DNA of 64,000 bases. Source: Anaerolineaceae bacterium. Lineage in GTDB: Bacteria > Chloroflexota > Anaerolineae > Anaerolineales > Anaerolineaceae. Positions within the stretch are counted from its first letter, which is position 1. Each line of letters begins with the position of its first letter. Positions 1-64,000 of this stretch are shown piece after piece. Below the pieces are notes generated by a model, which saw nothing but the letters and a program-made list of their open reading frames with translations, had not been told where the DNA came from and made no database searches. The stretch spans positions 124,001 to 188,000 of the forward strand of contig JAURZL010000018.1 of assembly GCA_030653365.1 (NCBI GenBank), given 5' to 3'. The position numbers were made by a program, and so were the translations under genes.

Positions 1-1
1 T

Positions 2-1792
2 TACAGTTTTAGTCAGCGGAGTACTGCGGAAACCTTAACGATCAACCAAATTGCTGCGGATATCAAATCTGGAAAAATATCAGAAATTGAAGAAAGTGAA
101 AACAGACTTCGTGTTAAATATCTTGCGGATGCGCGAGAAGGATTATCCAATAAAGAAACGACTGCAACTTTGGTTGAACAGTTGCTAAATCTGGGGGTGA
201 CCCAATCAGATTTAGATCCTGAGAAAATTCGGATCATCATCAAAGCACCAAGTGCCTGGTTGGGGGTGTTGACCGCATTAGGTTACATCCTTCCATTCCT
301 GATCTTGGGTGGTGCATTCTTCTTTATATTCAGACAGGCACAAGGCAGCAATAATGCAGCTATGTCTTTTGGAAAATCAAAAGCAAGAATGTTCACCGGA
401 GATCATCCTACAGTAACATTTCTGGATGTTGCTGGTGTGGAAGAAGCAAAGGAAGAATTAAAAGAAGTTGTAGAATTTTTGCGCGAACCACAAAAATTTA
501 TCGCTCTTGGTGCAAGAATTCCTAAAGGTGTATTATTGGTTGGACCTCCTGGTACCGGTAAGACATTACTCGCGAAAGCAGTCTCTGGCGAAGCTGGTGT
601 ACCTTTCTTTTCAATTTCTGGTTCGGAATTTGTTGAAATGTTCGTTGGTGTGGGTGCAAGCCGCGTCCGTGATTTATTTGATCAGGCAAAACGACACTCA
701 CCGTGTATTGTTTTTGTTGATGAAATTGATGCAGTCGGACGACAACGTGGCGCAGGTCTTGGCGGAAGTCATGATGAACGGGAACAGACACTAAATCAGA
801 TGTTGGTTGAAATGGATGGATTTGATACAGATACGAATATTATTATCATGGCCGCCACAAACCGACCTGATATCCTGGACCCAGCTTTGTTACGACCAGG
901 TCGTTTTGATCGACGTGTTGTCCTGGATCGACCTGATGTACGCGGTCGTGAGGCTATCCTGAAAGTCCATATTAAAGGGAAACCGCTTGAAAGTAATATT
1001 GACTTGAGTGTAATCGCTAAATCGACACCAGGATTTGTTGGGGCCGATTTGGAAAATCTTGTTAATGAAGCAGCCATTTTAGCAGCCAGACGGAATAAGA
1101 CTCTGATTGGTCAAAGTGAATTCGAAGAATCAATTGAAAGAGTGATTGCTGGTCCGGAACGCAAGAGCCGATTAATAAGCCAGGAAGAGAAACGAATTGT
1201 TGCCTATCATGAGGCTGGTCATGCGGTAGTCATGCATGTATTACCTCAAGGCGACCCGGTTCAAAAAGTATCAATCATTTCTCGTGGCATGGCAGCAGGT
1301 TATACGCTTGCTTTACCACAGGAAGATCGATTACTCATGGCAAAAAAGAAAATGTTCACTGATATGGTTGGCCTGCTCGGTGGTCGCGCTGCAGAAGAGT
1401 TAGTGTTTGACGATATAACATCAGGTGCATCCAATGATATTGAACGTGTCAGTAAACTTGCCAGAGCCATGGTTACGCGCCTCGGAATGAGTGTAAACTT
1501 AGGGCCAATGGTTTATGGGCAGAAAGAAGAATTAATCTTCTTAGGTCGGGAAATTTCAGAACAACGTGATTATTCAGAAGCTGTTGCAGAAAAAATTGAT
1601 CAGGAAGTTCGCGTGTTGGTTAATGATGCCTATCAAAAGGCAAAACAGATCCTGGTAGAATATCGAGATAAACTTGATGAAGTGGCAGTGAAATTGTTAG
1701 AAGTCGAAACACTCTCGAAGGAAGAATTTGAAAAAATCTTCCCAGCCCCCAACGCTAAGAAAAGCGGAGTTCCTGAACTGCTAAGTGCATAA
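2..1792 (+). CDS. ftsH: ATP-dependent zinc metalloprotease FtsH (5' end outside window)
   Basis: FtsH is a membrane-bound hexameric AAA protease that extracts and degrades misfolded membrane proteins and unstable cytosolic regulators. The frame is open from the first bases, so the N-terminal membrane segment lies outside the window. Seen in order: the rest of the extracytoplasmic domain, one membrane segment near bases 265-335, an AAA module with Walker A GPPGTGKT (about 541-565) and Walker B IVFVDEID (about 705-730), the second-region-of-homology motif LRPGRFDRR, then the zinc site HEAGH at 1208-1222 and a helical C-terminus. The stop is TAA at 1790-1792. The gene is convergent with miaA. 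Nothing looks degenerate, and the family assignment is certain. Confidence 0.97.
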
Positions 1793-1831
1793 TTTGTAAA
1801 AATGCATCGGAAATCTCCGGTTCATTTCTTT

Positions 1832-2779
1832 TTATTCTGCTCTGATCCAATTTTGATCTGAGATCAGATAATTAACGACATGCCTTATTTCAAGACTCTC
1901 TCCATCGAACCATTTTATTTCCGGATCATTTTCTTTAAACCAGTTAGCCTGCCGTCTGACATACTGTCTGGAATTTCTTCTCATTAATACACAGGCTTCA
2001 TCCAGGGAAATTTCTCCATGGATAAAAGCTGCAATTTCACGATAACCTATCGCAGACATCGAAGGGATATCTGTGGAGTAACCTAAATCGAGAAGTAATC
2101 TGACCTCATCGATAAACCCATTTTTTATCATCATTTCGATACGGTCATCAATTCTTTGGTACAAAACTTCCCGATTCCAATGAATCCCAATAATTTTTTT
2201 TGAATAGGGTGAGGCTTTTTTTGATCTTTGATCAGAAAATTTTTGTCCAGTTTTTAGCATAACCTCAACAGCTCGAATCGTCCTTCGTAAATTTCGATAA
2301 TCAATTATTCTGGCAGAATCAGGATCAAATTTTTCTAAGAATTCGAACAATCGCATTTTTCCATACAGTTTTGCGTAATTTTCCAGGATATTCCTGAGTT
2401 TGTGATCCGATTCAATCTCTGGCATTCCCCAATTATTTAGAAGGGCATGGATATATTGGCCAGTTCCTCCGACAACAATAGGGATTTTTTTCTGTTGATG
2501 AATTTTGGAGATAATTTCTGTAACCATTTGTTTAAATTCAGCCACACTAAGTGTCTCATCAGGTTCAGCAATATCTATCATGTAATGTTTAACTGAATCC
2601 AATTCTTCTTCATATGGCTTTGCAGTACCTATATTCATCTTGCGATAGAAATATCTTGAATCAGCAGAAATCACTTCACTACCAAAAAACTTCGCCAGCT
2701 GAACTGAAAGTCCAGTTTTCCCACTGGCGGTTGGCCCTACTACAAATATTACTGGTTGTTCCAATTCAAGAAACAACAT
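1832..2779 (-). CDS. miaA: tRNA dimethylallyltransferase MiaA
   Basis: MiaA transfers a dimethylallyl group to N6 of A37 in tRNAs that read UNN codons, using the isoprenoid precursor DMAPP. The P-loop GPTASGKT sits about 15 residues from the chosen start, followed by SADSRYFYRKMNIGTAKP (usual family form SADSRQ-Y) and the substrate-site motif VGGTGQYI. Total length is about 315 residues, normal for the family. I chose ATG at 2779. An upstream in-frame ATG at 2809 would deepen the overlap with yraN, and neither start has a clear Shine-Dalgarno. The gene overlaps the end of yraN by about 14 bases, so the two are probably co-transcribed. DMAPP supply fits the mevalonate-pathway gene near 60137. 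Confidence 0.94.
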   Translation of the reverse strand: MLFLELEQPVIFVVGPTASGKTGLSVQLAKFFGSEVISADSRYFYRKMNIGTAKPYEEELDSVKHYMIDIAEPDETLSVAEFKQMVTEIISKIHQQKKIPIVVGGTGQYIHALLNNWGMPEIESDHKLRNILENYAKLYGKMRLFEFLEKFDPDSARIIDYRNLRRTIRAVEVMLKTGQKFSDQRSKKASPYSKKIIGIHWNREVLYQRIDDRIEMMIKNGFIDEVRLLLDLGYSTDIPSMSAIGYREIAAFIHGEISLDEACVLMRRNSRQYVRRQANWFKENDPEIKWFDGESLEIRHVVNYLISDQNWIRAE

Positions 2780-3134
2780 CTTTGAACCATTTAATATCAT
2801 AATATTCATTATAGGGATTTCGAATTATGGCAACCACATCTATCCGCCAATTCACATTTTTTGTGGGGAAATCATCGATAAATTCGTTTGCTACTACTTC
2901 AATTTTTTCAATTTTCGGAAAATTTACCGCATCTTCGGGATATCCAAATTCTTTTGATGATCTGGCTTTAACTTCAAAAAAAATCAGATCATCTTTATCC
3001 AGTCCAATTAAGTCAATCTCACCATTCTTGGTCCGAAAATTTTGATGGATGATTCGAATACCTGATTTTTCAAGAAAACTTTTAGCTTTTCCTTCACCCC
3101 ACCGGGCTAATTCTTGTCGATTCATCTTATTCAT
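2766..3134 (-). CDS. yraN: UPF0102 / YraN family endonuclease-like protein
   Basis: This small protein has the restriction-endonuclease-like fold of the YraN/UPF0102 family, whose cellular role is not settled. Visible are the family N-terminus RQELARWGEGKAKSFLEKSG, then NGEIDLIGLD and FFEVKAR, which carry the Glu, Asp and Glu-x-Lys residues of a PD-(D/E)XK-type site. The chosen start (ATG at 3134) gives the usual length of about 122 residues; an upstream in-frame start at 3188 adds an atypical extension. It is upstream of and overlaps miaA, so the pair forms a short minus-strand operon divergent from the cinA-led run. Confidence 0.85.
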   Translation of the reverse strand: MNKMNRQELARWGEGKAKSFLEKSGIRIIHQNFRTKNGEIDLIGLDKDDLIFFEVKARSSKEFGYPEDAVNFPKIEKIEVVANEFIDDFPTKNVNWRIDVVAIIRNPYNEYYDIKWFKDVVS

Positions 3135-3259
3135 ATCAAGTTCAAAAATTTTATCATGGTTGAAACATATTTTCCCAATTAGATTCATGCTAAACTTAAC
3201 AATAAATTTGAATCATTAAGTGGATTGATTGTTTCGTCGATGAGCGTGTTGGAGGAAAA

Positions 3260-4414
3260 TTGCCGTCAGCAGAAATTATTGCAATCGGAACTGAACTTCT
3301 TTTAGGAGAAATTCAAGATACAAACACGCGTCAAATTGCTCGCTTTTTACAAAGTATCGGAATAGACCTTTTTCGAACAACAATCGTTGGTGATAATGAA
3401 AAACGTATCACAGCTGTTGTTCAGGAATCCATCAAAAGAGCAAATATTGTAATCACTTCCGGTGGATTGGGGCCAACGGTTGATGACCCAACAAGACTTG
3501 CAATTGCAGATGCATTAGGCGTTGACCTGGAATACCGTCCTGAATCCTGGCAACAAATTAATCAGCGATTTAAACGATTTGGGAAAACACCAACAGAAAA
3601 TAATAAAAAACAAGCTTTCATTCCGAAAGGTGCGATGGTTATCGAAAATCAGGTAGGAACAGCTCCAGCTTTTTATTGTGTTACAGAAAAAGGATTAATT
3701 ATTTCCTTACCTGGCGTTCCAATGGAATTGGAATTTTTATTAGAAAACAATGTACATGAAATCTTAAGTGATTTTTTCAGAGAAAAATCGGTTTTCCAAT
3801 CACTAACCATCCACACCAGCGGTGCTGGTGAGTCGGTAATAGATGAAATTATTGCTGATCTTGAAACTCAATCAAATCCGACTGTTGGGATCGTTGCCTA
3901 CCCAGGTCAAGTAGATATAAGAATAACAGCGAAAGCAATCGATAATACACAGGCTGACAAAATGATATCTGAGATTTCAACAATTCTGTGTAAACGATTA
4001 GATGGTTTTGTTTTTGGATTTAATGAGGATACATTGGAAAAAATTGTTTCAAACCATCTGCTTGATAAAAATATAAGAGTTTTCACAATCGAAAATGGTT
4101 TAGAAAATCAAGTCAATAATCTTCTTCAAAAATATAATGTGCTCTTATCCAGACCAGATCTACTAAATGAATTTGAGACTGATATACTTGAATTATCACT
4201 GGAAAACTTGTACAAACAGATAAATCCTAACATCTTGCTGTTTTCTGACCTACAACCAAATTTTGAAAATAATTTAACTTTAAAGATCATTTATATTTAT
4301 CTGGATCAACTGGTCTCAAAAACCTTTTTGTTTGGTGGCCATAGTAACCTGGCTGCCGATTGGGCAGCTAAAACCACTTTGAATTTTCTTCGAGTTCAAC
4401 TTATAAAAATCTGA
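3260..4414 (+). CDS. cinA: CinA-like protein with intact MoCF domain and degenerate C-terminal domain
   Basis: The N-terminal half (residues 1 to about 170) is the molybdopterin-binding-like MoCF/COG1058 domain, with IIAIGTELLLGEIQDTN at the start, SGGLGPTVDD near residue 75 and ISLPGVPMELE near 155. In classical CinA this domain has ADP-ribose or NMN-related pyrophosphatase activity and the C-terminal half is an NMN deamidase with an AESCTGG motif. Here the last 120 residues keep the length and the ending GGHSNLAADWAA, but no AESCTGG-like motif is visible, so deamidase activity is unlikely. Start is TTG at 3260 behind GGAGG. The stop lies 12 bases before the next gene, and this gene probably leads the glycogen operon. 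Confidence 0.85.
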   Translation: MPSAEIIAIGTELLLGEIQDTNTRQIARFLQSIGIDLFRTTIVGDNEKRITAVVQESIKRANIVITSGGLGPTVDDPTRLAIADALGVDLEYRPESWQQINQRFKRFGKTPTENNKKQAFIPKGAMVIENQVGTAPAFYCVTEKGLIISLPGVPMELEFLLENNVHEILSDFFREKSVFQSLTIHTSGAGESVIDEIIADLETQSNPTVGIVAYPGQVDIRITAKAIDNTQADKMISEISTILCKRLDGFVFGFNEDTLEKIVSNHLLDKNIRVFTIENGLENQVNNLLQKYNVLLSRPDLLNEFETDILELSLENLYKQINPNILLFSDLQPNFENNLTLKIIYIYLDQLVSKTFLFGGHSNLAADWAAKTTLNFLRVQLIKI

Positions 4415-4426
4415 TTGGAGGAATTA

Positions 4427-6394
4427 ATGGAAAAAGTATCATTCATAATCAAGAATGCTAGTATCTTAACGATTGATGAGGAATTTTGCCAATATTGTCC
4501 TGGTGCAGTTGCTATTGAGAATGACATAATCAGGGCTGTAGGATTTGAATCCGATATTCTTGCATCCTTTACATCAGATGAAATTATTGATGCAAAAGAA
4601 AAAATCTTAATGCCCGGCCTAATCAATGCCCACACGCATGTCCCAATGACCCTTCTACGTGGATTAGCAGATGATCTCCGACTGGATGTTTGGCTCCTTG
4701 GTTACATGATGCCTGTTGAAAGAGAATACGTTACACCAGAATTTGTTCGTTTAGGCACGAAGTTAGCCTGCGCTGAAATGATTCGTTCCGGGATCACTTG
4801 TTTTGCTGATATGTATTATTTTGAAGATGATGTTGCCGAAGCCACTGCTGAAGTAGGTCTACGTGCAATTTGTGCGGAAAGTATATTGAAATTTCCTACT
4901 CCAGATGCTCAATCGTATGATGAATCAATTTCTTATTCAATAAATTTTATTGAGAAATGGAAGCATCATCCCTTAATCATTCCTGCAATCGCTCCCCATG
5001 CGCCTTATACCTGTACACCTGAAATTATTGAAAAGTCTAAAGAAATTGCAAAAAAATATGACATCCCCCTGCATATTCATCTAGCAGAGACACAAACTGA
5101 GGTTGAAAATATCACAGCAGAGCATGGAATGCCAGTTATTCCATATATGGACACTTTAAATTTATTTGAAGCAAAAGTAATAGCTGCTCATTGTGTGCAC
5201 ATCGATCCAGGAGAGATACGGATGGTGAAAAATAAAAATGTTGGTGTGGCTCACAACCCATCTTCCAATATGAAACTGGCATCTGGAATTTCACCAGTAA
5301 AACAAATGATGGATATTGGTATTAATGTTGGAATTGGTACGGATGGACCAGCCTCCAATAATGATTTGGATATGTTTGAAGAAATCCGTTTGACAACATT
5401 TCTTGCTAAAGGCTCATCAGGTGATCCAACTGCTTTACCAGCAAAAACCACAGTTGCTATGGCTACACGTATTGGGGCAAAAGCTCTGCATATCGAACAA
5501 ATAACCGGATCGATAACTCCAGGTAAACGAGCTGACCTAATATTAATTGATATTTCTAAAGTCCATAACTCACCCTGGTTCAGGCATCTACCCGACAGTC
5601 TTTACAGTCAGGTTGTTTATGCTGCAAAGGCGAATGATGTTACAGACCTCATGGTTAATGGAAAATGGTTAATGAAAAACAACCAATTATTAACTGTTGA
5701 TGAAACACAATTAATGATTCAAGGACAGGAGTATGCAAAAAAGATAGATTCTTTCCTATTCCAACGAGAGTCATCAATTCTTTCAAAACTTGTTGCAATT
5801 GGTGGAACAATGGAAGAGGAAAGCCTTGAAGTTCAAATCAAGGTGGTTATTGAAGATCCAGATGCAATTATCAATACATTGCTTTCCAGCAATCTGTCAG
5901 TTCAAAGAAAACGACATTATCATGAATATGATACATATTTCTTTTTTGATGACCCAGATCAAGGAAGATTAAGATATAGAGAGGATCACTTTATATCAGA
6001 TGAAAATAAAGTGGTTAATGTTCGCTCCAGATTGACATTAATCGGCGAGAATCGAGAAAAACATTTTCCACAAGAGGTAATGTTATCAAGATCAAGATTT
6101 TTTGCACCAGCAACCCAAAGTATGCGTTTTTACAAGGAATATTTTAGACCAACAAATACTGTTGAAATTGAAAAATATCGAAAGCGATTTTTAGTCAGCT
6201 ACAAAGAAACAGAATTTTTTATAAATATTGACACGTTTGTTGTCCCAAAACTGGGTTCATATCTGGAAATCAAAAGTAGAACATGGAGCCGTAGTGACGC
6301 TGAATATAAATCTAAATTTGTAATGGAATTAATTGAAATTTTAGGATTGCAAAACAAATCTTTTATTTCTAAAGACTATATAGAATTAATTTAG
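4427..6394 (+). CDS. Amidohydrolase (MtaD/SAH-deaminase type) fused to a CYTH domain
   Basis: This is a two-part protein. Residues 1 to about 450 are a metal-dependent amidohydrolase of the 5'-methylthioadenosine/S-adenosylhomocysteine deaminase group: HTH at 69-71 in GLINAHTHVPM, then HIHLAETQTE, AAHCVH and GTDGPASNNDLD carry the other metal and catalytic residues. Residues about 463-655 resemble a CYTH (triphosphate tunnel) domain: EVQIKV in place of the usual ExExK, YFFFDD, RLRYRED, IEKYRKRF and YLEIKSR. CYTH enzymes act on triphosphorylated substrates or polyphosphate. Start is ATG 4427 behind GGAGGAA. It sits 28 bases before glgA. The first half is a firm call for superfamily, less so for substrate; the CYTH assignment is by motif pattern. 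Confidence 0.82.
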   Translation: MEKVSFIIKNASILTIDEEFCQYCPGAVAIENDIIRAVGFESDILASFTSDEIIDAKEKILMPGLINAHTHVPMTLLRGLADDLRLDVWLLGYMMPVEREYVTPEFVRLGTKLACAEMIRSGITCFADMYYFEDDVAEATAEVGLRAICAESILKFPTPDAQSYDESISYSINFIEKWKHHPLIIPAIAPHAPYTCTPEIIEKSKEIAKKYDIPLHIHLAETQTEVENITAEHGMPVIPYMDTLNLFEAKVIAAHCVHIDPGEIRMVKNKNVGVAHNPSSNMKLASGISPVKQMMDIGINVGIGTDGPASNNDLDMFEEIRLTTFLAKGSSGDPTALPAKTTVAMATRIGAKALHIEQITGSITPGKRADLILIDISKVHNSPWFRHLPDSLYSQVVYAAKANDVTDLMVNGKWLMKNNQLLTVDETQLMIQGQEYAKKIDSFLFQRESSILSKLVAIGGTMEEESLEVQIKVVIEDPDAIINTLLSSNLSVQRKRHYHEYDTYFFFDDPDQGRLRYREDHFISDENKVVNVRSRLTLIGENREKHFPQEVMLSRSRFFAPATQSMRFYKEYFRPTNTVEIEKYRKRFLVSYKETEFFINIDTFVVPKLGSYLEIKSRTWSRSDAEYKSKFVMELIEILGLQNKSFISKDYIELI

Positions 6395-6422
6395 AAATTC
6401 AGGTCACACAGGGAGAGTAAAG

Positions 6423-7895
6423 TTGAAAGAAATTCGTCCAATTAATGTTTTATATATTGCATCAGAAGCAGCTCCATTAATCAAAGTTGGTGGATTAGGA
6501 GATGTAGCTGGTTCACTACCGAAGGCTTTAAAAAACCTGATGCCTAATCAATTGTCAGGTCATGAACTGGATATTCGATTAGTAATTCCATTCCATACCA
6601 TGATTAATCAAAAATTGGATAATATCCAATTGGTTTCCTCATTTTTTGTAAAACAAGGAAATATAGACATACCAGCCAGGGTATTTCAGACTAATATTGA
6701 AGGTGTTCCAGTTTATTTAATTGAAGGAGGATCCATTCTTTCAGACCTTAATGTATATTCTTCAAATCCTGATTATGATGCAAAAAAATATATATTCTTC
6801 TCCATCGCAGCTTTAGAGTTAGTGAAGAAAATCAATTGGCAAGTTGATATTATTCATGCGAATGATTGGCATACCGCTCTAGTGGTTTATGACCTCAAAA
6901 ATCGCCGAGAAACAGATTCTTTCTTTAAGAAAACAAAATCTGTTTTATCAATGCATAATATTCCTTATATGGGTGCGGGTTCTGAAAACATCATCCATGA
7001 ATTTGGTCTTCCGAAATGTCCATGTACAGTTCTCCCAGACTGGGCAAGAAGTATTCCATTACCAATTGGAATGTACGCAGCAGATTATCTATTAACTGTA
7101 TCACCTAACTATGCCAAAGAAATTCTCACACCTGATTATGGTTGTGGACTTCAAGATTTCTTAAATGCCAGAAAATCATCCCTCGCCGGGATATTAAATG
7201 GTTTGGATGAAACCAAATGGGACCCAGACACCGATTCAGCTCTACACTATAATTACACGAAGCAGCAATTAGATATCAGAGAAAAAAATAAATTAGCTTT
7301 ACAAACCGAATTCGGATTGGAAAAAAACGTTAACATCCCCCTTTTCATAATTATTACAAGGATGGATCAACAAAAAGGGGTGGACATAGCGATCAGCGCA
7401 TTGAGAATGGTTGCTGATTATCCATGGCAAGCAATTTTGTTAGGAACTGGAGACCCTGTAATTGAATCTGCCTGTCGAAGTCTTGAGGTGGAAATGCCAA
7501 CAAAAGTTCGAACCATTCTACGCTTCGATTTGAATCTCTCAAGGCGAATGTACGCAGGCGGAGATGTTCTTCTGATACCTTCACGCTATGAACCTTGTGG
7601 GTTAACCCAAATGATCGCTATGCGCTACGGATGTGTTCCGCTTGCTCGATCCACCGGAGGATTAAAAGACACGATCATTGATGAACCTGCAGGGATATTG
7701 AATAATGGTTTTCTTTTTATTGATCCAATTCCAGAAGCTATGTCTCAGGCATTATTGAGAGCCTTATCTCAATTTGATAATAAAGAACCATGGCAGTCTT
7801 TACAAATTAATGGAATGAATTCTGATTTTTCCTGGGAGAAATCTGCAGTTGAATATGCAAAAATTTATCTTAAATTATTCAAAGGTGAAAAATGA
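6423..7895 (+). CDS. glgA: Glycogen synthase (ADP-glucose, GT5)
   Basis: GlgA elongates alpha-1,4-glucan chains from ADP-glucose in the cytoplasm. The N-terminal sugar-nucleotide motif KVGGLGDVAGSLPKAL is at residues about 22-37, HANDWHTAL marks the acceptor side, and the C-terminal GT-B half has ITRMDQQKG and PSRYEPCGLTQMIAMRYG, typical of GT5. Length 490 is normal. Start is TTG 6423 with GGGAG just upstream. It overlaps glgC by 4 bases (ATGA), which implies translational coupling and makes glgA-glgC-malQ a glycogen storage operon. Confidence 0.96.
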   Translation: MKEIRPINVLYIASEAAPLIKVGGLGDVAGSLPKALKNLMPNQLSGHELDIRLVIPFHTMINQKLDNIQLVSSFFVKQGNIDIPARVFQTNIEGVPVYLIEGGSILSDLNVYSSNPDYDAKKYIFFSIAALELVKKINWQVDIIHANDWHTALVVYDLKNRRETDSFFKKTKSVLSMHNIPYMGAGSENIIHEFGLPKCPCTVLPDWARSIPLPIGMYAADYLLTVSPNYAKEILTPDYGCGLQDFLNARKSSLAGILNGLDETKWDPDTDSALHYNYTKQQLDIREKNKLALQTEFGLEKNVNIPLFIIITRMDQQKGVDIAISALRMVADYPWQAILLGTGDPVIESACRSLEVEMPTKVRTILRFDLNLSRRMYAGGDVLLIPSRYEPCGLTQMIAMRYGCVPLARSTGGLKDTIIDEPAGILNNGFLFIDPIPEAMSQALLRALSQFDNKEPWQSLQINGMNSDFSWEKSAVEYAKIYLKLFKGEK

Positions 7896-9145
7896 AAATA
7901 AGAGCTGTAATTCTGGCAGGTGGGGAAGGATCGAGGTTAAAAGTTCTTACATCAAAAAGAGCAAAACCGGCTGTTTTTTTCGCTGGAAAATATAGAATTA
8001 TTGATTTTTCATTGTCTAACTGTGTAAATTCAAATATCAATGATGTGATGGTATTGGCACAATATCGCCCGCAATCTTTGATCGAACATATTGGCTCTGG
8101 AGCTCCCTGGGACTTAAACCGGGATATTTCCGGTGGTGTTCGTATTTTGACACCTTATAAATCCCTGGCTTCAGATTGGTTTGTCGGAACCGCAGATGCT
8201 GTCCAGCAAAATTTTACATTTATAAAACGTGGAAATCCAGACCACATTTTGGTATTGTCCGGTGATCACATTTATAAAATGGATTATCAAAAAATGGTCA
8301 ATTTCCACCAGAGCAATAATGCGGATTTAACCATTGCAACAATCACCGTCCCGATAGAAGAGGCTTCCAGGTACGGTATTATGCACTATGATGAAAATTT
8401 TCAGGTCATCGAATTTCTAGAGAAACCAGAGAATCCACCAACGAACACAATAAATATGGGAATTTATTTATTTAAACAGGAAGTGTTAAATCAGGAATTA
8501 TGGAACGACCATTTTCGCATAGGTTCGTTTCATGATTTTGGGAAAGATATAATCCCAAGTATGATTAAAAATAATTCCCGTGTTTTTGCTTATCCTTATG
8601 ATGGCTATTGGGTTGATGTTGGAACACTCGAGTCCTATTGGCAAGCACACATGGATCTATTGGCAGAATATCCTTCCTTTCAGTTGTATAACCCATACTG
8701 GATAATTCACACCAGAACAGAAGAACGTCCACCTGCATTGATTAAAAAAGGTGCAATTGTTGAAAATAGTATGATATCAGACGGATGTGTAATTGAATCC
8801 GATGCTGTCGTAAGAAATTCTGTCTTTTCACCTGGTGTTTATGTGATGAATGGCGCGCAAATTAATCATTCAATTATTTTTACTGATTGTTTCATTGATC
8901 GAAATTCAACGATCGATTGTTCTGTTCTTGATAAACGTGTTAAAGTTGGTGAAAATTGCAAAATTGGAGACCATAACCTGGATTATCAAATAACATTGAT
9001 CGGTAGGGATTCGATAATCCTACCGGAAAGCATCATTCAAGCAAACGCAATAATTGGGCCAGATGTTATCCCCAGCGATTATAATTCTACTTTGATAAAA
9101 TCTGGTGAGTATGTTCAAACGAGGAGATTGCCCTATGAAATCTAA
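7892..9145 (+). CDS. glgC: Glucose-1-phosphate adenylyltransferase
   Basis: GlgC makes ADP-glucose from ATP and glucose 1-phosphate, the committed step of bacterial glycogen synthesis and the usual point of allosteric control. The nucleotidyltransferase motif LAGGEGSRLKVLTSKRAKP opens the protein, followed by YRIIDFSLSNC, GTADAVQQNF, LSGDHIYKMDY and FLEKP. The C-terminal part is a left-handed beta-helix of hexapeptide repeats from about residue 290. The length of 417 residues is normal. The start overlaps the glgA stop (ATGA) and the stop overlaps malQ by 11 bases, so the three genes are tightly coupled. Confidence 0.96.
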   Translation: MKIRAVILAGGEGSRLKVLTSKRAKPAVFFAGKYRIIDFSLSNCVNSNINDVMVLAQYRPQSLIEHIGSGAPWDLNRDISGGVRILTPYKSLASDWFVGTADAVQQNFTFIKRGNPDHILVLSGDHIYKMDYQKMVNFHQSNNADLTIATITVPIEEASRYGIMHYDENFQVIEFLEKPENPPTNTINMGIYLFKQEVLNQELWNDHFRIGSFHDFGKDIIPSMIKNNSRVFAYPYDGYWVDVGTLESYWQAHMDLLAEYPSFQLYNPYWIIHTRTEERPPALIKKGAIVENSMISDGCVIESDAVVRNSVFSPGVYVMNGAQINHSIIFTDCFIDRNSTIDCSVLDKRVKVGENCKIGDHNLDYQITLIGRDSIILPESIIQANAIIGPDVIPSDYNSTLIKSGEYVQTRRLPYEI

Positions 9146-10643
9146 AAGAATGTCAGGAATATTATTACATCCAAGCAGTCTCCCCGGTCCAGATGGGATT
9201 GGTGATATAGGCCCGGAGGCTTACGATTGGATTAATTTTCTTGTTCAATCTGGTTGTGAATTATGGCAATTGCTTCCGTTAGGACCAACAGGTTATGGAG
9301 ATTCACCATATCAATGTTTCTCGGCATTTGCAGGAAATCCCTATTTAATAAATTCACTCTTATTGGTGGATGAAGGATTATTGACAATTGATGATTTATC
9401 CGACCGACCCGAATTTCCAGAAAATGCTGTAGATTTTGGACCTGTTATTGAATGGAAATTAAAACTTCTTGATCGAGCCTATAAAAACTACAAGAGTCAA
9501 CAATCATTAGAATTAATTGACTTATTCCAAAAATTTATTATTGATGAACAAGATTGGTTAAATGATTTTTCATTATTCATGGCTATTAAAGAAGTAAATG
9601 GTGGATTGAGTTGGGTAAATTGGAATGACGATCTCCGTAAAAGAGATAAGCAAGCTTTGGTGCGATTCAAAGAGAAGCATCAAGCTCTGATCGGAACACA
9701 TATGTTCCGGCAATTCTTATTCTTTAGACAATGGTCAGCCTTAAAAGCATATGCTAATAATCAAGGGATAAGAATAATAGGTGATATTCCAATTTTTATT
9801 TCTTCCGATTCATCAGATGCCTGGTCAAACCCTGAATTGTTTTATTTTGATGATAATCTTAAACCAACGGTAGTTGCAGGTGTTCCACCAGATTATTTTT
9901 CAATTACCGGTCAACTATGGGGTAATCCATTGTATCGTTGGGATATTCACAAAAAAAGCAAATATCAATGGTGGATTAAGCGAATCAATGCTACTTTAAG
10001 GCTATTTGATTTTATAAGGCTTGATCATTTTCGGGGATTTGTTAATTATTGGGAAGTTCCTGCGGGTAACCCAACTGCTGAGATTGGTAAATGGATTCCA
10101 GGTCCAGGAGCTGATTTCTTTGAAGTAATGCAAAAGGAATTGGGAGTCTTGCCAATCATTGCTGAGGATTTAGGTGAAATTTCTGATGATGTTTATATAT
10201 TACGGGATCAATTTGATCTACCTGGAATGAAAATATGCCAGTTTGCCTTCTCTGGAGACCCAGGTGATCCATTTTTACCCCATAATTATCCGGTGAATTG
10301 TGTTGCTTACTCCGGGACTCATGACAATGATACAGCGTTGGGCTGGTATCAAAATGCCCCGGAAAAAGAACAGGATTTTTGCCGAAGATATCTTGCAAGA
10401 TCAGGTGATAATATTTCTTGGGATATTATTCGATCGGTTTGGACCTCTGCAGCGAGAATTACGATTGCTCCTTTACAGGATTTTTTGGGATTGGGGACTG
10501 AATCACGAATGAACTTTCCAGGAGTTGCCAGCGGCAATTGGAGCTGGAGAGCACTTCCCAATCAAATTGATACTGCATTAGCAGAAAAAATCCATGAACT
10601 AAATTTCCTGTACAGCCGAATATCCATACCGGAAGATGAATGA
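9135..10643 (+). CDS. malQ: 4-alpha-glucanotransferase (GH77)
   Basis: MalQ transfers malto-oligosaccharide segments between glucans and releases glucose; here it would process glycogen or maltodextrins. GH77 motifs are clear: SGILLHPSSLPGPDGIGDIG at the start, ELWQLLPLGPTGYGDSPYQ, GDIPIFIS with YDSSDAW-like sequence, FIRLDHFRGF with the catalytic Asp, AEDLGEIS with the acid/base Glu, and YSGTHDNDT. I place the start at ATG 9135, behind GAGGAG and inside the end of glgC. The length of about 502 residues is normal. Released glucose could feed the polyphosphate glucokinase encoded at 13685. Confidence 0.96.
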   Translation: MKSKRMSGILLHPSSLPGPDGIGDIGPEAYDWINFLVQSGCELWQLLPLGPTGYGDSPYQCFSAFAGNPYLINSLLLVDEGLLTIDDLSDRPEFPENAVDFGPVIEWKLKLLDRAYKNYKSQQSLELIDLFQKFIIDEQDWLNDFSLFMAIKEVNGGLSWVNWNDDLRKRDKQALVRFKEKHQALIGTHMFRQFLFFRQWSALKAYANNQGIRIIGDIPIFISSDSSDAWSNPELFYFDDNLKPTVVAGVPPDYFSITGQLWGNPLYRWDIHKKSKYQWWIKRINATLRLFDFIRLDHFRGFVNYWEVPAGNPTAEIGKWIPGPGADFFEVMQKELGVLPIIAEDLGEISDDVYILRDQFDLPGMKICQFAFSGDPGDPFLPHNYPVNCVAYSGTHDNDTALGWYQNAPEKEQDFCRRYLARSGDNISWDIIRSVWTSAARITIAPLQDFLGLGTESRMNFPGVASGNWSWRALPNQIDTALAEKIHELNFLYSRISIPEDE

Positions 10644-10652
10644 CAAAACTTG

Positions 10653-11594
10653 TTAATTCTGATCTGCCCTTTTTTGATTTAAGAATGTGACTAGAAAAAT
10701 TCCTGTTATTATCAAAAATCCACCAAGAAACTCCAATACGCTTGGTATCTCTTTTAGGAATAAAAAGGCTAAAAGAATCGTTCCGACAGGTTCACCAATT
10801 AAAGCGATAGACACAAATGCTGCAGGAAGATGACCTAAAGCCCAATTAAAGATGGAATGCCCTAATAATTGTGGAACAAGACCTAATAAAAACATCCAAA
10901 AGTATGAATTTTTTGAATAACCAATTAAATTCAGGCCTGAACCATAGGTAATAATGAGAAGAATGATAGCAGAAAACAAATATACATAAAAAATGTACAA
11001 AATCAACGGCATTCTTGATCTAACTTTCCTGCCAACCATCATATATCCGGCCGCCATCCATGCCCCAATTAATGCCAGAAAATTTCCAAAAACAGAATTC
11101 TTATCAACCGTAAGTCTTAAATCCTCGCATTGGATTATGGTTTCTGATGAGAATGAACATTGATTACTAATCGCTACCAGACTGCTTCCAATGATTGCCA
11201 GTATCAAACCAATCCAAATACTGGAATTATTCTTTTCTTTCAAGAAAATTGGTGAAAATAAAGCCACCCAAAGCGGTGTTGTTGTGACAATAACAACGGA
11301 ACTTGCAATACTTGTATATTCCAACGAGGTTATCCAGGCTGCAAAATGAATCGCAAGAAATAATCCTGATAATAATAAAAGGGATAATTCTCTTTTGGAA
11401 ATTTCAAATATTTGATTTCTAAATTGAAAGAAGGCAATAGGACTGATAACAATCACTGCGGTTAGTAAACGAATTGTTGCTATGACAAGCGAAGGAGCTC
11501 CAGATTGTGCAAATCTTATGAAAATTGAAGCTGTAGAAACAGCCAGGATTCCTAAGAACAAACCAATTAAAGGGTACGTTTTTTCTTTGATCAT
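10653..11594 (-). CDS. EamA/DMT family transporter
   Basis: This is a ten-helix membrane protein of the drug/metabolite transporter superfamily, with two EamA repeats. The first spans about residues 8-140 and contains the repeat hallmark RFAQSGAPSLVIATIRLL. The second contains PQLLGHSIFNWALGHLPAA and ALIGEPVGTILLAFLFLKE, a strong match to the second half of EamA proteins. Substrate cannot be read from sequence. I chose ATG at 11594; an upstream TTG at 11666 would add 24 residues and run through a plus-strand promoter. It is convergent with malQ and divergent from the ferredoxin gene. Confidence 0.88.
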   Translation of the reverse strand: MIKEKTYPLIGLFLGILAVSTASIFIRFAQSGAPSLVIATIRLLTAVIVISPIAFFQFRNQIFEISKRELSLLLLSGLFLAIHFAAWITSLEYTSIASSVVIVTTTPLWVALFSPIFLKEKNNSSIWIGLILAIIGSSLVAISNQCSFSSETIIQCEDLRLTVDKNSVFGNFLALIGAWMAAGYMMVGRKVRSRMPLILYIFYVYLFSAIILLIITYGSGLNLIGYSKNSYFWMFLLGLVPQLLGHSIFNWALGHLPAAFVSIALIGEPVGTILLAFLFLKEIPSVLEFLGGFLIITGIFLVTFLNQKRADQN

Positions 11595-11616
11595 ATAATT
11601 CGGGTTTCTACTTTGC

Positions 11617-11644
11617 TTGACAAAAATATGTTGCTTGATAAAAT
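11617..11644 (+). promoter_or_regulatory. Sigma-70-type promoter of the ferredoxin gene
   Basis: A perfect -35 box TTGACA (11617-11622), a 16-nt spacer and a -10 box TAAAAT (11639-11644) lie in the divergent gap. Predicted start is near 11651, giving a 5' leader of about 118 nt before the ferredoxin ATG. No riboswitch-like fold was recognised in that leader. Confidence 0.65.
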
Positions 11645-11768
11645 GAAATTGGAATTGATTTGCCAAATTTTATCATCTTAATCATAACTGAAGTGTCGAA
11701 AAAACTCTCCAATTAATGAATATCTCGAAGTAAGTTAAGTTAGAAAAAATAATTTTTAGGAGGAAAAA

Positions 11769-12179
11769 ATGACCCATGTAATAACTAGTTTATGTTTGCG
11801 TGATGGTGGCTGTGTGACTGTTTGTCCAGTTGAATGTATTGTGCCTGGAAAACCAGAGGATCAATATCCCTGGTATTACATTGATCCTGATACTTGTATT
11901 GACTGCGGAGCCTGCGTTCCCGAATGTCCATTTGAATCAATATTCCCGGAAGATGAAGTTCCCGCACCATATATAGCAAAAGGTGGAGAAAAAATCTCTA
12001 TGCCGGTAGGAACTCCAGGATTTGAGGAAGTTTATGATGGAACCAATCATGATGGGGAAGCAGTTCACCTGGAAGGCATAAAAACATTAGAAGCCGGTGA
12101 AGAAGTAGATTTGACTCCTGATACAGAAGCAAATGCGAAATACTTTACTGATGGTCCTGGTTATAGTACAGCAGGATAA
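11769..12179 (+). CDS. Seven-iron-type ferredoxin with C-terminal extension
   Basis: This is a small electron carrier. Cysteines fall at residues 9, 15, 19, 23 and then 43, 46, 49, 53 (CIDCGACVPECP). This matches 7Fe ferredoxins, in which one [3Fe-4S] cluster is held by the first, second and last of the ligands (here 9, 15, 53) and one [4Fe-4S] cluster by 19, 43, 46 and 49; the cysteine that would convert the 3Fe site to 4Fe is absent (Asp12 region). About 75 extra acidic residues follow the cluster domain. AGGAGGA lies directly before the ATG. It is flanked by its own promoter and terminator, so it is probably monocistronic and strongly expressed. The cluster assignment is by analogy with the family. 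Confidence 0.9.
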   Translation: MTHVITSLCLRDGGCVTVCPVECIVPGKPEDQYPWYYIDPDTCIDCGACVPECPFESIFPEDEVPAPYIAKGGEKISMPVGTPGFEEVYDGTNHDGEAVHLEGIKTLEAGEEVDLTPDTEANAKYFTDGPGYSTAG

Positions 12180-12200
12180 TGTTTTTCAATGATGAGAATC

Positions 12201-12230
12201 AGAGGAAGTCAGATGACTTCCTCTTTTTTA
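12201..12230 (+). terminator. Rho-independent terminator after the ferredoxin gene
   Basis: A perfect inverted repeat GAGGAAGTCA / TGACTTCCTC (12202-12211 and 12214-12223) is followed by a run of six T. It ends the ferredoxin transcript. Confidence 0.85.
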
Positions 12231-12259
12231 TCTAACTAGTTACAAAAGGAACAAATCAA

Positions 12260-13693
12260 ATGGAAGATTATCGAATTGAAAAAGATTCATTAGGTCCCCT
12301 CGAGGTTTCAACATTTGCTTATTATGGGGTTCAAACCCAAAGAGCAATTGTAAATTTTCCCATTTCCGGAATGAAACCATACAAAGCATTCATTTGGTCT
12401 ATGGCTGCCATAAAGAAAGCTGCCGCAAAAGTACATCTGGATTTAAACCTTCTTCCAGAAGATTTAGCCAAGGCGATCATCCAGGCAGGTGATGAAGTAA
12501 TGATGGGCGAATGGAATGATCAATTTGTTGTTGACCCATTTCAAGCAGGTGCCGGTACCAGCCACAATATGAATACAAACGAAGTCATCGCAAACAGGGC
12601 TACAGAAATCCTTGGAGGACAATTAGGAGAATATAAAGTAAATCCCAATGATCATGTGAATATGGGGCAATCAACCAATGATACGATTCCGACAGCGATC
12701 AGGTTGGGCTGTCTTTGGAGATTGGATGAATTACTGCAAACCATCAACCTCCTTATTTCAGCTCTGAGAGAAAAATCAATCGAATTTGACCATATAGTCA
12801 AATCTGGAAGGACTCATCTGCAAGATGCTGTACCTGTTCGATTAGGTCAGGAATTCGCTGCTTATGCCCGAGCAATTGAACGGGATGCTGAGAGAATTAA
12901 TAGGTCTACGGAAGGTCTCAGAAGACTTGGAATTGGTGGAACTGCCACAGGTTCTGGACTGAACGCACATAAAGAATATCATCCACGGATGGTTGAAGAA
13001 TTAAAACGTATTACAAATCTTGATCTCAGCACCTCTGATGACTTGTTTGAATCGATGCAATCTATGGCAGATATGGTCGATTTCTCTTCTTCATTAAGAA
13101 CGTTGGCTGTATCCTTAACAAGAATTGCCAATGATTTTCGATTGTTATCATCCGGACCGGCTACCGGATTGGATGAAATCCGTCTACCACCAGTTCAACC
13201 AGGATCGAGTATCATGCCAGGAAAGGTCAATCCAGTTCTGGCAGAAATGTTGAATATGGCAATGTTTCATGTGATCGGAAATGATACAACTGTCAGTCTT
13301 GCAGCACAAGCTGGCCAACTAGAATTGAATGTTATGATGCCAATAATTGCCCACAATTTATTCGAAATGATGCATGTCATGATTGGCAGCATCAATGCTT
13401 TTACGACAAAATGTGTGGTAGGAATTACAGTCAATGTTACAAAAGCTGAAGGATGGTTGGAAAAAAACTCTATCCTTGTCACGGCATTAAATCCATTAAT
13501 TGGATATCAGGTTGGTGCAGATTTGGTAAAAGAATCAATTTCAAGAAATATGACGATTCGAGAACTAGCTTTGGAAAAAGTACAGCTTGGATTATTATTT
13601 AATAAGAATACACAAAAACCATTGAATGAATCGGACATCACAAATGTTTTTAGTGATTTAAGGAAATTTACTGAGGGTGGAATATTATCCTGA
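12260..13693 (+). CDS. aspA: Aspartate ammonia-lyase / class II fumarase superfamily, aspartase-like
   Basis: This is a cytoplasmic homotetrameric lyase of the fumarase/aspartase superfamily. Aspartase releases ammonia and fumarate from aspartate; fumarase hydrates fumarate. Seen: AYYGVQTQRA, GAGTSHNMNTNEVIANRA, NPNDHVNMGQSTND, SGRTHLQDAVPVRLGQEF and the signature loop GSSIMPGKVNP. GTSHNMN, rather than the fumarase form GTQSNMN, and VNPNDHVN favour aspartase. Length is 477 residues. Its last bases overlap the end of ppgK on the opposite strand. The superfamily is certain, the substrate moderately so, and a fumarase role is the main alternative. Confidence 0.85.
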   Translation: MEDYRIEKDSLGPLEVSTFAYYGVQTQRAIVNFPISGMKPYKAFIWSMAAIKKAAAKVHLDLNLLPEDLAKAIIQAGDEVMMGEWNDQFVVDPFQAGAGTSHNMNTNEVIANRATEILGGQLGEYKVNPNDHVNMGQSTNDTIPTAIRLGCLWRLDELLQTINLLISALREKSIEFDHIVKSGRTHLQDAVPVRLGQEFAAYARAIERDAERINRSTEGLRRLGIGGTATGSGLNAHKEYHPRMVEELKRITNLDLSTSDDLFESMQSMADMVDFSSSLRTLAVSLTRIANDFRLLSSGPATGLDEIRLPPVQPGSSIMPGKVNPVLAEMLNMAMFHVIGNDTTVSLAAQAGQLELNVMMPIIAHNLFEMMHVMIGSINAFTTKCVVGITVNVTKAEGWLEKNSILVTALNPLIGYQVGADLVKESISRNMTIRELALEKVQLGLLFNKNTQKPLNESDITNVFSDLRKFTEGGILS

Positions 13694-14437
13694 TCCCTCA
13701 AATTGTTCTTTAGCGTAAATTGCAGCACCAATTATGCCGGCTTGGTTTAATAACATAGCTGGCATAATTTTTGTTTTGATGGTTAGGTTACCTGCATATT
13801 TTTCAAACTTCTTGCTTACGCCTCCACCAATAACAAACAAATCCGGCGAAAACAATCCTTCAAGTGTAACCAATAATTCATCTATTCTTTCACCCCATTT
13901 TTTCCAGGATAATTCTTCCTTTTGCCGAACAGCATCCGATGCTCTGTGTTCAGCATCTTTTCCACGAATTTTAAGATGTCCAAATTCTGTGTTCGGGACT
14001 AATACTCCATCTGAAAAGATTGCAGATCCTATGCCTGTTCCAATCGTTAATAGAATCACAACTCCTTTTTGATACTCCTGACCGATTCCAAATTTCATTT
14101 CAGCAATTCCTGCGGCATCGGCATCATTCAAACTAAATATTTGATTTCCGGATTCTTGTGAAAGCAACACATTAATATTCTGTCCTATCCAATTTTTTGA
14201 GATATTTGCAGCTGAGAGCACAATTCCATGCTGAACGATTGAGGGAAAACCAACCCCAACGGGTCCTGTATATTGGAAATGTTGACAAATTTTGTGCATC
14301 GTTATGGAAACATCCTTAGGTTCTGCTCCTTCAGGAGTATCAATACGAAAACGGTCAGTGATTAATTTTCCTGATACTGTATCAACAATCGCACCTTTAA
14401 TGCCTGATCCGCCTACATCTAGACCTAGATATTCCAT
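13685..14437 (-). CDS. ppgK: Polyphosphate glucokinase (ROK family)
   Basis: PPGK phosphorylates glucose to glucose 6-phosphate using inorganic polyphosphate. The N-terminal phosphate motif GLDVGGSGIKGAIVD is present, then VGVGFPSIV, NDADAAGIAE with the catalytic Asp, LLTIGTGIGSAIFSDG and NTEFGHL. The C-terminal block ELSWKKWGERIDELL followed by LFSPDLFVIGGGVSKK is distinctive of polyphosphate-type enzymes rather than ATP-ROK kinases. Length 250 is normal. ATG 14437 is preceded by GGAG. It ends the minus-strand operon after mltG (9-base gap) and would capture glucose freed by MalQ. Confidence 0.93.
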   Translation of the reverse strand: MEYLGLDVGGSGIKGAIVDTVSGKLITDRFRIDTPEGAEPKDVSITMHKICQHFQYTGPVGVGFPSIVQHGIVLSAANISKNWIGQNINVLLSQESGNQIFSLNDADAAGIAEMKFGIGQEYQKGVVILLTIGTGIGSAIFSDGVLVPNTEFGHLKIRGKDAEHRASDAVRQKEELSWKKWGERIDELLVTLEGLFSPDLFVIGGGVSKKFEKYAGNLTIKTKIMPAMLLNQAGIIGAAIYAKEQFEGSG

Positions 14438-14446
14438 TTTTTCTCC

Positions 14447-15589
14447 TTATGGACAACCATTCGCAAGGTGTTCTTCATATGTTTCTGCAAAATTATGTCT
14501 TCCAGAACCATCACACCGGGCACGAAAATAATAATAAGTTGATTCTGCAGGGAAAGCAACTGATTGAATAGCTGTGATACTTGGATTACAAATCGGATGG
14601 GGAGGTAATCCATTATAAATATAGGTATTGAAGGGTGAATCAATTCGCAAATCTTGTAAGGATAAAGGATTTGTCCACCAGGTTGCCTGAGTTATGTTAT
14701 ATCCAGCAGCATATTGCACGGTTGGATCACTATCCAATTTCATACCAATTGCATATCGGTTCAAAAATACAGACGCGATCATTGGCATTTCATCATTGAC
14801 AATTGCTTCTCTTTCAACAATTGAAGCAAAAATTAATGCTTCGTGTAAAGTCAACCCCTGATTTTCAAACGCTTGAGCAAATTCGGAGAAAATAATCTCT
14901 CTAAATTTATCGAGTATATTTAGAATAAGATCCTGAGAAGAAATTTCTCTATCAACCAGATATTCACCTGGATATAAATAGCCTTCCAGGGAATCTAAAT
15001 TTTCAAATCCTGGGGGAAGCCAATCTGGAGACGGGTTGTTTACCATGGCAAGAAATTCATCAGGGTTAATTGCCAGACCTGAGTTCTGAAGTGTCAAGGC
15101 TACTTCTTCCACTCGCCAGCCAGGTAAAATAATAAACCGGACTTTATCAGGAATTGGATTGGTGATTTTTTCTGCAATCTCAATCCCATTCATTTCAGGT
15201 GTTATTCGAAAATAACCAGATTGAACTCTCCGATCAAAACCCCGGTAAATTAAATAATCCTTAAAAATATCAGAATCGATTATTAGTTCGTTCATCTTTA
15301 ATCTGTAAGAAATCTGACCAACTGTCTCTCCGGGAAGAATTTCGAAGAAATAATCATCAGCCAAATTATTCTGATCTTCCAATAATATTTCTCCGGTTAA
15401 ATAAATTTTTGTTGTATACAATATCTTTTTGTCAAAGGAAAGAGTCTTTTCAGGTTCACCAAATAGAAGAATAACTTCTTTATTAATGCTATTGGATAAC
15501 CAAATTAATCCAATCAAAAGACCTGTAAAGCTGAAAATAAATAAAAAAACTAAACAACTTTGAATACGGTTCTTTTTATTTTTTGTCAT
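14447..15589 (-). CDS. mltG: Endolytic murein transglycosylase MltG
   Basis: MltG is a membrane-anchored lytic transglycosylase that cuts nascent peptidoglycan strands and ends glycan synthesis. A single membrane segment lies at residues about 12-32. A LysM-like region follows (LPGETVGQISYRLKMNELI), and the YceG domain contains LEGYLYPGEY, the catalytic Glu in FASIVEREAIV and MIASVFLNR, with DSDPTVQYA near the end. Length 380 is normal. Its ATG overlaps the ruvX stop (ATGA). It implies a peptidoglycan cell wall, which also fits ftsZ. Confidence 0.94.
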   Translation of the reverse strand: MTKNKKNRIQSCLVFLFIFSFTGLLIGLIWLSNSINKEVILLFGEPEKTLSFDKKILYTTKIYLTGEILLEDQNNLADDYFFEILPGETVGQISYRLKMNELIIDSDIFKDYLIYRGFDRRVQSGYFRITPEMNGIEIAEKITNPIPDKVRFIILPGWRVEEVALTLQNSGLAINPDEFLAMVNNPSPDWLPPGFENLDSLEGYLYPGEYLVDREISSQDLILNILDKFREIIFSEFAQAFENQGLTLHEALIFASIVEREAIVNDEMPMIASVFLNRYAIGMKLDSDPTVQYAAGYNITQATWWTNPLSLQDLRIDSPFNTYIYNGLPPHPICNPSITAIQSVAFPAESTYYYFRARCDGSGRHNFAETYEEHLANGCP

Positions 15590-16050
15590 CTATTCTCCAA
15601 ACCCTGATTTGGAAATTGTAAATTTCTGGGTAATGAATCGAGATATGATTGTAAAATTATTGTTGCAGCCAGGTCATCCATGTGGGAATGATGTTTTTTC
15701 TTTTTTATTTTCATTATTTTGCGAGTCTCTCTGGCTATTTTTGTGCTCTCATGTTCGTCCCATAAAATAACTGGGATTTCTGTCAATTGCATAATGACTT
15801 CAGCCAGTCTGGCTGATTTTCTGCCAGATGGATTTGGTTGTCCATCAATATAAAAAGCTTGACCGACAATAATCAAACAAACTGAATTTTCCACGGCAAT
15901 TGAAATAATTTTTTCTGCATCTTTTTCACGTTGAACATGTTTAATAACCATAAGAGGGTTAGCGATAGTACCAGTCGGATCACTGATCGCCAACCCAATT
16001 CTTTCTGAACCGAAATCAACAGCAAGAATCCGTGTAAAATCTTTATCCAT
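15586..16050 (-). CDS. ruvX: RuvX/YqgF Holliday-junction resolvase-like nuclease
   Basis: RuvX/YqgF has an RNase H-like fold and is linked to 16S pre-rRNA 5' end maturation and to Holliday-junction cleavage in different bacteria. Acidic active-site residues are in AVDFGSERIGLAISD near the start, in the VILWDEHESTKIA segment and in HMDDLAATIIL at the end. Start is taken as ATG 16050; a TTG at 16053 is in frame. It overlaps the upstream membrane-protein gene by 8 bases and mltG by 4, the usual mltG-ruvX partnership. Confidence 0.93.
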   Translation of the reverse strand: MDKDFTRILAVDFGSERIGLAISDPTGTIANPLMVIKHVQREKDAEKIISIAVENSVCLIIVGQAFYIDGQPNPSGRKSARLAEVIMQLTEIPVILWDEHESTKIARETRKIMKIKKKKHHSHMDDLAATIILQSYLDSLPRNLQFPNQGLENR

Positions 16051-17542
16051 CAATCACCACCGTAATTTGATATGGTAGAAATGGTAAAAAATTCATAAAT
16101 TTCGGAAAAATCTCAAAAACAGGTTCCTTCTGTAAGGGAATTTCGTCCATAATAATCGCAGATGCCTGGGATTTGCTCTTCCCGATTATTTTTTTTATTA
16201 TCTCTTGCTGATCAATTTTTGAAATTATTTTTCTGCTTGCAGATGCATTCCATTTGACCTTATTATTGGAATATTCGATGGAGTTTTCGTTAAGTTGATA
16301 ATTAATCGAATCAACAACAGGTAAAAATTGAGATGATAGATTCGCATTTAATGCCAGTTCAATTGATTTATCAACATCCTCTTTCAGAATGATCCAGGCA
16401 GAATAAATCACCTTTAATTTCAAGACGTGCCTTTCAGCTGGGTTACCAACCTCAGGTAACCTTTCTTCGGAGATTATCAGTTTTACTACGATCGAATCTT
16501 TCGGTATCAACAATGCCTGTGGGTATGAATTTTGGATCTCATTAATTACATCATCATACATCTTTTTTATTAGTTCATTTTTTAATCGGGAATAATCTCC
16601 TTCCGTCGGGGAAAATGTTTTAATATCGACCCCACCAGTCATAGCTTTATCGTTGATTACTGTTACATTTCCACCCAAATCACTTTCAATCGCATTGATA
16701 GCGCCAGAAGGAATATTTCCAATAATGCCACCCTGCAAACAAATCACAGAAACATTGATGGTTGATTCAATCCCTGGATCAAGATTTACTTCCTTTGTAG
16801 TTTGAAATCTGACAAACGGTTCATTCGTTGTCCTAACGATTGTCCCGCTAGGAATTGTGATTTCTCTATCTGATAAATTTCTAAATGTTACCTCTCCGTT
16901 CGCATTCTTTTCTGGAATTCGAATAATTCCGGTACTTTCCCCCTCCAATTGGCTCTCCAGCTCAATTTCAACCACACTGGCTGGAATAGCTCCGGTAATA
17001 GTAGACTGCATGATGGATAAATCTGATCTAAAATCCATATTTATGTCTTGATCGTTTTGAACTGGCGCAATTGTTACCGTTGCTGAAGGAATAAAAATAA
17101 AAATTATCAATAAAAATGAGAGGATACTTGTAACAAAAAGAATCCAACGAATGGTTGATGGAATTTCTTTCAACGCTTTTTTGGAATTTTCTAAATATTC
17201 CAAATTTAATGGTTGGCGGACTTTCTCCATTTTCAAAATCGACCGGTTTATAAATTTTGGTTTCCTCCATGGCCTTTTTTGAGCTTCTGGGATACTTCCA
17301 AATGTTGATACGCCGAGATCTTGCATTTGCCTTCTAATAACTGGATCATCCGTGACAACAGATAATTGAGTTCCAATTTCTTCTGCTGCTCTTAATATCA
17401 AAATGATTTCCATAAATTTTAATCTTATCTGACTGGTATTTGGCCAAATAAGTAACACACGTTGGGTTTTACTCCACCCAATTTTATCTTTTATGGAAAT
17501 TACATTATCGTATGTTTCAAGCTGCAAAATTGTTGTTTTCAT
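16043..17542 (-). CDS. Membrane protein with baseplate-J-like extracellular region
   Basis: The cytoplasmic part (residues 1 to about 130) looks like a small Rossmann-type domain (RVLLIWPN, EIILILRAAEEIGTQLSVVTDD, IRRQMQDLGV). One membrane segment follows at about 131-152. The long outer part has repeats such as ANGEVTFRNLSDREITIPSG and VRTTNEPFVRFQTTKEV, which resemble phage baseplate J/gp47 proteins and are often annotated that way in Chloroflexota. No other phage gene is nearby, so it looks like a resident cell-envelope protein. It heads the operon with ruvX, mltG and ppgK, which suggests an envelope or cell-wall role (inference). Confidence 0.68.
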   Translation of the reverse strand: MKTTILQLETYDNVISIKDKIGWSKTQRVLLIWPNTSQIRLKFMEIILILRAAEEIGTQLSVVTDDPVIRRQMQDLGVSTFGSIPEAQKRPWRKPKFINRSILKMEKVRQPLNLEYLENSKKALKEIPSTIRWILFVTSILSFLLIIFIFIPSATVTIAPVQNDQDINMDFRSDLSIMQSTITGAIPASVVEIELESQLEGESTGIIRIPEKNANGEVTFRNLSDREITIPSGTIVRTTNEPFVRFQTTKEVNLDPGIESTINVSVICLQGGIIGNIPSGAINAIESDLGGNVTVINDKAMTGGVDIKTFSPTEGDYSRLKNELIKKMYDDVINEIQNSYPQALLIPKDSIVVKLIISEERLPEVGNPAERHVLKLKVIYSAWIILKEDVDKSIELALNANLSSQFLPVVDSINYQLNENSIEYSNNKVKWNASASRKIISKIDQQEIIKKIIGKSKSQASAIIMDEIPLQKEPVFEIFPKFMNFLPFLPYQITVVIDG

Positions 17543-17580
17543 AAATCAATATAGATTATAAATGAACAATAAGAACTTCT

Positions 17581-17665
17581 TGTACCTTTTTAATTATTGG
17601 TGGTCAGGGAGTTTTTTGGGATGATACCTGCCAAAAACACCTGACTTCCCCGATTATTAAATAAG
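17581..17665 (+). repeat. Dispersed intergenic repeat, copy 1
   Basis: It shares the run TGGTCAGGGAGT, a GATGATACC centre, CCAAAAACACC and CCCCGATTATT with the other copies. GTCAGG (17603-17608) can pair with CCTGAC (17640-17645). It lies between divergent genes, pointing toward the plus-strand lipoprotein gene. Confidence 0.7.
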
Positions 17666-17784
17666 AGTCAACTTAACTTTGAAATCGGTTAATAGCACAT
17701 CTGGTACTTGGAAGATAGTTTTTTTTATTATACATAATGTATTTCATCACAAATACTAGACTATAATAAGCTCAAGGAAGATGG

Positions 17785-18651
17785 TTGGAGAAAATTTTGC
17801 TAAAGCCGATTGTTTTAATTCTTACTTTGATAATTACAGGAAGTCTGGTTGGATGTAATCTTCCAGATTCCGATCAAACCAACCCGGATTTTATTGCAAC
17901 CCAGGTTGCTAATCTTCTGACAGAAACTCCAGTGGAACTAATTACTCCTGAGGTAGAATCACCAATAGAGGTACCAACAATAACGATTGTTATAACCAAT
18001 GAGGTTATCCAACTTACTGAAACTGCGACGATTGAACCAACGATAACCCCCACTGTTCAACCACCTGGAATTCCTACAGGTTCGCCAAGCTGGAATGATC
18101 CTTTTGAAAATGGAACTCGCTTTGGTATAAATCCGGAAGGGTATGATGATGGTCAAACGAAATTCATCATATCTGATGGGTCAATGGTGATGACGAGTAT
18201 AACTGCATCAGGATGGAGAGGGTGGAGATTAACCAGCCAAAAACCTGGAAATTATTACCTAAAAGCAGATTTTCAGACAGAAGATTGCGTAGGAAGTGAT
18301 CAATATGGACTGGTTGTTCAGTCACCTGATTATGATAGTGGTTATGGGTACTATTTTGGATTAACTTGTGATGGGAGATACGCTTTTCAAAAATGGGAAG
18401 ATAGCGGTTTAACCAACCTTCAAGGATGGAGCAATGATCCAAACATAATTCCTGGTCCCAATCAAAATAACACAATCGGTATCCTTAAGTCTGGCAATCA
18501 GTACAATCTCTTTTTAAACAACAGATCAATTGTAACCATTGATGATGGTAAATTTTCTTCACCTGGTTATTTTGGTCCATTTATAGCTGGCGTCAACACA
18601 TCAAATTTTTCTATAAGATTGAATGATATTGCCTATTGGAACCTTCCATAA
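17785..18651 (+). CDS. Lipoprotein with LamG-like (DUF1080-type) beta-sandwich domain
   Basis: The signal peptide LILTLIITGSLVGC ends in a lipobox (LVGC), so the protein should be lipid-anchored outside the membrane. A Thr/Pro/Glu-rich linker spans about residues 30-100. The folded domain (about 105-288) has the pattern of a concanavalin-like sandwich: GWRGWRLTSQKPGNYYLKA, QYGLVVQSPDYDSGYGYYFG, YAFQKW, NNTIGILKSGNQYNLFLN. Such domains bind sugars or serve as extracellular recognition modules; no catalytic site is visible. Start is TTG 17785 with AAGGAAG 5 bases before it. A TATAAT at 17762-17767 may be the -10 box. Exact function is unknown. Confidence 0.75.
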   Translation: MEKILLKPIVLILTLIITGSLVGCNLPDSDQTNPDFIATQVANLLTETPVELITPEVESPIEVPTITIVITNEVIQLTETATIEPTITPTVQPPGIPTGSPSWNDPFENGTRFGINPEGYDDGQTKFIISDGSMVMTSITASGWRGWRLTSQKPGNYYLKADFQTEDCVGSDQYGLVVQSPDYDSGYGYYFGLTCDGRYAFQKWEDSGLTNLQGWSNDPNIIPGPNQNNTIGILKSGNQYNLFLNNRSIVTIDDGKFSSPGYFGPFIAGVNTSNFSIRLNDIAYWNLP

Positions 18652-18666
18652 TAAAGGATCATTATT

Positions 18667-19236
18667 ATGTATCATTCATTTTCGAATAAGCAATTTGTCA
18701 CAAAACAGCAAGTGGTTGAATATTCAAAACGAAAAATTAGTAGTGATCCGGTTTATTTAGACACGGAAACAACTGGCCTGGAAAGTAATGACGAAATAAT
18801 CGAAATTGCGATTGTCAATTCATCAGGAGAAGCCATCTTTGAATCCTTTATAAGACCACAAAAACCAATTCCAGCGTCCGCAACAGCGATTAATCACATA
18901 ACGAACGATATGGTCGCGAATTCACCTGGATGGGCAGATATTTGGCCTGAAATCCGTCATTTGCTTTTTGGCCATTCGATCGGAATGTACAATGCAGAAT
19001 TCGATATCAGAATGATTCTCCAATCCCTTGCAATAAATAAAATGCCCAATAATACAAAATTAAATGCTTTTGATATCATGAAAATTTATTCCGATTATAT
19101 GCGATCAGATAGAAGATATCGTCTTGAACAGGCCGGAAGAAATCTTGGAATTGTAATTCCTAATTCACATCGTGCTGTCGATGATACTTTATTAACCCGC
19201 GCGGTATTTCATTCGATAGCTGGGATTCCTTATTAA
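18667..19236 (+). CDS. DEDDh 3'-5' exonuclease (DnaQ/RNase T type)
   Basis: This is a single-domain exonuclease. Exo I is YLDTETTGLE (Asp and Glu metal ligands), Exo II is MYNAEFDIRM and Exo III is HRAVDDTLL, giving the HxxxxD form of DEDDh enzymes. There is no polymerase or helicase domain. It could be a stand-alone proofreading-like subunit or an RNA/DNA trimming enzyme; sequence alone does not decide. AAAGGA precedes the ATG. It follows the lipoprotein gene by 15 bases and may be co-transcribed with it, although no functional link is apparent. Confidence 0.88.
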   Translation: MYHSFSNKQFVTKQQVVEYSKRKISSDPVYLDTETTGLESNDEIIEIAIVNSSGEAIFESFIRPQKPIPASATAINHITNDMVANSPGWADIWPEIRHLLFGHSIGMYNAEFDIRMILQSLAINKMPNNTKLNAFDIMKIYSDYMRSDRRYRLEQAGRNLGIVIPNSHRAVDDTLLTRAVFHSIAGIPY

Positions 19237-19262
19237 CATATTTCTTTTTTATTAATATGTAA

Positions 19263-20204
19263 ATGAAAAAAATTTTATCTTCAGAAATCACTCCGGAACA
19301 TCTTTATCTTTCCCGAAGAGAATTTATCAAAAATATCTCAGTTATCACCAGCAGCCTTTCAGTGCTATCTGCTTGTGCTCCAATCTCTAATTTAATTCGC
19401 ACAAAAAATCCAACAAAATTATCTCCTGATTTAAAAACAGATGAATTAGGGAATCCACTCAACACATTTGAACAAATCACAAATTACAACAATTATTATG
19501 AATTTTTTACCAATAAGGAAAAGGTTGCTGAAATATCAAAAGATCTGGTGACTGATCCCTGGAAAGTTGAAGTTAGTGGTCTGGTCAGAAACCCAATGAT
19601 TGTGGATATTTCTAAGATTAAAAAATTATTTGAACAAAAAGAAAACATCTATCGATTGAGGTGTGTCGAAGATTGGTCGATGGTAATCCCTTGGACAGGT
19701 TTTCCGCTCAAAGAATTACTGGATTTGGCTGAGCCAACATCTGATGCAAAATATGTCCGTTTTTTAACATTATATGATCCTGAGCAAATGCCAGCACAGA
19801 AAGATAATCTTTTCCCATGGCCATATCTAGAAGGTCTCAGACTAGATGAAGCAATGAACGACCTAACCTTGCTTGCAACGGGAATTTACGGCAAACAATT
19901 ACTCCCTCAAAATGGTGCTCCCCTCCGACTTGTTGTTCCGTGGAAATATGGCTTTAAAAGTATTAAATCCATAGTAAAAATTGATTTAGTGAAGGAAATG
20001 CCAATTTCTTTGTGGATGGCTGTTTCACCGGGAGAATATGGTTTTTATGCAAATGTTAACCCTGAAGTTTCCCATCCAAGATGGTCTCAGACCACAGAAA
20101 GGAGAATTGGCGAACTGGAGAGACGACCAACTTTGATGTTCAATGGATACCAAACCGAGGTGTCGTACCTATACGCAAATTTAGATCTTAACAAGAATTA
20201 TTAG
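19263..20204 (+). CDS. msrP: MsrP-like molybdopterin oxidoreductase with Tat lipoprotein signal
   Basis: MsrP (YedY) is the Mo-containing catalytic subunit that reduces protein methionine sulfoxide outside the membrane in proteobacteria. The sulfite-oxidase fold is indicated by DPWKVEVSGLVRNP, the Mo-ligand Cys134 in YRLRCVEDWSMVIPWTG, and NGAPLRLVVPWKYGFKSIKS. The N-terminus carries SRREFIK (twin-arginine) and then SVLSAC, which also reads as a lipobox, so it may be a Tat-exported lipoprotein. The membrane partner MsrQ is not adjacent. The molybdenum cofactor genes at 35023-36236 are consistent with use of the cofactor. Confidence 0.85.
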   Translation: MKKILSSEITPEHLYLSRREFIKNISVITSSLSVLSACAPISNLIRTKNPTKLSPDLKTDELGNPLNTFEQITNYNNYYEFFTNKEKVAEISKDLVTDPWKVEVSGLVRNPMIVDISKIKKLFEQKENIYRLRCVEDWSMVIPWTGFPLKELLDLAEPTSDAKYVRFLTLYDPEQMPAQKDNLFPWPYLEGLRLDEAMNDLTLLATGIYGKQLLPQNGAPLRLVVPWKYGFKSIKSIVKIDLVKEMPISLWMAVSPGEYGFYANVNPEVSHPRWSQTTERRIGELERRPTLMFNGYQTEVSYLYANLDLNKNY

Positions 20205-20290
20205 AAATCTATCAATAACAGCAGTCATGGTGTTTTTACTGGGTAATTCCATCAAACCCACCAGCTGGCCACGGATTATCGAGATGATAT
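20203..20290 (+). repeat. Dispersed intergenic repeat, copy 2
   Basis: It matches copy at 42821 over ATCAATAACAGCAGTCATGG, CATCAAACCCACCAGC and ACGGATTATCGAGATGATAT. It is followed 12 nt later by TATAAAAT (20302-20309) and then by the helicase-like gene on the same strand. Confidence 0.65.
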
Positions 20291-20352
20291 CAAATTTCTA
20301 ATATAAAATCACAATAGTTCACATTTGTTTCAAAGAAAAATGAGATTCAATA

Positions 20353-22455
20353 ATGAATTTGACTCCTGATCAGTACCTTATCGCTCAAAAAGCTTCGAAA
20401 GAACCTGTTTTCCTATCTGGCTTACCTGGAAGTGGAAAATCGACCACCGGTAAAGCATATTTAGAATTATTAATTAACAACAAAATTCCTGGCAATAAAA
20501 TCCTCATACTTGTTCCTCAAAAATCTCTGGGATTAACTTACACTGAATTTTTTGACTCTGTTGAAAATTACAATGGCAGTCTACCAACAATTCAAACGAT
20601 GAGTGGAATTAGTCAAAAAATAATCAGTCTCTTTTGGCCAATAATTGCTAACCAATTCGATTTTTCCAATCCTAAGCAACCACCAACCTTCTTAAACATT
20701 GAATCAGCGCAGTATTTCATGTCAAAAGTCTGTGAACCTTTTTTTGATAAAAATTATTTTTCATCCATCAAAACGGAAAAACCAAGGATTCTATCCCAAA
20801 TTTTAGATAATCTTAATAAATCTGCACTCGTAGGATTCCTGCATGAAGAAATTTCAATAAAGTTAAAAAACTCCTGGAATAAAGATGTAAAACATTTAAT
20901 CGCATATGATGAAGCTCAGGAATGTGCCAATGCTTTTCGCAATTATTGTTATCAAAATAATTTATTGGATTTCTCTTTAAAATTTGAAGTATTCACAAAA
21001 ACGATCCAGAATTCTTTCCTTATCAGACAATTTTTATTTACAAATTATGATTATTTTTTATATGATAATTGTGAAGAAGATACACCTGTCACCCACGATC
21101 TCGTACTTGATTGGCTTCCTCATTTTCAAAGTTCATTGATAATTTTTGATACCAATGCAGGATACAGGTCATTTTTGGGTGCTGATCCCAAGAGTGCATT
21201 AAGGTTAGGAAATAAGTGTTCGGAGTGTATTGAGATGCATGGGTCTTTCATTTCAGATGAGCCAATTCAAAACATAATTTCTCTATATAAAAACGCCATT
21301 CATCGACAAAAATTTTCTGAGATATCAGAATTATCAATGAAACGGTTATCATTTAATCATCACAAATTTTATCCGGACATGATAAACATCATTGTCGAAC
21401 AGATTTCTGAATACACCCATCAGGGAATTGATCCCGGAAAAATTGCCGTTTTGGCACCCTTTATCAGTAATGCATTACGGTTTCAGCTCCAGCAAAGAAT
21501 GGAAGAAAAGGGAATAAAGATTATTTCACATCGTCCCTCTCGTAGTCTGAGAGAAGAGTCGATTGCACTTGGAATGATAGCCTGGATTAAAATAGCCTAT
21601 CCAGAATTTGGTCTCGTACCTTCCATTTATCAATTGCGAACTGCTCTCCATCAGGCAATAAACAATATAGACCCCATCAGGGCAGACCTGCTATCACGGA
21701 TTGTGCTCTCCAAAAATACATCCAATCTGCTCAGGTCAGTAGATGATCTTCGACCGGAGATGGCTGAAAGAATAACATTACAAGCCGTCATGCAATATCA
21801 ACAAATTTATACATGGCTGAGTAATTTTCAAGGCAAAAAATCTGAAGTTGATGTTTTTATTGCAAGCTTTTTTGGTGAGCTGTTATCACAACCGGGTTTT
21901 GGACTCCATCAAAATTATGAAGCGGCGGAAATAATTGGAAAACTGATCGAATCTATGCAGAATTTCCGTAACAATACTGGATTTCATTTTAAGGAAACCG
22001 GAGAGAATTGGGCGCAGGATTATATTTCCATGCTGGAAAATGGACTGATCTCTGCTCTTTATCTACAGAATTGGGATTTACCTCCTCAAGATGCTGTATA
22101 CCTTGCGCCAGCTCATACGTTCTTAATGCAGAATCGTCCTGTAGAAATCCAATTCTGGCTGGATATTGGTAACCTGGGATGGTGGCAAAGGTTAATGCAA
22201 CCCCTTACCCAACCATTTGTTCTTTCACGAAATTGGGTAGCTGGATCCAAATGGACTGACATTCATGAGTATGAAAATAACCAACAAAATTTAGATAAGT
22301 TGATCACAGGTTTATTACGCAGAAATTCCGGAAGAATTATTCTCCATACTGCTGGATATAACGAGAATGGAGATGAACAAGCAGGACCACTCTTAAAAGC
22401 AACCCAAAGAATTTTAAGAGCCTATCATCACCAGGGTGGGGTGCGGGATGTTTAA
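20353..22455 (+). CDS. UvrD/AddB-like protein, probable scaffold or inactivated helicase subunit
   Basis: This is a 700-residue protein with an N-terminal Walker A (FLSGLPGSGKSTTGKA, about residues 20-35) and superfamily 1 helicase-like organisation: ILVPQK at motif Ia and GKIAVLAPFISNALRFQLQQ at the start of domain 2A. A clear Walker B DExx box is missing (the expected place reads FLYDNCEED), and no motif VI with arginine finger is evident, so helicase activity is doubtful. The stop overlaps the next gene, a full UvrD-like helicase, by 8 bases. By context and length it may be the AddB-like partner of a three-gene end-processing complex (inference). Confidence 0.65.
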   Translation: MNLTPDQYLIAQKASKEPVFLSGLPGSGKSTTGKAYLELLINNKIPGNKILILVPQKSLGLTYTEFFDSVENYNGSLPTIQTMSGISQKIISLFWPIIANQFDFSNPKQPPTFLNIESAQYFMSKVCEPFFDKNYFSSIKTEKPRILSQILDNLNKSALVGFLHEEISIKLKNSWNKDVKHLIAYDEAQECANAFRNYCYQNNLLDFSLKFEVFTKTIQNSFLIRQFLFTNYDYFLYDNCEEDTPVTHDLVLDWLPHFQSSLIIFDTNAGYRSFLGADPKSALRLGNKCSECIEMHGSFISDEPIQNIISLYKNAIHRQKFSEISELSMKRLSFNHHKFYPDMINIIVEQISEYTHQGIDPGKIAVLAPFISNALRFQLQQRMEEKGIKIISHRPSRSLREESIALGMIAWIKIAYPEFGLVPSIYQLRTALHQAINNIDPIRADLLSRIVLSKNTSNLLRSVDDLRPEMAERITLQAVMQYQQIYTWLSNFQGKKSEVDVFIASFFGELLSQPGFGLHQNYEAAEIIGKLIESMQNFRNNTGFHFKETGENWAQDYISMLENGLISALYLQNWDLPPQDAVYLAPAHTFLMQNRPVEIQFWLDIGNLGWWQRLMQPLTQPFVLSRNWVAGSKWTDIHEYENNQQNLDKLITGLLRRNSGRIILHTAGYNENGDEQAGPLLKATQRILRAYHHQGGVRDV

Positions 22456-24697
22456 ACCACGGCCTAAGCAACTGGAAATCCTTCAATACTCAACTGGAAA
22501 AATGGGGATTTCCGCAGTTCCAGGAAGCGGTAAAACGCAAACATTGTCCTACCTTGCTGCAAATTTATTGTTTGAAGGCAAAATTGATGATGATCAAGAA
22601 ATACTAATCGTAACTTTGGTTAATTCAGCAGTAAATAACTTTTCAAATCGAATTTCAGGTTTTATGCATGAATTTGGTTTATTGCCTGGAGTTGGTTATC
22701 GGGTCAGAACATTACATGGTTTAGCTCACGATATCGTCCGCGAAAGACCGGATCTGGTAGGGCTCAGTAACGAATTTACAATTTTGGATGAACGTGAAAC
22801 CCAACAAATTTTAGATAGTTCTGTAGAAAGTTGGATGAAACGAAATCCTGATTTTACGAATAAGTGGGGAAAAGATGGATTTTCAAGCAATTCCAGTCAA
22901 AAAGAATTCATGGACTGGAAAAACGCACTTATTTCAGTGGCACAGAATTTTATTCGGACTGCAAAGGACCTTCAGTTTTCTCCTCCGGAAATTAATTCAA
23001 AATTAGGGAAAAGCAAAAGTAAAGATTCGTTGCTTTCCTATGGTGTTGAAATTTATGAAGATTATCAAAGAGCGCTCAATTATCGCTCATCAGTTGATTT
23101 TGACGATTTGATCCGTTTAGCGCTGTTAGCTTTACAAATTGATCCGGAATTCTTAAATAGATTACGCAATCAATGGCCATATGTGCTTGAAGATGAAGCC
23201 CAGGATAGCAGTAGACTGCAAGAAGTCATTCTGCAAGCGATTGTTGGAGAAAATGGAAATTGGGTACGAGTCGGGGATCCAAATCAGGCAATATTTGAAT
23301 CATTCACAACAGCAAGCCCGGAGTATTTAAAAAACTTTTTAAGACAACCCACAGTAGTTTCTAAAACATTACCAAACTCTGGTCGTTCAACCATGTCAAT
23401 CATTAGCCTTGCCAATGAATTAATTCAATGGACAAACAAAACCCATCCAATTTATGAATTACGAAATGCTCTAACCAAACCATATATTGAACCAACACCA
23501 AAAAACGATCCCCAACCAAATCCAGAAGATCATCCAGAAAAAATATTTTTCTACAATAAAGCACTAACATCTGAGCAGGAAATTCAAAGCGTCATTGTTT
23601 CAATTAAGAAATGGCTACCGGAGAATTTGGACAATACCATAGCCGTATTGGTTCCGAGAAATTACCGGGGAGCAAAAATAGTTGAAGCGCTACAAAAAGA
23701 AAATTTGCCTTACGTTGAGATTCTTCAAACCAGCCAATCAACAAGAAATACAGCATCAATACTGGCTGCCATTCTGAATTTCCTCGAAAATCCCAACCAG
23801 ACTACCCGTTTAATAAAAGTATTTGATTTTATGGCAAAAATTTTATTTTCAATTTCAGGATCCAAGAAAGATGATATTAGTAAATTATTAAGAACATGTA
23901 TGTTTATTGAGGATTACTTGTTCCCTACACCAGAAAATGATTGGATAATAAAAATATCAAACCAGATACAACCTCCTGATGATCAAACGATGGAAATATT
24001 AATTAGATTAAGAACCTATCTTTCCAGATGGATAAAAGCAGCTGATCTGCCGATACATCAAATCATCATTACGATTGGGCAGGAGATTTTTCAGAGACCA
24101 TCTGACTTGGCAATGGCACATAAATTAGCACTATTTCTGGATCAAAATTCGAAAAATCATCCTAATTTGTTATTACCTCAATTTGCTGATGAATTATCTC
24201 AAATAGCCTCCAGTCGGCGAAAAGTGCAAGGATTTTCGGATGAAGAAATCGGATTTAATCCGGAAATGAACAAAGGGAAAGTTGTAGTAACCACATATCA
24301 TAAAGCCAAAGGTTTGGAGTGGGACAGGGTATATCTATTATCGGTAAATGATTATGACTTTCCTTCTGCGTCGTTAGGAGATCACTTTATTTCCGAAAAA
24401 TACATTTTTAAGGATGATATCAATTTGGAAGCAGAAATGAATTCCAAATTTAAAGCATTGGTCATTGACGATATTGAAGGTCTATATTTAGATTATGGAA
24501 TTGCCTCTGAACAGGCTCGCATAGAATATGCATCTGAGCGTATTCGATTATTTTTTGTTGGGATTACCAGAGCGAAAAAGGAATTAATTGTTACCTGGAA
24601 CACTGGTGACACACATATCAAAAATAAACAGAAAGCTAATCCATCCTTACTATTTTTGGCATTAAGTGCTTTCTGGGAGAAACAAAATGAAAAATGA
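22448..24697 (+). CDS. UvrD/PcrA-like ATP-dependent DNA helicase (AddA/AdnA-like partner)
   Basis: This is a superfamily 1A helicase. Motif I is ISAVPGSGKTQTLSY, motif II is YVLEDEAQDSS, motif III is VRVGDPNQAIFESF, motif V is TTYHKAKGLEWDRVYLLS and motif VI is RLFFVGITRAKKELIVTW, all intact. There is no nuclease domain at the C-terminus, unlike AddA; the nuclease is encoded by the next gene instead. ATG 22448 overlaps the upstream gene (8 bases) and the stop overlaps the nuclease gene (11 bases). With its neighbours it probably processes double-strand ends for recombination (inference from AddAB/AdnAB/RecBCD). Confidence 0.87.
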   Translation: MFKPRPKQLEILQYSTGKMGISAVPGSGKTQTLSYLAANLLFEGKIDDDQEILIVTLVNSAVNNFSNRISGFMHEFGLLPGVGYRVRTLHGLAHDIVRERPDLVGLSNEFTILDERETQQILDSSVESWMKRNPDFTNKWGKDGFSSNSSQKEFMDWKNALISVAQNFIRTAKDLQFSPPEINSKLGKSKSKDSLLSYGVEIYEDYQRALNYRSSVDFDDLIRLALLALQIDPEFLNRLRNQWPYVLEDEAQDSSRLQEVILQAIVGENGNWVRVGDPNQAIFESFTTASPEYLKNFLRQPTVVSKTLPNSGRSTMSIISLANELIQWTNKTHPIYELRNALTKPYIEPTPKNDPQPNPEDHPEKIFFYNKALTSEQEIQSVIVSIKKWLPENLDNTIAVLVPRNYRGAKIVEALQKENLPYVEILQTSQSTRNTASILAAILNFLENPNQTTRLIKVFDFMAKILFSISGSKKDDISKLLRTCMFIEDYLFPTPENDWIIKISNQIQPPDDQTMEILIRLRTYLSRWIKAADLPIHQIIITIGQEIFQRPSDLAMAHKLALFLDQNSKNHPNLLLPQFADELSQIASSRRKVQGFSDEEIGFNPEMNKGKVVVTTYHKAKGLEWDRVYLLSVNDYDFPSASLGDHFISEKYIFKDDINLEAEMNSKFKALVIDDIEGLYLDYGIASEQARIEYASERIRLFFVGITRAKKELIVTWNTGDTHIKNKQKANPSLLFLALSAFWEKQNEK

Positions 24698-25508
24698 ATA
24701 TTCTCAAAATAAGCTTCATGATTATTTAGAATGCCCCCGCAGGTATGAATTAAAATATTTAATTCAACGTGTATGGCCAGCAGTTCTCTCAGAACCAGTT
24801 CTAGAAATGGAACAACAAATTAAAAATGGAAAAAAATTCCATTTACTGGCACAACAATATTTTTCCGGGATTAACCAAGATGATATTGTCAAACAAATCG
24901 ATGATGAGAAAATGAATATCTGGTGGGATAATTTTATTCAATTTGCTGACCAATTCTTATCTCTTCCCCACCAACCTGAAGTTTTAATATCATCGATTAT
25001 CAATAGTTATAGATTCAAAGGCGTTTTTGATTTATTGGTTTATTCTCCCGGTGAAAAATTTATCATTGTGGATTGGAAAACAAATCAACACAAACCAGAT
25101 AAGAAACTGCTTGAACAGCATATTCAAACTCGTTTATACCCATTGATATTAGCCCAGGCTGGAGAACAATGGAATAACAACCAAAAAATTCTACCAGGGC
25201 AAATTGAAATGATTTACTGGTTTGCTAATTATCCAGATGGCCCAGAAACATTCACATATTCACAACATAACTTTCAGATGGATCTTGATTTTGTTCAGAA
25301 TTTAGTCCAAAAAATTGAAAACACAAAAATCAATGAATTCGAATTAACAAAAAACGAAAAAACTTGTTTATTTTGTAATTATCGCTCTTTATGTAGTCGC
25401 GGAACAAAACCTGGTAATCAATCTGAATCTAATTTTTTGGATATTGAATATTTTTACGAAGAAATTGACGAGATTGATATGAATCTAATTGGTGAGATTG
25501 CATTCTAA
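24687..25508 (+). CDS. PD-(D/E)XK nuclease with Cas4/AddB-like iron-sulfur cysteines
   Basis: This is a stand-alone RecB-family nuclease of about 274 residues. The N-terminus has LHDYLECPRRYELKY; the active site appears as FKGVFDLL (Asp) and IIVDWKTN (Asp-x-Lys). Four cysteines, one in ECPRRYE and three in CLFCNYRSLC, match the [4Fe-4S] arrangement of AddB and Cas4. The ATG at 24687 lies within the end of the helicase gene. No cas genes are present, so I read it as the detached nuclease of an AddAB-like machine rather than Cas4. Confidence 0.84.
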   Translation: MKNEYSQNKLHDYLECPRRYELKYLIQRVWPAVLSEPVLEMEQQIKNGKKFHLLAQQYFSGINQDDIVKQIDDEKMNIWWDNFIQFADQFLSLPHQPEVLISSIINSYRFKGVFDLLVYSPGEKFIIVDWKTNQHKPDKKLLEQHIQTRLYPLILAQAGEQWNNNQKILPGQIEMIYWFANYPDGPETFTYSQHNFQMDLDFVQNLVQKIENTKINEFELTKNEKTCLFCNYRSLCSRGTKPGNQSESNFLDIEYFYEEIDEIDMNLIGEIAF

Positions 25509-25510
25509 AG

Positions 25511-27832
25511 ATGATTTCATACAAATGGGTAGAAAAAAGAAACCTACCAGTTTCTAAAGAAATACAGGGTTATTTCAACAATCCATGGGTTCAACAGATT
25601 TTAGCCCGGAATGACATCCACACTATTCAGTCAGCAAGGGAATTCTTAGACTCGTCCTTTTATAAACCCACACCAGCAACTGATCTACCAGACATGGAAA
25701 TCGCTGCAATTCGAATTCTGAAGGCGATTAACCAAAAAGAACGCATTGGCATTTGGGGTGATTTTGATGTTGATGGACAGACTGCAACCACTCTTTTGTA
25801 TGAAGGGTTGAAAAAACTTGGTGCAGATGTGATTTTTTATATTCCAATCCGGGCAAAAGAATCGCATGGTATTCGGCTTGAGTCTCTAAAAGAGTTCCTT
25901 AAGAATGAAATTTCAGTATTACTAACCTGTGATACAGGAATAAGTGAAAATGAATCTATCGATTATGCCAACAGCCAAGAGATAGATGTTTTGATTACTG
26001 ATCATCACAGCTTGCCAGAAAAACTCCCGGATGCGATGGCATTGGTAAATCCGCAAAGATTACCGGAAAACCATCCATTACGGACATTATCCGGTGTTGG
26101 TGTTGCGTATAAATTGATTGAATATTTATACCAATTAACTGATCGACCCGATGAATCTCTTCAGTTTTTGGATTTGGTAGCAATGGGAACGGTTGCTGAT
26201 GTAGCAATTCTCTCAGGAGATAATCGTTACCTTGTTCAATCTGGATTAAAAATCTTACAAAATCCCGAAAGAATTGGTTTACAGGAAATATATAAAAATA
26301 AGAAATTTATAAATGGAGAAATTACCGAATATCACATATCTTTTTATCTTGCCCCATTATTAAACGCTTTAGGGCGCTTATCTGATGCAAATCCAATTGT
26401 CGAATTCTTGACGACTGATGATATTCAAAAAATTAAAGTCTTTGCTATTCAATTGGAAAACATCAATGAACGTCGCAAATTGATAACTGAACAAATAACG
26501 GATGCTGTCATCTCAAAAATTGAACAGAACAATGAGTTACTCAATGATCCTGCCATTATCATGCACCATTCTGATTGGGAAGCAGGTGTATTGGGAATCG
26601 TTGCAAACCGTCTTGTTGAGATGTATCATAAACCGGCATTATTATTAACAGGAATAGAAGAAACAGGTTATTTTGGTTCAGCAAGATCCATCGACAATTT
26701 AAATATCATTAAAGCGATAAAAACAACGGGGAAATATCTGCAACATTATGGTGGTCACGCAATGGCCGCAGGTCTTTCTCTTCGTCCTGAGAATTTTCAA
26801 ATGTTTAAGAACGAACTCTTTTCTCACATCATCAAAACAATTGGAGATTCAATCTTACAAAAAGAATTAATAATTGATGGCTATATTAATTTTGATTTGA
26901 TCAATTTGGAATTCGTAAAAGAATTAGAGAGATTAGCCCCATTTGGACCAGGTAATCCTGCACCAATTTTCGCCAGTAAAAATGTAGTAATTGAAAGTCT
27001 CCGAAAAATTGGTAAGAAATCGGAACACCTGAAGTTTAAAGCCTCTGATGCACAGGAGAATATCCAGGAATTCTTATGGTGGCGTGGTGCTTTGGATCAA
27101 GTTCCTGAAGAGAAAGTGGATCTGGCGTTTAATTTACATAGCTCAAATTATCAGGGGCAACGAAGAATTCAAGTAGAAATAATTACCGTCAGACCCTCCG
27201 AAACGACATTACTTGAGATTAAATCAAATGAAGAATCAATCGTTGTGATGGATTATCGATTAACGAATCCTCCAGATCCAAATTGGATGAATCCATATAA
27301 TCAAATACTCTGGTATCAGGAAGGTCAAGAAAAAAAATATTCCCCTTCCTTCAACCGGCACAATTTGTTTCCTTCTGAAACATTAATTATCTATACGATC
27401 CCCCCGAATCTGATTGAATTAAGAAAAGCATACTTTACTGTGAAACCCAGGAACTTAATCCTTTTTGGCAATTTTCCTATAGAAAGATCTGTAAATGTTT
27501 TAATAAAGACAATCGCTGGAATGTTGTTGCATTGTATGAAAAATAAAAATGGATTATTCCAATCAATAGACATCGCGATTGCTACTGGTCAAAGAATCGT
27601 AACCGTTGAATCGATCTGTCGATATTTGAATGCAATTGGTGAAATCACCTTATCAGAACATCCTGATACCCAATGGCTGGTTAAGTTGGGCGGAGAAATT
27701 AATAACGAAAAAGCTGATTTCTACAAAAATCATATTGATTTTCTGCACAAAGAGACCATTGCTTTTCAAAAATGGTATCTTGAAACTAGTTTAGAAAATC
27801 TGAAAAGCTCAATCTTTAATTATCTAAAGTAA
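25511..27832 (+). CDS. recJ: Single-stranded-DNA exonuclease RecJ
   Basis: RecJ degrades 5'-tailed single-stranded DNA in recombination and repair. The DHH phosphoesterase motifs are GDFDVDGQTAT (residues about 80-90), LLTCDTG, LITDHHSLPE and VAMGTVADVA; the DHHA1 part has YGGHAMAAG. An OB-like domain follows (LAPFGPGNPAPIFAS). The protein is 773 residues, longer than typical RecJ (about 570), with an extra C-terminal segment of roughly 200 residues that I cannot assign. It starts 2 bases after the nuclease gene, so helicase, nuclease and RecJ form one DNA end-processing operon. Confidence 0.92.
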   Translation: MISYKWVEKRNLPVSKEIQGYFNNPWVQQILARNDIHTIQSAREFLDSSFYKPTPATDLPDMEIAAIRILKAINQKERIGIWGDFDVDGQTATTLLYEGLKKLGADVIFYIPIRAKESHGIRLESLKEFLKNEISVLLTCDTGISENESIDYANSQEIDVLITDHHSLPEKLPDAMALVNPQRLPENHPLRTLSGVGVAYKLIEYLYQLTDRPDESLQFLDLVAMGTVADVAILSGDNRYLVQSGLKILQNPERIGLQEIYKNKKFINGEITEYHISFYLAPLLNALGRLSDANPIVEFLTTDDIQKIKVFAIQLENINERRKLITEQITDAVISKIEQNNELLNDPAIIMHHSDWEAGVLGIVANRLVEMYHKPALLLTGIEETGYFGSARSIDNLNIIKAIKTTGKYLQHYGGHAMAAGLSLRPENFQMFKNELFSHIIKTIGDSILQKELIIDGYINFDLINLEFVKELERLAPFGPGNPAPIFASKNVVIESLRKIGKKSEHLKFKASDAQENIQEFLWWRGALDQVPEEKVDLAFNLHSSNYQGQRRIQVEIITVRPSETTLLEIKSNEESIVVMDYRLTNPPDPNWMNPYNQILWYQEGQEKKYSPSFNRHNLFPSETLIIYTIPPNLIELRKAYFTVKPRNLILFGNFPIERSVNVLIKTIAGMLLHCMKNKNGLFQSIDIAIATGQRIVTVESICRYLNAIGEITLSEHPDTQWLVKLGGEINNEKADFYKNHIDFLHKETIAFQKWYLETSLENLKSSIFNYLK

Positions 27833-28018
27833 TTTTTTCTATTTTTTTATAGCGATCAATCACGGTTTATTGAGAAGAAACATTTTTTTTATTTTTGAAT
27901 TCTTTTTGGATTTTATAATTTGGAAACCGTACAAAATTTATTTCTTTCACCAAACCACCTGTCTCACTTCCTCTCCCTGTTTTACCCAATTTATGATAAA
28001 CTTGGAACTAATATGGGC

Positions 28019-28074
28019 GGCAACAATGTTGTCACCTTTCCGCTTCTGGCAGAAACTGAATAATGACCGGAAGC
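28019..28074 (+). promoter_or_regulatory. Leader hairpins upstream of rpsF, possible S6:S18 autoregulatory site
   Basis: The 269-nt gap before rpsF holds two hairpins: GGCAAC/GTTGTC (28019-28024 with 28028-28033, loop AAT) and GCTTCTGG/CCGGAAGC (28042-28049 with 28067-28074, one G-U pair). The second ends 11 bases before the Shine-Dalgarno. Many bacteria regulate rpsF operons by S6:S18 binding to a leader hairpin containing CCG; CCG occurs at 28040-28042 and 28067-28069. The match to that motif is not established here. Confidence 0.35.
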
Positions 28075-28101
28075 AAACCCGAGGAAAGGAGGAAGTTTAA
28101 C

Positions 28102-28386
28102 ATGCGCAATTATGAGTTAATGGTTTTACTTCAACCAGATTTGGATGAAACAGCCTTTGGTGATGTTACATCTAAAGTTACTGGTTGGGTAACTGATAGT
28201 GGCGGAACAGTTGAAAAAACTGTTGATTGGGGAAATCGCCGAATGGCTTATCAAATTCACAAACAACGTGATAGTCATTACGTGCTTTTCCACATTAATT
28301 TGTCACCTACAGCTACCATGGAATTGGAACGTAATATTCGCTTTTTAGAGCCAGTCATGCGCCACATGCTTTCTTTGGCTGAATAA
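28102..28386 (+). CDS. rpsF: 30S ribosomal protein S6
   Basis: S6 binds the central domain of 16S rRNA together with S18. The N-terminus RNYELMVLLQPDLDE is typical, and KTVDWGNRRMAYQIHKQRDSH is the conserved middle segment; the protein ends near the usual position (94 residues). AAAGGAGGAA sits 7 bases before ATG 28102. It is followed by ssb and rpsR in the common rpsF-ssb-rpsR order. Confidence 0.96.
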   Translation: MRNYELMVLLQPDLDETAFGDVTSKVTGWVTDSGGTVEKTVDWGNRRMAYQIHKQRDSHYVLFHINLSPTATMELERNIRFLEPVMRHMLSLAE

Positions 28387-28441
28387 AGAGTTGTTGTTGT
28401 GAAGAATGAAGTTGGTTGTCTCTCACCACACGGAGTTGTTT

Positions 28442-28837
28442 ATGGGTAGAGGTTTGAACAAGGTTATGATCATTGGATACCTGGGACGGGATCCTGAGAT
28501 GCGGTTAACCCCCTCAGGAAGGTCTGTGACTACATTTATCATCGCCTGCAATCGTTCTTGGAATTCATCAGATGGCGAACGCCACCTTGAGACAGAATGG
28601 TTCAATATTGTAACCTGGGGAAATCTCGCAGAAATCTGTAAACAATACCTGTTCAAAGGTCTACAGGTATACATCGAAGGCAGGCTTCAATCAAGACGTT
28701 GGGAAGATACAGAAGGTTGTAAACATACCAGCGTTGAAATTGTTGCTTCTGAAATGATGATCCTGGGAGATCGGAAAGATACCAATCAACAAATTCCTTC
28801 ATCTAATATTGAACTAAACGAAAATTATTCCGTATAG
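28442..28837 (+). CDS. ssb: Single-stranded DNA-binding protein
   Basis: SSB coats single-stranded DNA during replication and repair. The OB fold shows [43 protein letters not shown] and [17 protein letters not shown]. The protein has 131 residues, with a short tail ending ELNENYSV. The usual acidic, DDDIPF-like tip that recruits partner proteins is not present. Start is ATG 28442 behind CGGAG; other in-frame starts upstream lack a ribosome site. It may be a compact SSB, with a second copy elsewhere in the genome. Confidence 0.93.
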
Positions 28838-28848
28838 GAGAAAACGAA

Positions 28849-29121
28849 ATGACAAACGAAAATGGTCAATTTCGAAGGGGTCCTGGAAATCGCCGAGGTT
28901 TTACTCCCCGTCCAAAAATTTGTCAATTTTGCTCTGACAAAGAAGCAAAAATCAATTACAAAGACATAGATTTATTACGCCGCTATGTTATGGAAGATGG
29001 GAAAATCCGACCACGCCGACAAACAGGCACATGTGCCAAACACCAAAGAGAAATCGCCGCTGCTGTTAAAAAAGCTCGCTTTGTGGCACTTTTACCTTTC
29101 GTTGCATCTATGGAAGATTAA
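28849..29121 (+). CDS. rpsR: 30S ribosomal protein S18 (zinc-ribbon form)
   Basis: S18 partners S6 in the 30S platform. The conserved core [13 protein letters not shown] and [10 protein letters not shown] are present. Cysteines in ICQFC, plus Cys and His in TCAKHQR, suggest the zinc-binding (C+) form. The length of 90 residues is normal. The ATG lies 11 bases after the ssb stop with GGAG upstream. Confidence 0.96.
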
Positions 29122-29148
29122 TTCAACCATAATCACAAAATAATATAA

Positions 29149-29183
29149 GGGCATGGTGTGGTATGACCGCCCATGCTTTTTTT
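29149..29183 (+). terminator. Terminator after rpsR
   Basis: GCATGG (29151-29156) pairs with CCATGC (29171-29176), and GTGG pairs with CCGC inside, around a TATGA loop. Seven T follow. It separates the ribosomal operon from the parvulin gene. Confidence 0.8.
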
Positions 29184-29203
29184 ATCTAATTGAGGTTTTA
29201 TTT

Positions 29204-30487
29204 ATGTCGCATCCACCTGCAAAAAAAATCGTATCCAAAAAACATAAAGCACGCTTGCAACAGGAACAACAAAAGAGAAAAACGGTTATCATCATATCTG
29301 GCATCATCTTTGCGTTAATCCTGGTGGTTCTACTCTACGGCATTTTAGATGAAACTTTTCTAAAAATGCGAAAACCAGTAGCAAAAGTTGGTGATGTTAC
29401 GATTAAGTCCGAAGAATTTATAAAAACGGTTAAACTGGAACGCCAACAAATGAATGGTCAGGCTTTCCAATATGAGTCTTATAAACAATTCTTTGCATTT
29501 GATGAACAAAACACAGCCTATTTTGATAGTCTGATCCAACAAATTCAATCACAAATGGCAATCCCTGAAAGTGTCGGTGCTTCTGTCCTAGATAAAATGA
29601 TTGATCAAAAAGTTATCAGTTTTTATGCAGAAGAGAACAACATTGAAGCCACTGATCAGGAAATTCAAGAAGCCATTCAAAGAGATTTTGCATATTTTCC
29701 AAATGGTACGCCTACACCTGGAGCCACAGCCTCTCCTTTCGCGACTTCCACGCTGAATCCCACTCAATATGCACTCGTTACCGCTACTCCCACATTGGAA
29801 CCAACTGAAGAATTGACAGAGTCAGAAGAAGCGGTCGTTGAAACAGAAGTGGTCGTTGATGAGTTGGCTGCCACTGCAACCCCGTTGCCATCCCCAACAG
29901 AATATACGGAAAGCTTATATCAGGAAAATTATCAGGCGTTTATCAAGAATTTTTCCAATATCGGCTTGTCAGAAAGCGATGTTCTTGAACTTTATCGCAT
30001 TCAGATTTTAAGCCAGAAAGTTTTTGAAAAGATTGTTGTAGATGTTCCTTCCGAAGAAGAACAATTATGGGCACGTCATATTTTGGTTGCCACTTTAGAA
30101 GAAGCTAAAAATGTGTTGCAGCGTATAGAAGATGGAGAGGATTGGACTCTCCTCGCCGCTGAATTATCCACAGACACCAGCAATAAAGATCTTGGTGGTG
30201 ACCTTAATTGGTTTGGCCTCAATAAAATGGTCTCCGAATTTGAAACAGCAGCCTTTGCTTTAAATATAGGTGAAATCAGTGAACCTATCGAGACGCAATT
30301 CGGCTTTCACATCATTCAATTATTAGGCCGGGAAACCCGTCCAATTGAAAGCGCTCAATTGGATCAGAACAAACAGACAGTTTTTAACGAATGGTTGACC
30401 GCAGAAAAAGAAAAATACACCATCGAGAAATATGAAGATATTTGGACAAGTATAGTCCCAGACACTCCTGCATTTGGAGAACAATAA
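29204..30487 (+). CDS. Membrane-anchored parvulin-type peptidyl-prolyl isomerase (PpiC/SurA/PrsA-like)
   Basis: This is an extracytoplasmic foldase. A basic N-terminus (KKIVSKKHKARLQ) precedes one membrane helix (about residues 27-48). A SurA-N-like helical region follows, then a low-complexity Thr/Pro linker (PTPGATASPFATSTLNPTQ) near residue 180. The parvulin domain is at about 285-385: ARHILVATLEEAKNVLQRI, LSTDTSNKDLGGDLNWFG and GFHIIQLLGRE. The start is ATG 29204 with GAGGT upstream, not an earlier in-frame codon that would put coding sequence in the terminator. It ends at a strong bidirectional terminator. Confidence 0.88.
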   Translation: MSHPPAKKIVSKKHKARLQQEQQKRKTVIIISGIIFALILVVLLYGILDETFLKMRKPVAKVGDVTIKSEEFIKTVKLERQQMNGQAFQYESYKQFFAFDEQNTAYFDSLIQQIQSQMAIPESVGASVLDKMIDQKVISFYAEENNIEATDQEIQEAIQRDFAYFPNGTPTPGATASPFATSTLNPTQYALVTATPTLEPTEELTESEEAVVETEVVVDELAATATPLPSPTEYTESLYQENYQAFIKNFSNIGLSESDVLELYRIQILSQKVFEKIVVDVPSEEEQLWARHILVATLEEAKNVLQRIEDGEDWTLLAAELSTDTSNKDLGGDLNWFGLNKMVSEFETAAFALNIGEISEPIETQFGFHIIQLLGRETRPIESAQLDQNKQTVFNEWLTAEKEKYTIEKYEDIWTSIVPDTPAFGEQ

Positions 30488-30490
30488 TCT

Positions 30491-30523
30491 AAAAAAATCG
30501 GGCGCAATGCCCGATTTTTTTTA
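30491..30523. terminator. Bidirectional terminator between the parvulin gene and smc
   Basis: AAATCGGGC / GCCCGATTT forms a GC-rich stem with a CAAT-type loop, A run on one side and T run on the other, so it can serve both convergent genes. Confidence 0.9.
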
Positions 30524-33500
30524 TTTCACCAATTCGTCGCTGACTTCATCCAGCTTCAGAGAAATCATCTGGCTGGCGGAATCTCTTCCCATGGTTATAC
30601 CATATATAACATCTGCTGCTTGAACCGTGTTTCGATTATGGGTTATTACAATAAATTGAATTGTTTGACTCAATTCATGCAGCAAATCACAAAATCTTCC
30701 AACATTCGATTCGTCTAATGCTGCATCAACTTCATCCAGCACACAAAACGGTGTTGGTGAGACGCGTAATAAAGCAAAAATTAAAGCAACCGCTGTTAAG
30801 CTTCGTTCACCACCGGACAGTAAAGACAATCCTTGTTCTCTTCTTCCAGGTAGTCTGGCTTCAATTTCGATTCCAGTAATATTAAAATTCTCTTCATCAG
30901 TTAGATATAATTTTGCTGATCCGCCACCAAACAATCTGGTAAAAAGATCTGTAAATTCTAAAGAAACTGCATCGAAAGTTTTCCTGAATTCTCGTTGCAT
31001 AAGTTCATCTAATTCAGAAATCACTTGCCTGAGATCCAGATCAGCCCTTTTTAGGTCCTCGACTTGAGCTGAAAGAAACTCGTATCTTTCTTTAACAGAA
31101 TGGTATTCTTCTTCAGCTTCAGGATTAATCGGTCCAATTCTACGCATTTGTGCTCTTTGTCGATTAATATTCTCTTCCAAATTTGATTCAATCTCTACTA
31201 CCAAAGGCAATTGTTCAACCAAACCGTCAAATGGTAAAGGAGTTGGTCCTGATATCGATGAGGAATACTCAAAAGAAACCAAACCAAAATCCTCTTCAAT
31301 TCGCCGTCGTAAATTATCCAGAATATCTCGATTTCTCGAATAATCCAGTTGTCCCTGGGTAACATATCTTTCAGCTATCGTGACGGTTTGTTGTGCATTA
31401 CTTAGTTCTTCTAAATATTTCTCATAAGTTTTCTCTGATGATTTAAGCTCCAGTTCAGCTGGAACAATTTTTTCACGGATTTTTCCAATTTCACTTTGTA
31501 ATTCTTCCTCCTGAACTCGTTTAGAGGCTTTTTCATCATCAATTTCAAGTAAAGCACTTTTGAAATCATCAATTCTTCGAGTTAAAGATTTATACCTTTG
31601 TTTGTTTTGTTCTATGGTAGAACGATTTTCCTGTAATCGTTTTTGAGCTTCATTCGTAGCTCGTTCAACAACTGCAAGATTAGTTTTCCAATGCCCTACT
31701 TCGGATTGAATATCATCGATAGGCAATTCTGATAACCTATCCCGCAATTCATTATTTTCTTTTCTCATATTTTCAATTACTAATTCAATATCAGTCAAAA
31801 ATACCTTTGTAGAATCAACAATCACAATACTTTTTAATATTTGTTGATCAAAGGAAATTATCTGGTTTTCGATCCATTGTTTTCTATGTTTTGATTTTTC
31901 ATAATCCAGATTAGCTTGATTGACATTTTTTTGTTTATTTTGAATATCTGAGATGACTTTTAGTTCTTCTTGATTATTTAGATTGTTTTCTTGATTTATT
32001 AACTTTATTTGATTTTCTAGTTCATCAATTTCTTTTCTAATTTTCAACATTTTTTCACGAGAACCATTGATCAACTCTTGTAGTTCCTGTTTTTGTCTTG
32101 GTCTTGCAATAATCGAGGCTTTACTTTCTTTTCCAGCGAAAATAATTCCATTACCTTGAAAAATTTCTCCGTTGAGTGTAACGATGCGAATTTGGGGTGG
32201 AAATTTTGGTAATGCTTTGCTTGCATTTTCATGTGTATCAACAATGATTGTATTTCCCAACAAGCTATTAATTACAATTTCGTATTTTTTCTCGCATTGA
32301 ATTATTTCGTTCGCTTTGCCTAAAAATCCGTCAATAGCAGGAATTTTTCCCATTTCAGTAGATTTTAACCATTGTATTGGCAGTAAAATCGCCCGACCTT
32401 GATCTCCTTTCACGAGATATTGAATGGCTGCCGTAGGATCAGATTGATCCAACAATACAATCGAATCTAAATATTCACCTAATGCCGCGGCAATTGCTTC
32501 CTCAAATTTATTGGGAACATTAAGGATTTCATTGAGGGGTTGGTAATGACCTGAAAAATCTCCTTTCCTATTGGCATTGATTAGATTTTTTGACCCCTGG
32601 TTGTAACCAATTAAAGATTTTTCAGCTTGTAACAAGGCTTGATATTGAGCATCAAATTTAATTTCTTCAGATTGAATTTGATTAAATAATTTGTTATTTT
32701 CGTGTAAATCTTTTTCAAATATATTTTTTTGGTTCGCAATTTCTTTTAGTTTTTGTTTTATATCACTTATTTTCTTCTCAGCTTCGTTAAGAATGATTTT
32801 TGCCTTTTCAAAATTTGACTCTCTCTCAACAAATTCGTTAAGGACATCAACCTCTTCTTGTTTTAATTTATCTATCGAACTTTGTAGATTAATGATCCGA
32901 TCCTCAAGTTCGTTTAATTTTGCTTTTGATTCAACCGCCTTCGTTTCATTTTCCACAAGAGATTTTCTGTTTCTGTTGAGGTCATTTTCAAGCACAACTC
33001 TTTTTGACAGACGTTCATCCAGCACTTTCTGGACACGTTCCAGATTCGATCTGGCATCCAACACCTCACCCGTTAATTTATCATGATCAACTTCAAGGTT
33101 GGCCAGATTGGTTTCTCTGGATTTTATTTCTTCATCTAATCTCACCAAATCATAATTTTGATTATGTTCCTGGTCATTGAGTGATCTTTGCCTTTCCTCC
33201 AGAACTGCAAGTTCCCTTATCAATTTCTCTAGATTTAGATGAATTCCGGACGATTCAGTATGCCACCCATTCAATTGTTCCCGTTGAGAGGATATTTTAT
33301 TTCGGACTTCTGACAATTGACGCTCGACTTTTTCAAAAATGTCTTTGGCTTTATTTAAATGAACTTCTCTATCCTGAAAAACCAATTTACTTTGAGACAG
33401 ATCTTTCTGTGCATTATTCCAATGGAAACCATACCAAATCCGTAATAGAACCTGGAGATCTGCTTGTAATGTTTTGTATTCCAGGAATCTCCTTGCCTGA

Positions 33501-34126
33501 CGTTCCAGACTTCGAAGTCTTGGTTCCAATTCACTCAGAATATCGGTTACTCTTTCTAAATTATGCCGGGTTTGGTCCAATCGATTGAGAGAGTCTTCTC
33601 TTCGAGAACGATATAAGCCAATACCAGCTGCTTCTTCAAAGAATTTCCTTCTCTCTTCAGGTCTGATCGACAAGGCAGAATCGACCAAACCCTGGCCAAT
33701 TAGTGTATACGTTCTTTCAGCCAGGCCAGACTGACCTAATAATTCTTGAATATCTCTTAATCGAATCCTCTGACCGTTTAATAAATATTCATTTTGCCCA
33801 TCTCGGTAAGCCCGCCTGGTTACAGAAACTTCAGAAAAATCGATCGGCAGCCACCCATCATCATTATTAAAAGTAATTGTAGAAGAAGCCATTCCTGCCC
33901 GGGATCGTCCATCGCTCCCTGCAAAAATCATATCTTCAGTTTTTCTCCCCCGCAATAATCGATACGATTGTTCTCCCAATACCCAACGAATTGCATCCGC
34001 AATATTGGATTTTCCAGAGCCATTTGGACCTACTACAGCAGTTATTTTCCCAGGGAATTCAAAAATTATTTTACTGGCAAATGTTTTGTATCCTTGAAGT
34101 TCTAAAGACTTTAATCTTGATTTCAT
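30521..34126 (-). CDS. smc: Chromosome segregation ATPase SMC
   Basis: SMC is the condensin ATPase that loops and compacts the chromosome with ScpA and ScpB. The protein has 1201 residues. The N-terminal head has Walker A GPNGSGKSN (about 32-40) and YTLIGQGLVDSALS. Long coiled coils flank a hinge at about 515-650 (FSGHYQPLNEILNV to GNGIIFAGKES). The C-terminal head has the signature LSGGERSLTAVAL and Walker B FCVLDEVDAALDE. It lies 21 bases downstream of rnc, and scpA is nearby at 36327; scpB is not in the window. Confidence 0.96.
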   Translation of the reverse strand: MKSRLKSLELQGYKTFASKIIFEFPGKITAVVGPNGSGKSNIADAIRWVLGEQSYRLLRGRKTEDMIFAGSDGRSRAGMASSTITFNNDDGWLPIDFSEVSVTRRAYRDGQNEYLLNGQRIRLRDIQELLGQSGLAERTYTLIGQGLVDSALSIRPEERRKFFEEAAGIGLYRSRREDSLNRLDQTRHNLERVTDILSELEPRLRSLERQARRFLEYKTLQADLQVLLRIWYGFHWNNAQKDLSQSKLVFQDREVHLNKAKDIFEKVERQLSEVRNKISSQREQLNGWHTESSGIHLNLEKLIRELAVLEERQRSLNDQEHNQNYDLVRLDEEIKSRETNLANLEVDHDKLTGEVLDARSNLERVQKVLDERLSKRVVLENDLNRNRKSLVENETKAVESKAKLNELEDRIINLQSSIDKLKQEEVDVLNEFVERESNFEKAKIILNEAEKKISDIKQKLKEIANQKNIFEKDLHENNKLFNQIQSEEIKFDAQYQALLQAEKSLIGYNQGSKNLINANRKGDFSGHYQPLNEILNVPNKFEEAIAAALGEYLDSIVLLDQSDPTAAIQYLVKGDQGRAILLPIQWLKSTEMGKIPAIDGFLGKANEIIQCEKKYEIVINSLLGNTIIVDTHENASKALPKFPPQIRIVTLNGEIFQGNGIIFAGKESKASIIARPRQKQELQELINGSREKMLKIRKEIDELENQIKLINQENNLNNQEELKVISDIQNKQKNVNQANLDYEKSKHRKQWIENQIISFDQQILKSIVIVDSTKVFLTDIELVIENMRKENNELRDRLSELPIDDIQSEVGHWKTNLAVVERATNEAQKRLQENRSTIEQNKQRYKSLTRRIDDFKSALLEIDDEKASKRVQEEELQSEIGKIREKIVPAELELKSSEKTYEKYLEELSNAQQTVTIAERYVTQGQLDYSRNRDILDNLRRRIEEDFGLVSFEYSSSISGPTPLPFDGLVEQLPLVVEIESNLEENINRQRAQMRRIGPINPEAEEEYHSVKERYEFLSAQVEDLKRADLDLRQVISELDELMQREFRKTFDAVSLEFTDLFTRLFGGGSAKLYLTDEENFNITGIEIEARLPGRREQGLSLLSGGERSLTAVALIFALLRVSPTPFCVLDEVDAALDESNVGRFCDLLHELSQTIQFIVITHNRNTVQAADVIYGITMGRDSASQMISLKLDEVSDELVK

Positions 34127-34147
34127 TAATCATTTGCTCCAATGAAA

Positions 34148-34888
34148 TTAATCATCTATTTTTTTCATTTTTTGAACAAGACCCAGACGGATCAATGCCT
34201 GTTGAGCAGCAATTTTCGCAGCCGCCTGTTTACTTGGTCCTGCCCCACTTCCAAATGGCTCACCATTGAGAATCACATCAACTTCAAAGATTTTTGAGTG
34301 GTCTGGGCCAAAAGAATTTTTTGTCACATAAGATGGAGCAAAGTATCCTTGTGATTGTGCCCATTCTTGAAACAAACTCTTCGGATCTTCATTTTTATTA
34401 TTCAATAAAATATCTTCAGAAGCTTCTATTAGAAGTGTTTCTAAAAAGTCATTGACCGCAGGAATTCCACCATCCAAATAGAGTGCTCCAACAACTGCTT
34501 CGAAGGTATCACACAACAAAGCCGGTCGCGTTCTTCCTCCAGCCTGATCTTCTCCGCGACCTAGCCTCATAGCTCTACCTAAATCAATTTGCTCAGCAAA
34601 AACAGCGAGTTGCTCTGTGTGGACGAGTGCGGATCTCATTCTCGTCAAATCACCTTCAGGCATCTCAGGAAAATGATGGTACAACCATGATCCCACCACA
34701 AAATCTAACACAGCATCACCCAGAAATTCCAAACGCTCATTATCTTCTAAGGCTTCAGAATGCTCATTTAAGAAAGAACGATGTGTTAGCGCTCTACTTA
34801 ACAATAACCAATCTGTAATCTTTAACCCAATCCGGGTTGCTAATTCTTGAGGGCTCTCCAACTCAGGAGTGTGATCAACACGTTTCAT
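34148..34888 (-). CDS. rnc: Ribonuclease III
   Basis: RNase III cleaves double-stranded RNA in rRNA and mRNA processing. The catalytic signature ERLEFLGDAVLDFVV and the second acidic cluster DTFEAVVGALYLDGG are intact. A double-stranded-RNA-binding domain closes the protein (DPKSLFQEWAQSQG to SGAGPSKQAAAKIAAQQAL). Length is 246 residues. It is the first gene of a minus-strand rnc-smc pair, a common arrangement. Confidence 0.96.
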   Translation of the reverse strand: MKRVDHTPELESPQELATRIGLKITDWLLLSRALTHRSFLNEHSEALEDNERLEFLGDAVLDFVVGSWLYHHFPEMPEGDLTRMRSALVHTEQLAVFAEQIDLGRAMRLGRGEDQAGGRTRPALLCDTFEAVVGALYLDGGIPAVNDFLETLLIEASEDILLNNKNEDPKSLFQEWAQSQGYFAPSYVTKNSFGPDHSKIFEVDVILNGEPFGSGAGPSKQAAAKIAAQQALIRLGLVQKMKKIDD

Positions 34889-35022
34889 ACGCTACCTCCC
34901 AAGAACTTATGATGCGGAAGCCACCTCACTCAAAAAAATCAAGTAGCTTACGCCCCAAAAGTTCTTCTTCGATTTCTAATCAATTATATTGTGCTTTTAA
35001 TATTGTATCAATGCTGCTGGAT

Positions 35023-35739
35023 TCAATCTCCTTTTTCAGGTATATAATCTCCTTCAATCCAGGAGTCTCCATCAGGACTAATTTCTTTTTTCCATATCGG
35101 TACGACTTCTTTAATCCGGTCAATACCATATTTTGCAGCATCAAATATTCCTGTATTTCGATGAGCAGCGGTACAAATGACAACCACAGTTGGCGTTCCG
35201 GCGTCCATATAACCAATTCTTTGTATAATCACAATTTTTTGCATGATTGGCCATTTAATACGAATTTCATCAGCAACCTGTAGCATTTTTGCTTTGGCCA
35301 TTGGAATATATGCTTCATATTCAAGTCCACTGGTATGGGGATGCTCCGAATTTTTTGTTTCTCCCCGTATGACTCCTGTGAACATAACGATTGCTCCGGT
35401 GCTGTTTTGAATGGTTTTACTGACCAATATATTAAAATCCAATTCATCATATGCAACATCGACCAATATGTCTTCATCCAAATTTCCACCGCTTACAGGA
35501 GGGAATAAAGCAATTTCTGCATTATCCGGAATTTGTTCATCATCAAATGCAAAATTCTGATTTACAGAAACAAGCATAATGGGCAAATATTCTTTTAAAA
35601 TCGGATATTTGCTAAGTAATTCATTCTTTAGATCCGAAACTGTACATTCATTCTTAAGAGTTAGAAAAATCTCTGATGAACCCACAAGTTCTTTTAATTT
35701 TGCAAAAAATAAAATTTTTGAATTCAAATAAATCTCCAT
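35023..35739 (-). CDS. MoaD-MoaE fusion (molybdopterin synthase, MoaX-like)
   Basis: Molybdopterin synthase adds two sulfurs to cPMP during Mo-cofactor synthesis. Residues 1 to about 85 are MoaD-like (ILFFAKLKELVGSSE, then ALFPPVSGG). Residues about 95-238 are MoaE (TGAIVMFTGVIRGETKN, LEYEAYIPMAKAKM, RIGYMDAGTPTVVV, YGIDRIKEVVPIWKKE). MoaD must expose its C-terminal Gly-Gly for thiocarboxylation; here the Gly-Gly is internal (SGGNLDED), so cleavage after it is likely, as known for mycobacterial MoaX. moaC lies 14 bases upstream. Confidence 0.92.
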   Translation of the reverse strand: MEIYLNSKILFFAKLKELVGSSEIFLTLKNECTVSDLKNELLSKYPILKEYLPIMLVSVNQNFAFDDEQIPDNAEIALFPPVSGGNLDEDILVDVAYDELDFNILVSKTIQNSTGAIVMFTGVIRGETKNSEHPHTSGLEYEAYIPMAKAKMLQVADEIRIKWPIMQKIVIIQRIGYMDAGTPTVVVICTAAHRNTGIFDAAKYGIDRIKEVVPIWKKEISPDGDSWIEGDYIPEKGD

Positions 35740-35753
35740 TAAATTAATTTTGG

Positions 35754-36236
35754 TTATTCGTTTACCACATCACCACTCATACCACCTCGTTTCTCCACGA
35801 GGCGTATATTTTCAATATGAGCTGATTTTTCAACTGCTTTAATCATGTCATAAATGGTTAAGGCTGCAACAGACACGGCTGTTAATGCTTCCATTTCCAC
35901 ACCAGTTTTTCCATCCGTAACAACGGATGCTTCGATATAAACACCTGGTAAATCGTCATCGATTGTAAGGTCTATATCAATCTTATTAAGAATAAGCGGA
36001 TGGCATAAAGGAATTAATTCTGATGTTTTTTTAGCTGCTTGAATACCGGCAATCTTAGCGACTGTTAAAACATCTCCTTTTTTTGAGATTCCTTTCTTAA
36101 TCATTTCAAGAGTTTCTTTTAAAAGAATTATTTGCCCTTTTGCTCTGGCAATCCGATGGCTGATTGGTTTGTCACCAACATCAACCATATTGGCATTCCC
36201 ACTTGAATCTATATGTGTAAGTTTTTTGTTTTCCAT
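35754..36236 (-). CDS. moaC: Cyclic pyranopterin monophosphate synthase MoaC
   Basis: MoaC converts the MoaA product to cyclic pyranopterin monophosphate, the first stable intermediate of the molybdenum cofactor. Seen: NMVDVGDKPISHRIARAKG, KKGDVLTVAKIAGIQAAKKT, ELIPLCHPL with the active-site region, TDGKTGVEMEALTAVSVAAL and a C-terminus ending MSGDV. The length of 160 residues is normal. It precedes the MoaD-MoaE fusion in a two-gene operon; the product may serve the MsrP-like enzyme at 19263. Confidence 0.96.
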   Translation of the reverse strand: MENKKLTHIDSSGNANMVDVGDKPISHRIARAKGQIILLKETLEMIKKGISKKGDVLTVAKIAGIQAAKKTSELIPLCHPLILNKIDIDLTIDDDLPGVYIEASVVTDGKTGVEMEALTAVSVAALTIYDMIKAVEKSAHIENIRLVEKRGGMSGDVVNE

Positions 36237-36310
36237 AGGTAAATTTTATCTTATTTTAAGAATAACAGATGTAATCAAATAATATAGCGAATAAAATATT
36301 AGTTGCATTC

Positions 36311-36319
36311 TGCTATAAT
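36311..36319 (+). promoter_or_regulatory. Extended -10 promoter of scpA
   Basis: TGCTATAAT (TGn plus a perfect -10) ends 7 bases before a GTG codon in frame with scpA, with no useful -35. Predicted transcription start coincides with that GTG, which suggests a leaderless mRNA. Confidence 0.5.
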
Positions 36320-36326
36320 TGCTCAC

Positions 36327-37118
36327 GTGACTCATCAATTAGGCAATTATTATAATCAGGATTATCGGATCGATACGGACCTTTACCAGGGACCACTTGA
36401 TTTATTGTTGGAGTTAATTGAAAAAGCGGAATTAGATATAACCAAGTTAGCTCTGGCAAAAGTAACAGATCAGTATCTGGTATATCTGAGAAAACTTGAA
36501 ACGGAAAATCCATCCGAAGTATCTTCATTCCTTGTGATCGCCTCTCGTTTGTTGCAAATCAAGTCTCAGGCATTATTGCCGAAACCTATTTTTGACTTTC
36601 AAGTCGATGATGAAGAAGATCCAGGGGAAGCGTTAGCTCAACAGCTAATCATCTATAAAAGATTTAAAGAAATATCAAAATGGCTTTATGAGCGTGAGTT
36701 TGAAGGGTTACGTACCTATTTAAGGATTGCTCCTCCACCAAAAATCAATTTTCAACCCAAATTGGATTTGACGGGGATTACATTATCAGACCTAGTAGAA
36801 GAAGCAAAAATAATCCTCCTGGGTGAAACCTCATTACAGGAATTAGATTCAGTAATTAATTTGCCCCGGATCACGATTAAAGAACGAATATCAACTATTC
36901 TGGATCATCTCCGAGAATTTCATAGTAGTACTTTCAAAAATCTACTCCGGCACAAGAATTCAAGAATTGAATTAGTCGTGACGTTTCTTGCCCTTTTAGA
37001 ACTTGTTAAAAGACATATTATTGATGCGAAACAAACAGAATTGTTTGGGGAAATTGATCTCGAATCCGATAATGTTTTGGATCAAAATTTAGAGCTTGAA
37101 ATTGAATTTAATGAATAA
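36327..37118 (+). CDS. scpA: Segregation and condensation protein ScpA
   Basis: ScpA is the kleisin that bridges the SMC heads. The family N-terminus DLYQGPLDLLLELIEKAELD and KVTDQYLVYL are clear, followed by LVIASRLLQIKSQALLP. The C-terminal winged-helix part includes VVTFLALLELVKRHIIDAKQ. I take GTG 36327 as the start because the promoter's -10 box ends 7 bases upstream; a TTG at 36303 would lie inside the promoter. No Shine-Dalgarno is visible, consistent with leaderless initiation. smc is 2 kb away on the other strand. Confidence 0.9.
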   Translation: MTHQLGNYYNQDYRIDTDLYQGPLDLLLELIEKAELDITKLALAKVTDQYLVYLRKLETENPSEVSSFLVIASRLLQIKSQALLPKPIFDFQVDDEEDPGEALAQQLIIYKRFKEISKWLYEREFEGLRTYLRIAPPPKINFQPKLDLTGITLSDLVEEAKIILLGETSLQELDSVINLPRITIKERISTILDHLREFHSSTFKNLLRHKNSRIELVVTFLALLELVKRHIIDAKQTELFGEIDLESDNVLDQNLELEIEFNE

Positions 37119-37134
37119 AGATCTTATCTTAACT

Positions 37135-37686
37135 TTAATCACTTTCAGTATCTTTACTAAATAAATTTTCTACCATTTCATAGGGTAAGCGATTACTTAA
37201 CCAAACAACCATCAGACTAATTTCATCATCACTGATTGAAAATTCCTGATTTTTTTCCCTGAAAGCTTGAATTAGAACTTCAAAGCCATCATTCTCTGGC
37301 CATTCAACCATGAAACCAGGTAACAAACTGCGATCTGCTTGGATTGGTAAAAGAATCCAGGATCTTTCCTCCAGAAATTCAAATATAAATGATTTTTTCA
37401 GATCATTTAATTCAGTCCAGGCGCTTAAGATTTGTGCTACAAAATCATGAGATTTCTTAAATGTATCAATACATCCATTAATCTTCATCGGTAAAGGTGC
37501 CAATGAAGCATTTCTGAAACCTTGTACTTTGACATATTTTTTTACGTTTGAATTTAATTTTCTTTGACGCTCTTCCTGTAAAATTTTAATATTTCCAAAT
37601 ACAAATTGAATGATCTCTTGTCTGAAATCATCCAGCATAAATTCGTTGATTGCATGAAACGGTAAAAATCTTACTTTATTATTCAT
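37135..37686 (-). CDS. Uncharacterised 183-residue protein
   Basis: I do not recognise this protein. It is soluble-looking, without signal peptide or membrane segment. Visible segments are an N-terminal MNNKVRFLPFHAINEFML, a basic stretch with QEERQRKLNSNVKKYVKV, and a C-terminal half rich in aromatic residues (RSWILLPIQADRSLLPGFMV). It is convergent with scpA (16-base gap) and divergent from mutS. Codon use resembles the neighbours, so it is probably a real gene of a lineage-restricted family. Confidence 0.7.
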   Translation of the reverse strand: MNNKVRFLPFHAINEFMLDDFRQEIIQFVFGNIKILQEERQRKLNSNVKKYVKVQGFRNASLAPLPMKINGCIDTFKKSHDFVAQILSAWTELNDLKKSFIFEFLEERSWILLPIQADRSLLPGFMVEWPENDGFEVLIQAFREKNQEFSISDDEISLMVVWLSNRLPYEMVENLFSKDTESD

Positions 37687-37822
37687 AATTTTATTATCAA
37701 CATCCTTCCAAAATTTCTTCAGTGAGATGTATATTTTACTTTATTATTTTTCAATCTTATGATTCCTGTTCCGGAAACAAATTTATATTTACGATTTCAT
37801 TACTTTTGAACTTTTTTTGAAC

Positions 37823-37851
37823 TTGCAGAAAAGCAAATGTCAACATAGAAT
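37823..37851 (+). promoter_or_regulatory. Promoter of mutS, suggesting leaderless transcription
   Basis: TTGCAG (37823-37828), a 17-nt spacer and TAGAAT (37846-37851) end 8 bases before ATG 37860. The start of transcription should fall at or within about two bases of the initiation codon. Confidence 0.5.
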
Positions 37852-37859
37852 CAAGGTCA

Positions 37860-40430
37860 ATGAGTGAAAATGAGATCACACCAATTCGCCGGCAATATCT
37901 GGACATAAAAAAAGAATATCCCAATGCAATTGTCTTTTTTCGATTGGGAGATTTTTATGAAACCTTTGACAAAGATGCAGAAACTACATCGAAAGAATTA
38001 GATATTGTTTTGACATCAAGAAATGTCGCCAAAGGAATTCGTATTCCTATGGCTGGAATTCCTTATCATGCTATGGATAATTACCTTTCCCGGCTGATCA
38101 GTAAGGGGTATCATGTTGCGATTGCTGAACAAATCGGAGAACCTGAAGGACGCGGATTGGTTCATCGCGAAGTTGTCAGAGTTGTAACGCCCGGAACGGT
38201 CATTGAGCCAAATTTACTAAAAAACGATCAAAATAATTATCTTGCAAGTGCTATCATTTCTGACAATCACATTGGGATTGCTTATGTTGATATTACAACC
38301 GGTGAGTTCAAAGCAACAGAAATAATCAGTGATGACCCAATAAATGATTTAAGATCTGAATTATTACGTCTTAATCCTGCAGAAACATTATTTCCAGATT
38401 TCTTTAAGATCCAAAATGAGCTTACCGGGCATATAACCCGGTATGCCAGCTGGCATTTTGAACCAACCCGCTGTGAAGACCAACTTAAAAACCATTTTCA
38501 GGTTGCCACGCTGGATTCATTTGGTATCAAAGGTTTAACAGTAGCTCTTCAGGCTGCTGGAGCAATAATTGATTATCTACATGACACCCAGCCTACCGCG
38601 TTGAAGTTATTAAGTCATATATCGAATTATTCAACCGCTTCATTTATGACATTGGATACTGCCACTCGACGAAATTTGGAACTCACTGAAACAATTCGTA
38701 AAAATGAGGTAAGAGGTTCACTCTTGCATATTCTGGATTATGCAGTGACCGCGATGGGAAAAAGATTATTGCGGCAATGGGTATCTCAACCTCTTATTGA
38801 CATTGATGAAATTAACAAAAGACAGAATGCTGTTGGTTTTCTCAAAAATAATGGTTTATTGAGAGCTGAATTACATTTGCATCTTAAAAAAATTACTGAC
38901 CTGGAAAGACTTACCAGTCGCATCATTTCAGGGCATGCCACACCCCGTGATTTGGTTGCAATCAGATCTACGCTTCAGGATTTGCCTGAATTAATTGAAG
39001 TATTATCAAACGGAAATTCTCAATTCTTATTAAAACAAATTAAAAAAATTCACCCTTGTAATAAAGAACTTGAATTATTATCTGCCTCAATTGTCGATGA
39101 ACCGCCTGCTACTCTTCAAAAAACAGGAATCATCCGTAGTGGTTATTCTTCCGAATTGGATCAAATTATTGAGGCTTCACAACACGCCAGAGAATGGATT
39201 AATAATCTTGAATCCATTGAACGTGAAAGATCAGGAATAAAAACATTGAAAGTCGGCTACAACAAAGTCTTTGGTTATTATATTGAGGTTACCAGAGCTA
39301 ACAGCAATTCTGTCCCTTCCGAATATATACGAAAACAAACTTTAGTCAATGCGGAACGGTTTATTACACCAGAGCTTAAAGAATATGAGACTCTAGTGCT
39401 TAATGCTGAGGATCGAATCAAGGAAATCGAACACAGATTATTCAAGCAAATTTGTGAATATTTATCATCCTCTAGTAAAATTTTTTTGGAAACGTCAACC
39501 GGGATTGCTGAAATTGATGTACTATCATCATTAGCAGAAGCGGCTTCTTTAGGCAATTATTGTCAACCGACACTACAGGATGCTCAAATTTTGTCAATTG
39601 TTGATGGGCGCCATCCAGTTGTTGAAAAATCATTGCAAGGAAAGAGATTTGTACCAAATGATTCGATTTTCGAAGAAGGTGAAATTATTCGAATTATTAC
39701 TGGTCCAAACATGAGTGGTAAAAGCACCTTTTTGCGCCAGGTAGCATTAATTGTGTTAATGGCTCAAATTGGAAGTTTTGTGCCGGCTGCGGAAGCCACA
39801 ATAGGAATTACTGATCGTATCTTTACAAGGATCGGTGCTCAGGATGAAATCCATGCTGGACAATCTACTTTCATGGTCGAAATGATTGAAACAGCGAATA
39901 TTTTGAATCATGCTACCCCAAAAAGCTTATTAATTCTGGATGAAATTGGCAGGGGTACATCAACTTATGATGGATTATCAATAGCATGGGCAGTGATTGA
40001 GTATATTCACAATCATCCCAATATACGTGCAAGAACTTTTTTCGCTACACATTATCATGAATTAACCCAATTGAGTGATTTTCTTCCCGGAATTCGCAAC
40101 TACAATGTTGCTGTTTCAGAAGCGGATAATAATGTTGTTTTTCTCCACAAAATTATTCCTGGTGGTGCAGATCGTTCTTATGGTATTCATGTCGGGCAAT
40201 TGGCAGGATTACCTAAAACTGTCATACAACGGTCATCCGAAATTCTTCGACAATTGGAATTAAGTTCAGGAAATGCCATCACACTTCAACCAGATTTACC
40301 ACAACAATTAATGTTGTTTCCAGAGAATAATCCTATCCTTGCAGCCTTGAAGGATTTGGATATTAATTCGATTTCTCCCATCGAAGCCATTAATAAGCTT
40401 TATGAATGGAAGAAAAAATTCTCTGAATAA
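37860..40430 (+). CDS. mutS: DNA mismatch repair protein MutS
   Basis: MutS recognises mismatches and insertion-deletion loops. The mismatch-reading motif is present as FFRLGDFYETF. The core domain spans the middle, and the ATPase has Walker A GPNMSGKST at about residue 615, LILDEIGRGTSTYDGLSIAW and FFATHYHELTQ. Length 856 and the C-terminal helix-turn-helix region are normal for MutS1. No Shine-Dalgarno precedes ATG 37860. mutL is not adjacent. Confidence 0.96.
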   Translation: MSENEITPIRRQYLDIKKEYPNAIVFFRLGDFYETFDKDAETTSKELDIVLTSRNVAKGIRIPMAGIPYHAMDNYLSRLISKGYHVAIAEQIGEPEGRGLVHREVVRVVTPGTVIEPNLLKNDQNNYLASAIISDNHIGIAYVDITTGEFKATEIISDDPINDLRSELLRLNPAETLFPDFFKIQNELTGHITRYASWHFEPTRCEDQLKNHFQVATLDSFGIKGLTVALQAAGAIIDYLHDTQPTALKLLSHISNYSTASFMTLDTATRRNLELTETIRKNEVRGSLLHILDYAVTAMGKRLLRQWVSQPLIDIDEINKRQNAVGFLKNNGLLRAELHLHLKKITDLERLTSRIISGHATPRDLVAIRSTLQDLPELIEVLSNGNSQFLLKQIKKIHPCNKELELLSASIVDEPPATLQKTGIIRSGYSSELDQIIEASQHAREWINNLESIERERSGIKTLKVGYNKVFGYYIEVTRANSNSVPSEYIRKQTLVNAERFITPELKEYETLVLNAEDRIKEIEHRLFKQICEYLSSSSKIFLETSTGIAEIDVLSSLAEAASLGNYCQPTLQDAQILSIVDGRHPVVEKSLQGKRFVPNDSIFEEGEIIRIITGPNMSGKSTFLRQVALIVLMAQIGSFVPAAEATIGITDRIFTRIGAQDEIHAGQSTFMVEMIETANILNHATPKSLLILDEIGRGTSTYDGLSIAWAVIEYIHNHPNIRARTFFATHYHELTQLSDFLPGIRNYNVAVSEADNNVVFLHKIIPGGADRSYGIHVGQLAGLPKTVIQRSSEILRQLELSSGNAITLQPDLPQQLMLFPENNPILAALKDLDINSISPIEAINKLYEWKKKFSE

Positions 40431-40439
40431 TTCTTGTTA

Positions 40440-41846
40440 TTAAATTTCTAATCTTGATCGTTCCAAATAACGATTAAACATATCAAAGCCACTGATTCCA
40501 CTTTTCCTGGAAACAATTCTCTTTAATATGGGAACAATTCTTGGAAAATAATCAACTCTGTCGACCATCGCAGTCCAGATGAGGGCCTGGGTTGCATAGG
40601 CGATTATATTTTGAGGTTCGATTCGATCAAAATCATCAAAAAACCATCCACATGATGTAAACATTCTTTGTCGTTCATATTGCGCGCGTAATAGGTAGAT
40701 GATTTCCATATCTGTTAAGTGATCCCGGTTTTCAGGGAAAAATTGGTCCAAAAACTCTTTTTCAGTAGCTTTATGAAGTAAAACATCAATATAATGAAGC
40801 CTTATTTCCAATAAATTTGGAGTTTTCTCTGACAAAACAGAAACAAAAACATCATTAACAATTTCACCAACACAATCAACAAACTCTCTTAAAGGTTTTT
40901 TCCATTCACTGTGTGGGGTACAGTCACAACCTGTTGACCATCTTTTTACCCCATGATGACAACTCCAGGAAGTCTTATCATGAATCTTGATGTATTCTGT
41001 CGGTGGATTTTGTTTTAGCCATAAACCAGGAAATATTTGGCGAATATTTATGTTTGATAGAGTACCATTCATCAAATGGGCAAGAAATTTGTCCCTGAAT
41101 GGTTGATGATGACCATACAATTCTCCATCCGAAGCCAATAACAAATATTTCGGTTTATTGGGATTTTCATGTTTATGTAAATTAGGCAAAATAAAATTAT
41201 GGGCAAAAATATCAGCATTAATCGTTGTCAGGGGATTAAAACTTATTTGTGTACTCAGATCGCGATGATAGAAAAATACAGCAATTTTTTTAGTGTCAGA
41301 TAATTTCACCCAATAAGGTTGTGTAATATCAAGAGTTTCTGAATCTGCCTGCCAGGGAGCCAAAATTGTATACTCCACGCCAAAATCAGCGAGGATCTCA
41401 AGAGATTCCATATCTACAGCTGTTTCTGGTAACCACATACCATTTGGTTTATGACCAAAACGAAACTTAAAATCCTCTATTCCCCAATAAATTTGTGTTA
41501 CTTTATCTTCCTTGTTTGCTAAGGGCAGAATAGTATGATGGTAAGGTTGTGCCATTGCATTTCCTACACCAAATTTTTCAAAATTATATTGATCCTGTGA
41601 AATAATATCCTGCATTGTGTCGGGATACAGGTTCCCCATCCAATTCAATAGTGTCGGACCTACATTAAAACTAATCTTTTTAAAATTCCCTAATTCAGCA
41701 TTTGGTAAATAACAATGTTTAAAAATGAGTTCGTTCCAATTCTTGAAAGGATATGCACCCTTTTCTTGTGGAATTTCTCCTGTAATTGGATCTTCTCTGG
41801 AAGGCTGGTAAAAATGACCATGAACACAAAAACCTAAATCACTCAT
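40440..41846 (-). CDS. Glycoside hydrolase family 57-type enzyme with DUF3536-like tail
   Basis: The N-terminus CVHGHFYQPSRED carries the His-x-His of the GH57 barrel. Further conserved parts are PNGMWLPETAVDMESLEILA with the presumed nucleophile Glu, ILAPWQADS, and LLLASDGELYGHHQP. The C-terminal region MFTSCGWFFDDFDRIEPQNI resembles DUF3536. GH57 enzymes act on alpha-glucans (amylase, branching or debranching types); the exact specificity is not readable here, but a role in glycogen metabolism fits glgA, glgC and malQ. No signal peptide, so it is cytoplasmic. It is convergent with mutS. Confidence 0.85.
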   Translation of the reverse strand: MSDLGFCVHGHFYQPSREDPITGEIPQEKGAYPFKNWNELIFKHCYLPNAELGNFKKISFNVGPTLLNWMGNLYPDTMQDIISQDQYNFEKFGVGNAMAQPYHHTILPLANKEDKVTQIYWGIEDFKFRFGHKPNGMWLPETAVDMESLEILADFGVEYTILAPWQADSETLDITQPYWVKLSDTKKIAVFFYHRDLSTQISFNPLTTINADIFAHNFILPNLHKHENPNKPKYLLLASDGELYGHHQPFRDKFLAHLMNGTLSNINIRQIFPGLWLKQNPPTEYIKIHDKTSWSCHHGVKRWSTGCDCTPHSEWKKPLREFVDCVGEIVNDVFVSVLSEKTPNLLEIRLHYIDVLLHKATEKEFLDQFFPENRDHLTDMEIIYLLRAQYERQRMFTSCGWFFDDFDRIEPQNIIAYATQALIWTAMVDRVDYFPRIVPILKRIVSRKSGISGFDMFNRYLERSRLEI

Positions 41847-41860
41847 TGTTAGTATCCTTG

Positions 41861-42757
41861 TTAACTATGTGATAGTAAAAAATCCAATGATTGGGAAAAT
41901 TTCGAAGGAAGGATTCCAAATCGTCTTGGTAATACATCTAAAGACGTGGTTCGGTCCTCCGCAAGACTATCCAACCAATATAATGATATTGGAAATTTTG
42001 GAATTAAACTGTCTATATAAACCACAAACATTCGTAAGTAAGGTGGTGGAATATTGATCAGGTAACGTCGAATATTCATCTTTTCCATTACGATCTGAAT
42101 AATCTCTCGAAATGAAAAAACTTCTCCACCGCCTATTTCTACTGTTTGATTCATTATTTCTGGATCCAAAATGGAAAGCGACAGGCAGCCAATTAAATCT
42201 TGAATGTTCAAAGGTTGTAAAGCACTTTCTCCCTTACCAGGAACAAGGAAGAAACCTGGGAAAAAGCGTAATAATCGTGCGAACGCCTCCACAAATTGAT
42301 CCCCTCTACCATAAACATGCGATGTTCGAAATATTGTGTACGAAACTCCGCTATTAATAATGGCTTTCTCTGCCAGTGCTTTGGCTTTCAGGACTGGAAA
42401 TGCCGAATTTTGGTCTGCACCTAAATGGCTAAGATAAATGAGCCGTTTAACTTTGCTTTTTTTTGATGCTTGCAGGAGAGAATTTGTCCCATTTACATCG
42501 ACATCCATCAAATTGGATCGAGAGGATAATCTTTCGGAACCTGCAAGGTGAAAAACTATATCAATTCCTTTGAGAGCTGCTCGTAAACCCCGCTCATCAG
42601 ATAAACTGCACACAACAGCTTCAATTGGAACACCTTTTGGAAGATTTGGAGTTTTTTGTGAGGGTTTGAGTAAAGTTCGTACCTGATATCCATTCGATAT
42701 CAAATTTTCAACCAAATTTCTTCCAATAAATCCGGTTCCACCAGTAACTAAAATCAT
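41861..42757 (-). CDS. NAD(P)-dependent epimerase/dehydratase family protein (extended/atypical SDR)
   Basis: This is a Rossmann-fold oxidoreductase. The N-terminal nucleotide motif is ILVTGGTGFIGRNLV, with DIVFHLAG and VKRLIYLSHLGAD typical of NDUFA9-like atypical SDRs. The usual YxxxK active site is altered: after SHLGAD comes VLKAKALAEKAIINSG, where the Lys is kept but the Tyr is not evident. Such proteins bind NAD(P) and often serve in quinone or lipid-related roles; no specific substrate is claimed. It lies 14 bases upstream of the GH57 gene. Confidence 0.85.
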   Translation of the reverse strand: MILVTGGTGFIGRNLVENLISNGYQVRTLLKPSQKTPNLPKGVPIEAVVCSLSDERGLRAALKGIDIVFHLAGSERLSSRSNLMDVDVNGTNSLLQASKKSKVKRLIYLSHLGADQNSAFPVLKAKALAEKAIINSGVSYTIFRTSHVYGRGDQFVEAFARLLRFFPGFFLVPGKGESALQPLNIQDLIGCLSLSILDPEIMNQTVEIGGGEVFSFREIIQIVMEKMNIRRYLINIPPPYLRMFVVYIDSLIPKFPISLYWLDSLAEDRTTSLDVLPRRFGILPSKFSQSLDFLLSHS

Positions 42758-42820
42758 ATTCTCAAATTATATCAGAGCTTATTGGTCATTTATCTTGATT
42801 ATCTAAAGTTGATGGATTTT

Positions 42821-42909
42821 TGTATCTTTATCATTAATCGTGGTCAGGGAGTCTTTGGAGGTGATACCCACCAATAAAAACTGCCAGCCCCGGATTATTA
42901 AGATGATAC
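42821..42909 (+). repeat. Dispersed intergenic repeat, copy 3
   Basis: This is the clearest copy, sharing TGGTCAGGGAGT with copy 1, GTGATACCCACCAATAAAAA in the centre and CCCCGGATTATTAAGATGAT at the 3' end. GGTG and CACC flank ATACC and could form a small hairpin. It lies between divergent genes, pointing toward the gene at 42995. Confidence 0.7.
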
Positions 42910-42994
42910 GAATTTTCCTTAGATCATGTATCGGTAAGATTTGGCATAAGACTTGCTACAGTATCTTCAAATCCAAGGCCTATCAGAGGATTCT

Positions 42995-44308
42995 ATGAAT
43001 AAGAAAAATGACATACCGATAAATAATCAAATTGGAATTCATTACTTCCAGGACACCCTTCACTACAGAATTGAAGATTTGAAAATTTGGTTACCTGTTT
43101 TGAAGGACCTAAAAATTAGTTGGATCGTACTCAAATCTGAAAAAAATCGTGCTATTCCTGAAGATTTTTTGACTTCGTTGTTAAATGAGGGAATAATTCC
43201 GGTCATTGAATTTAATTTACCGCTGAAACAAAATTTTGGTACCCGTGAATTAAAATTAATGTTGCAGGTCTATGCCCGATGGGGAGTAAAATATTGTGTT
43301 TTTTATGATCGTCCAAACCAAAAAGAATCCTGGCCAGAGAATAATTGGACACAAAATGATTTGGTTGATCGATTTTTGGATCAATACATCCCTCTAGCTA
43401 AATTTGCCATTGAATTAGGTTTGCTACCCGTTTTTCCTCCCCTTGAACCTGGTGGAAATTATTGGGATACAGCTTTCCTTAGAAGTTGCCTCAAAAGTCT
43501 ACTCCGTCGGGAACAACAAATTATTCTGGATAATCTTGTCCTCTCAGCATATGCCTACACTTTTAATCAGGACTTGAATTGGGGAAAAGGTGGTCCCGAA
43601 TCTTGGCCATTATCAAAACCTTACATTACTCCAAAAGGGTCTCAGGATCAAAAAGGCTTAAGAATATTTGATTGGTATCAAGCAATAGCAAATGCTCTTC
43701 TTCAAAAAGAAGTGCCAGTTATATTATTAGGAACTGGTACATCCCATAATCCAAAAAACTTAAAAGAAGCTGATGAAGAAAAAAAGAAAAATTGGTTAAA
43801 CCAAAAATTAATTTCGCTCCTCCTTACCACCCAACAAAGTATTTCATTGGATAACGAAATAGTCATTGATCCGTTCCCCCCTACGGTTCTTGCTTGTAAT
43901 TTTTGGTTGATGGCTTCTGAACCAGATCAGCCGGAATCCAGCCACGCCTGGTTCATTGGAAAAAAACCTCAGAACCCATTCATAAAGGAAATGATTGAAA
44001 ATAACATTCAGGAACAAACAAAAATTCCTGTTTCTGCGGAAAAACAAAAAAAATCAAGACGTTCGGATCCAAAACAATGTTTAATCAAACATTATGTTTT
44101 ATTGCCCAATCATGAATATGGAATCTCTGAATGGGAATTGGATCAAATTATTCCATTAATAAACAAAGATAAAGCTACCATTGGTTTTTCAATTGAAGAA
44201 GCCATCCTTTCTCAAAAAGTAACATTAATTGCAGAAAAAAACAATTACCCGAATGATATTTTGAAAACACTAAAGAAATTTGGATGTTTAATTGAACAAC
44301 TTGATTAA
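42995..44308 (+). CDS. Uncharacterised protein, possibly TIM-barrel glycosidase-like
   Basis: The protein has 437 residues and no signal peptide or membrane segment. The first half alternates hydrophobic strands and helices in a barrel-like rhythm: ISWIVLKSEKN, GIIPVIEFNLP, YARWGVKYCVFYDRP, AIELGLLPVFPPLEPGG, IILDNLVLSAYAYTFN. Segments such as WGKGGPESWPLSKPYITP and DWYQAIANALLQ resemble cellulase-like or CHAP-like barrels, but I see no definite catalytic pair. A lysine-rich stretch (EKQKKSRRSDPKQ) joins a C-terminal domain of about 90 residues. ATG 42995 has AGAGGA upstream. It lies 42 bases before ftsZ. Confidence 0.6.
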   Translation: MNKKNDIPINNQIGIHYFQDTLHYRIEDLKIWLPVLKDLKISWIVLKSEKNRAIPEDFLTSLLNEGIIPVIEFNLPLKQNFGTRELKLMLQVYARWGVKYCVFYDRPNQKESWPENNWTQNDLVDRFLDQYIPLAKFAIELGLLPVFPPLEPGGNYWDTAFLRSCLKSLLRREQQIILDNLVLSAYAYTFNQDLNWGKGGPESWPLSKPYITPKGSQDQKGLRIFDWYQAIANALLQKEVPVILLGTGTSHNPKNLKEADEEKKKNWLNQKLISLLLTTQQSISLDNEIVIDPFPPTVLACNFWLMASEPDQPESSHAWFIGKKPQNPFIKEMIENNIQEQTKIPVSAEKQKKSRRSDPKQCLIKHYVLLPNHEYGISEWELDQIIPLINKDKATIGFSIEEAILSQKVTLIAEKNNYPNDILKTLKKFGCLIEQLD

Positions 44309-44350
44309 AATGGCACAAGTATTGCAACATAGTTATTCAAGAGGTGAAGC

Positions 44351-45502
44351 ATGAACAATTTATATTCCAAACCCATTTCAAGAAATACAGAATACTCAGG
44401 AATGAAACCCGTACTGAAAGTAGTTGGTATGGGTGGTGGTGGTTCAAATGCAATAAACCGCATGATTGAACTAGGTTTGAAAGGCGTGGATTTCATTGCG
44501 GTCAACACTGACGCCCAGGCCCTAAAATCCAGCCTAGCTCCAACAAAAATTCAAATTGGACCCTTAGCCACTCGTGGATTAGGAGCTGGTGGTAACCCAG
44601 AGGTTGGGTTTGAAGCAGCGAAAGAAAGTATCGAAGACCTATCCGATGCATTAAAAGGTGCAGATATGGTTTTCTTAACCGCAGGAATGGGTGGAGGAAC
44701 AGGTACTGGATCAATCGCAATTGCTGCTCAGGCAGCAAGAAATGTTGGTGCAGTAACGGTCGCAATCGTCACAACACCATTTAGTTTTGAAATGGGCAGA
44801 CGTCAAAGAAATGCTCAGGAAGGGCTTTCGAGATTACACCAACATGTAGACACCTTAATAACGATTCCAAATGATCGATTGCTTAAGATTGCACCTCGCG
44901 ACTTGCCTTTGGATATGGCTTTTCGTTTAGCGGACGACGTCCTCCGACAAGGCATTCAAGGTATTTCAGAATTAATTAACCAAACTGGTTACATCAATGT
45001 TGATTTTTCCCATATTCGTCAATTAATGAAGGCTGGCGGTGGCTCATTACTTTCGATTGGAATTGGAAAAGGAAAAGACAAAGCAAAACATGCGGTTCAC
45101 AATGCTTTGAACCATCCATTATTAGAGTCAGTTAATATTCAAAATGCCAGTGGAATCATTGCTAACTTTACTGCAGGTGAGGACCTTTCATTCATAGAAG
45201 TAACAGAGGCATTGACCCATCTTGGAGAACAAGCAAACAGTAATGCAGATATTATCCCCGGTTTGATCATGGATCCAAAATTAACTGATCGATGTGAAGT
45301 AATTTTGGTGATTACAGGTTTAGGTGCCACTCCTCTGGAGACTTCAATGTCTTCTGTGTCAAAACCAGAACATCAAGCACAATTTTCGACAAAGACCTCT
45401 CAAAAATATATTGATAAGCAATACAGAGAACCGGTAGAAGCAGTGGTCGCAGATGAAAATCTTGATATTCCAGCATTCTTAAGACGACGAAGATTTCAGT
45501 AA
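44351..45502 (+). CDS. ftsZ: Cell division protein FtsZ
   Basis: FtsZ is the tubulin-like GTPase of the division ring. The nucleotide-binding glycine motif [16 protein letters not shown] opens the domain, the tubulin signature is [14 protein letters not shown], and NTDAQAL and TIPNDRLL are conserved. The C-terminal tail ends in [13 protein letters not shown], the usual anchor-binding peptide followed by basic residues. Length is 383 residues. GAGGTGAAGC lies before the ATG. ftsA is not adjacent; two very small genes follow. Confidence 0.96.
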
Positions 45503-45513
45503 ACGAGGTACCG

Positions 45514-45717
45514 GTGAACGAAATTTATCAAAAAGTTTATCAGAAATATCCGGAAGTAGCTGGTAAGAAACCAGTTCAACATAGCCAGCCTGATGGACAA
45601 ACATTACTGGTTTTCAAAGGGGAGGGAAAATCATCCAACGGGATTAAGATCCCACGAGTGATTAGAGTGTTGATCGATCAAAATGGAAAAATCATCAAAA
45701 TGAGTTCATCAAAATAG
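45514..45717 (+). CDS. Small uncharacterised protein (67 residues)
   Basis: This is a short soluble protein of unknown function. It starts at GTG 45514 behind CGAGG, 11 bases after ftsZ, so it is probably co-transcribed. Sequence: a charged N-terminal helix (EIYQKVYQKYPEVAGKKP) and a beta-rich remainder (QTLLVFKGEG, RVIRVLIDQNGKIIKMSSS). No cysteine, signal or membrane segment. The ribosome site and tight spacing support it as real. Confidence 0.6.
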   Translation: MNEIYQKVYQKYPEVAGKKPVQHSQPDGQTLLVFKGEGKSSNGIKIPRVIRVLIDQNGKIIKMSSSK

Positions 45718-45733
45718 ATTTTTGGAGATAATT

Positions 45734-45949
45734 ATGAAAGCGTTAATCTTAGATACTGAAATTATTTTTTGGGACACTTTAATTCCTCTCATGAAACAAT
45801 CAAAAATCATTCAATGGTTTATCCGGATTGGTTATCCATTTGTTGAAGGATTAAATTTTATTCAAATTGTAAAAACTTTGTCAATAACCTGTATTAGTGG
45901 ATTTGCTTTAGGTTGGCTGGCTTTCTTTACATATCATTTATCAAAATAA
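45734..45949 (+). CDS. Small membrane protein (71 residues)
   Basis: The protein is unknown. It starts at ATG 45734 with TTTGGAG upstream. One clear membrane helix lies near the C-terminus (TLSITCISGFALGWLAFF), and an amphipathic N-terminal half contains IIFWDTLIPLMKQSK. It follows the 67-residue gene by 16 bases and ends at a strong terminator, closing the ftsZ transcript. Confidence 0.6.
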   Translation: MKALILDTEIIFWDTLIPLMKQSKIIQWFIRIGYPFVEGLNFIQIVKTLSITCISGFALGWLAFFTYHLSK

Positions 45950-45973
45950 AAATCAATTCAACCCATTTTCCAA

Positions 45974-46004
45974 TCTCACTTTGTCAAAAGTGGGATTTTT
46001 TTTT
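45974..46004 (+). terminator. Terminator of the ftsZ transcript
   Basis: TCTCACTTT / AAAGTGGGA (45974-45982 with 45987-45995, two wobble or near-perfect positions) with loop GTCA, followed by nine T. Confidence 0.8.
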
Positions 46005-46076
46005 ATTTCTACAGGGTCATTTTTCTTTCCATGCTAAAATAAATTGTCTAGAAAAAAATTTTTTGGCAAAAATCAA

Positions 46077-46730
46077 ATGCAGAAATTTTTAAGAATTCTT
46101 ATTATCATTTTTTTATTCTTCATTTGCCTGCTATTGGGTGCAAAATGGGCAGATATTACTTTAATTGGAAATGAAAATATTGTAATCAACCCTGATTCTC
46201 AGGAGAATGATCAAAATAAATTTTTAATTTTTGTGGTTGACCAATTTGACAAGAAAAATCCTGAGCTTTTATCTGTCTGGTCAGTTGTGATTTATTATCA
46301 GGATGCGAAGGGAATAACATTGATACCAATTTCAGTAGAAAAAGATGAGACTTTAAAAGAGATTAAACGATCTTTTGTCATAACTACTGATAAAGACCTC
46401 CATGTTAAAACCATTAAATATATGAACACAAAATATAAATCAAAATGGGATACCTATCTAATCCTGGATAATTTTTCAGTGAACTATTTACTTGGTTGGA
46501 TAACCAATAATGCTTTTGAGGTTGTTTCTACAGAACCGTCTGATGGTTATTCTCATATAGAAAATATGTGTAACATAATTTCTGAAAATAAATTGAGTTC
46601 TATTGATACGCTTGATTGGCCTTTGATTACTCCAGACCATTTAAAAACCAATCTATCAATTGAAAGTATAAGGGATCTGTGGGAAAATTTATTAGGTGAA
46701 GAACAAATTTTATGTGAAGTAATTAGGTAA
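46077..46730 (+). CDS. Membrane-anchored protein resembling a degenerate LCP (LytR-CpsA-Psr) domain
   Basis: One N-terminal membrane helix (FLRILIIIFLFFICLLLGA) is followed by an outer domain of about 190 residues. The order of segments FLIFVVDQFD, WSVVIYYQDAKGITLIPISV, and DTYLILDNFSVNYLLGWI follows LCP proteins, which attach glycopolymers to peptidoglycan. However, the arginines and acidic residues of an LCP active site (usual R-S-D and P-R-D) are not seen, so activity is doubtful. An upstream TTG at 46044 would add 11 residues, but TGCTAAAAT (46032-46040) just before it looks like a -10 box. The LCP link is inference. Confidence 0.5.
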   Translation: MQKFLRILIIIFLFFICLLLGAKWADITLIGNENIVINPDSQENDQNKFLIFVVDQFDKKNPELLSVWSVVIYYQDAKGITLIPISVEKDETLKEIKRSFVITTDKDLHVKTIKYMNTKYKSKWDTYLILDNFSVNYLLGWITNNAFEVVSTEPSDGYSHIENMCNIISENKLSSIDTLDWPLITPDHLKTNLSIESIRDLWENLLGEEQILCEVIR

Positions 46731-46797
46731 AGATAGCTTTCGATAAACGAATAGAATTTACAACGAATAGAATTTACTTATTCTGATTACGGCTGCA

Positions 46798-46806
46798 TGA
46801 TATAAT
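46798..46806 (+). promoter_or_regulatory. Extended -10 promoter of the FKBP gene
   Basis: TGATATAAT (TGn plus perfect TATAAT) lies 34 bases before ATG 46841. No matching -35 is evident. Confidence 0.45.
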
Positions 46807-46840
46807 TTAATGATCTGAACGATTAGATTAAATTTTTTTT

Positions 46841-47446
46841 ATGGAGAATAAATTGAACACAGAAAACAAACCGATCATGATTGAAGACAATCTTGTTGTT
46901 ACAATGGATTATGAACTAAGTATTGAAGGTGAAGTAGTTGACTCTTCTGATGAAAACGAGCCAATTATTTTTCTTCAGGGTACTGGACAGATCATTCCTG
47001 GTCTAGAAAAATCTATCTATGGATTAAAAGTTGGCGATAAAAAATTAATAATAGTCCAACCAAAAGATGGATATGGTGAGATTGATCCCGAATCGATTGT
47101 AGAGGTACCCAAAGATGAATTTCCAGATGATTTTCCTCTTGAGCTAGGCGTAGAAATCACAGTTCATACTGATAATGAAGAAGAAGAAGTCGAAGAGGAA
47201 GACGTTGAACTGGATGACGACGATGATGATGAAGAAGAAATGGAAGCAACGATTGTTGCGATCAATGAAAAAACAGTCACACTAGACTTTAATCATCCCC
47301 TTGCTGGAAAGGTTTTGACTTTTTCAGTGAACATTCTTGATGTTCGAGAAGCAACTCCGGAAGAATTGGAACACGGCCATGCGCATGGAGATGATTCAGA
47401 GTTTTATTTTGAAGATGAAGATTTCGATGAAGTGGATGAGGATTAA
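46841..47446 (+). CDS. FKBP-type peptidyl-prolyl isomerase (SlyD-like) with acidic and His-containing regions
   Basis: This is a cytoplasmic foldase. The FKBP part is seen in VVTMDYELSIEGEVVDSS, IIFLQGTGQIIPGLEKSIYG and VQPKDGYGEIDPESIVEV, and the insert-in-flap segment follows as in SlyD. An acidic run rich in Glu and Asp (about residues 105-130) interrupts the insert. The C-terminus has HGHAHGDD, a possible metal site. ATG 46841 has no ribosome site of its own; TTG 46853 has GGAG 6 bases upstream and may be the true start (4 residues shorter). A strong terminator follows. Confidence 0.87.
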   Translation: MENKLNTENKPIMIEDNLVVTMDYELSIEGEVVDSSDENEPIIFLQGTGQIIPGLEKSIYGLKVGDKKLIIVQPKDGYGEIDPESIVEVPKDEFPDDFPLELGVEITVHTDNEEEEVEEEDVELDDDDDDEEEMEATIVAINEKTVTLDFNHPLAGKVLTFSVNILDVREATPEELEHGHAHGDDSEFYFEDEDFDEVDED

Positions 47447-47471
47447 TCCTCCAAATCACCAGAAGAATTCA

Positions 47472-47502
47472 GTAGACCCTCAGATTGAGGGTCTACCTTT
47501 TT
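47472..47502 (+). terminator. Terminator after the FKBP gene
   Basis: An 11-bp perfect stem GTAGACCCTCA / TGAGGGTCTAC (47472-47482 with 47486-47496), loop GAT, then CTTTTTT. It overlaps the 3' end of the convergent peroxiredoxin gene. Confidence 0.88.
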
Positions 47503-48250
47503 TCCTATTCGTTTTTAAAATTTCCTCTAATTTATCAACTTGATAATCAACAATGATCTGATCTTTTACCTTAATTGTTGGTGTGACCAAATTTCCATCT
47601 GCCCAATTCCGTACTAGTTTTGCAGCTTTTGGATAACGATTAACATCAACCTCACTATAATCAATTTTATTCTCAGTCAGCCATTCTCTCGCTTTTTTAC
47701 AGTCTGGGCACCATGAAGTGCAAAATAAGACAACATCTTTTTTAAGAATGTTATCAATTTCATCGTCATTTTCCATTAAATATACTAAATCTGGTTCTAA
47801 TTCCGAAATTAAATCAAGCAAAACATCGTTTTCTGGTTGTTCATCAATATCATGTATATCGATATATCGGATAATTCCATTTTTATCGATTAAGAAAATT
47901 GCCCTCTCACTACGTCCATCATCTTTCATAACACCATATAGGTTTGCAATTTCACCATGTGGCCAAAAATCACTCAATAAAGGATAATTTACTCCACCAA
48001 GGCTGGTCGCCCAAGCTTCTAGACATGGAATGTGATCTACGCTGATACCCAGAACCTGGGTATTTAATCCCTCGAATGCTGCTCGATTAGCTTCATAACT
48101 TGGGATTTGATTAGATCATATATTTGTAAAAGCTAGTGGGAAAAAAGCTAAAACAACATTCTTTCCAAGATATTTGGACAAGCAAACTGAGCCATTAAAT
48201 GTTGCAGGTAAACAAAAATCAGGTGCTTTATCACCAATTCTTAATTTCAT
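47480..48250 (-). CDS. Peroxiredoxin-glutaredoxin fusion, probable selenoprotein (in-frame UGA as Sec45)
   Basis: Reading from ATG 48250, the frame gives an AhpC/TSA peroxiredoxin (LRIGDKAPDFCLPATF, VVLAFFPLAFTNI), then UGA at 48118-48116, then SNQIPSYEANRAAFEGLN, VLGISVDHIPCLEAWA and YPLLSDFWPHGEIANLYG in the same frame. The UGA falls at the peroxidatic cysteine (TxxC read as TxxU). The C-terminal part (about residues 165-256) is glutaredoxin-like, with FCTSWCPDCKKA. UGA is an ordinary stop in neighbouring genes, and no frameshift is needed. I therefore read one 256-residue selenoprotein. A gene finder would report only the part from 47977. The family is certain; Sec decoding is inferred. 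Confidence 0.82.
48066..48118 (-). promoter_or_regulatory. Candidate bacterial SECIS hairpin following the in-frame UGA
   Basis: Downstream of UGA the coding strand can fold AATCCC / GGGATT (48107-48102 with 48071-48066), with GAAGCT against AGCaTTC above it and the apical loop AATCGAGC starting 28 nt after the UGA. Position and a guanine-containing loop agree with bacterial SECIS elements; the middle of the stem is not fully paired. Confidence 0.5.
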
Positions 48251-48356
48251 AATCAATACCTTTATAAAGTTTTGTATTTAGGTGAAGATAGCCTAATTCT
48301 ACCGTATAATATTCTCAAATAAAATTTAAAAATCGATTCAAACCAAAAATGGAAGT

Positions 48357-49883
48357 ATGATTATTATAAACTCCCCACCAAAAATTCTCCTTATAATATT
48401 TTTTATCTCTTTGTTATTGGGGAGCTGTTCAATAACAAAAAATCCACAAGAATTATTGGTAGATACACCTTTAGAAAGCCAACCATTAATCACTGTCACA
48501 CCAGTACTTTTGCCAGTGAATACTCCTACAAATGAACAAATTCCAACTTCACAACCAGTCAATGTTGAAACGGAATTTGATCTACCTGATTACAAAATTA
48601 AAGTAAGTTTTAATTATGGAAATCAAACTGCAAACATAAATGAAACCATAAGATTCTTCAATACCTCCACACAACCATTAAATCAATTATTATTGGCTTG
48701 CGACACTTTACGCTACCCAGGATCATTTGTTCTGAAAAAAATTATCATCAATAATGCCACTGAAATAGACATTGAACCTGAGAAATTTTTCCTGACAATA
48801 CCCTTACCTGAACCTCTCTTGCCTGGTGAAGAAATTAATATTGAAATTGATTATCTGCTGAAAGTGCCACCAATTCCACCGCCAGCTGACGACCGAAAAC
48901 CTGGAATTTTTGGTTACTCTACACTTCAAACTAATTTTGTTGATTGGTATCCTTTCATCCCACCTTTGTCAGAAAATGGTGAATGGGTTCTTCATGAGCC
49001 GTGGTTCTATGGGGAATATTTGGTTTATGATTTAGCAAATTTTCATGTAGAAATCGAACTCCTGAATACCCCGCTAGGTTCGACAATTGCAGCCAGCACA
49101 CTGCCTACAATCCTGGAAGAAAACCGATTTATTTATGAATCCTTCGGAGCAAGAAATTTTGTTTGGTCTATGAGCCCATCTTTTATTGTTGAATCTCTTG
49201 AAATGGAAGGTATTACAATTACAACCCACACATTTCCTTTCCATCAAAAAGCCGGATCACATGTGTTACAGGAATCTGCTAAAGCAATAGATCTTTATTC
49301 ACGTCTTTTTTCTCCATATCCAAGAGAAAATTTAACAATCGTGGAAGCAGATTTTTTGGATGGAATGGAATATGATGGATTATTTTTTCTAAGTCGTGGA
49401 TTTTATAACCTTTTTGATAATACACCTCAGAATTATTTAACTGCAATTGCTGTGCATGAAACAGCTCATCAGTGGTGGTATGCAGCCATTGCCAATGACC
49501 AGGCTTTAGAACCATGGCTGGATGAAGCCTTGTGCACATATAGTGAATTATTATTTTATGAAGAATATTATCCTGAGTTAGTCAACTGGTGGTGGGAATA
49601 TCGGGTTAATTTTTATCAACCGGAAGGATTTATTAATAAATCCATATATGATTATCAAGGGTTTATACCGTATCGAAATGCAACATATCTTCAAGGAGCA
49701 AAATTTCTTCAGAATCTAAGAGATGACCTTGGAGATGAGGTGTTTTTCGATTTTCTTAGTGAATATGCCAGATCTCAAAATAATAAAATTTCGAATGAAA
49801 GCAACTTCTTTCAGATTTTAGGAAATTATACGAATCAAGATGTAAAAAAGAATTACCCGCAATATTTTTCCTTGGTTCAGTAA
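48357..49883 (+). CDS. Lipoprotein M1-family-like metallopeptidase
   Basis: The signal peptide ILLIIFFISLLLGSC ends in a lipobox, then comes a Thr/Pro-rich linker. An aminopeptidase N-like beta domain follows, and the catalytic domain has the zinc site HETAHQWWYAAI with the downstream Glu in EPWLDEALCTY. The GAMEN-like substrate motif appears as GMEYDG. At 508 residues it lacks the long C-terminal helical domain of large M1 enzymes. It should be anchored outside the cell and digest peptides. It is divergent from the peroxiredoxin gene; TATAAT at 48305-48310 may be its -10 box. GGAAG precedes ATG 48357. Confidence 0.87.
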   Translation: MIIINSPPKILLIIFFISLLLGSCSITKNPQELLVDTPLESQPLITVTPVLLPVNTPTNEQIPTSQPVNVETEFDLPDYKIKVSFNYGNQTANINETIRFFNTSTQPLNQLLLACDTLRYPGSFVLKKIIINNATEIDIEPEKFFLTIPLPEPLLPGEEINIEIDYLLKVPPIPPPADDRKPGIFGYSTLQTNFVDWYPFIPPLSENGEWVLHEPWFYGEYLVYDLANFHVEIELLNTPLGSTIAASTLPTILEENRFIYESFGARNFVWSMSPSFIVESLEMEGITITTHTFPFHQKAGSHVLQESAKAIDLYSRLFSPYPRENLTIVEADFLDGMEYDGLFFLSRGFYNLFDNTPQNYLTAIAVHETAHQWWYAAIANDQALEPWLDEALCTYSELLFYEEYYPELVNWWWEYRVNFYQPEGFINKSIYDYQGFIPYRNATYLQGAKFLQNLRDDLGDEVFFDFLSEYARSQNNKISNESNFFQILGNYTNQDVKKNYPQYFSLVQ

Positions 49884-49903
49884 ACTTTAGATAAATAATG
49901 ATA

Positions 49904-49946
49904 AGCAAATATTGAGTTTGATTCATTTGCTGATATTTGTTTTTTT
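49904..49946 (+). terminator. Probable terminator after the M1-like peptidase gene
   Basis: CAAATAT (49906-49912) can pair with ATATTTG (49933-49939), followed by seven T. An alternative pairing GCAAAT / ATTTGC overlaps it. The stem is AT-rich, so strength is uncertain. Confidence 0.5.
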
Positions 49947-49985
49947 CTGTATACTTTAATCAACAATTTTTTTATGGGAGGTCTA

Positions 49986-50390
49986 ATGGCAAAAATCTTA
50001 GATATTGAAGGTATTGGTCCGAAATACGCCGAATTGCTTGCAAAAGAAGGAATTAAGACAGTAGAAGGCTTACTAAAAGCTGGTTCGAAAGCTAAGGATC
50101 GGAAAAAGATTTCTGATGCACTTCAAATTTCAGAAAAGCTCATTCTTGAATGGGTAAATCATGCTGATCTTTTTCGAGTGAAAGGCATCGGTGAAGAATA
50201 TTCAGATTTACTAGAAGAAGCAGGGGTTGATACCGTTCCAGAATTAGCACAAAGGAACCCTGTAAATTTATTAGAGAAAATGCAAGAAGCCAATGGACAA
50301 AAAAAACTGGTACGCAGATTACCAGTATTATCTCAGGTTGAATCCTGGGTAAAACAAGCGAAGTCACTACCCAGAGTAATTGATTATTAG
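49986..50390 (+). CDS. Helix-hairpin-helix protein (DUF4332-like)
   Basis: The protein has 134 residues with two helix-hairpin-helix units, DIEGIGPKYAELLAKEGI and VKGIGEEYSDLLEEAGVDTV, typical of DUF4332 proteins that are thought to bind nucleic acid non-specifically. No catalytic domain. GGGAGG lies 4 bases before ATG 49986. A strong hairpin follows the stop. The next gene encodes a membrane-anchored protein with the same kind of motif. Confidence 0.82.
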   Translation: MAKILDIEGIGPKYAELLAKEGIKTVEGLLKAGSKAKDRKKISDALQISEKLILEWVNHADLFRVKGIGEEYSDLLEEAGVDTVPELAQRNPVNLLEKMQEANGQKKLVRRLPVLSQVESWVKQAKSLPRVIDY

Positions 50391-50396
50391 AAACGT

Positions 50397-50433
50397 GTAA
50401 AACCGTGGCTCTCAAACGTCACGGTTTTACTTT
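50397..50433 (+). terminator. Stem-loop after the helix-hairpin-helix gene
   Basis: An 11-bp perfect stem GTAAAACCGTG / CACGGTTTTAC (50397-50407 with 50420-50430) with a 12-nt loop. Only three T follow, so it may act as a partial terminator or a stabilising 3' hairpin. It ends 18 bases before the next start codon. Confidence 0.6.
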
Positions 50434-50448
50434 GAAAGATATCTCTTT

Positions 50449-50856
50449 ATGATTAACCAGAAAAATTCAAAAATATTTTTATGGATCGGTATTTTGTTTG
50501 GGATAACATCTTCTTTTTTGTATATTATTTTTTTACTTAGAGATGATAAAAAAGATATAGGGTCCGCATTTATCAGTAAATATATAAATATTCCCCAGGA
50601 TAATAAACCTGAAGAAACAATCAAGCAAGAAAATAAAGTGATCAAATCAAAAATAATTAGAAAAGATAATCTGAAAACCATTAACGGAATAGGTCCAGCC
50701 ATCGAATTGCTTTTAAACGAAAATGGTATTTTTTCTTTCGATGATTTAAGTGCGATGAGGATTGAAGATTTAAAGAATATCCTGCTCACCAAAAATTTTC
50801 GCCTGGCAGATCCAAGCACCTGGATTGAACAAGCAATTCAATTGTCGAAAAAATAG
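50449..50856 (+). CDS. Membrane-anchored helix-hairpin-helix protein
   Basis: One N-terminal membrane helix (IFLWIGILFGITSSFLYIIFLL), a charged linker, then a helix-hairpin-helix domain: LKTINGIGPAIELLLNENGI, ILLTKNFRLADPSTWIEQA. The domain resembles the DUF4332/RadC-like HhH found in the gene upstream. The arrangement would hold a nucleic-acid-binding domain at the membrane on the cytoplasmic side, a possible tether (inference). GAAAGATATC is the only weak upstream ribosome signal. Confidence 0.72.
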   Translation: MINQKNSKIFLWIGILFGITSSFLYIIFLLRDDKKDIGSAFISKYINIPQDNKPEETIKQENKVIKSKIIRKDNLKTINGIGPAIELLLNENGIFSFDDLSAMRIEDLKNILLTKNFRLADPSTWIEQAIQLSKK

Positions 50857-50883
50857 ACCGTATCATTTTTTTGTTCAAAAGAA

Positions 50884-50970
50884 AGTATCTTTTCAATAAT
50901 ATGCGGTCTTGGAATTATAGACAGTCACACCCACCAAAAAGCCGCTATCTCCGGTTTATTGAGATGATAT
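50884..50970 (+). repeat. Dispersed intergenic repeat, copy 4
   Basis: It shares AGTATCTTTTCAATAAT with copy 7, ACACCCACCAAAAAGCC in the centre and TCCGGTTTATTGAGATGATA at its end. GCGG (50903-50906) can pair with CCGC (50942-50945), where copy 1 has GTCAGG with CCTGAC, which looks like covariation. It lies 60 nt upstream of the promoter of the RNA at 51066, with TATAAAAT at 50990-50997. Confidence 0.7.
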
Positions 50971-51030
50971 GGTCGATAAAATTTTTCCATATAAAATAGT
51001 CTGAGATTTTCTTAAAATTTGTAGAAGTTA

Positions 51031-51059
51031 TTGACTCGTCTATACAAATCCTCTATAAT
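51031..51059 (+). promoter_or_regulatory. Near-consensus promoter of the structured RNA
   Basis: TTGACT (51031-51036), an exact 17-nt spacer and perfect TATAAT (51054-51059) predict a start at about 51066, precisely at the base of the RNA's terminal helix. It is the best promoter seen in the window. Confidence 0.82.
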
Positions 51060-51065
51060 GGAATT

Positions 51066-51280
51066 GCAGGGAGCTCTGAGAAATTGAATTAGCCCCTTTG
51101 CCTTAAAAACTAAGTCATAAGTTTGTAGTACCATGAGAGAAATTCTCGGCTTAGGTGAAACAAACGATTTAGGAAAAGCTTCTAAGTAATAGGACGTAAG
51201 ACTTTCAAGAAGTTAGAGAAAGCTGGGTACTTAGAAAAGGGTAAAGAATAGCTAAAATTAGGTTACTTAGAGCCCCTGTT
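51066..51280 (+). ncRNA. Structured non-coding RNA of about 215 nt, class unknown
   Basis: There is no open reading frame of note. The two ends pair: CAGGG (51067-51071) with CCCTG (51274-51278) and, after one bulged A, GCTCTGAG (51073-51080) with CTTAGAGC (51266-51273). Inside come TTAGC/GCTAA (51089-51093, 51251-51255), CTTTGCC/GGTAAAG (51096-51102, 51240-51246) and CTAAGT/ACTTAG (51110-51115, 51229-51234), then two arms: GTTTGT/ACAAAC (51121-51126, 51160-51165) capped by GAGA/TCTC, and AGCTTCTAA against TTAGAGAAAGCT (51177-51185, 51213-51224). The 3' end overlaps the last codons of hpt in antisense. I see no tmRNA, RNase P or SRP motifs. A 6S-like RNA is possible. Confidence 0.7.
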
Positions 51281-51860
51281 TCAATTTAAATGAGTTGTTT
51301 ACCGAATGTAGCACTTCAGCCTTGATAACTCCTACATAAGGTAAATTTCTAAATTTTTCATTGAAATCCAAACCATACCCCACTATGAATTTATCCGGAA
51401 GATCAAACCCTTTATATCGAATTGGAATTTCGATCAATCGATGCGACGGTTTATTAAATAATGTGCAAACCTCCAGGCTCGCAGGCAACCTTTCTCGTAA
51501 ATTCCGTAATAAATAATTGAGTGTCAAGCCAGTATCGATAACATCTTCGATAAATAAAACATGCCTGCCTTCGATCGGAATATCTAAATCTTTTACCAAT
51601 CGAACTACTCCACGATTTCTTGCATCTGTACTATAGTTACTGATTGCCAGAAAGTCGACATCACAACTAATTTCAATTTTTCTCAACAAATCAGCCATGA
51701 AAATAAAAACACCCTTTAAAACACCAATAAAAATTGGATTCTTGCCTTGATAATCAATATTAATCAACTTTGCGAGTTCAAGGACACAATTATCGATCTG
51801 ATCATCCGTATATAAAATTTGACTTATAACATCATTATGTCCAAAATTTTCACTGCCCAT
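51267..51860 (-). CDS. hpt: Hypoxanthine phosphoribosyltransferase
   Basis: Hpt salvages hypoxanthine and guanine with PRPP. The PRPP loop is VLFIEDVIDTGLTLNYLL, and PIFIGVLKGVFIFMADLLR and VVRLVKDLDIPIEGRHVL are typical of the bacterial HPRT family. ATG 51860 overlaps the preceding stop (TGATG), with GAGGTG upstream. Length is about 197 residues. Its 3' end is overlapped in antisense by the structured RNA from the other strand. Confidence 0.94.
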   Translation of the reverse strand: MGSENFGHNDVISQILYTDDQIDNCVLELAKLINIDYQGKNPIFIGVLKGVFIFMADLLRKIEISCDVDFLAISNYSTDARNRGVVRLVKDLDIPIEGRHVLFIEDVIDTGLTLNYLLRNLRERLPASLEVCTLFNKPSHRLIEIPIRYKGFDLPDKFIVGYGLDFNEKFRNLPYVGVIKAEVLHSVNNSFKLKQGL

Positions 51861-52243
51861 CAATCACCTCTTTGAGCTTCTCTACCATGGTAATCCTTAG
51901 TTTCTTCGTACAGACCATATTTTATTAATAAATCCCTGATATCACGACGTTTCATTAATTTGATTTTGATATCAGGATATAGTTCATTCATTAACCGTAA
52001 TTTTTTATTCTTTATCGTAGCTAATTGAGGTCGTAAGGTTGTTAATTCCACAAATAGATCCTGGTCTGGTAAATAGAAATCAGGTGAAAAAGCTAACTTT
52101 ACCTTTCCCTTTTCATTCCGCTCCAAATCAAATGTTCTTGGTTCGTATTGCCAAACAACTCCATAAAAATCCAGTATTCTTGCGAACATCTCTTCCGCAG
52201 GATGAGAGAATTGAACTGGTTTAGAATTTTCAATGGTAGCCAT
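51860..52243 (-). CDS. Small PD-(D/E)XK nuclease-like protein
   Basis: The protein has 127 residues. The pattern WQYEPRTF, then FSPDFYLPDQDLFVELTT, is that of a restriction-endonuclease-like fold, with Asp in SPDFYL and Glu in VELTT; the usual Glu-x-Lys is replaced by Glu-x-Thr. A helix with AEEMFARILDFYGV precedes it. I can suggest a nuclease-related fold but not a reaction. It sits between the kinase-like gene (7-base gap) and hpt (1-base overlap), so all three are translationally coupled. Confidence 0.62.
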   Translation of the reverse strand: MATIENSKPVQFSHPAEEMFARILDFYGVVWQYEPRTFDLERNEKGKVKLAFSPDFYLPDQDLFVELTTLRPQLATIKNKKLRLMNELYPDIKIKLMKRRDIRDLLIKYGLYEETKDYHGREAQRGD

Positions 52244-52250
52244 ATGATCC

Positions 52251-52799
52251 CTAAAAGTTAATAACCCACCGGGCGATTTTTTCTATCTCAAAATTATCTG
52301 TATTAATTGTCAGGTGATATAAAGATGGATCATTCCAATCAACGTGATAAAATCGCTTGATGAAGTCTTGCCGGTATCGATCACTCTCCTGGATTTGGGC
52401 TAAAGCTGCTTTTTCACTAACATTTTTTGATTTCTGAATATTCTTGATTCGCGTATTGAGACTTGCTATAACCCTCACATGCAAGCAATCTGAAAATTCT
52501 TTTAAAATCATTTGACTTGCCCTGCCAACGATGACAACGTTTCCTTTTTCAGCTTTTTGAATGACAACCTGCTTTAGCGCAACCTGGTATTTTTTACACG
52601 TATCGTCATCCATACTTATCCCCAACATTCCCAGTTCATCTATTACCGCTAATGCCATGTCAGGTGCGCCAATTTGGACTGCAGCCTGATTAACCACTTC
52701 TCTCCAAATCAATTGATATCCACTTAATTCAGCGAGTTTGATTGCTAGCTTACTCCCCCCACTTCCATATTGCCTTGAAATGGTGTAAATGGATACCAT
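52251..52799 (-). CDS. Cytidylate kinase-like P-loop protein
   Basis: The N-terminus YTISRQYGSGGSKLAIKLAE has the form of the cytidylate-kinase-like family (AAA-type P-loop with SGG in place of GKS). LIWREVVNQAA, VVIVGRASQMILKEF and RVIASLNTRIKNIQ follow the same family. These proteins are usually annotated cytidylate kinase-like, but the substrate is not known. Length is 182 residues. It is the first gene of the minus-strand set ending with hpt, which suggests nucleotide metabolism. Confidence 0.78.
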   Translation of the reverse strand: MVSIYTISRQYGSGGSKLAIKLAELSGYQLIWREVVNQAAVQIGAPDMALAVIDELGMLGISMDDDTCKKYQVALKQVVIQKAEKGNVVIVGRASQMILKEFSDCLHVRVIASLNTRIKNIQKSKNVSEKAALAQIQESDRYRQDFIKRFYHVDWNDPSLYHLTINTDNFEIEKIARWVINF

Positions 52800-52894
52800 C
52801 GAGACCTCCTGTTTCCCTGTAATTTTGATTATAGCATTACCGGATAAGACATGAGGTTATATTTGTTTATCTTCTGAAATCAATAATCAAGGAA

Positions 52895-52983
52895 ATGTAT
52901 CTCATAAATAATCAGCGGTTTTGTTTTTTTGGTGAGCAAATTCCCGCTAAAAAAACCACCTGCCCCGGTTTATTGATATGATG
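52895..52983 (+). repeat. Dispersed intergenic repeat, copy 5
   Basis: It shares ATGTATCTCATAAATAATCA, CCCGCTAAAAAAACCACC and CCCCGGTTTATTGATATGAT with the others. AGCGG (52914-52918) can pair with CCGCT (52946-52950), keeping the stem with different bases. It lies between divergent genes and points toward the PFK-like gene. Confidence 0.68.
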
Positions 52984-53035
52984 CAAAGAAATGATATATT
53001 TAAATGGTAAAAATAATTGGTAATTAGGAGAAAGT

Positions 53036-54148
53036 ATGGCTGGAAAAATAGGAATACTCACAGCTGGAAATGATGTTCCAGGGCTTAATGCAGCGATTCG
53101 TGCAATTGGAAAAACTGCCCAAAATTTGTACAAAATGGAAATCATTGGTTTTTTGGATGGATTCAAAGGATTGATTGAAAATCGGTACATTCCTTTAAAA
53201 GGGACTGAATTCTCAGGAATACTTACCACCGGTGGTACTATTCTGGGCACAAGTCATGATCTACCTGTAATTTCTTTTGAAAATACAGAAATGCTGGATG
53301 CTGCAATATCAACATTTAAAACCCACAAACTAGATGCCCTGGTTTGCCTTGGAGGAGCTGAAATGCAAGTTGGAACACTCAGTCTTTCTCAAGCAGGACT
53401 TAACGTAATCGGAATTCCAAAATCAATCGATAATGATGTGTTTGGTACCGATTTTACAATTGGTTTTGATACAGCTTTATCCGTAGCAACAGAAGCAATC
53501 GATCGCCTTCACAGTACAGCTCATAGTCACCACAGAATCATCGTTGTTGAGATTCTTGGAAAACACACCGGGTGGTTAACCCTTGGAGCAGGGATGGCAG
53601 GTGGAGCAGATGTTATTCTCTTACCTGAAATTCCATATAGTTTAAATAAAATTTCCAACGCCATTCTGGATAGAAATAAAGCAGGAAAGAGATTTAGCAT
53701 TATTGCAGTATCTGAAGGTGCTTTGACACAAGAAAGTGCTGCTTTTTTCCAGCGGAATCGAGAGACAAATATTCGATTACGGACAGGAAACGAAAGACAA
53801 GAAATAGAATCAAGATTAGATGCAATTGAAAATGAATATGCAGATAACACCAACTTGTTGTCTCATGTTCTCCATCAAAAAACCGGATTGGATACACGCA
53901 TCACAATTCTTGGATTTTTATTGAGAGGAGGTGTTCCATCCTCTATCGATCGAATGAGAGCAACGCAATTTGGTACAAATTGCGTTGAAATGATTGATCA
54001 AGGTCATTTCAGCATCATGTTAACATTAAACAACTTTCAAATAGAAACAATCCCCTTGAAAGATGTTGCTGGAAAGCATAAACCCTTACCAACCGACCAT
54101 CTGTGGCTGCAAGCCGCGCGTAACGTCGGAACATGCTTCGGGGATTAA
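53036..54148 (+). CDS. Phosphofructokinase-family protein with altered donor-site motif
   Basis: The fold of ATP/PPi-dependent 6-phosphofructokinase is clear: NDVPGLNAAIRAIGK, LTTGGTILGTSHD, PKSIDNDVFGTDFTIGFDTA, SSHRI-type sequence HSHHRIIVVEILGKHTGWLTL and a C-terminal LGFLLRGGVPSSIDRM. The motif that holds phosphate and magnesium, normally GGDGS, reads GGAEMQ, and the first GGD is GND. The Lys in PKSIDND is the PPi-type residue. Activity or substrate may therefore differ from normal PFK. Length is 370 residues. The ATG is behind TAGGAGA. It leads an operon with the next two genes. Confidence 0.84.
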   Translation: MAGKIGILTAGNDVPGLNAAIRAIGKTAQNLYKMEIIGFLDGFKGLIENRYIPLKGTEFSGILTTGGTILGTSHDLPVISFENTEMLDAAISTFKTHKLDALVCLGGAEMQVGTLSLSQAGLNVIGIPKSIDNDVFGTDFTIGFDTALSVATEAIDRLHSTAHSHHRIIVVEILGKHTGWLTLGAGMAGGADVILLPEIPYSLNKISNAILDRNKAGKRFSIIAVSEGALTQESAAFFQRNRETNIRLRTGNERQEIESRLDAIENEYADNTNLLSHVLHQKTGLDTRITILGFLLRGGVPSSIDRMRATQFGTNCVEMIDQGHFSIMLTLNNFQIETIPLKDVAGKHKPLPTDHLWLQAARNVGTCFGD

Positions 54149-54173
54149 TCCAATCACTGATACAATTCTTCCT

Positions 54174-55868
54174 ATGTTTTTACCGACAACAATTACTGAA
54201 TTAAAAAAATTAGGTTGGGATCACCTAGATATCATCCTGGTTTCAGGTGATAGTTACATCGATAGCCCTTATATGGGAATATCAGTTATCGGTCATATTT
54301 TGGTTGATGCAGGTTTTAAGGTTGGTATCATTGCACAACCGGGTATTTCGCATGCTGATGATATTTCCCGATTAGGTGAACCGAAATTATTTTGGGGTAT
54401 CTCAGCAGGAAGTATTGATTCGATGGTGGCAAATTATACAGCATCACTTAAAAAACGAAAAAGTGATGACTATACACCTGGGGGTGTCAACAATAAACGG
54501 CCTGATCGAGCAACTGTTGTTTATACTAACTTAATAAAAAGGTATTTCAAGTCTAATAAACCCATAGTTCTGGGTGGTCTGGAAGCCAGCCTGAGAAGAA
54601 TTGCCCATTATGATTACTGGAATGATAAGATCAGGAGATCCATTTTATTTGATGCAAAAGCTGATTATCTTTTTTATGGGATGGCTGATCGGTCAATTGT
54701 AGAATTTGCGAATGCACTTAAGCACAAACAGGATCCAAAAACGATTCGAGGATTGTGCTTTATTAGTAATGAACCTGTTGAAGATTATTTACAAATCCCC
54801 TCATTTGAAGAAGTCAGTTCAGATAAATTAGCGTATGTTGATAGCTTCGAAATTTTTTATAAAAACAATGATCCAATCACATCCAGAGGTCTGGTACAGG
54901 CTCATGGTGATCGTTACCTGGTTCAGAATCCCCCAGCTTTCTTTTTGAATCAGGAGGAGTTGGATAAAGTTTATGCACTCCCATACGAAAGAAATCAACA
55001 TCCTTATTACGAAAAAATAGGAAAAGTAAAGGCACTTGAAACGATTCAGTTTTCAGTAAGTACTCATCGGGGTTGTTATGGAGAATGTAATTTCTGTGCA
55101 ATCGCTGTCCACGAAGGAAGAACAATTCGCTGGCGTAGTCAAGAATCCATCGTGAAAGAGGTTGTAAATATAACGAAACACCCTGGATTTAAAGGTATCA
55201 TCCAGGATCTGGGCGGACCAACAGCGAATATGTATGGGTATGAATGTAAAAAGAAAACCACTCGCGGTGTGTGTCTGGATAGAAGGTGCATTTCTCCTGA
55301 AATATGCACAGCATTAAGACCCAACCATCGCCCTCAATTGGAATTGCTAAAAGCGGTACGTGATCTTCCCAATGTGAAAAAAGTATTTGTCGCATCCGGT
55401 ATACGTTATGATCTGTTAATGAATGATCGGCAATATGGCAACAAATACCTCGAAGAAATATTAGAGTATCACGTATCGGGACAGTTAAAAATTGCTCCCG
55501 AACATACGGAGGATAACATCCTCGAATTGATGGGAAAACCCAGTTCTGAGAAACTACTTGAATTTAAAAATCGGGTGGATGGTCTTAATAAAAAATTAGG
55601 AAAAAACCAATTCCTTACGTATTATTTCATCGCTGCATATCCAGGTTGTTCAGAAAGAGACATGCAAAGGTTAAAAGTTTTTACATCTGAAAGATTGAAG
55701 GTCAATCCCGAACAAGTGCAAATCTTTACTCCTACCCCTTCTACCTATGCAAGTGTTATGTATTACACGGAAATAAACCCGTTCACGAAAGAACCTATAT
55801 TCGTGGAAAAATCAATTAGTAAAAAAACAAAACAGAAAGAAATATTGGTGAAGAAACCAAATGTATAA
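54174..55868 (+). CDS. ygiQ: YgiQ family (UPF0313) radical SAM protein
   Basis: This is a large radical SAM protein of unknown reaction. The N-terminal domain has WDHLDIILVSGDSYIDSP, then VLGGLEASLRRIAHYDYW. The cluster motif is STHRGCYGECNFCAIAVHEG (Cys-x3-Cys-x2-Cys). A second Cys set (CLDRRCISPEIC) and SGQLKIAPEHTED are typical of YgiQ. Start is ATG 54174; earlier in-frame codons fall inside the PFK-like gene. Length about 564 residues is normal-short for the family. It overlaps the methyltransferase gene by 8 bases. Confidence 0.9.
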   Translation: MFLPTTITELKKLGWDHLDIILVSGDSYIDSPYMGISVIGHILVDAGFKVGIIAQPGISHADDISRLGEPKLFWGISAGSIDSMVANYTASLKKRKSDDYTPGGVNNKRPDRATVVYTNLIKRYFKSNKPIVLGGLEASLRRIAHYDYWNDKIRRSILFDAKADYLFYGMADRSIVEFANALKHKQDPKTIRGLCFISNEPVEDYLQIPSFEEVSSDKLAYVDSFEIFYKNNDPITSRGLVQAHGDRYLVQNPPAFFLNQEELDKVYALPYERNQHPYYEKIGKVKALETIQFSVSTHRGCYGECNFCAIAVHEGRTIRWRSQESIVKEVVNITKHPGFKGIIQDLGGPTANMYGYECKKKTTRGVCLDRRCISPEICTALRPNHRPQLELLKAVRDLPNVKKVFVASGIRYDLLMNDRQYGNKYLEEILEYHVSGQLKIAPEHTEDNILELMGKPSSEKLLEFKNRVDGLNKKLGKNQFLTYYFIAAYPGCSERDMQRLKVFTSERLKVNPEQVQIFTPTPSTYASVMYYTEINPFTKEPIFVEKSISKKTKQKEILVKKPNV

Positions 55869-56985
55869 TATCTTTTTAGTTGTTCCACCAGGGATCGAAC
55901 AAATCGCAATAGATGAAGTTAATCAACTTTCAAAACAACTTCAAATTTCAAATCAAATTAATAGTCTAGAATTTGAATGTGATTTGGACAAGATTTACAA
56001 ACTTAATTTACTATTAAGAATTCCTAATCGCATACTTATCCGGTTTGCTGACTTTGAAGCCACAACTTTTCAAGATTTGTTTAAAAAAGCAGTACGGCTC
56101 CCCTGGAAACAGTTCTTAAAAAAAGATATCAACGTAAATATTCGCACAACTTGTCATAAGTCAAAACTATATCATAACGATGCTGTGACACAAAGAATTC
56201 ATCAGGCAATAGAATCCAATTTATCGACAAGTGTGAAATTAATCAAAGGTGAATCTGAAGAAATACATGTAAAAAACCAGTTGATCATTGTTCGCTTGTT
56301 CCATGATAAAGTGACAATCAGTATTGATTCCTCTGGAAATCCTTTATATATGCGAGGGTATCGTGAGATTGTTTCAAAAGCACCGATCCGAGAAAACCTT
56401 GCTGCCAGCTTATTACTGGCCTCTGGTTGGACACCCGAAATTCCACTGATCGATCCTTTTTGTGGTTCAGGGACAATTCCTATCGAAGCAGCGTTAATAG
56501 CCAAAAATCAACCTCCCGGTTTATACAGAGACTTTGCATTCGAAAACTGGCCAGGTTTTAAACAAAGTGATTGGCAAGCAATTCGAAGAACGTATATTGA
56601 TAATATATTGGAAAAGAAAATTAATATTTTTGGAAGCGATCGTGATCAAGGATCAATAGAGATTTCAATTAAAAATGCAAAGAAAGCGAAAGTTGAACAA
56701 CTAATCGAATGGAAAACTCAATCCATCTCGGATGTCATTCCATATAATCTACCAGGTTGGGTCATCACAAATCCTCCCTATGGGGTAAGGATTTCCTCAA
56801 ACAAAGATATTCGAAATCTTTATGCGCAATTTGGAAACCAAATGCGGGAAAAATTCTCTGAATGGCAAGTGTTATTCTTGTGCAATAGTCTAGCTCTGGC
56901 AAATCAAACAAAATTAAAACCAAAAAGCCTGTTTTCATTTTCCAATGGTGGAATTAATGTACAGGCTTTTTATGGAAAGAATTAA
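55861..56985 (+). CDS. THUMP-domain class I SAM methyltransferase (RlmL/23S rRNA type)
   Basis: An N-terminal THUMP-like RNA-binding region (residues about 50-155) is followed by a Rossmann methyltransferase: PIRENLAASLLLASGW, the SAM-binding LIDPFCGSGTIPIEAALIA, FGSDRDQGSIEISIKNAKKA, and the catalytic VITNPPYGVRI. The family modifies guanine N2 in rRNA (RlmL) or tRNA. Target is not certain. It shares an ATG with the end of the YgiQ gene (GTATAA overlap), giving an operon of PFK-like, YgiQ-like and methyltransferase. Confidence 0.9.
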   Translation: MYNIFLVVPPGIEQIAIDEVNQLSKQLQISNQINSLEFECDLDKIYKLNLLLRIPNRILIRFADFEATTFQDLFKKAVRLPWKQFLKKDINVNIRTTCHKSKLYHNDAVTQRIHQAIESNLSTSVKLIKGESEEIHVKNQLIIVRLFHDKVTISIDSSGNPLYMRGYREIVSKAPIRENLAASLLLASGWTPEIPLIDPFCGSGTIPIEAALIAKNQPPGLYRDFAFENWPGFKQSDWQAIRRTYIDNILEKKINIFGSDRDQGSIEISIKNAKKAKVEQLIEWKTQSISDVIPYNLPGWVITNPPYGVRISSNKDIRNLYAQFGNQMREKFSEWQVLFLCNSLALANQTKLKPKSLFSFSNGGINVQAFYGKN

Positions 56986-56992
56986 TTATTTA

Positions 56993-57499
56993 CTACCGTC
57001 TCACTGGTACTTCAATATCTATTTTCACTGCTTCATCTTGAACATAGATCGCCTTAATTAATGCGTTTTCTCCTGCTTGATCAACCTGATCACGAATTAA
57101 TTCGGATAATTTTTCATTAATATTCTTTACAAAATCACTGGCAAGATCCAGACCAGGGATATTCACCCAGGTGATCTCCACTTTTGGTTGTTCATTTTCC
57201 ATGGTAAAGGTCAATTCAATTTCCCCATTCACCCGTGTTGAATTTGGGAGACCGTAAAAACCTATCAATTTAATTTTATCGGGTTCGATAAACTGGATAT
57301 CCTGCACTTCTACTAATAATTCAGTATCTGAGACGTTTCCGGCAATTACCTGAGCATTGTTGATTATTTGCAGTAGGTTATCTCGTTTTAATGTAATTGT
57401 CATGGCAATATTTCCGTCTCGAAATCCCAAATTACAAGCCAAGCTCGTGAAAATTAACAGAAATAAAAGTATAAAAAAAGCATGATTATTCTTTTTCAT
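56993..57499 (-). CDS. Uncharacterised lipoprotein (168 residues)
   Basis: A signal peptide FFILLFLLIFTSLAC ends in a lipobox (SLAC), so it is an outer-surface lipoprotein. The mature part alternates beta-strands (TELLVEVQDIQFIEPDKIKL, GEIELTFTMENEQPKVEITW) and one helix, without known catalytic residues. It looks like a small beta-barrel or YceI/LppX-like lipid-binding fold, but this is only a guess. It converges with the methyltransferase gene. Confidence 0.65.
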   Translation of the reverse strand: MKKNNHAFFILLFLLIFTSLACNLGFRDGNIAMTITLKRDNLLQIINNAQVIAGNVSDTELLVEVQDIQFIEPDKIKLIGFYGLPNSTRVNGEIELTFTMENEQPKVEITWVNIPGLDLASDFVKNINEKLSELIRDQVDQAGENALIKAIYVQDEAVKIDIEVPVRR

Positions 57500-57612
57500 A
57501 AATGCTTACTCCTTTTCTAAATCTTGATTACGTACGATTTTCCAACATCAATTTTTAGTTCCGCTATTGTAACCGAAAGATGCATTAACACTAAGCAGGT
57601 TGTAAAATCTAC

Positions 57613-57650
57613 AAAAAGAGGCTCAAGAATAATTCCTGAGCCTCTTTGTC
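57613..57650 (-). terminator. Terminator of the HtrA-like gene
   Basis: AAAGAGGCTCA / TGAGCCTCTTT (57615-57625 with 57637-57647) with inner pairing GAAT/ATTC. Read on the minus strand, it is followed by TTTTTGT. It lies just after the HtrA-like stop. Confidence 0.85.
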
Positions 57651-57668
57651 CTTAATTGAGTTTAAATA

Positions 57669-59267
57669 TTATGGAAGGGATCCTACCACATCAAATGTTC
57701 TCAAAATTTCATCTAGCGCTACAAGATCAGAGTCAGACAATACTTGAACCATTACCGTTGCCAAAAATGAAGTCTCGTTTGTGAGCGGTCTTGCCGCCAG
57801 AACAATAATAGTACTGCGTGCACTACCACAATTTATAAAGACATCATAAGAACCGAGAAAACCACTATCTTCATATGGGTATCTCCCATCGATCGTACAA
57901 TCTGCTGAAAAGGTCTCCCGGTAAACATCCAAAAGTTGAATATATCCAGCCAATCGAGCGACATCATCAGATACCCCAAAGAATACCCCAGGTTCATCGA
58001 ATGTATTGAAAAACGCATCAATATCAGCTGCTGCTACAATACTCGATCCTATGATGTCATTTCCATCATACCAGGGCTCCCCACTCACCTCTCCCCATGC
58101 TGTTGGAATTGATACTTCAATAGCACCATAATCATCGGTCACAGTAACAAATTCAGAGTAACTTCCACTTTGCCCACCTACATCACTTTCCAATTCTTGA
58201 GCAAAGGAAAACTTTGTTTCAAGTTTGTTGCCATTCAACTGACCAGAGAGGTATTCTTGTGTGTCAAATCGAAGGACTTCAATAGCAATAGTGTCTTGAG
58301 GATTTCTTGACCTTAGTATGTCACAATAATCTGCCATGGTTCCATCTAACCCAAGAACCAGTCCTTCCATGGTGGTTAAAATATCACCACCCTGTAATCC
58401 AGCCTTATCAGCAGGAGAACCAGATTTTACCGAGGAAACCCAAACACCGCTGATTGAACCATCCTCGGAAACAACAGTTTGTCCATTGATACCGATTGAC
58501 TCATAATCCGCCCCCAATCTCATTTTTTCAATCACAGAAACAGCATCCTGCACTCGAATGGCAAAATTCTGATCAAATGTATCATTTCCAGCATAATTAA
58601 CACCAACTACTTTCCCTTCAGAAGTAATTAAGGGACCACCTGAATTTCCTCCCCGAATCCTGGCATCGTGTTCAATGACAGCATCAATAGAGGCCCAGGA
58701 AGATTCCCCACCAGCGCTGGATTTTGAAATAATCCCTTTCGTGAGAGTATATTCTGGATCACCAAGTGGAAATCCAGCAGCGTAAACCTCCATGCCAGGG
58801 TCAATTTCACCTTCGTAATAACCCATATAGGAAAAACCGTCACCTTCGATATCGATCACCGCTAAATCCCAGCATTCTGATACGCCTAACACCCGCGCAT
58901 TTCTGGGTTGAGATTCTCCAGCAACCCAAACTTTGAGTAAAGCAGCGCCGGTAACCACATGATTGTTTGTCACAGCGATCCCACTTGGGTCAATAATAAA
59001 TCCTGTTCCCCTTCCTGCTGCATTGTAAACGCTGCCTAATTGGGGATCGACAAAGCTACCTTGCGCTTCAATTTGGACAGTAGCGTTTTTAGCTCCTTCC
59101 AAAGAAGTAACCATTCCAGTTTGAGATGGGGTTTGTGGTACATCTACCTGAAGAGTCTCTTGCGGTGGGATTGGTGTTGGATCTTCATCTCCCCCAACTG
59201 AAAAACCACAAGATAGAGTTAACGCTGCTATAACAAACAAGCTTAATAAAATTTGTATTTTTTTCAT
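57669..59267 (-). CDS. HtrA-like lipoprotein serine protease with PDZ domain
   Basis: The signal peptide LFVIAALTLSC is a lipobox type. A short Pro/Thr linker leads to the trypsin-like domain with catalytic His in VTNNHVVTGA, Asp in ECWDLAVIDIEG and Ser in IRGGNSGGPLITSEG. A PDZ domain follows at about 255-340 (VWVSSVKSGSPADKAGLQGG). The last 180 residues form a further domain with two cysteines (FSADCTIDG, VFINCGSA), not recognised. The protein acts in extracytoplasmic protein quality control, anchored to the membrane. Length is 532 residues. Confidence 0.92.
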   Translation of the reverse strand: MKKIQILLSLFVIAALTLSCGFSVGGDEDPTPIPPQETLQVDVPQTPSQTGMVTSLEGAKNATVQIEAQGSFVDPQLGSVYNAAGRGTGFIIDPSGIAVTNNHVVTGAALLKVWVAGESQPRNARVLGVSECWDLAVIDIEGDGFSYMGYYEGEIDPGMEVYAAGFPLGDPEYTLTKGIISKSSAGGESSWASIDAVIEHDARIRGGNSGGPLITSEGKVVGVNYAGNDTFDQNFAIRVQDAVSVIEKMRLGADYESIGINGQTVVSEDGSISGVWVSSVKSGSPADKAGLQGGDILTTMEGLVLGLDGTMADYCDILRSRNPQDTIAIEVLRFDTQEYLSGQLNGNKLETKFSFAQELESDVGGQSGSYSEFVTVTDDYGAIEVSIPTAWGEVSGEPWYDGNDIIGSSIVAAADIDAFFNTFDEPGVFFGVSDDVARLAGYIQLLDVYRETFSADCTIDGRYPYEDSGFLGSYDVFINCGSARSTIIVLAARPLTNETSFLATVMVQVLSDSDLVALDEILRTFDVVGSLP

Positions 59268-59536
59268 TCCTACTCCTTGGAAAAATTATTAATTTAAAAA
59301 ATCGGTGCGTCAGCGAAGAAATGATGAAAAATTGAAATTAATAAAAATTTAATAGCTGATACCGATTAATTTATTTTGATTATTATTTCTAGTACTTATT
59401 TAGTCTGTTTTAAATAATTTGTATAATGTTTATAGATTTTATCTTATTAGAAATCATTAATATTTATCAGAATATTCGTTTTTATTTATGTTGGATAATT
59501 AATAAAAAAATTACCTGATCTTGGACTGATCGGAAA
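59268..59536. other. Intergenic stretch with no feature seen
   Basis: This strongly AT-rich sequence lies between the HtrA-like gene start and repeat copy 6. It should contain the minus-strand promoter of the HtrA-like gene; I could not single out boxes. No RNA fold, repeat or open frame was convincing. Confidence 0.5.
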
Positions 59537-59616
59537 AGAATTCATCAGAGGTCAGCGTACTTTTGGTGGAAATCTCGACCAAAAACACCCTAAAACCCCA
59601 GATTATTGCGGTGATA
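59537..59616 (+). repeat. Dispersed intergenic repeat, copy 6
   Basis: It matches the family at TTTTGGTGGAAATCTCGACC, CAAAAACACCCTAAAACCCC and AGATTATTGCGGTGATAC. It lies immediately downstream of a broken minus-strand gene, with TATATAAATTT 10 nt after its end. Confidence 0.6.
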
Positions 59617-59654
59617 CAGAACTTATATAAATTTAAATATGAATGTTGAATTTG

Positions 59655-59872
59655 TTTTCGAGCGTTTAATTTTGGCAGAACCTTTAATACCATCTCCTGT
59701 TTGATCCCAGCTTGTTTCGCTTGTGGCAAATCCAAAAGAGATTTCAATGTCTTGCTTTTGCCAAACCGATCATAGGGTTCTTTGAGACACCAGGAGCATA
59801 TTTATCCAAAATCTCAACCGCTTTAGCATCATTAAACATTTCGCCAAATTTTGTATCTAATGTAAACGCCAT
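59655..59872 (-). pseudogene. Broken small helical protein gene (one-base deletion)
   Basis: From ATG 59872, behind AAGGAGAATGAA, the frame gives a start MAFTLDTKFGEMFNDAKAVE and then LDKYAPGVSKNPMIGLAKA before a stop at 59746-59744. The rest, TLKSLLDLPQAKQAGIKQEM and VLKVLPKLNAR, continues in another frame. Restoring one G (AAAGGC instead of AAAGC near 59755) rejoins a protein of about 72 residues resembling a small helical domain often attached to bacterial glycosidases or esterases. The reading frame has no clear stop after the homology, and repeat copy 6 lies just beyond. It could also be an assembly error. Confidence 0.68.
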
Positions 59873-60000
59873 TTCATTCTCCTTGATAAATTAATTCCCA
59901 AGTAATCGAAAGTCATAAAAACAATCGCATCTTCCATTTTCATTTTTGTAAGCTACCTTGAAAGCGATCTCAATCAATTATTTTTTTTGATCGTGATAAA

Positions 60001-60084
60001 GTATCTTTTCAATTATGAACGATATGGGTGTTTATGATGGTTATTTGATCAGAAACAACCGCCAACTCTGATTTATTGAGATGG
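60001..60084 (+). repeat. Dispersed intergenic repeat, copy 7
   Basis: It shares GTATCTTTTCAAT with copy 4 and AACAACCGCC plus TGATTTATTGAGATGG with the rest. It is the last element before the mevalonate-pathway gene on the same strand. Confidence 0.68.
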
Positions 60085-60136
60085 AACATGATAAACTTAA
60101 ACATATGCACTAAAGTTGGAAGAAAGTAGAGGTAAT

Positions 60137-61117
60137 TTGACAACCGACACAGCATCTGCCATCGCCCACCCCAACATTGCATTGATTAAATACTGGGGTA
60201 ATAAAGATCAGAAATTACGAATCCCTGTAAACGGATCAATTTCCTTCAATTTAGACAGTTTATTCACAAAAACAAAAGTGACTTTTGATTTCTCATTTCA
60301 ATCAGATTCTTTATCCATCAATGAGCAGGAAATCTCTGGACCTGGTCTGGATCGAGTAGTTTCATTTTTGGATATTGTGCGAGGTTTGGCTGAAAAACAA
60401 CTTTTCGCTCGGGTGGAGAGCGAAAATAACTTCCCGGTTGGAACCGGAATTGCTTCTTCTGCTTCAGCTTTTGCTGCTTTAAGTTTGTCTGCCAGCAAGG
60501 CAATTGGCTTGAGCTTAACCGAAAAAGAATTGTCCAGGTTAGCCCGGCGTGGATCAGGATCTGCCTGCAGGTCCATTCCAGAAGGTTTTGTGGAATGGTT
60601 TCCTGGTGAATCAGATTCAAATTCATACGCTCAAAGTATTGCTACCCCTAACCATTGGAATCTGGTGGATATTATTGCGGTTGTATCGATTGAACATAAA
60701 AAAGTTGGATCAACCACTGGTCATGAATTGGCAAATTCCAGTCCGTTACAAAATGCACGAGTACGGGATACAGATCACCGATTGCAAATTGTCAGAAAAG
60801 CAATTCTGGAACAGGACTTTCTAAAAATGGCTGAAATGGTCGAAATGGATAGCAATATCATGCATGCAGTCATGATGACTTCAAATCCTCCATTGATGTA
60901 TTGGGAAAGTATCTCGATCACAATTATGAAAACAGTTAAAGAATGGCGTGCAGCAGGAATTCCTGTTTGTTATACTCTGGATGCAGGTCCTAATGTTCAT
61001 GTAATTACAACAAAAGGATATTCGGATAAAATTATTTCGATGCTGCCTGAAATCAAAGGAATAAAAACAATTTATAAAGCTAGCGTGGGTGGAAAAACCA
61101 GATTGGTTGAAGATTAA
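60137..61117 (+). CDS. mvaD: Diphosphomevalonate (or phosphomevalonate) decarboxylase
   Basis: This is a GHMP-family decarboxylase of the mevalonate pathway that makes isopentenyl diphosphate or, in the alternative pathway of some Chloroflexota, isopentenyl phosphate. Conserved: AIAHPNIALIKYWGNKD, the P-loop FPVGTGIASSASAFAALS, GSGSACRSIPEGFVEW and YTLDAGPNVHVI with the catalytic Asp. Start is TTG 60137, 5 bases after AGAGG, giving the family-like N-terminus; a TTG at 60116 is in frame. Repeat copy 7 lies just upstream. Which phosphorylation state it uses cannot be read by eye. Confidence 0.88.
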   Translation: MTTDTASAIAHPNIALIKYWGNKDQKLRIPVNGSISFNLDSLFTKTKVTFDFSFQSDSLSINEQEISGPGLDRVVSFLDIVRGLAEKQLFARVESENNFPVGTGIASSASAFAALSLSASKAIGLSLTEKELSRLARRGSGSACRSIPEGFVEWFPGESDSNSYAQSIATPNHWNLVDIIAVVSIEHKKVGSTTGHELANSSPLQNARVRDTDHRLQIVRKAILEQDFLKMAEMVEMDSNIMHAVMMTSNPPLMYWESISITIMKTVKEWRAAGIPVCYTLDAGPNVHVITTKGYSDKIISMLPEIKGIKTIYKASVGGKTRLVED

Positions 61118-61214
61118 CATTTTCTAAGAGTTCTACGCTCAAATTGATCACAAGAAAAAACAGTTTATAATTGGCTGTAGAAACTTTTTTATTAGTAAAC
61201 ACAGGTGAAACTTT

Positions 61215-62282
61215 ATGATGATTATTGAATTTATATTAATTTTTGGTGTCTTACTCTTTGTCCATGAGTTTGGTCATTTCATATTTGCCAAGTTATTCAA
61301 AATAAATGTTGAGGAGTTTGGATTTGGTTTTCCCCCAAGATTATTAAAAATTGGAAAATTTAGGGAAACTGAAATTACCTTAAATTGGATACCCTTTGGA
61401 GCTTTTGTTCGATTAAGTGGAGAAAATGATCCGGAAGTGAAAGGCGGTTTTGGTGATTCATCAATTATCGCTCGATTTATGACATTAATTGGTGGTCCAT
61501 TATTTAATCTCATTCTCGGAGTTGTTCTTTTTGCCACAATCTTCATGCGAGTTGGCATTCCAGATCTTAAATCTGTCGAGGTATATGGTGTAAATGCAGG
61601 ATCGCCTGCTGAAATAGCAGGAATCACTTCTGGAGAGATTATCCTTGAGGTCAATGGTATCTCAATTACCAGTACTGAACAATTATCGCAACTGGTAGCA
61701 CAGAATCGTGGATCAGAAATCACCATGAAACTCATCTCCCCTGCAGGTGTAGAAAAAGTAATAACCACTACACCACGCGCTGAAGCACCACCTGGTGAAG
61801 GTTATCTGGGTGTAACTCTGGTAAATCCATACAAAGATGCTTCTGTTTTTGAAGCATTACCTTATGCCTTCCGTGCAACAGGCAGTTATGCAGTTCAATT
61901 GTTAGCTTTACCAGGGCAGTTAATCAGAGGGAGTATTTCTGCAGAGGAGGCTCGTCCGGTTGGTCCCGTAGGAATTTATAGTATTTATTCGCAGGCCAGA
62001 GAGCGGGATGAGAGCAATGCTGGTTCAGCCAATCCTGAAGACCAACTCAATACTCTTCTAATATTAGCCATTATTTCTGTGGCATTAGGCTTCACCAATC
62101 TACTGCCCATTCCTGCGCTGGATGGTGGCAGGTTGATCCTTTTACTTCCTGAAATCTTTTTGCGTAAGAAAGTTCCTGCAAAAGTAGAAAATATAATTAA
62201 TATGGTCGGGTTTGCAGCATTAATTGCGTTGATGGTAATCATCACAACCATGGATATTATTAATCCAATTGTTATGCCATAA
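61215..62282 (+). CDS. rseP: RseP-like site-2 intramembrane metalloprotease
   Basis: This is a membrane protease that cuts transmembrane anti-sigma factors or other regulators. The zinc motif is FVHEFGHFIFAK in the first membrane helix; NLLPIPALDGGRLI carries the third ligand near the end. A single PDZ domain lies between (about residues 115-195, SVEVYGVNAGSPAEIAGITS). Length is 355 residues. It follows mvaD by about 100 bases and precedes a HEAT-repeat protein. GTGAAAC is the nearest weak ribosome signal. Confidence 0.93.
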   Translation: MMIIEFILIFGVLLFVHEFGHFIFAKLFKINVEEFGFGFPPRLLKIGKFRETEITLNWIPFGAFVRLSGENDPEVKGGFGDSSIIARFMTLIGGPLFNLILGVVLFATIFMRVGIPDLKSVEVYGVNAGSPAEIAGITSGEIILEVNGISITSTEQLSQLVAQNRGSEITMKLISPAGVEKVITTTPRAEAPPGEGYLGVTLVNPYKDASVFEALPYAFRATGSYAVQLLALPGQLIRGSISAEEARPVGPVGIYSIYSQARERDESNAGSANPEDQLNTLLILAIISVALGFTNLLPIPALDGGRLILLLPEIFLRKKVPAKVENIINMVGFAALIALMVIITTMDIINPIVMP

Positions 62283-62294
62283 GGTACTTAATTG

Positions 62295-63407
62295 ATGACT
62301 TCAAAAAGATTAAATTTCAACCAGATTGTTGATTCATTGTTGGACGACGATGCAGAATTTCCAATCTCTTATATTTTGAGTTTGTCAGATATTTTACCTG
62401 TTGATCTCGCTTCTCTAAAAAAATCCTGGTCTCTGATTTCCCCCGCCAGAAAAGCACTTCTTATGGAAAATGTTGAAGTTTTTCATGAAACTCAAATTAC
62501 ATCGAATTTTGAGGAAGTGGCAACTCTTGCTCTGGACGATATTAATTCAGCAGCCAGAATTAGTGGATTACGGTTATTTTGGGATTATGAAAATTCACAA
62601 ATGATAATGAAATTCATCAATATGCTGGAAAGTGATCAGGATATTGGTGTCCGGGCACAGGCAGCAATCACTTTGGGTAAGTATATGTTTCTTGCTGAAA
62701 CAGAAGCGATTGATACAAAATACAAAGCCCTTATTGATGAAGTTTTAATAAAGGTTCTACGTTCAAATGAGGATCAGCTGGTACGTCAAAAAGCATTGGA
62801 AGCAATTGGCTATTCCAGTCATCCCGAAGTTAAAGAATTTATTCACTTTGCTTACAATTCAGGTAATTACAATTGGATTTCCAGTGCTTTGCAGGCAATT
62901 GGAAGATCTGCTGACGAGAATTATGCTTCATTGGTATTGCCCATGTTAGCTCATCCCGATAATCGAATTCAAAAAGAGGCGATTTTTGCAGCGGGTGAAT
63001 TAGAAATTAAATCCGTCAAGAATATGCTCCTGAAAATGGTCCTTGAACTTGAACAGGATGAGATTTTATGGATAGAAGCAGTTTCAGCATTATCTAAAAT
63101 TGGTGGAGATGGCGTTAATGAAGTATTCGAAAGATTATTAGAATCTGCATCAACCGATGAAGAAGAAGATTTCTTGATAGATGCGATTGAAAATTTAAAT
63201 CTCACGAATGATATGTCTTTAGGATTTGATTTAATGGGGTTTAGAGAACCCATTGAGGACTCTCTCAAGGAAATTAGCCTTGAAGACGATGATTTTGATA
63301 TTGATGATTATGGAAAATCCTGGATTGAAGAATTGGAAGATAATTTAGATTCGAGCCTTGAAGATGATTTCGAAGAAGATGATGACGAGGAAGAAGAAGA
63401 TTATTAA
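62295..63407 (+). CDS. HEAT-repeat protein with acidic C-terminal tail
   Basis: The protein is built of about six helical repeats, for example IGVRAQAAITLGKYMF, LVRQKALEAIGYSSHPEVKE, NWISSALQAIGRSADENY and RIQKEAIFAAGELEIKSV. It ends in a highly acidic tail rich in Asp and Glu (last 25 residues). HEAT scaffolds bind partner proteins; no enzyme site is present. Start is ATG 62295; a TTG directly before it (62292) is in frame. It follows the protease gene by 12 bases and is probably co-transcribed. Confidence 0.85.
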   Translation: MTSKRLNFNQIVDSLLDDDAEFPISYILSLSDILPVDLASLKKSWSLISPARKALLMENVEVFHETQITSNFEEVATLALDDINSAARISGLRLFWDYENSQMIMKFINMLESDQDIGVRAQAAITLGKYMFLAETEAIDTKYKALIDEVLIKVLRSNEDQLVRQKALEAIGYSSHPEVKEFIHFAYNSGNYNWISSALQAIGRSADENYASLVLPMLAHPDNRIQKEAIFAAGELEIKSVKNMLLKMVLELEQDEILWIEAVSALSKIGGDGVNEVFERLLESASTDEEEDFLIDAIENLNLTNDMSLGFDLMGFREPIEDSLKEISLEDDDFDIDDYGKSWIEELEDNLDSSLEDDFEEDDDEEEEDY

Positions 63408-63442
63408 TTTTTCTAATTCAAAGGACAACAGGTTTTGATCGA

Positions 63443-63730
63443 ATGTCAGAGATTGTCAGAATTCATGTAATGATTGAAGGTAGAGTTCAGGGGGTAGGAT
63501 TCAGATTCTTCGCTAAGGAACATGCACTAAAACTTGGATTAACAGGTTGGGTTAGAAATACTTTTGATGGTCAAGTGGAAGCGCAAGCTGAAGGTTCAAA
63601 ACAAAATATTGATATCTGGATCAGTCATCTCCAAAATGGACCTCAATCTGCTTTTGTTACCCATATCAGCAAAGAATGGTTGGAAACGCTAGGGAAATTT
63701 AAGAATTTCCAAATCGTACCTACCTTATAA
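63443..63730 (+). CDS. acyP: Acylphosphatase
   Basis: Acylphosphatase hydrolyses carboxyl-phosphate bonds. The catalytic Arg and Asn are in VQGVGFRFFAKEHA and TGWVRNTFDGQVEAQAEG, the family signature patterns. Length is 95 residues. It starts 35 bases after the HEAT gene, with only a weak ribosome signal, and is convergent with uvrB. Confidence 0.95.
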   Translation: MSEIVRIHVMIEGRVQGVGFRFFAKEHALKLGLTGWVRNTFDGQVEAQAEGSKQNIDIWISHLQNGPQSAFVTHISKEWLETLGKFKNFQIVPTL

Positions 63731-63742
63731 TCTCGCAGTTGT

Positions 63743-64000
63743 TTAGATCGATTTTTCACCAGAAAGAATTGCTGCTTTTTTCCAGGGTGGAATATCTGCT
63801 TCTTCTGCCCAAATGTTACGTAATTCGTATATTTGATCACGGATAATCGCAGCTTTTTCAAATTCAAGATTCTTTGCTGCATCACGCATTTGTTGTTCCA
63901 AATGTGAGATTGTCCGCTCAATCTCTTTCAAACCCATTTTCCGATCACGGTCCCCTGCTCGATATTCTGCTCTTGCTTCAGCAGCCATCATCGTTGGAGA
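63743..64000 (-). CDS. uvrB: UvrABC system protein B, C-terminal part (gene continues beyond window)
   Basis: Only the C-terminal 86 residues are present; the frame is open to the end of the window. The UVR motif EQQMRDAAKNLEFEKAAIIR is clear, which binds UvrC. The preceding AEYRAGDRDRKMGLKEIE also suits UvrB. The family places this at the end of UvrB rather than in the middle of UvrC; UvrC is the main alternative. The stop is 12 bases from the acylphosphatase stop. Confidence 0.82.
   Translation of the reverse strand, partial: SPTMMAAEARAEYRAGDRDRKMGLKEIERTISHLEQQMRDAAKNLEFEKAAIIRDQIYELRNIWAEEADIPPWKKAAILSGEKSI

Follow-up and report, generated by a model that had tools for sequence, protein, structure and literature searches.

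The reading frame and its two domains

Within the window (the whole 64-kb stretch of DNA that was analysed), the minus strand carries a reading frame that starts with an ATG at 48250 and ends with a terminal TGA at 47482-47480, its sole internal stop being a TGA at 48118-48116 (codon 45). With codon 45 read through, the full-length gene (47480-48250, minus strand), which has homologues, comprises 256 codons before the TGA stop. The sequence-only reading had described one frame broken solely by this UGA, and its coordinates were exact. It had also expected automatic callers to report only a fragment, which matches the standard-code ORF list, where the distal piece (47480-47977, 165 aa) stands alone. 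A possible ribosome-binding site, AAAGG, lies 8 nt upstream of the ATG (48259-48263, minus strand). A perfect 11-bp inverted repeat spans the stop codon (47472-47496) and is terminator-like on both strands; with its T6 tail on the plus strand, it is apparently the terminator of a convergent FKBP gene at 46841-47446.

When the TGA was read as Cys, a Pfam AhpC-TSA match ran continuously across codon 45 (residues 5-130, 47861-48238, minus strand; E 2.3e-35) and was followed by a Glutaredoxin domain (PF00462, residues 173-233, 47552-47734, minus strand; E 2.4e-12, 47.3 bits, cut-off 22.9). Both domains were in frame, as expected of the proposed peroxiredoxin-glutaredoxin (Prx-Grx) fusion. None of the listed NCBIfam models scored above cut-off: the selenocysteine peroxiredoxin model PrxU (NF040737) gave 71.8 bits (cut-off 270), the YruB-type glutaredoxin model 53.8 (88.55), the mycoredoxin model TIGR02200 46.9 (89.5) and HUGP/GUXX-star (NF045501) 30 (325). 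Since TIGR02200 stayed under its cut-off, the Grx domain is called mycoredoxin-like only. An AlphaFold2 model of the protein reached a mean pLDDT of 89.1, with a pTM of 0.68, so that the arrangement of the domains is less confident than the per-residue structure.

The nearest solved peroxiredoxin was AhpE of Mycobacterium tuberculosis (E 1.5e-27); the Foldseek TM-score by target was 0.93, and its AhpE rows showed 38-39% identity. When the protein was aligned with relatives (40 loci) and with AhpE, the PxxxTxxC site was identified as P38, T42 and codon 45, together with R116. The UGA thus stands at the peroxidatic Cys position of TxxC, where it had been placed from the sequence alone. Among 88 aligned sequences, P38 was found in 87, T42 in 85 (with Ser in one) and R116 in all 88. 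The Prx domain itself contains C13, C23 and C76, none of them universal in the family: C76 was present in 62/88 and C13 in 4/88, and at position 23 Cys was outside the five commonest residues. C76 could act as a resolving residue within the Prx domain; an AhpE-type 1-Cys mechanism would have no conserved one there.

In the Grx domain, the motif CTSWCPDC (47699-47722, minus strand) provides the redox pair C181/C184, conserved in 88/88 and 87/88 of the aligned sequences, respectively. A near-invariant third Cys, C177 (47720-47722; 87/88), sits four residues ahead of C181 and makes the motif CxxxCxxC. The nearest solved glutaredoxins were 7c10 and, in second place, Rv3198.1 (2lqo), which we take to be mycoredoxin-1.

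No operon partner of the gene was seen in 43 loci, whose flanks were mostly 1.5-3 kb. The neighbour groups shared among these loci were small (9, 7, 6, 6 or fewer loci) and included an unnamed protein, an FKBP and, by reading, an aminopeptidase and a PadR-like protein. Larger groups (33, 14 and 7 loci) have coordinates that overlap the Prx-Grx gene itself on the opposite strand.

Conservation of TGA at codon 45

A search of the order matched 159 of 301 genomes (own genome included) at E <= 1e-10, with fusions among these matches, and scanning genome contigs yielded 132 relatives, the best 80 of which were retained. Of 170 rows inspected, 97 (duplicates included) extended into the Grx domain; at codon 45, 92 of these had TGA and three had Cys, one (L187) was short of the codon and one (L189) had an N there. 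The remaining 73 rows comprised 63 with Cys, nine with TGA and one with Ser. After removal of identical DNA, 88 distinct homologous stretches were left, of which 85 carried TGA and three a Cys codon (TGC, TGT and TGC). The 85 consist of 83 fusions and two contig-end fragments (L191 and L196) whose Grx part lies outside the visible sequence, so that among distinct fusions readable at codon 45, TGA accounted for 83/86 and Cys for 3/86. Because the same codon is TGA in 85 of 88 distinct stretches, its presence here (48116-48118, minus strand, in the motif T-N-I-U) is not due to chance. The comparison with Cys homologues suggested earlier gave the corresponding result: codon 45 is Cys in homologues, and within the family it is the TGA that is conserved.

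In a separate draw of 400 genomes from the phylum, 15 matches were obtained at E <= 1e-40. Four of these covered both domains and belonged to the own genome and three others of its order. The other 11 covered the Prx part or little more, and six of them had a TGA somewhere.

An in-frame TGA also occurs in two other peroxiredoxin-like genes of the own genome, L004 on contig C4 (FTUPFC) and L002 on contig C8 (FTFVU). The C8 locus, of 3.4 kb only, has a GC content of 0.475, unlike the 64-kb window, and may be contamination.

Selenocysteine machinery and the hairpin downstream of codon 45

The genome assembly (4.5 Mb, 20 contigs) is rated 100% complete with 6.18% contamination flagged; the Prx-Grx gene is on contig C3. 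Absence of the selenocysteine (Sec) machinery had been named as the finding that would speak against a selenoprotein. All four components were found on contig C14 above their curated cut-offs: tRNA-Sec (67.1 bits, cut-off 47; called by ARAGORN as tRNA-SeC with anticodon tca), SelB (335.7, cut-off 242.25), SelA (541.9, cut-off 267.9) and SelD (348.2, cut-off 125). In 14 named control genomes, the same models exceeded cut-off in five cases for tRNA-Sec, two for selB, one for selA and two for selD. The tRNA-Sec model alone is therefore not specific, as it passed in 5/14 controls. The window agreed with 11 loci of contig C14 in GC content (0.366 versus 0.371) and in tetranucleotide composition (r 0.993), making contamination an unlikely source of the pairing of gene and machinery. 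The selD gene (L024, C14) has an in-frame TGA of its own near the N-terminus (GUASK), and SelD of this genome is probably also a selenoprotein.

Across Anaerolineales, the threshold of E <= 1e-50 used for the tally gave selA in 246 of 301 genomes; 241 were above the curated cut-off. Of the 81 TGA genomes, 77 had selA (Fisher p 1.6e-4 relative to the remaining genomes in the draw, kinship uncorrected). For this tally, the fragment G085 was excluded, G084 and G200 were unscored, and G123 and G173 were fragments. The four TGA genomes with no selA match were 63, 67, 77 and 88% complete.

A bSECIS-like stem-loop begins 8 nt past the UGA (48066-48107, minus strand), weak in the own copy and clear in the family. 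Over the 85 TGA stretches, the mean z was -2.42 against protein-preserving synonymous shuffles, and for 66 of them five or fewer of 100 shuffles were equally stable. Among other windows, each based on 39-40 sampled genes, those started between 102 and 12 nt upstream gave mean z values of -0.35 to -0.98 (the closest ones overlap the hairpin). Further along, the mean z was -1.86 at +18 and -0.73 at +48, and it ranged from -0.35 to 0.18 at +78 and beyond. The own hairpin, at -12.2 kcal/mol, had a z of -1.14, and 150 of 1000 synonymous shuffles were as stable, which is not significant alone; against dinucleotide shuffles, z was -1.82 (12/200 as stable).

The published bSECIS model, as given in the accessible part of PMC13188914, places 16-37 nt before a loop of 3-9 nt with a G in its first two positions and requires an MFE <= -7.5. 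This energy limit was passed by all 85 TGA stretches, and the full rule fitted 60 of them in the MFE structure and 68 within 2 kcal. The own copy missed the loop-G rule despite its -12.2 kcal. Both-side changes in the hairpin pair count numbered 78 cells, whereas shuffles gave 32.6 and slid versions 21-41. Paired cells made up 79.4%, compared with 71.5% in shuffles and 23.5-54.0% in slid versions, a percentage biased towards the counted structure, which was drawn from single folds; a more even-handed comparison is that of both-side changes with those in slid versions. The covariation score was 0.290 versus 0.184 in shuffles, and two of the five pair-count measures (covarying pairs and pair types) were not above shuffles. 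RNAalifold on the 85 sequences returned no consensus structure, and no Rfam model matched within the 64-kb window at gathering thresholds. Single-domain Cys relatives lacked the hairpin (n=63, mean z -0.12). Overall, comparison of the family sequences supports the downstream hairpin as a point in favour of the Sec reading.

In seven single-domain relatives the peroxidatic codon is TGA, and their mean z was -1.66. Two of them had a strong hairpin (L193 and L195), two a moderate one (L074 and L075) and three a weak one (L071, L072 and L135). The genome of L195 (G002) had no selA match.

The three Cys forms were placed on a midpoint-rooted tree of 85 rows, built from randomly chosen TGA fusions and thinned loci L100-L136, in which the fusion clade had moderate support (92/77). 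In G273, which is 98% complete and has no selA match, codon 45 of the fusion is TGT and the hairpin is absent (z +0.94); this Cys fusion is nested among Sec fusions with a support of 100/96. The Cys fusion of G032 (L054), a genome with selA, is nested in the Sec clade (98/77) and still folds stably (-19.2 kcal, z -1.27), as a recent change would lead one to expect. The form in G175, again with selA present, is divergent and without the hairpin (z +1.37), and its place in the tree is outside the fusion clade. On these sequences, the simplest reading would be a Sec ancestor of the fusion followed by two Sec-to-Cys changes.

A putative selenenylsulfide relay and its alternatives

In the proposed mechanism, SelB and Sec-tRNA(UCA) would decode UGA 45, aided by the hairpin just 3' of it. 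The Sec45 selenolate would reduce a hydroperoxide and become a selenenic acid, which C181 of the attached glutaredoxin would attack; the resulting selenenylsulfide would be resolved by C184 (or C177). We infer the relay from Sec45 to C181/C184 from the conservation of the cysteines, the likeness of the domains to AhpE and Rv3198.1, and the mycothiol- and/or mycoredoxin-dependent route by which AhpE is reduced, according to the accessible text of PMC8945050 and a reference title in the accessible part of PMC10950700. The glutaredoxin would thus be a built-in reductant, as the sequence-only reading had suggested.

The glutaredoxin disulfide would in turn be reduced by a flavoprotein. BshA (127.6 bits, cut-off 273.7) and MshC, the mycothiol ligase model (289.8, cut-off 485.1), stayed under cut-off in the own genome, where the glutamate-cysteine ligase model PF04262 had no match; the search for low-molecular-weight thiols consisted of these three models and is not proof that such thiols are lacking. 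A thioredoxin reductase was found over cut-off. On contig C18, L003:1507-2706 encodes a thioredoxin-reductase-like flavoprotein joined to a glutaredoxin (CSDC). This Grx-thioredoxin reductase fusion is a possible electron donor, and either it or thioredoxin reductase could plausibly complete the cycle.

Codon 45 very probably encodes selenocysteine. A nonsense mutation in a pseudogene, or a TGC or TGT misread as TGA, might be entertained for an assembly of many contigs and for a fusion clade in which two Cys forms are nested, and yet this explanation is very improbable: 83 of 86 distinct fusions have TGA at the same codon, the sequence past it is conserved (C181 in 88/88) and the genome has the Sec machinery. 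Hardly more credible is insertion of an ordinary amino acid, or leaky readthrough that involves no Sec. Any code in which TGA is read would leave the frame open, but TGA also ends this gene, homologues have Cys at codon 45, and tRNA-Sec, SelA and SelB are all encoded in the genome.

The relay has a more serious rival, in which the protein is a selenoprotein whose Grx has its target in another subunit or in different proteins, with Sec45 served by thioredoxin or, where present, by C76. The uncertain domain arrangement (pTM 0.68), the thioredoxin reductase over cut-off and the presence of C76 in 62/88 sequences are in keeping with such a division of labour, which we nevertheless regard as unlikely, given that C181 is invariant and C184 near-invariant in the fusions, that C76 is missing in 26/88, and that the domains resemble AhpE and Rv3198.1. 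We are confident, overall, that the gene encodes a selenoprotein, its UGA 45 decoded by SelB, in which an AhpE-like Sec peroxiredoxin is joined to a YruB/mycoredoxin-like dithiol glutaredoxin. Sequence comparison establishes the conserved UGA, the Sec machinery, the family hairpin and the two domains; Sec insertion, peroxidase activity, the proposed relay and its last electron donor are inferred. A more specific version can be put forward tentatively: a selenoenzyme widespread in Anaerolineales that would combine an AhpE-mycoredoxin-like couple in one chain, use no glutathione, bacillithiol or mycothiol, and pass electrons by a Sec-S relay from Sec45 to the CxxxCxxC glutaredoxin, to be recharged directly by the Grx-thioredoxin reductase fusion.

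Relation to known systems and significance

The hybrid Prx5-Grx proteins of Haemophilus influenzae and its relatives have an N-terminal Prx and a C-terminal Grx and are glutathione-linked, Prx5-type and Cys-based. The domain order is common to both, whereas the protein described here is AhpE-like and Sec-based. With the selenocysteine peroxiredoxin of Eubacterium acidaminophilum (PF00578, TxxU; PrxU) it shares the peroxidatic Sec and the motif PxxxTxxU. It differs in its score under the PrxU cut-off and in a Prx domain nearest to AhpE among solved structures; to our knowledge, the PrxU type has no Grx domain. M. tuberculosis AhpE and mycoredoxin-1 (Rv3198.1) are the nearest solved Prx and second-nearest solved Grx for the two domains, but they are two separate Cys proteins, in contrast to one Sec chain in a genome whose MshC match is under cut-off.

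That TxxU peroxiredoxins occur in bacteria, as assumed from the outset, is in line with the listing in the accessible part of PMC13188914, where the TxxU peroxiredoxin is an experimentally verified selenoprotein. For the GOS metagenome, the accessible part of PMC2398784 describes Prx-PP2C fusions, which resemble Prx-Grx in joining a Sec-family Prx to a further domain and differ in the partner. HUGP/GUXX-star (NF045501), in the accessible part of PMC13188914, is a Grx-like fusion selenoprotein with another first domain. The accessible parts of the table in that 2026 review, which catalogues 119 families/subfamilies, name no Prx-Grx TxxU fusion; the portions of PMC9312934 and PMC1794560 at hand show no Prx fusion with Grx, and the terms fusion, glutaredoxin, peroxiredoxin and Prx are absent from the main text of PMC12013277. 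No report combining selenoprotein with peroxiredoxin-glutaredoxin was found in the open-licence literature, which is not proof of absence, and none of a Prx-Grx fusion was seen among the open-licence papers listed for selenoproteins in Anaerolineae, Chloroflexi or Chloroflexota.

The gene adds a conserved selenoprotein architecture, present only as a fragment in a standard ORF search, to an order in which selA is common. As the peroxidase and its likely reductant are in one polypeptide, the selenenylsulfide relay becomes testable on a single chain. A natural experiment on giving up Sec is offered by the pairs of Sec and Cys fusions, with one Cys form lacking the hairpin in a genome that has no selA match.
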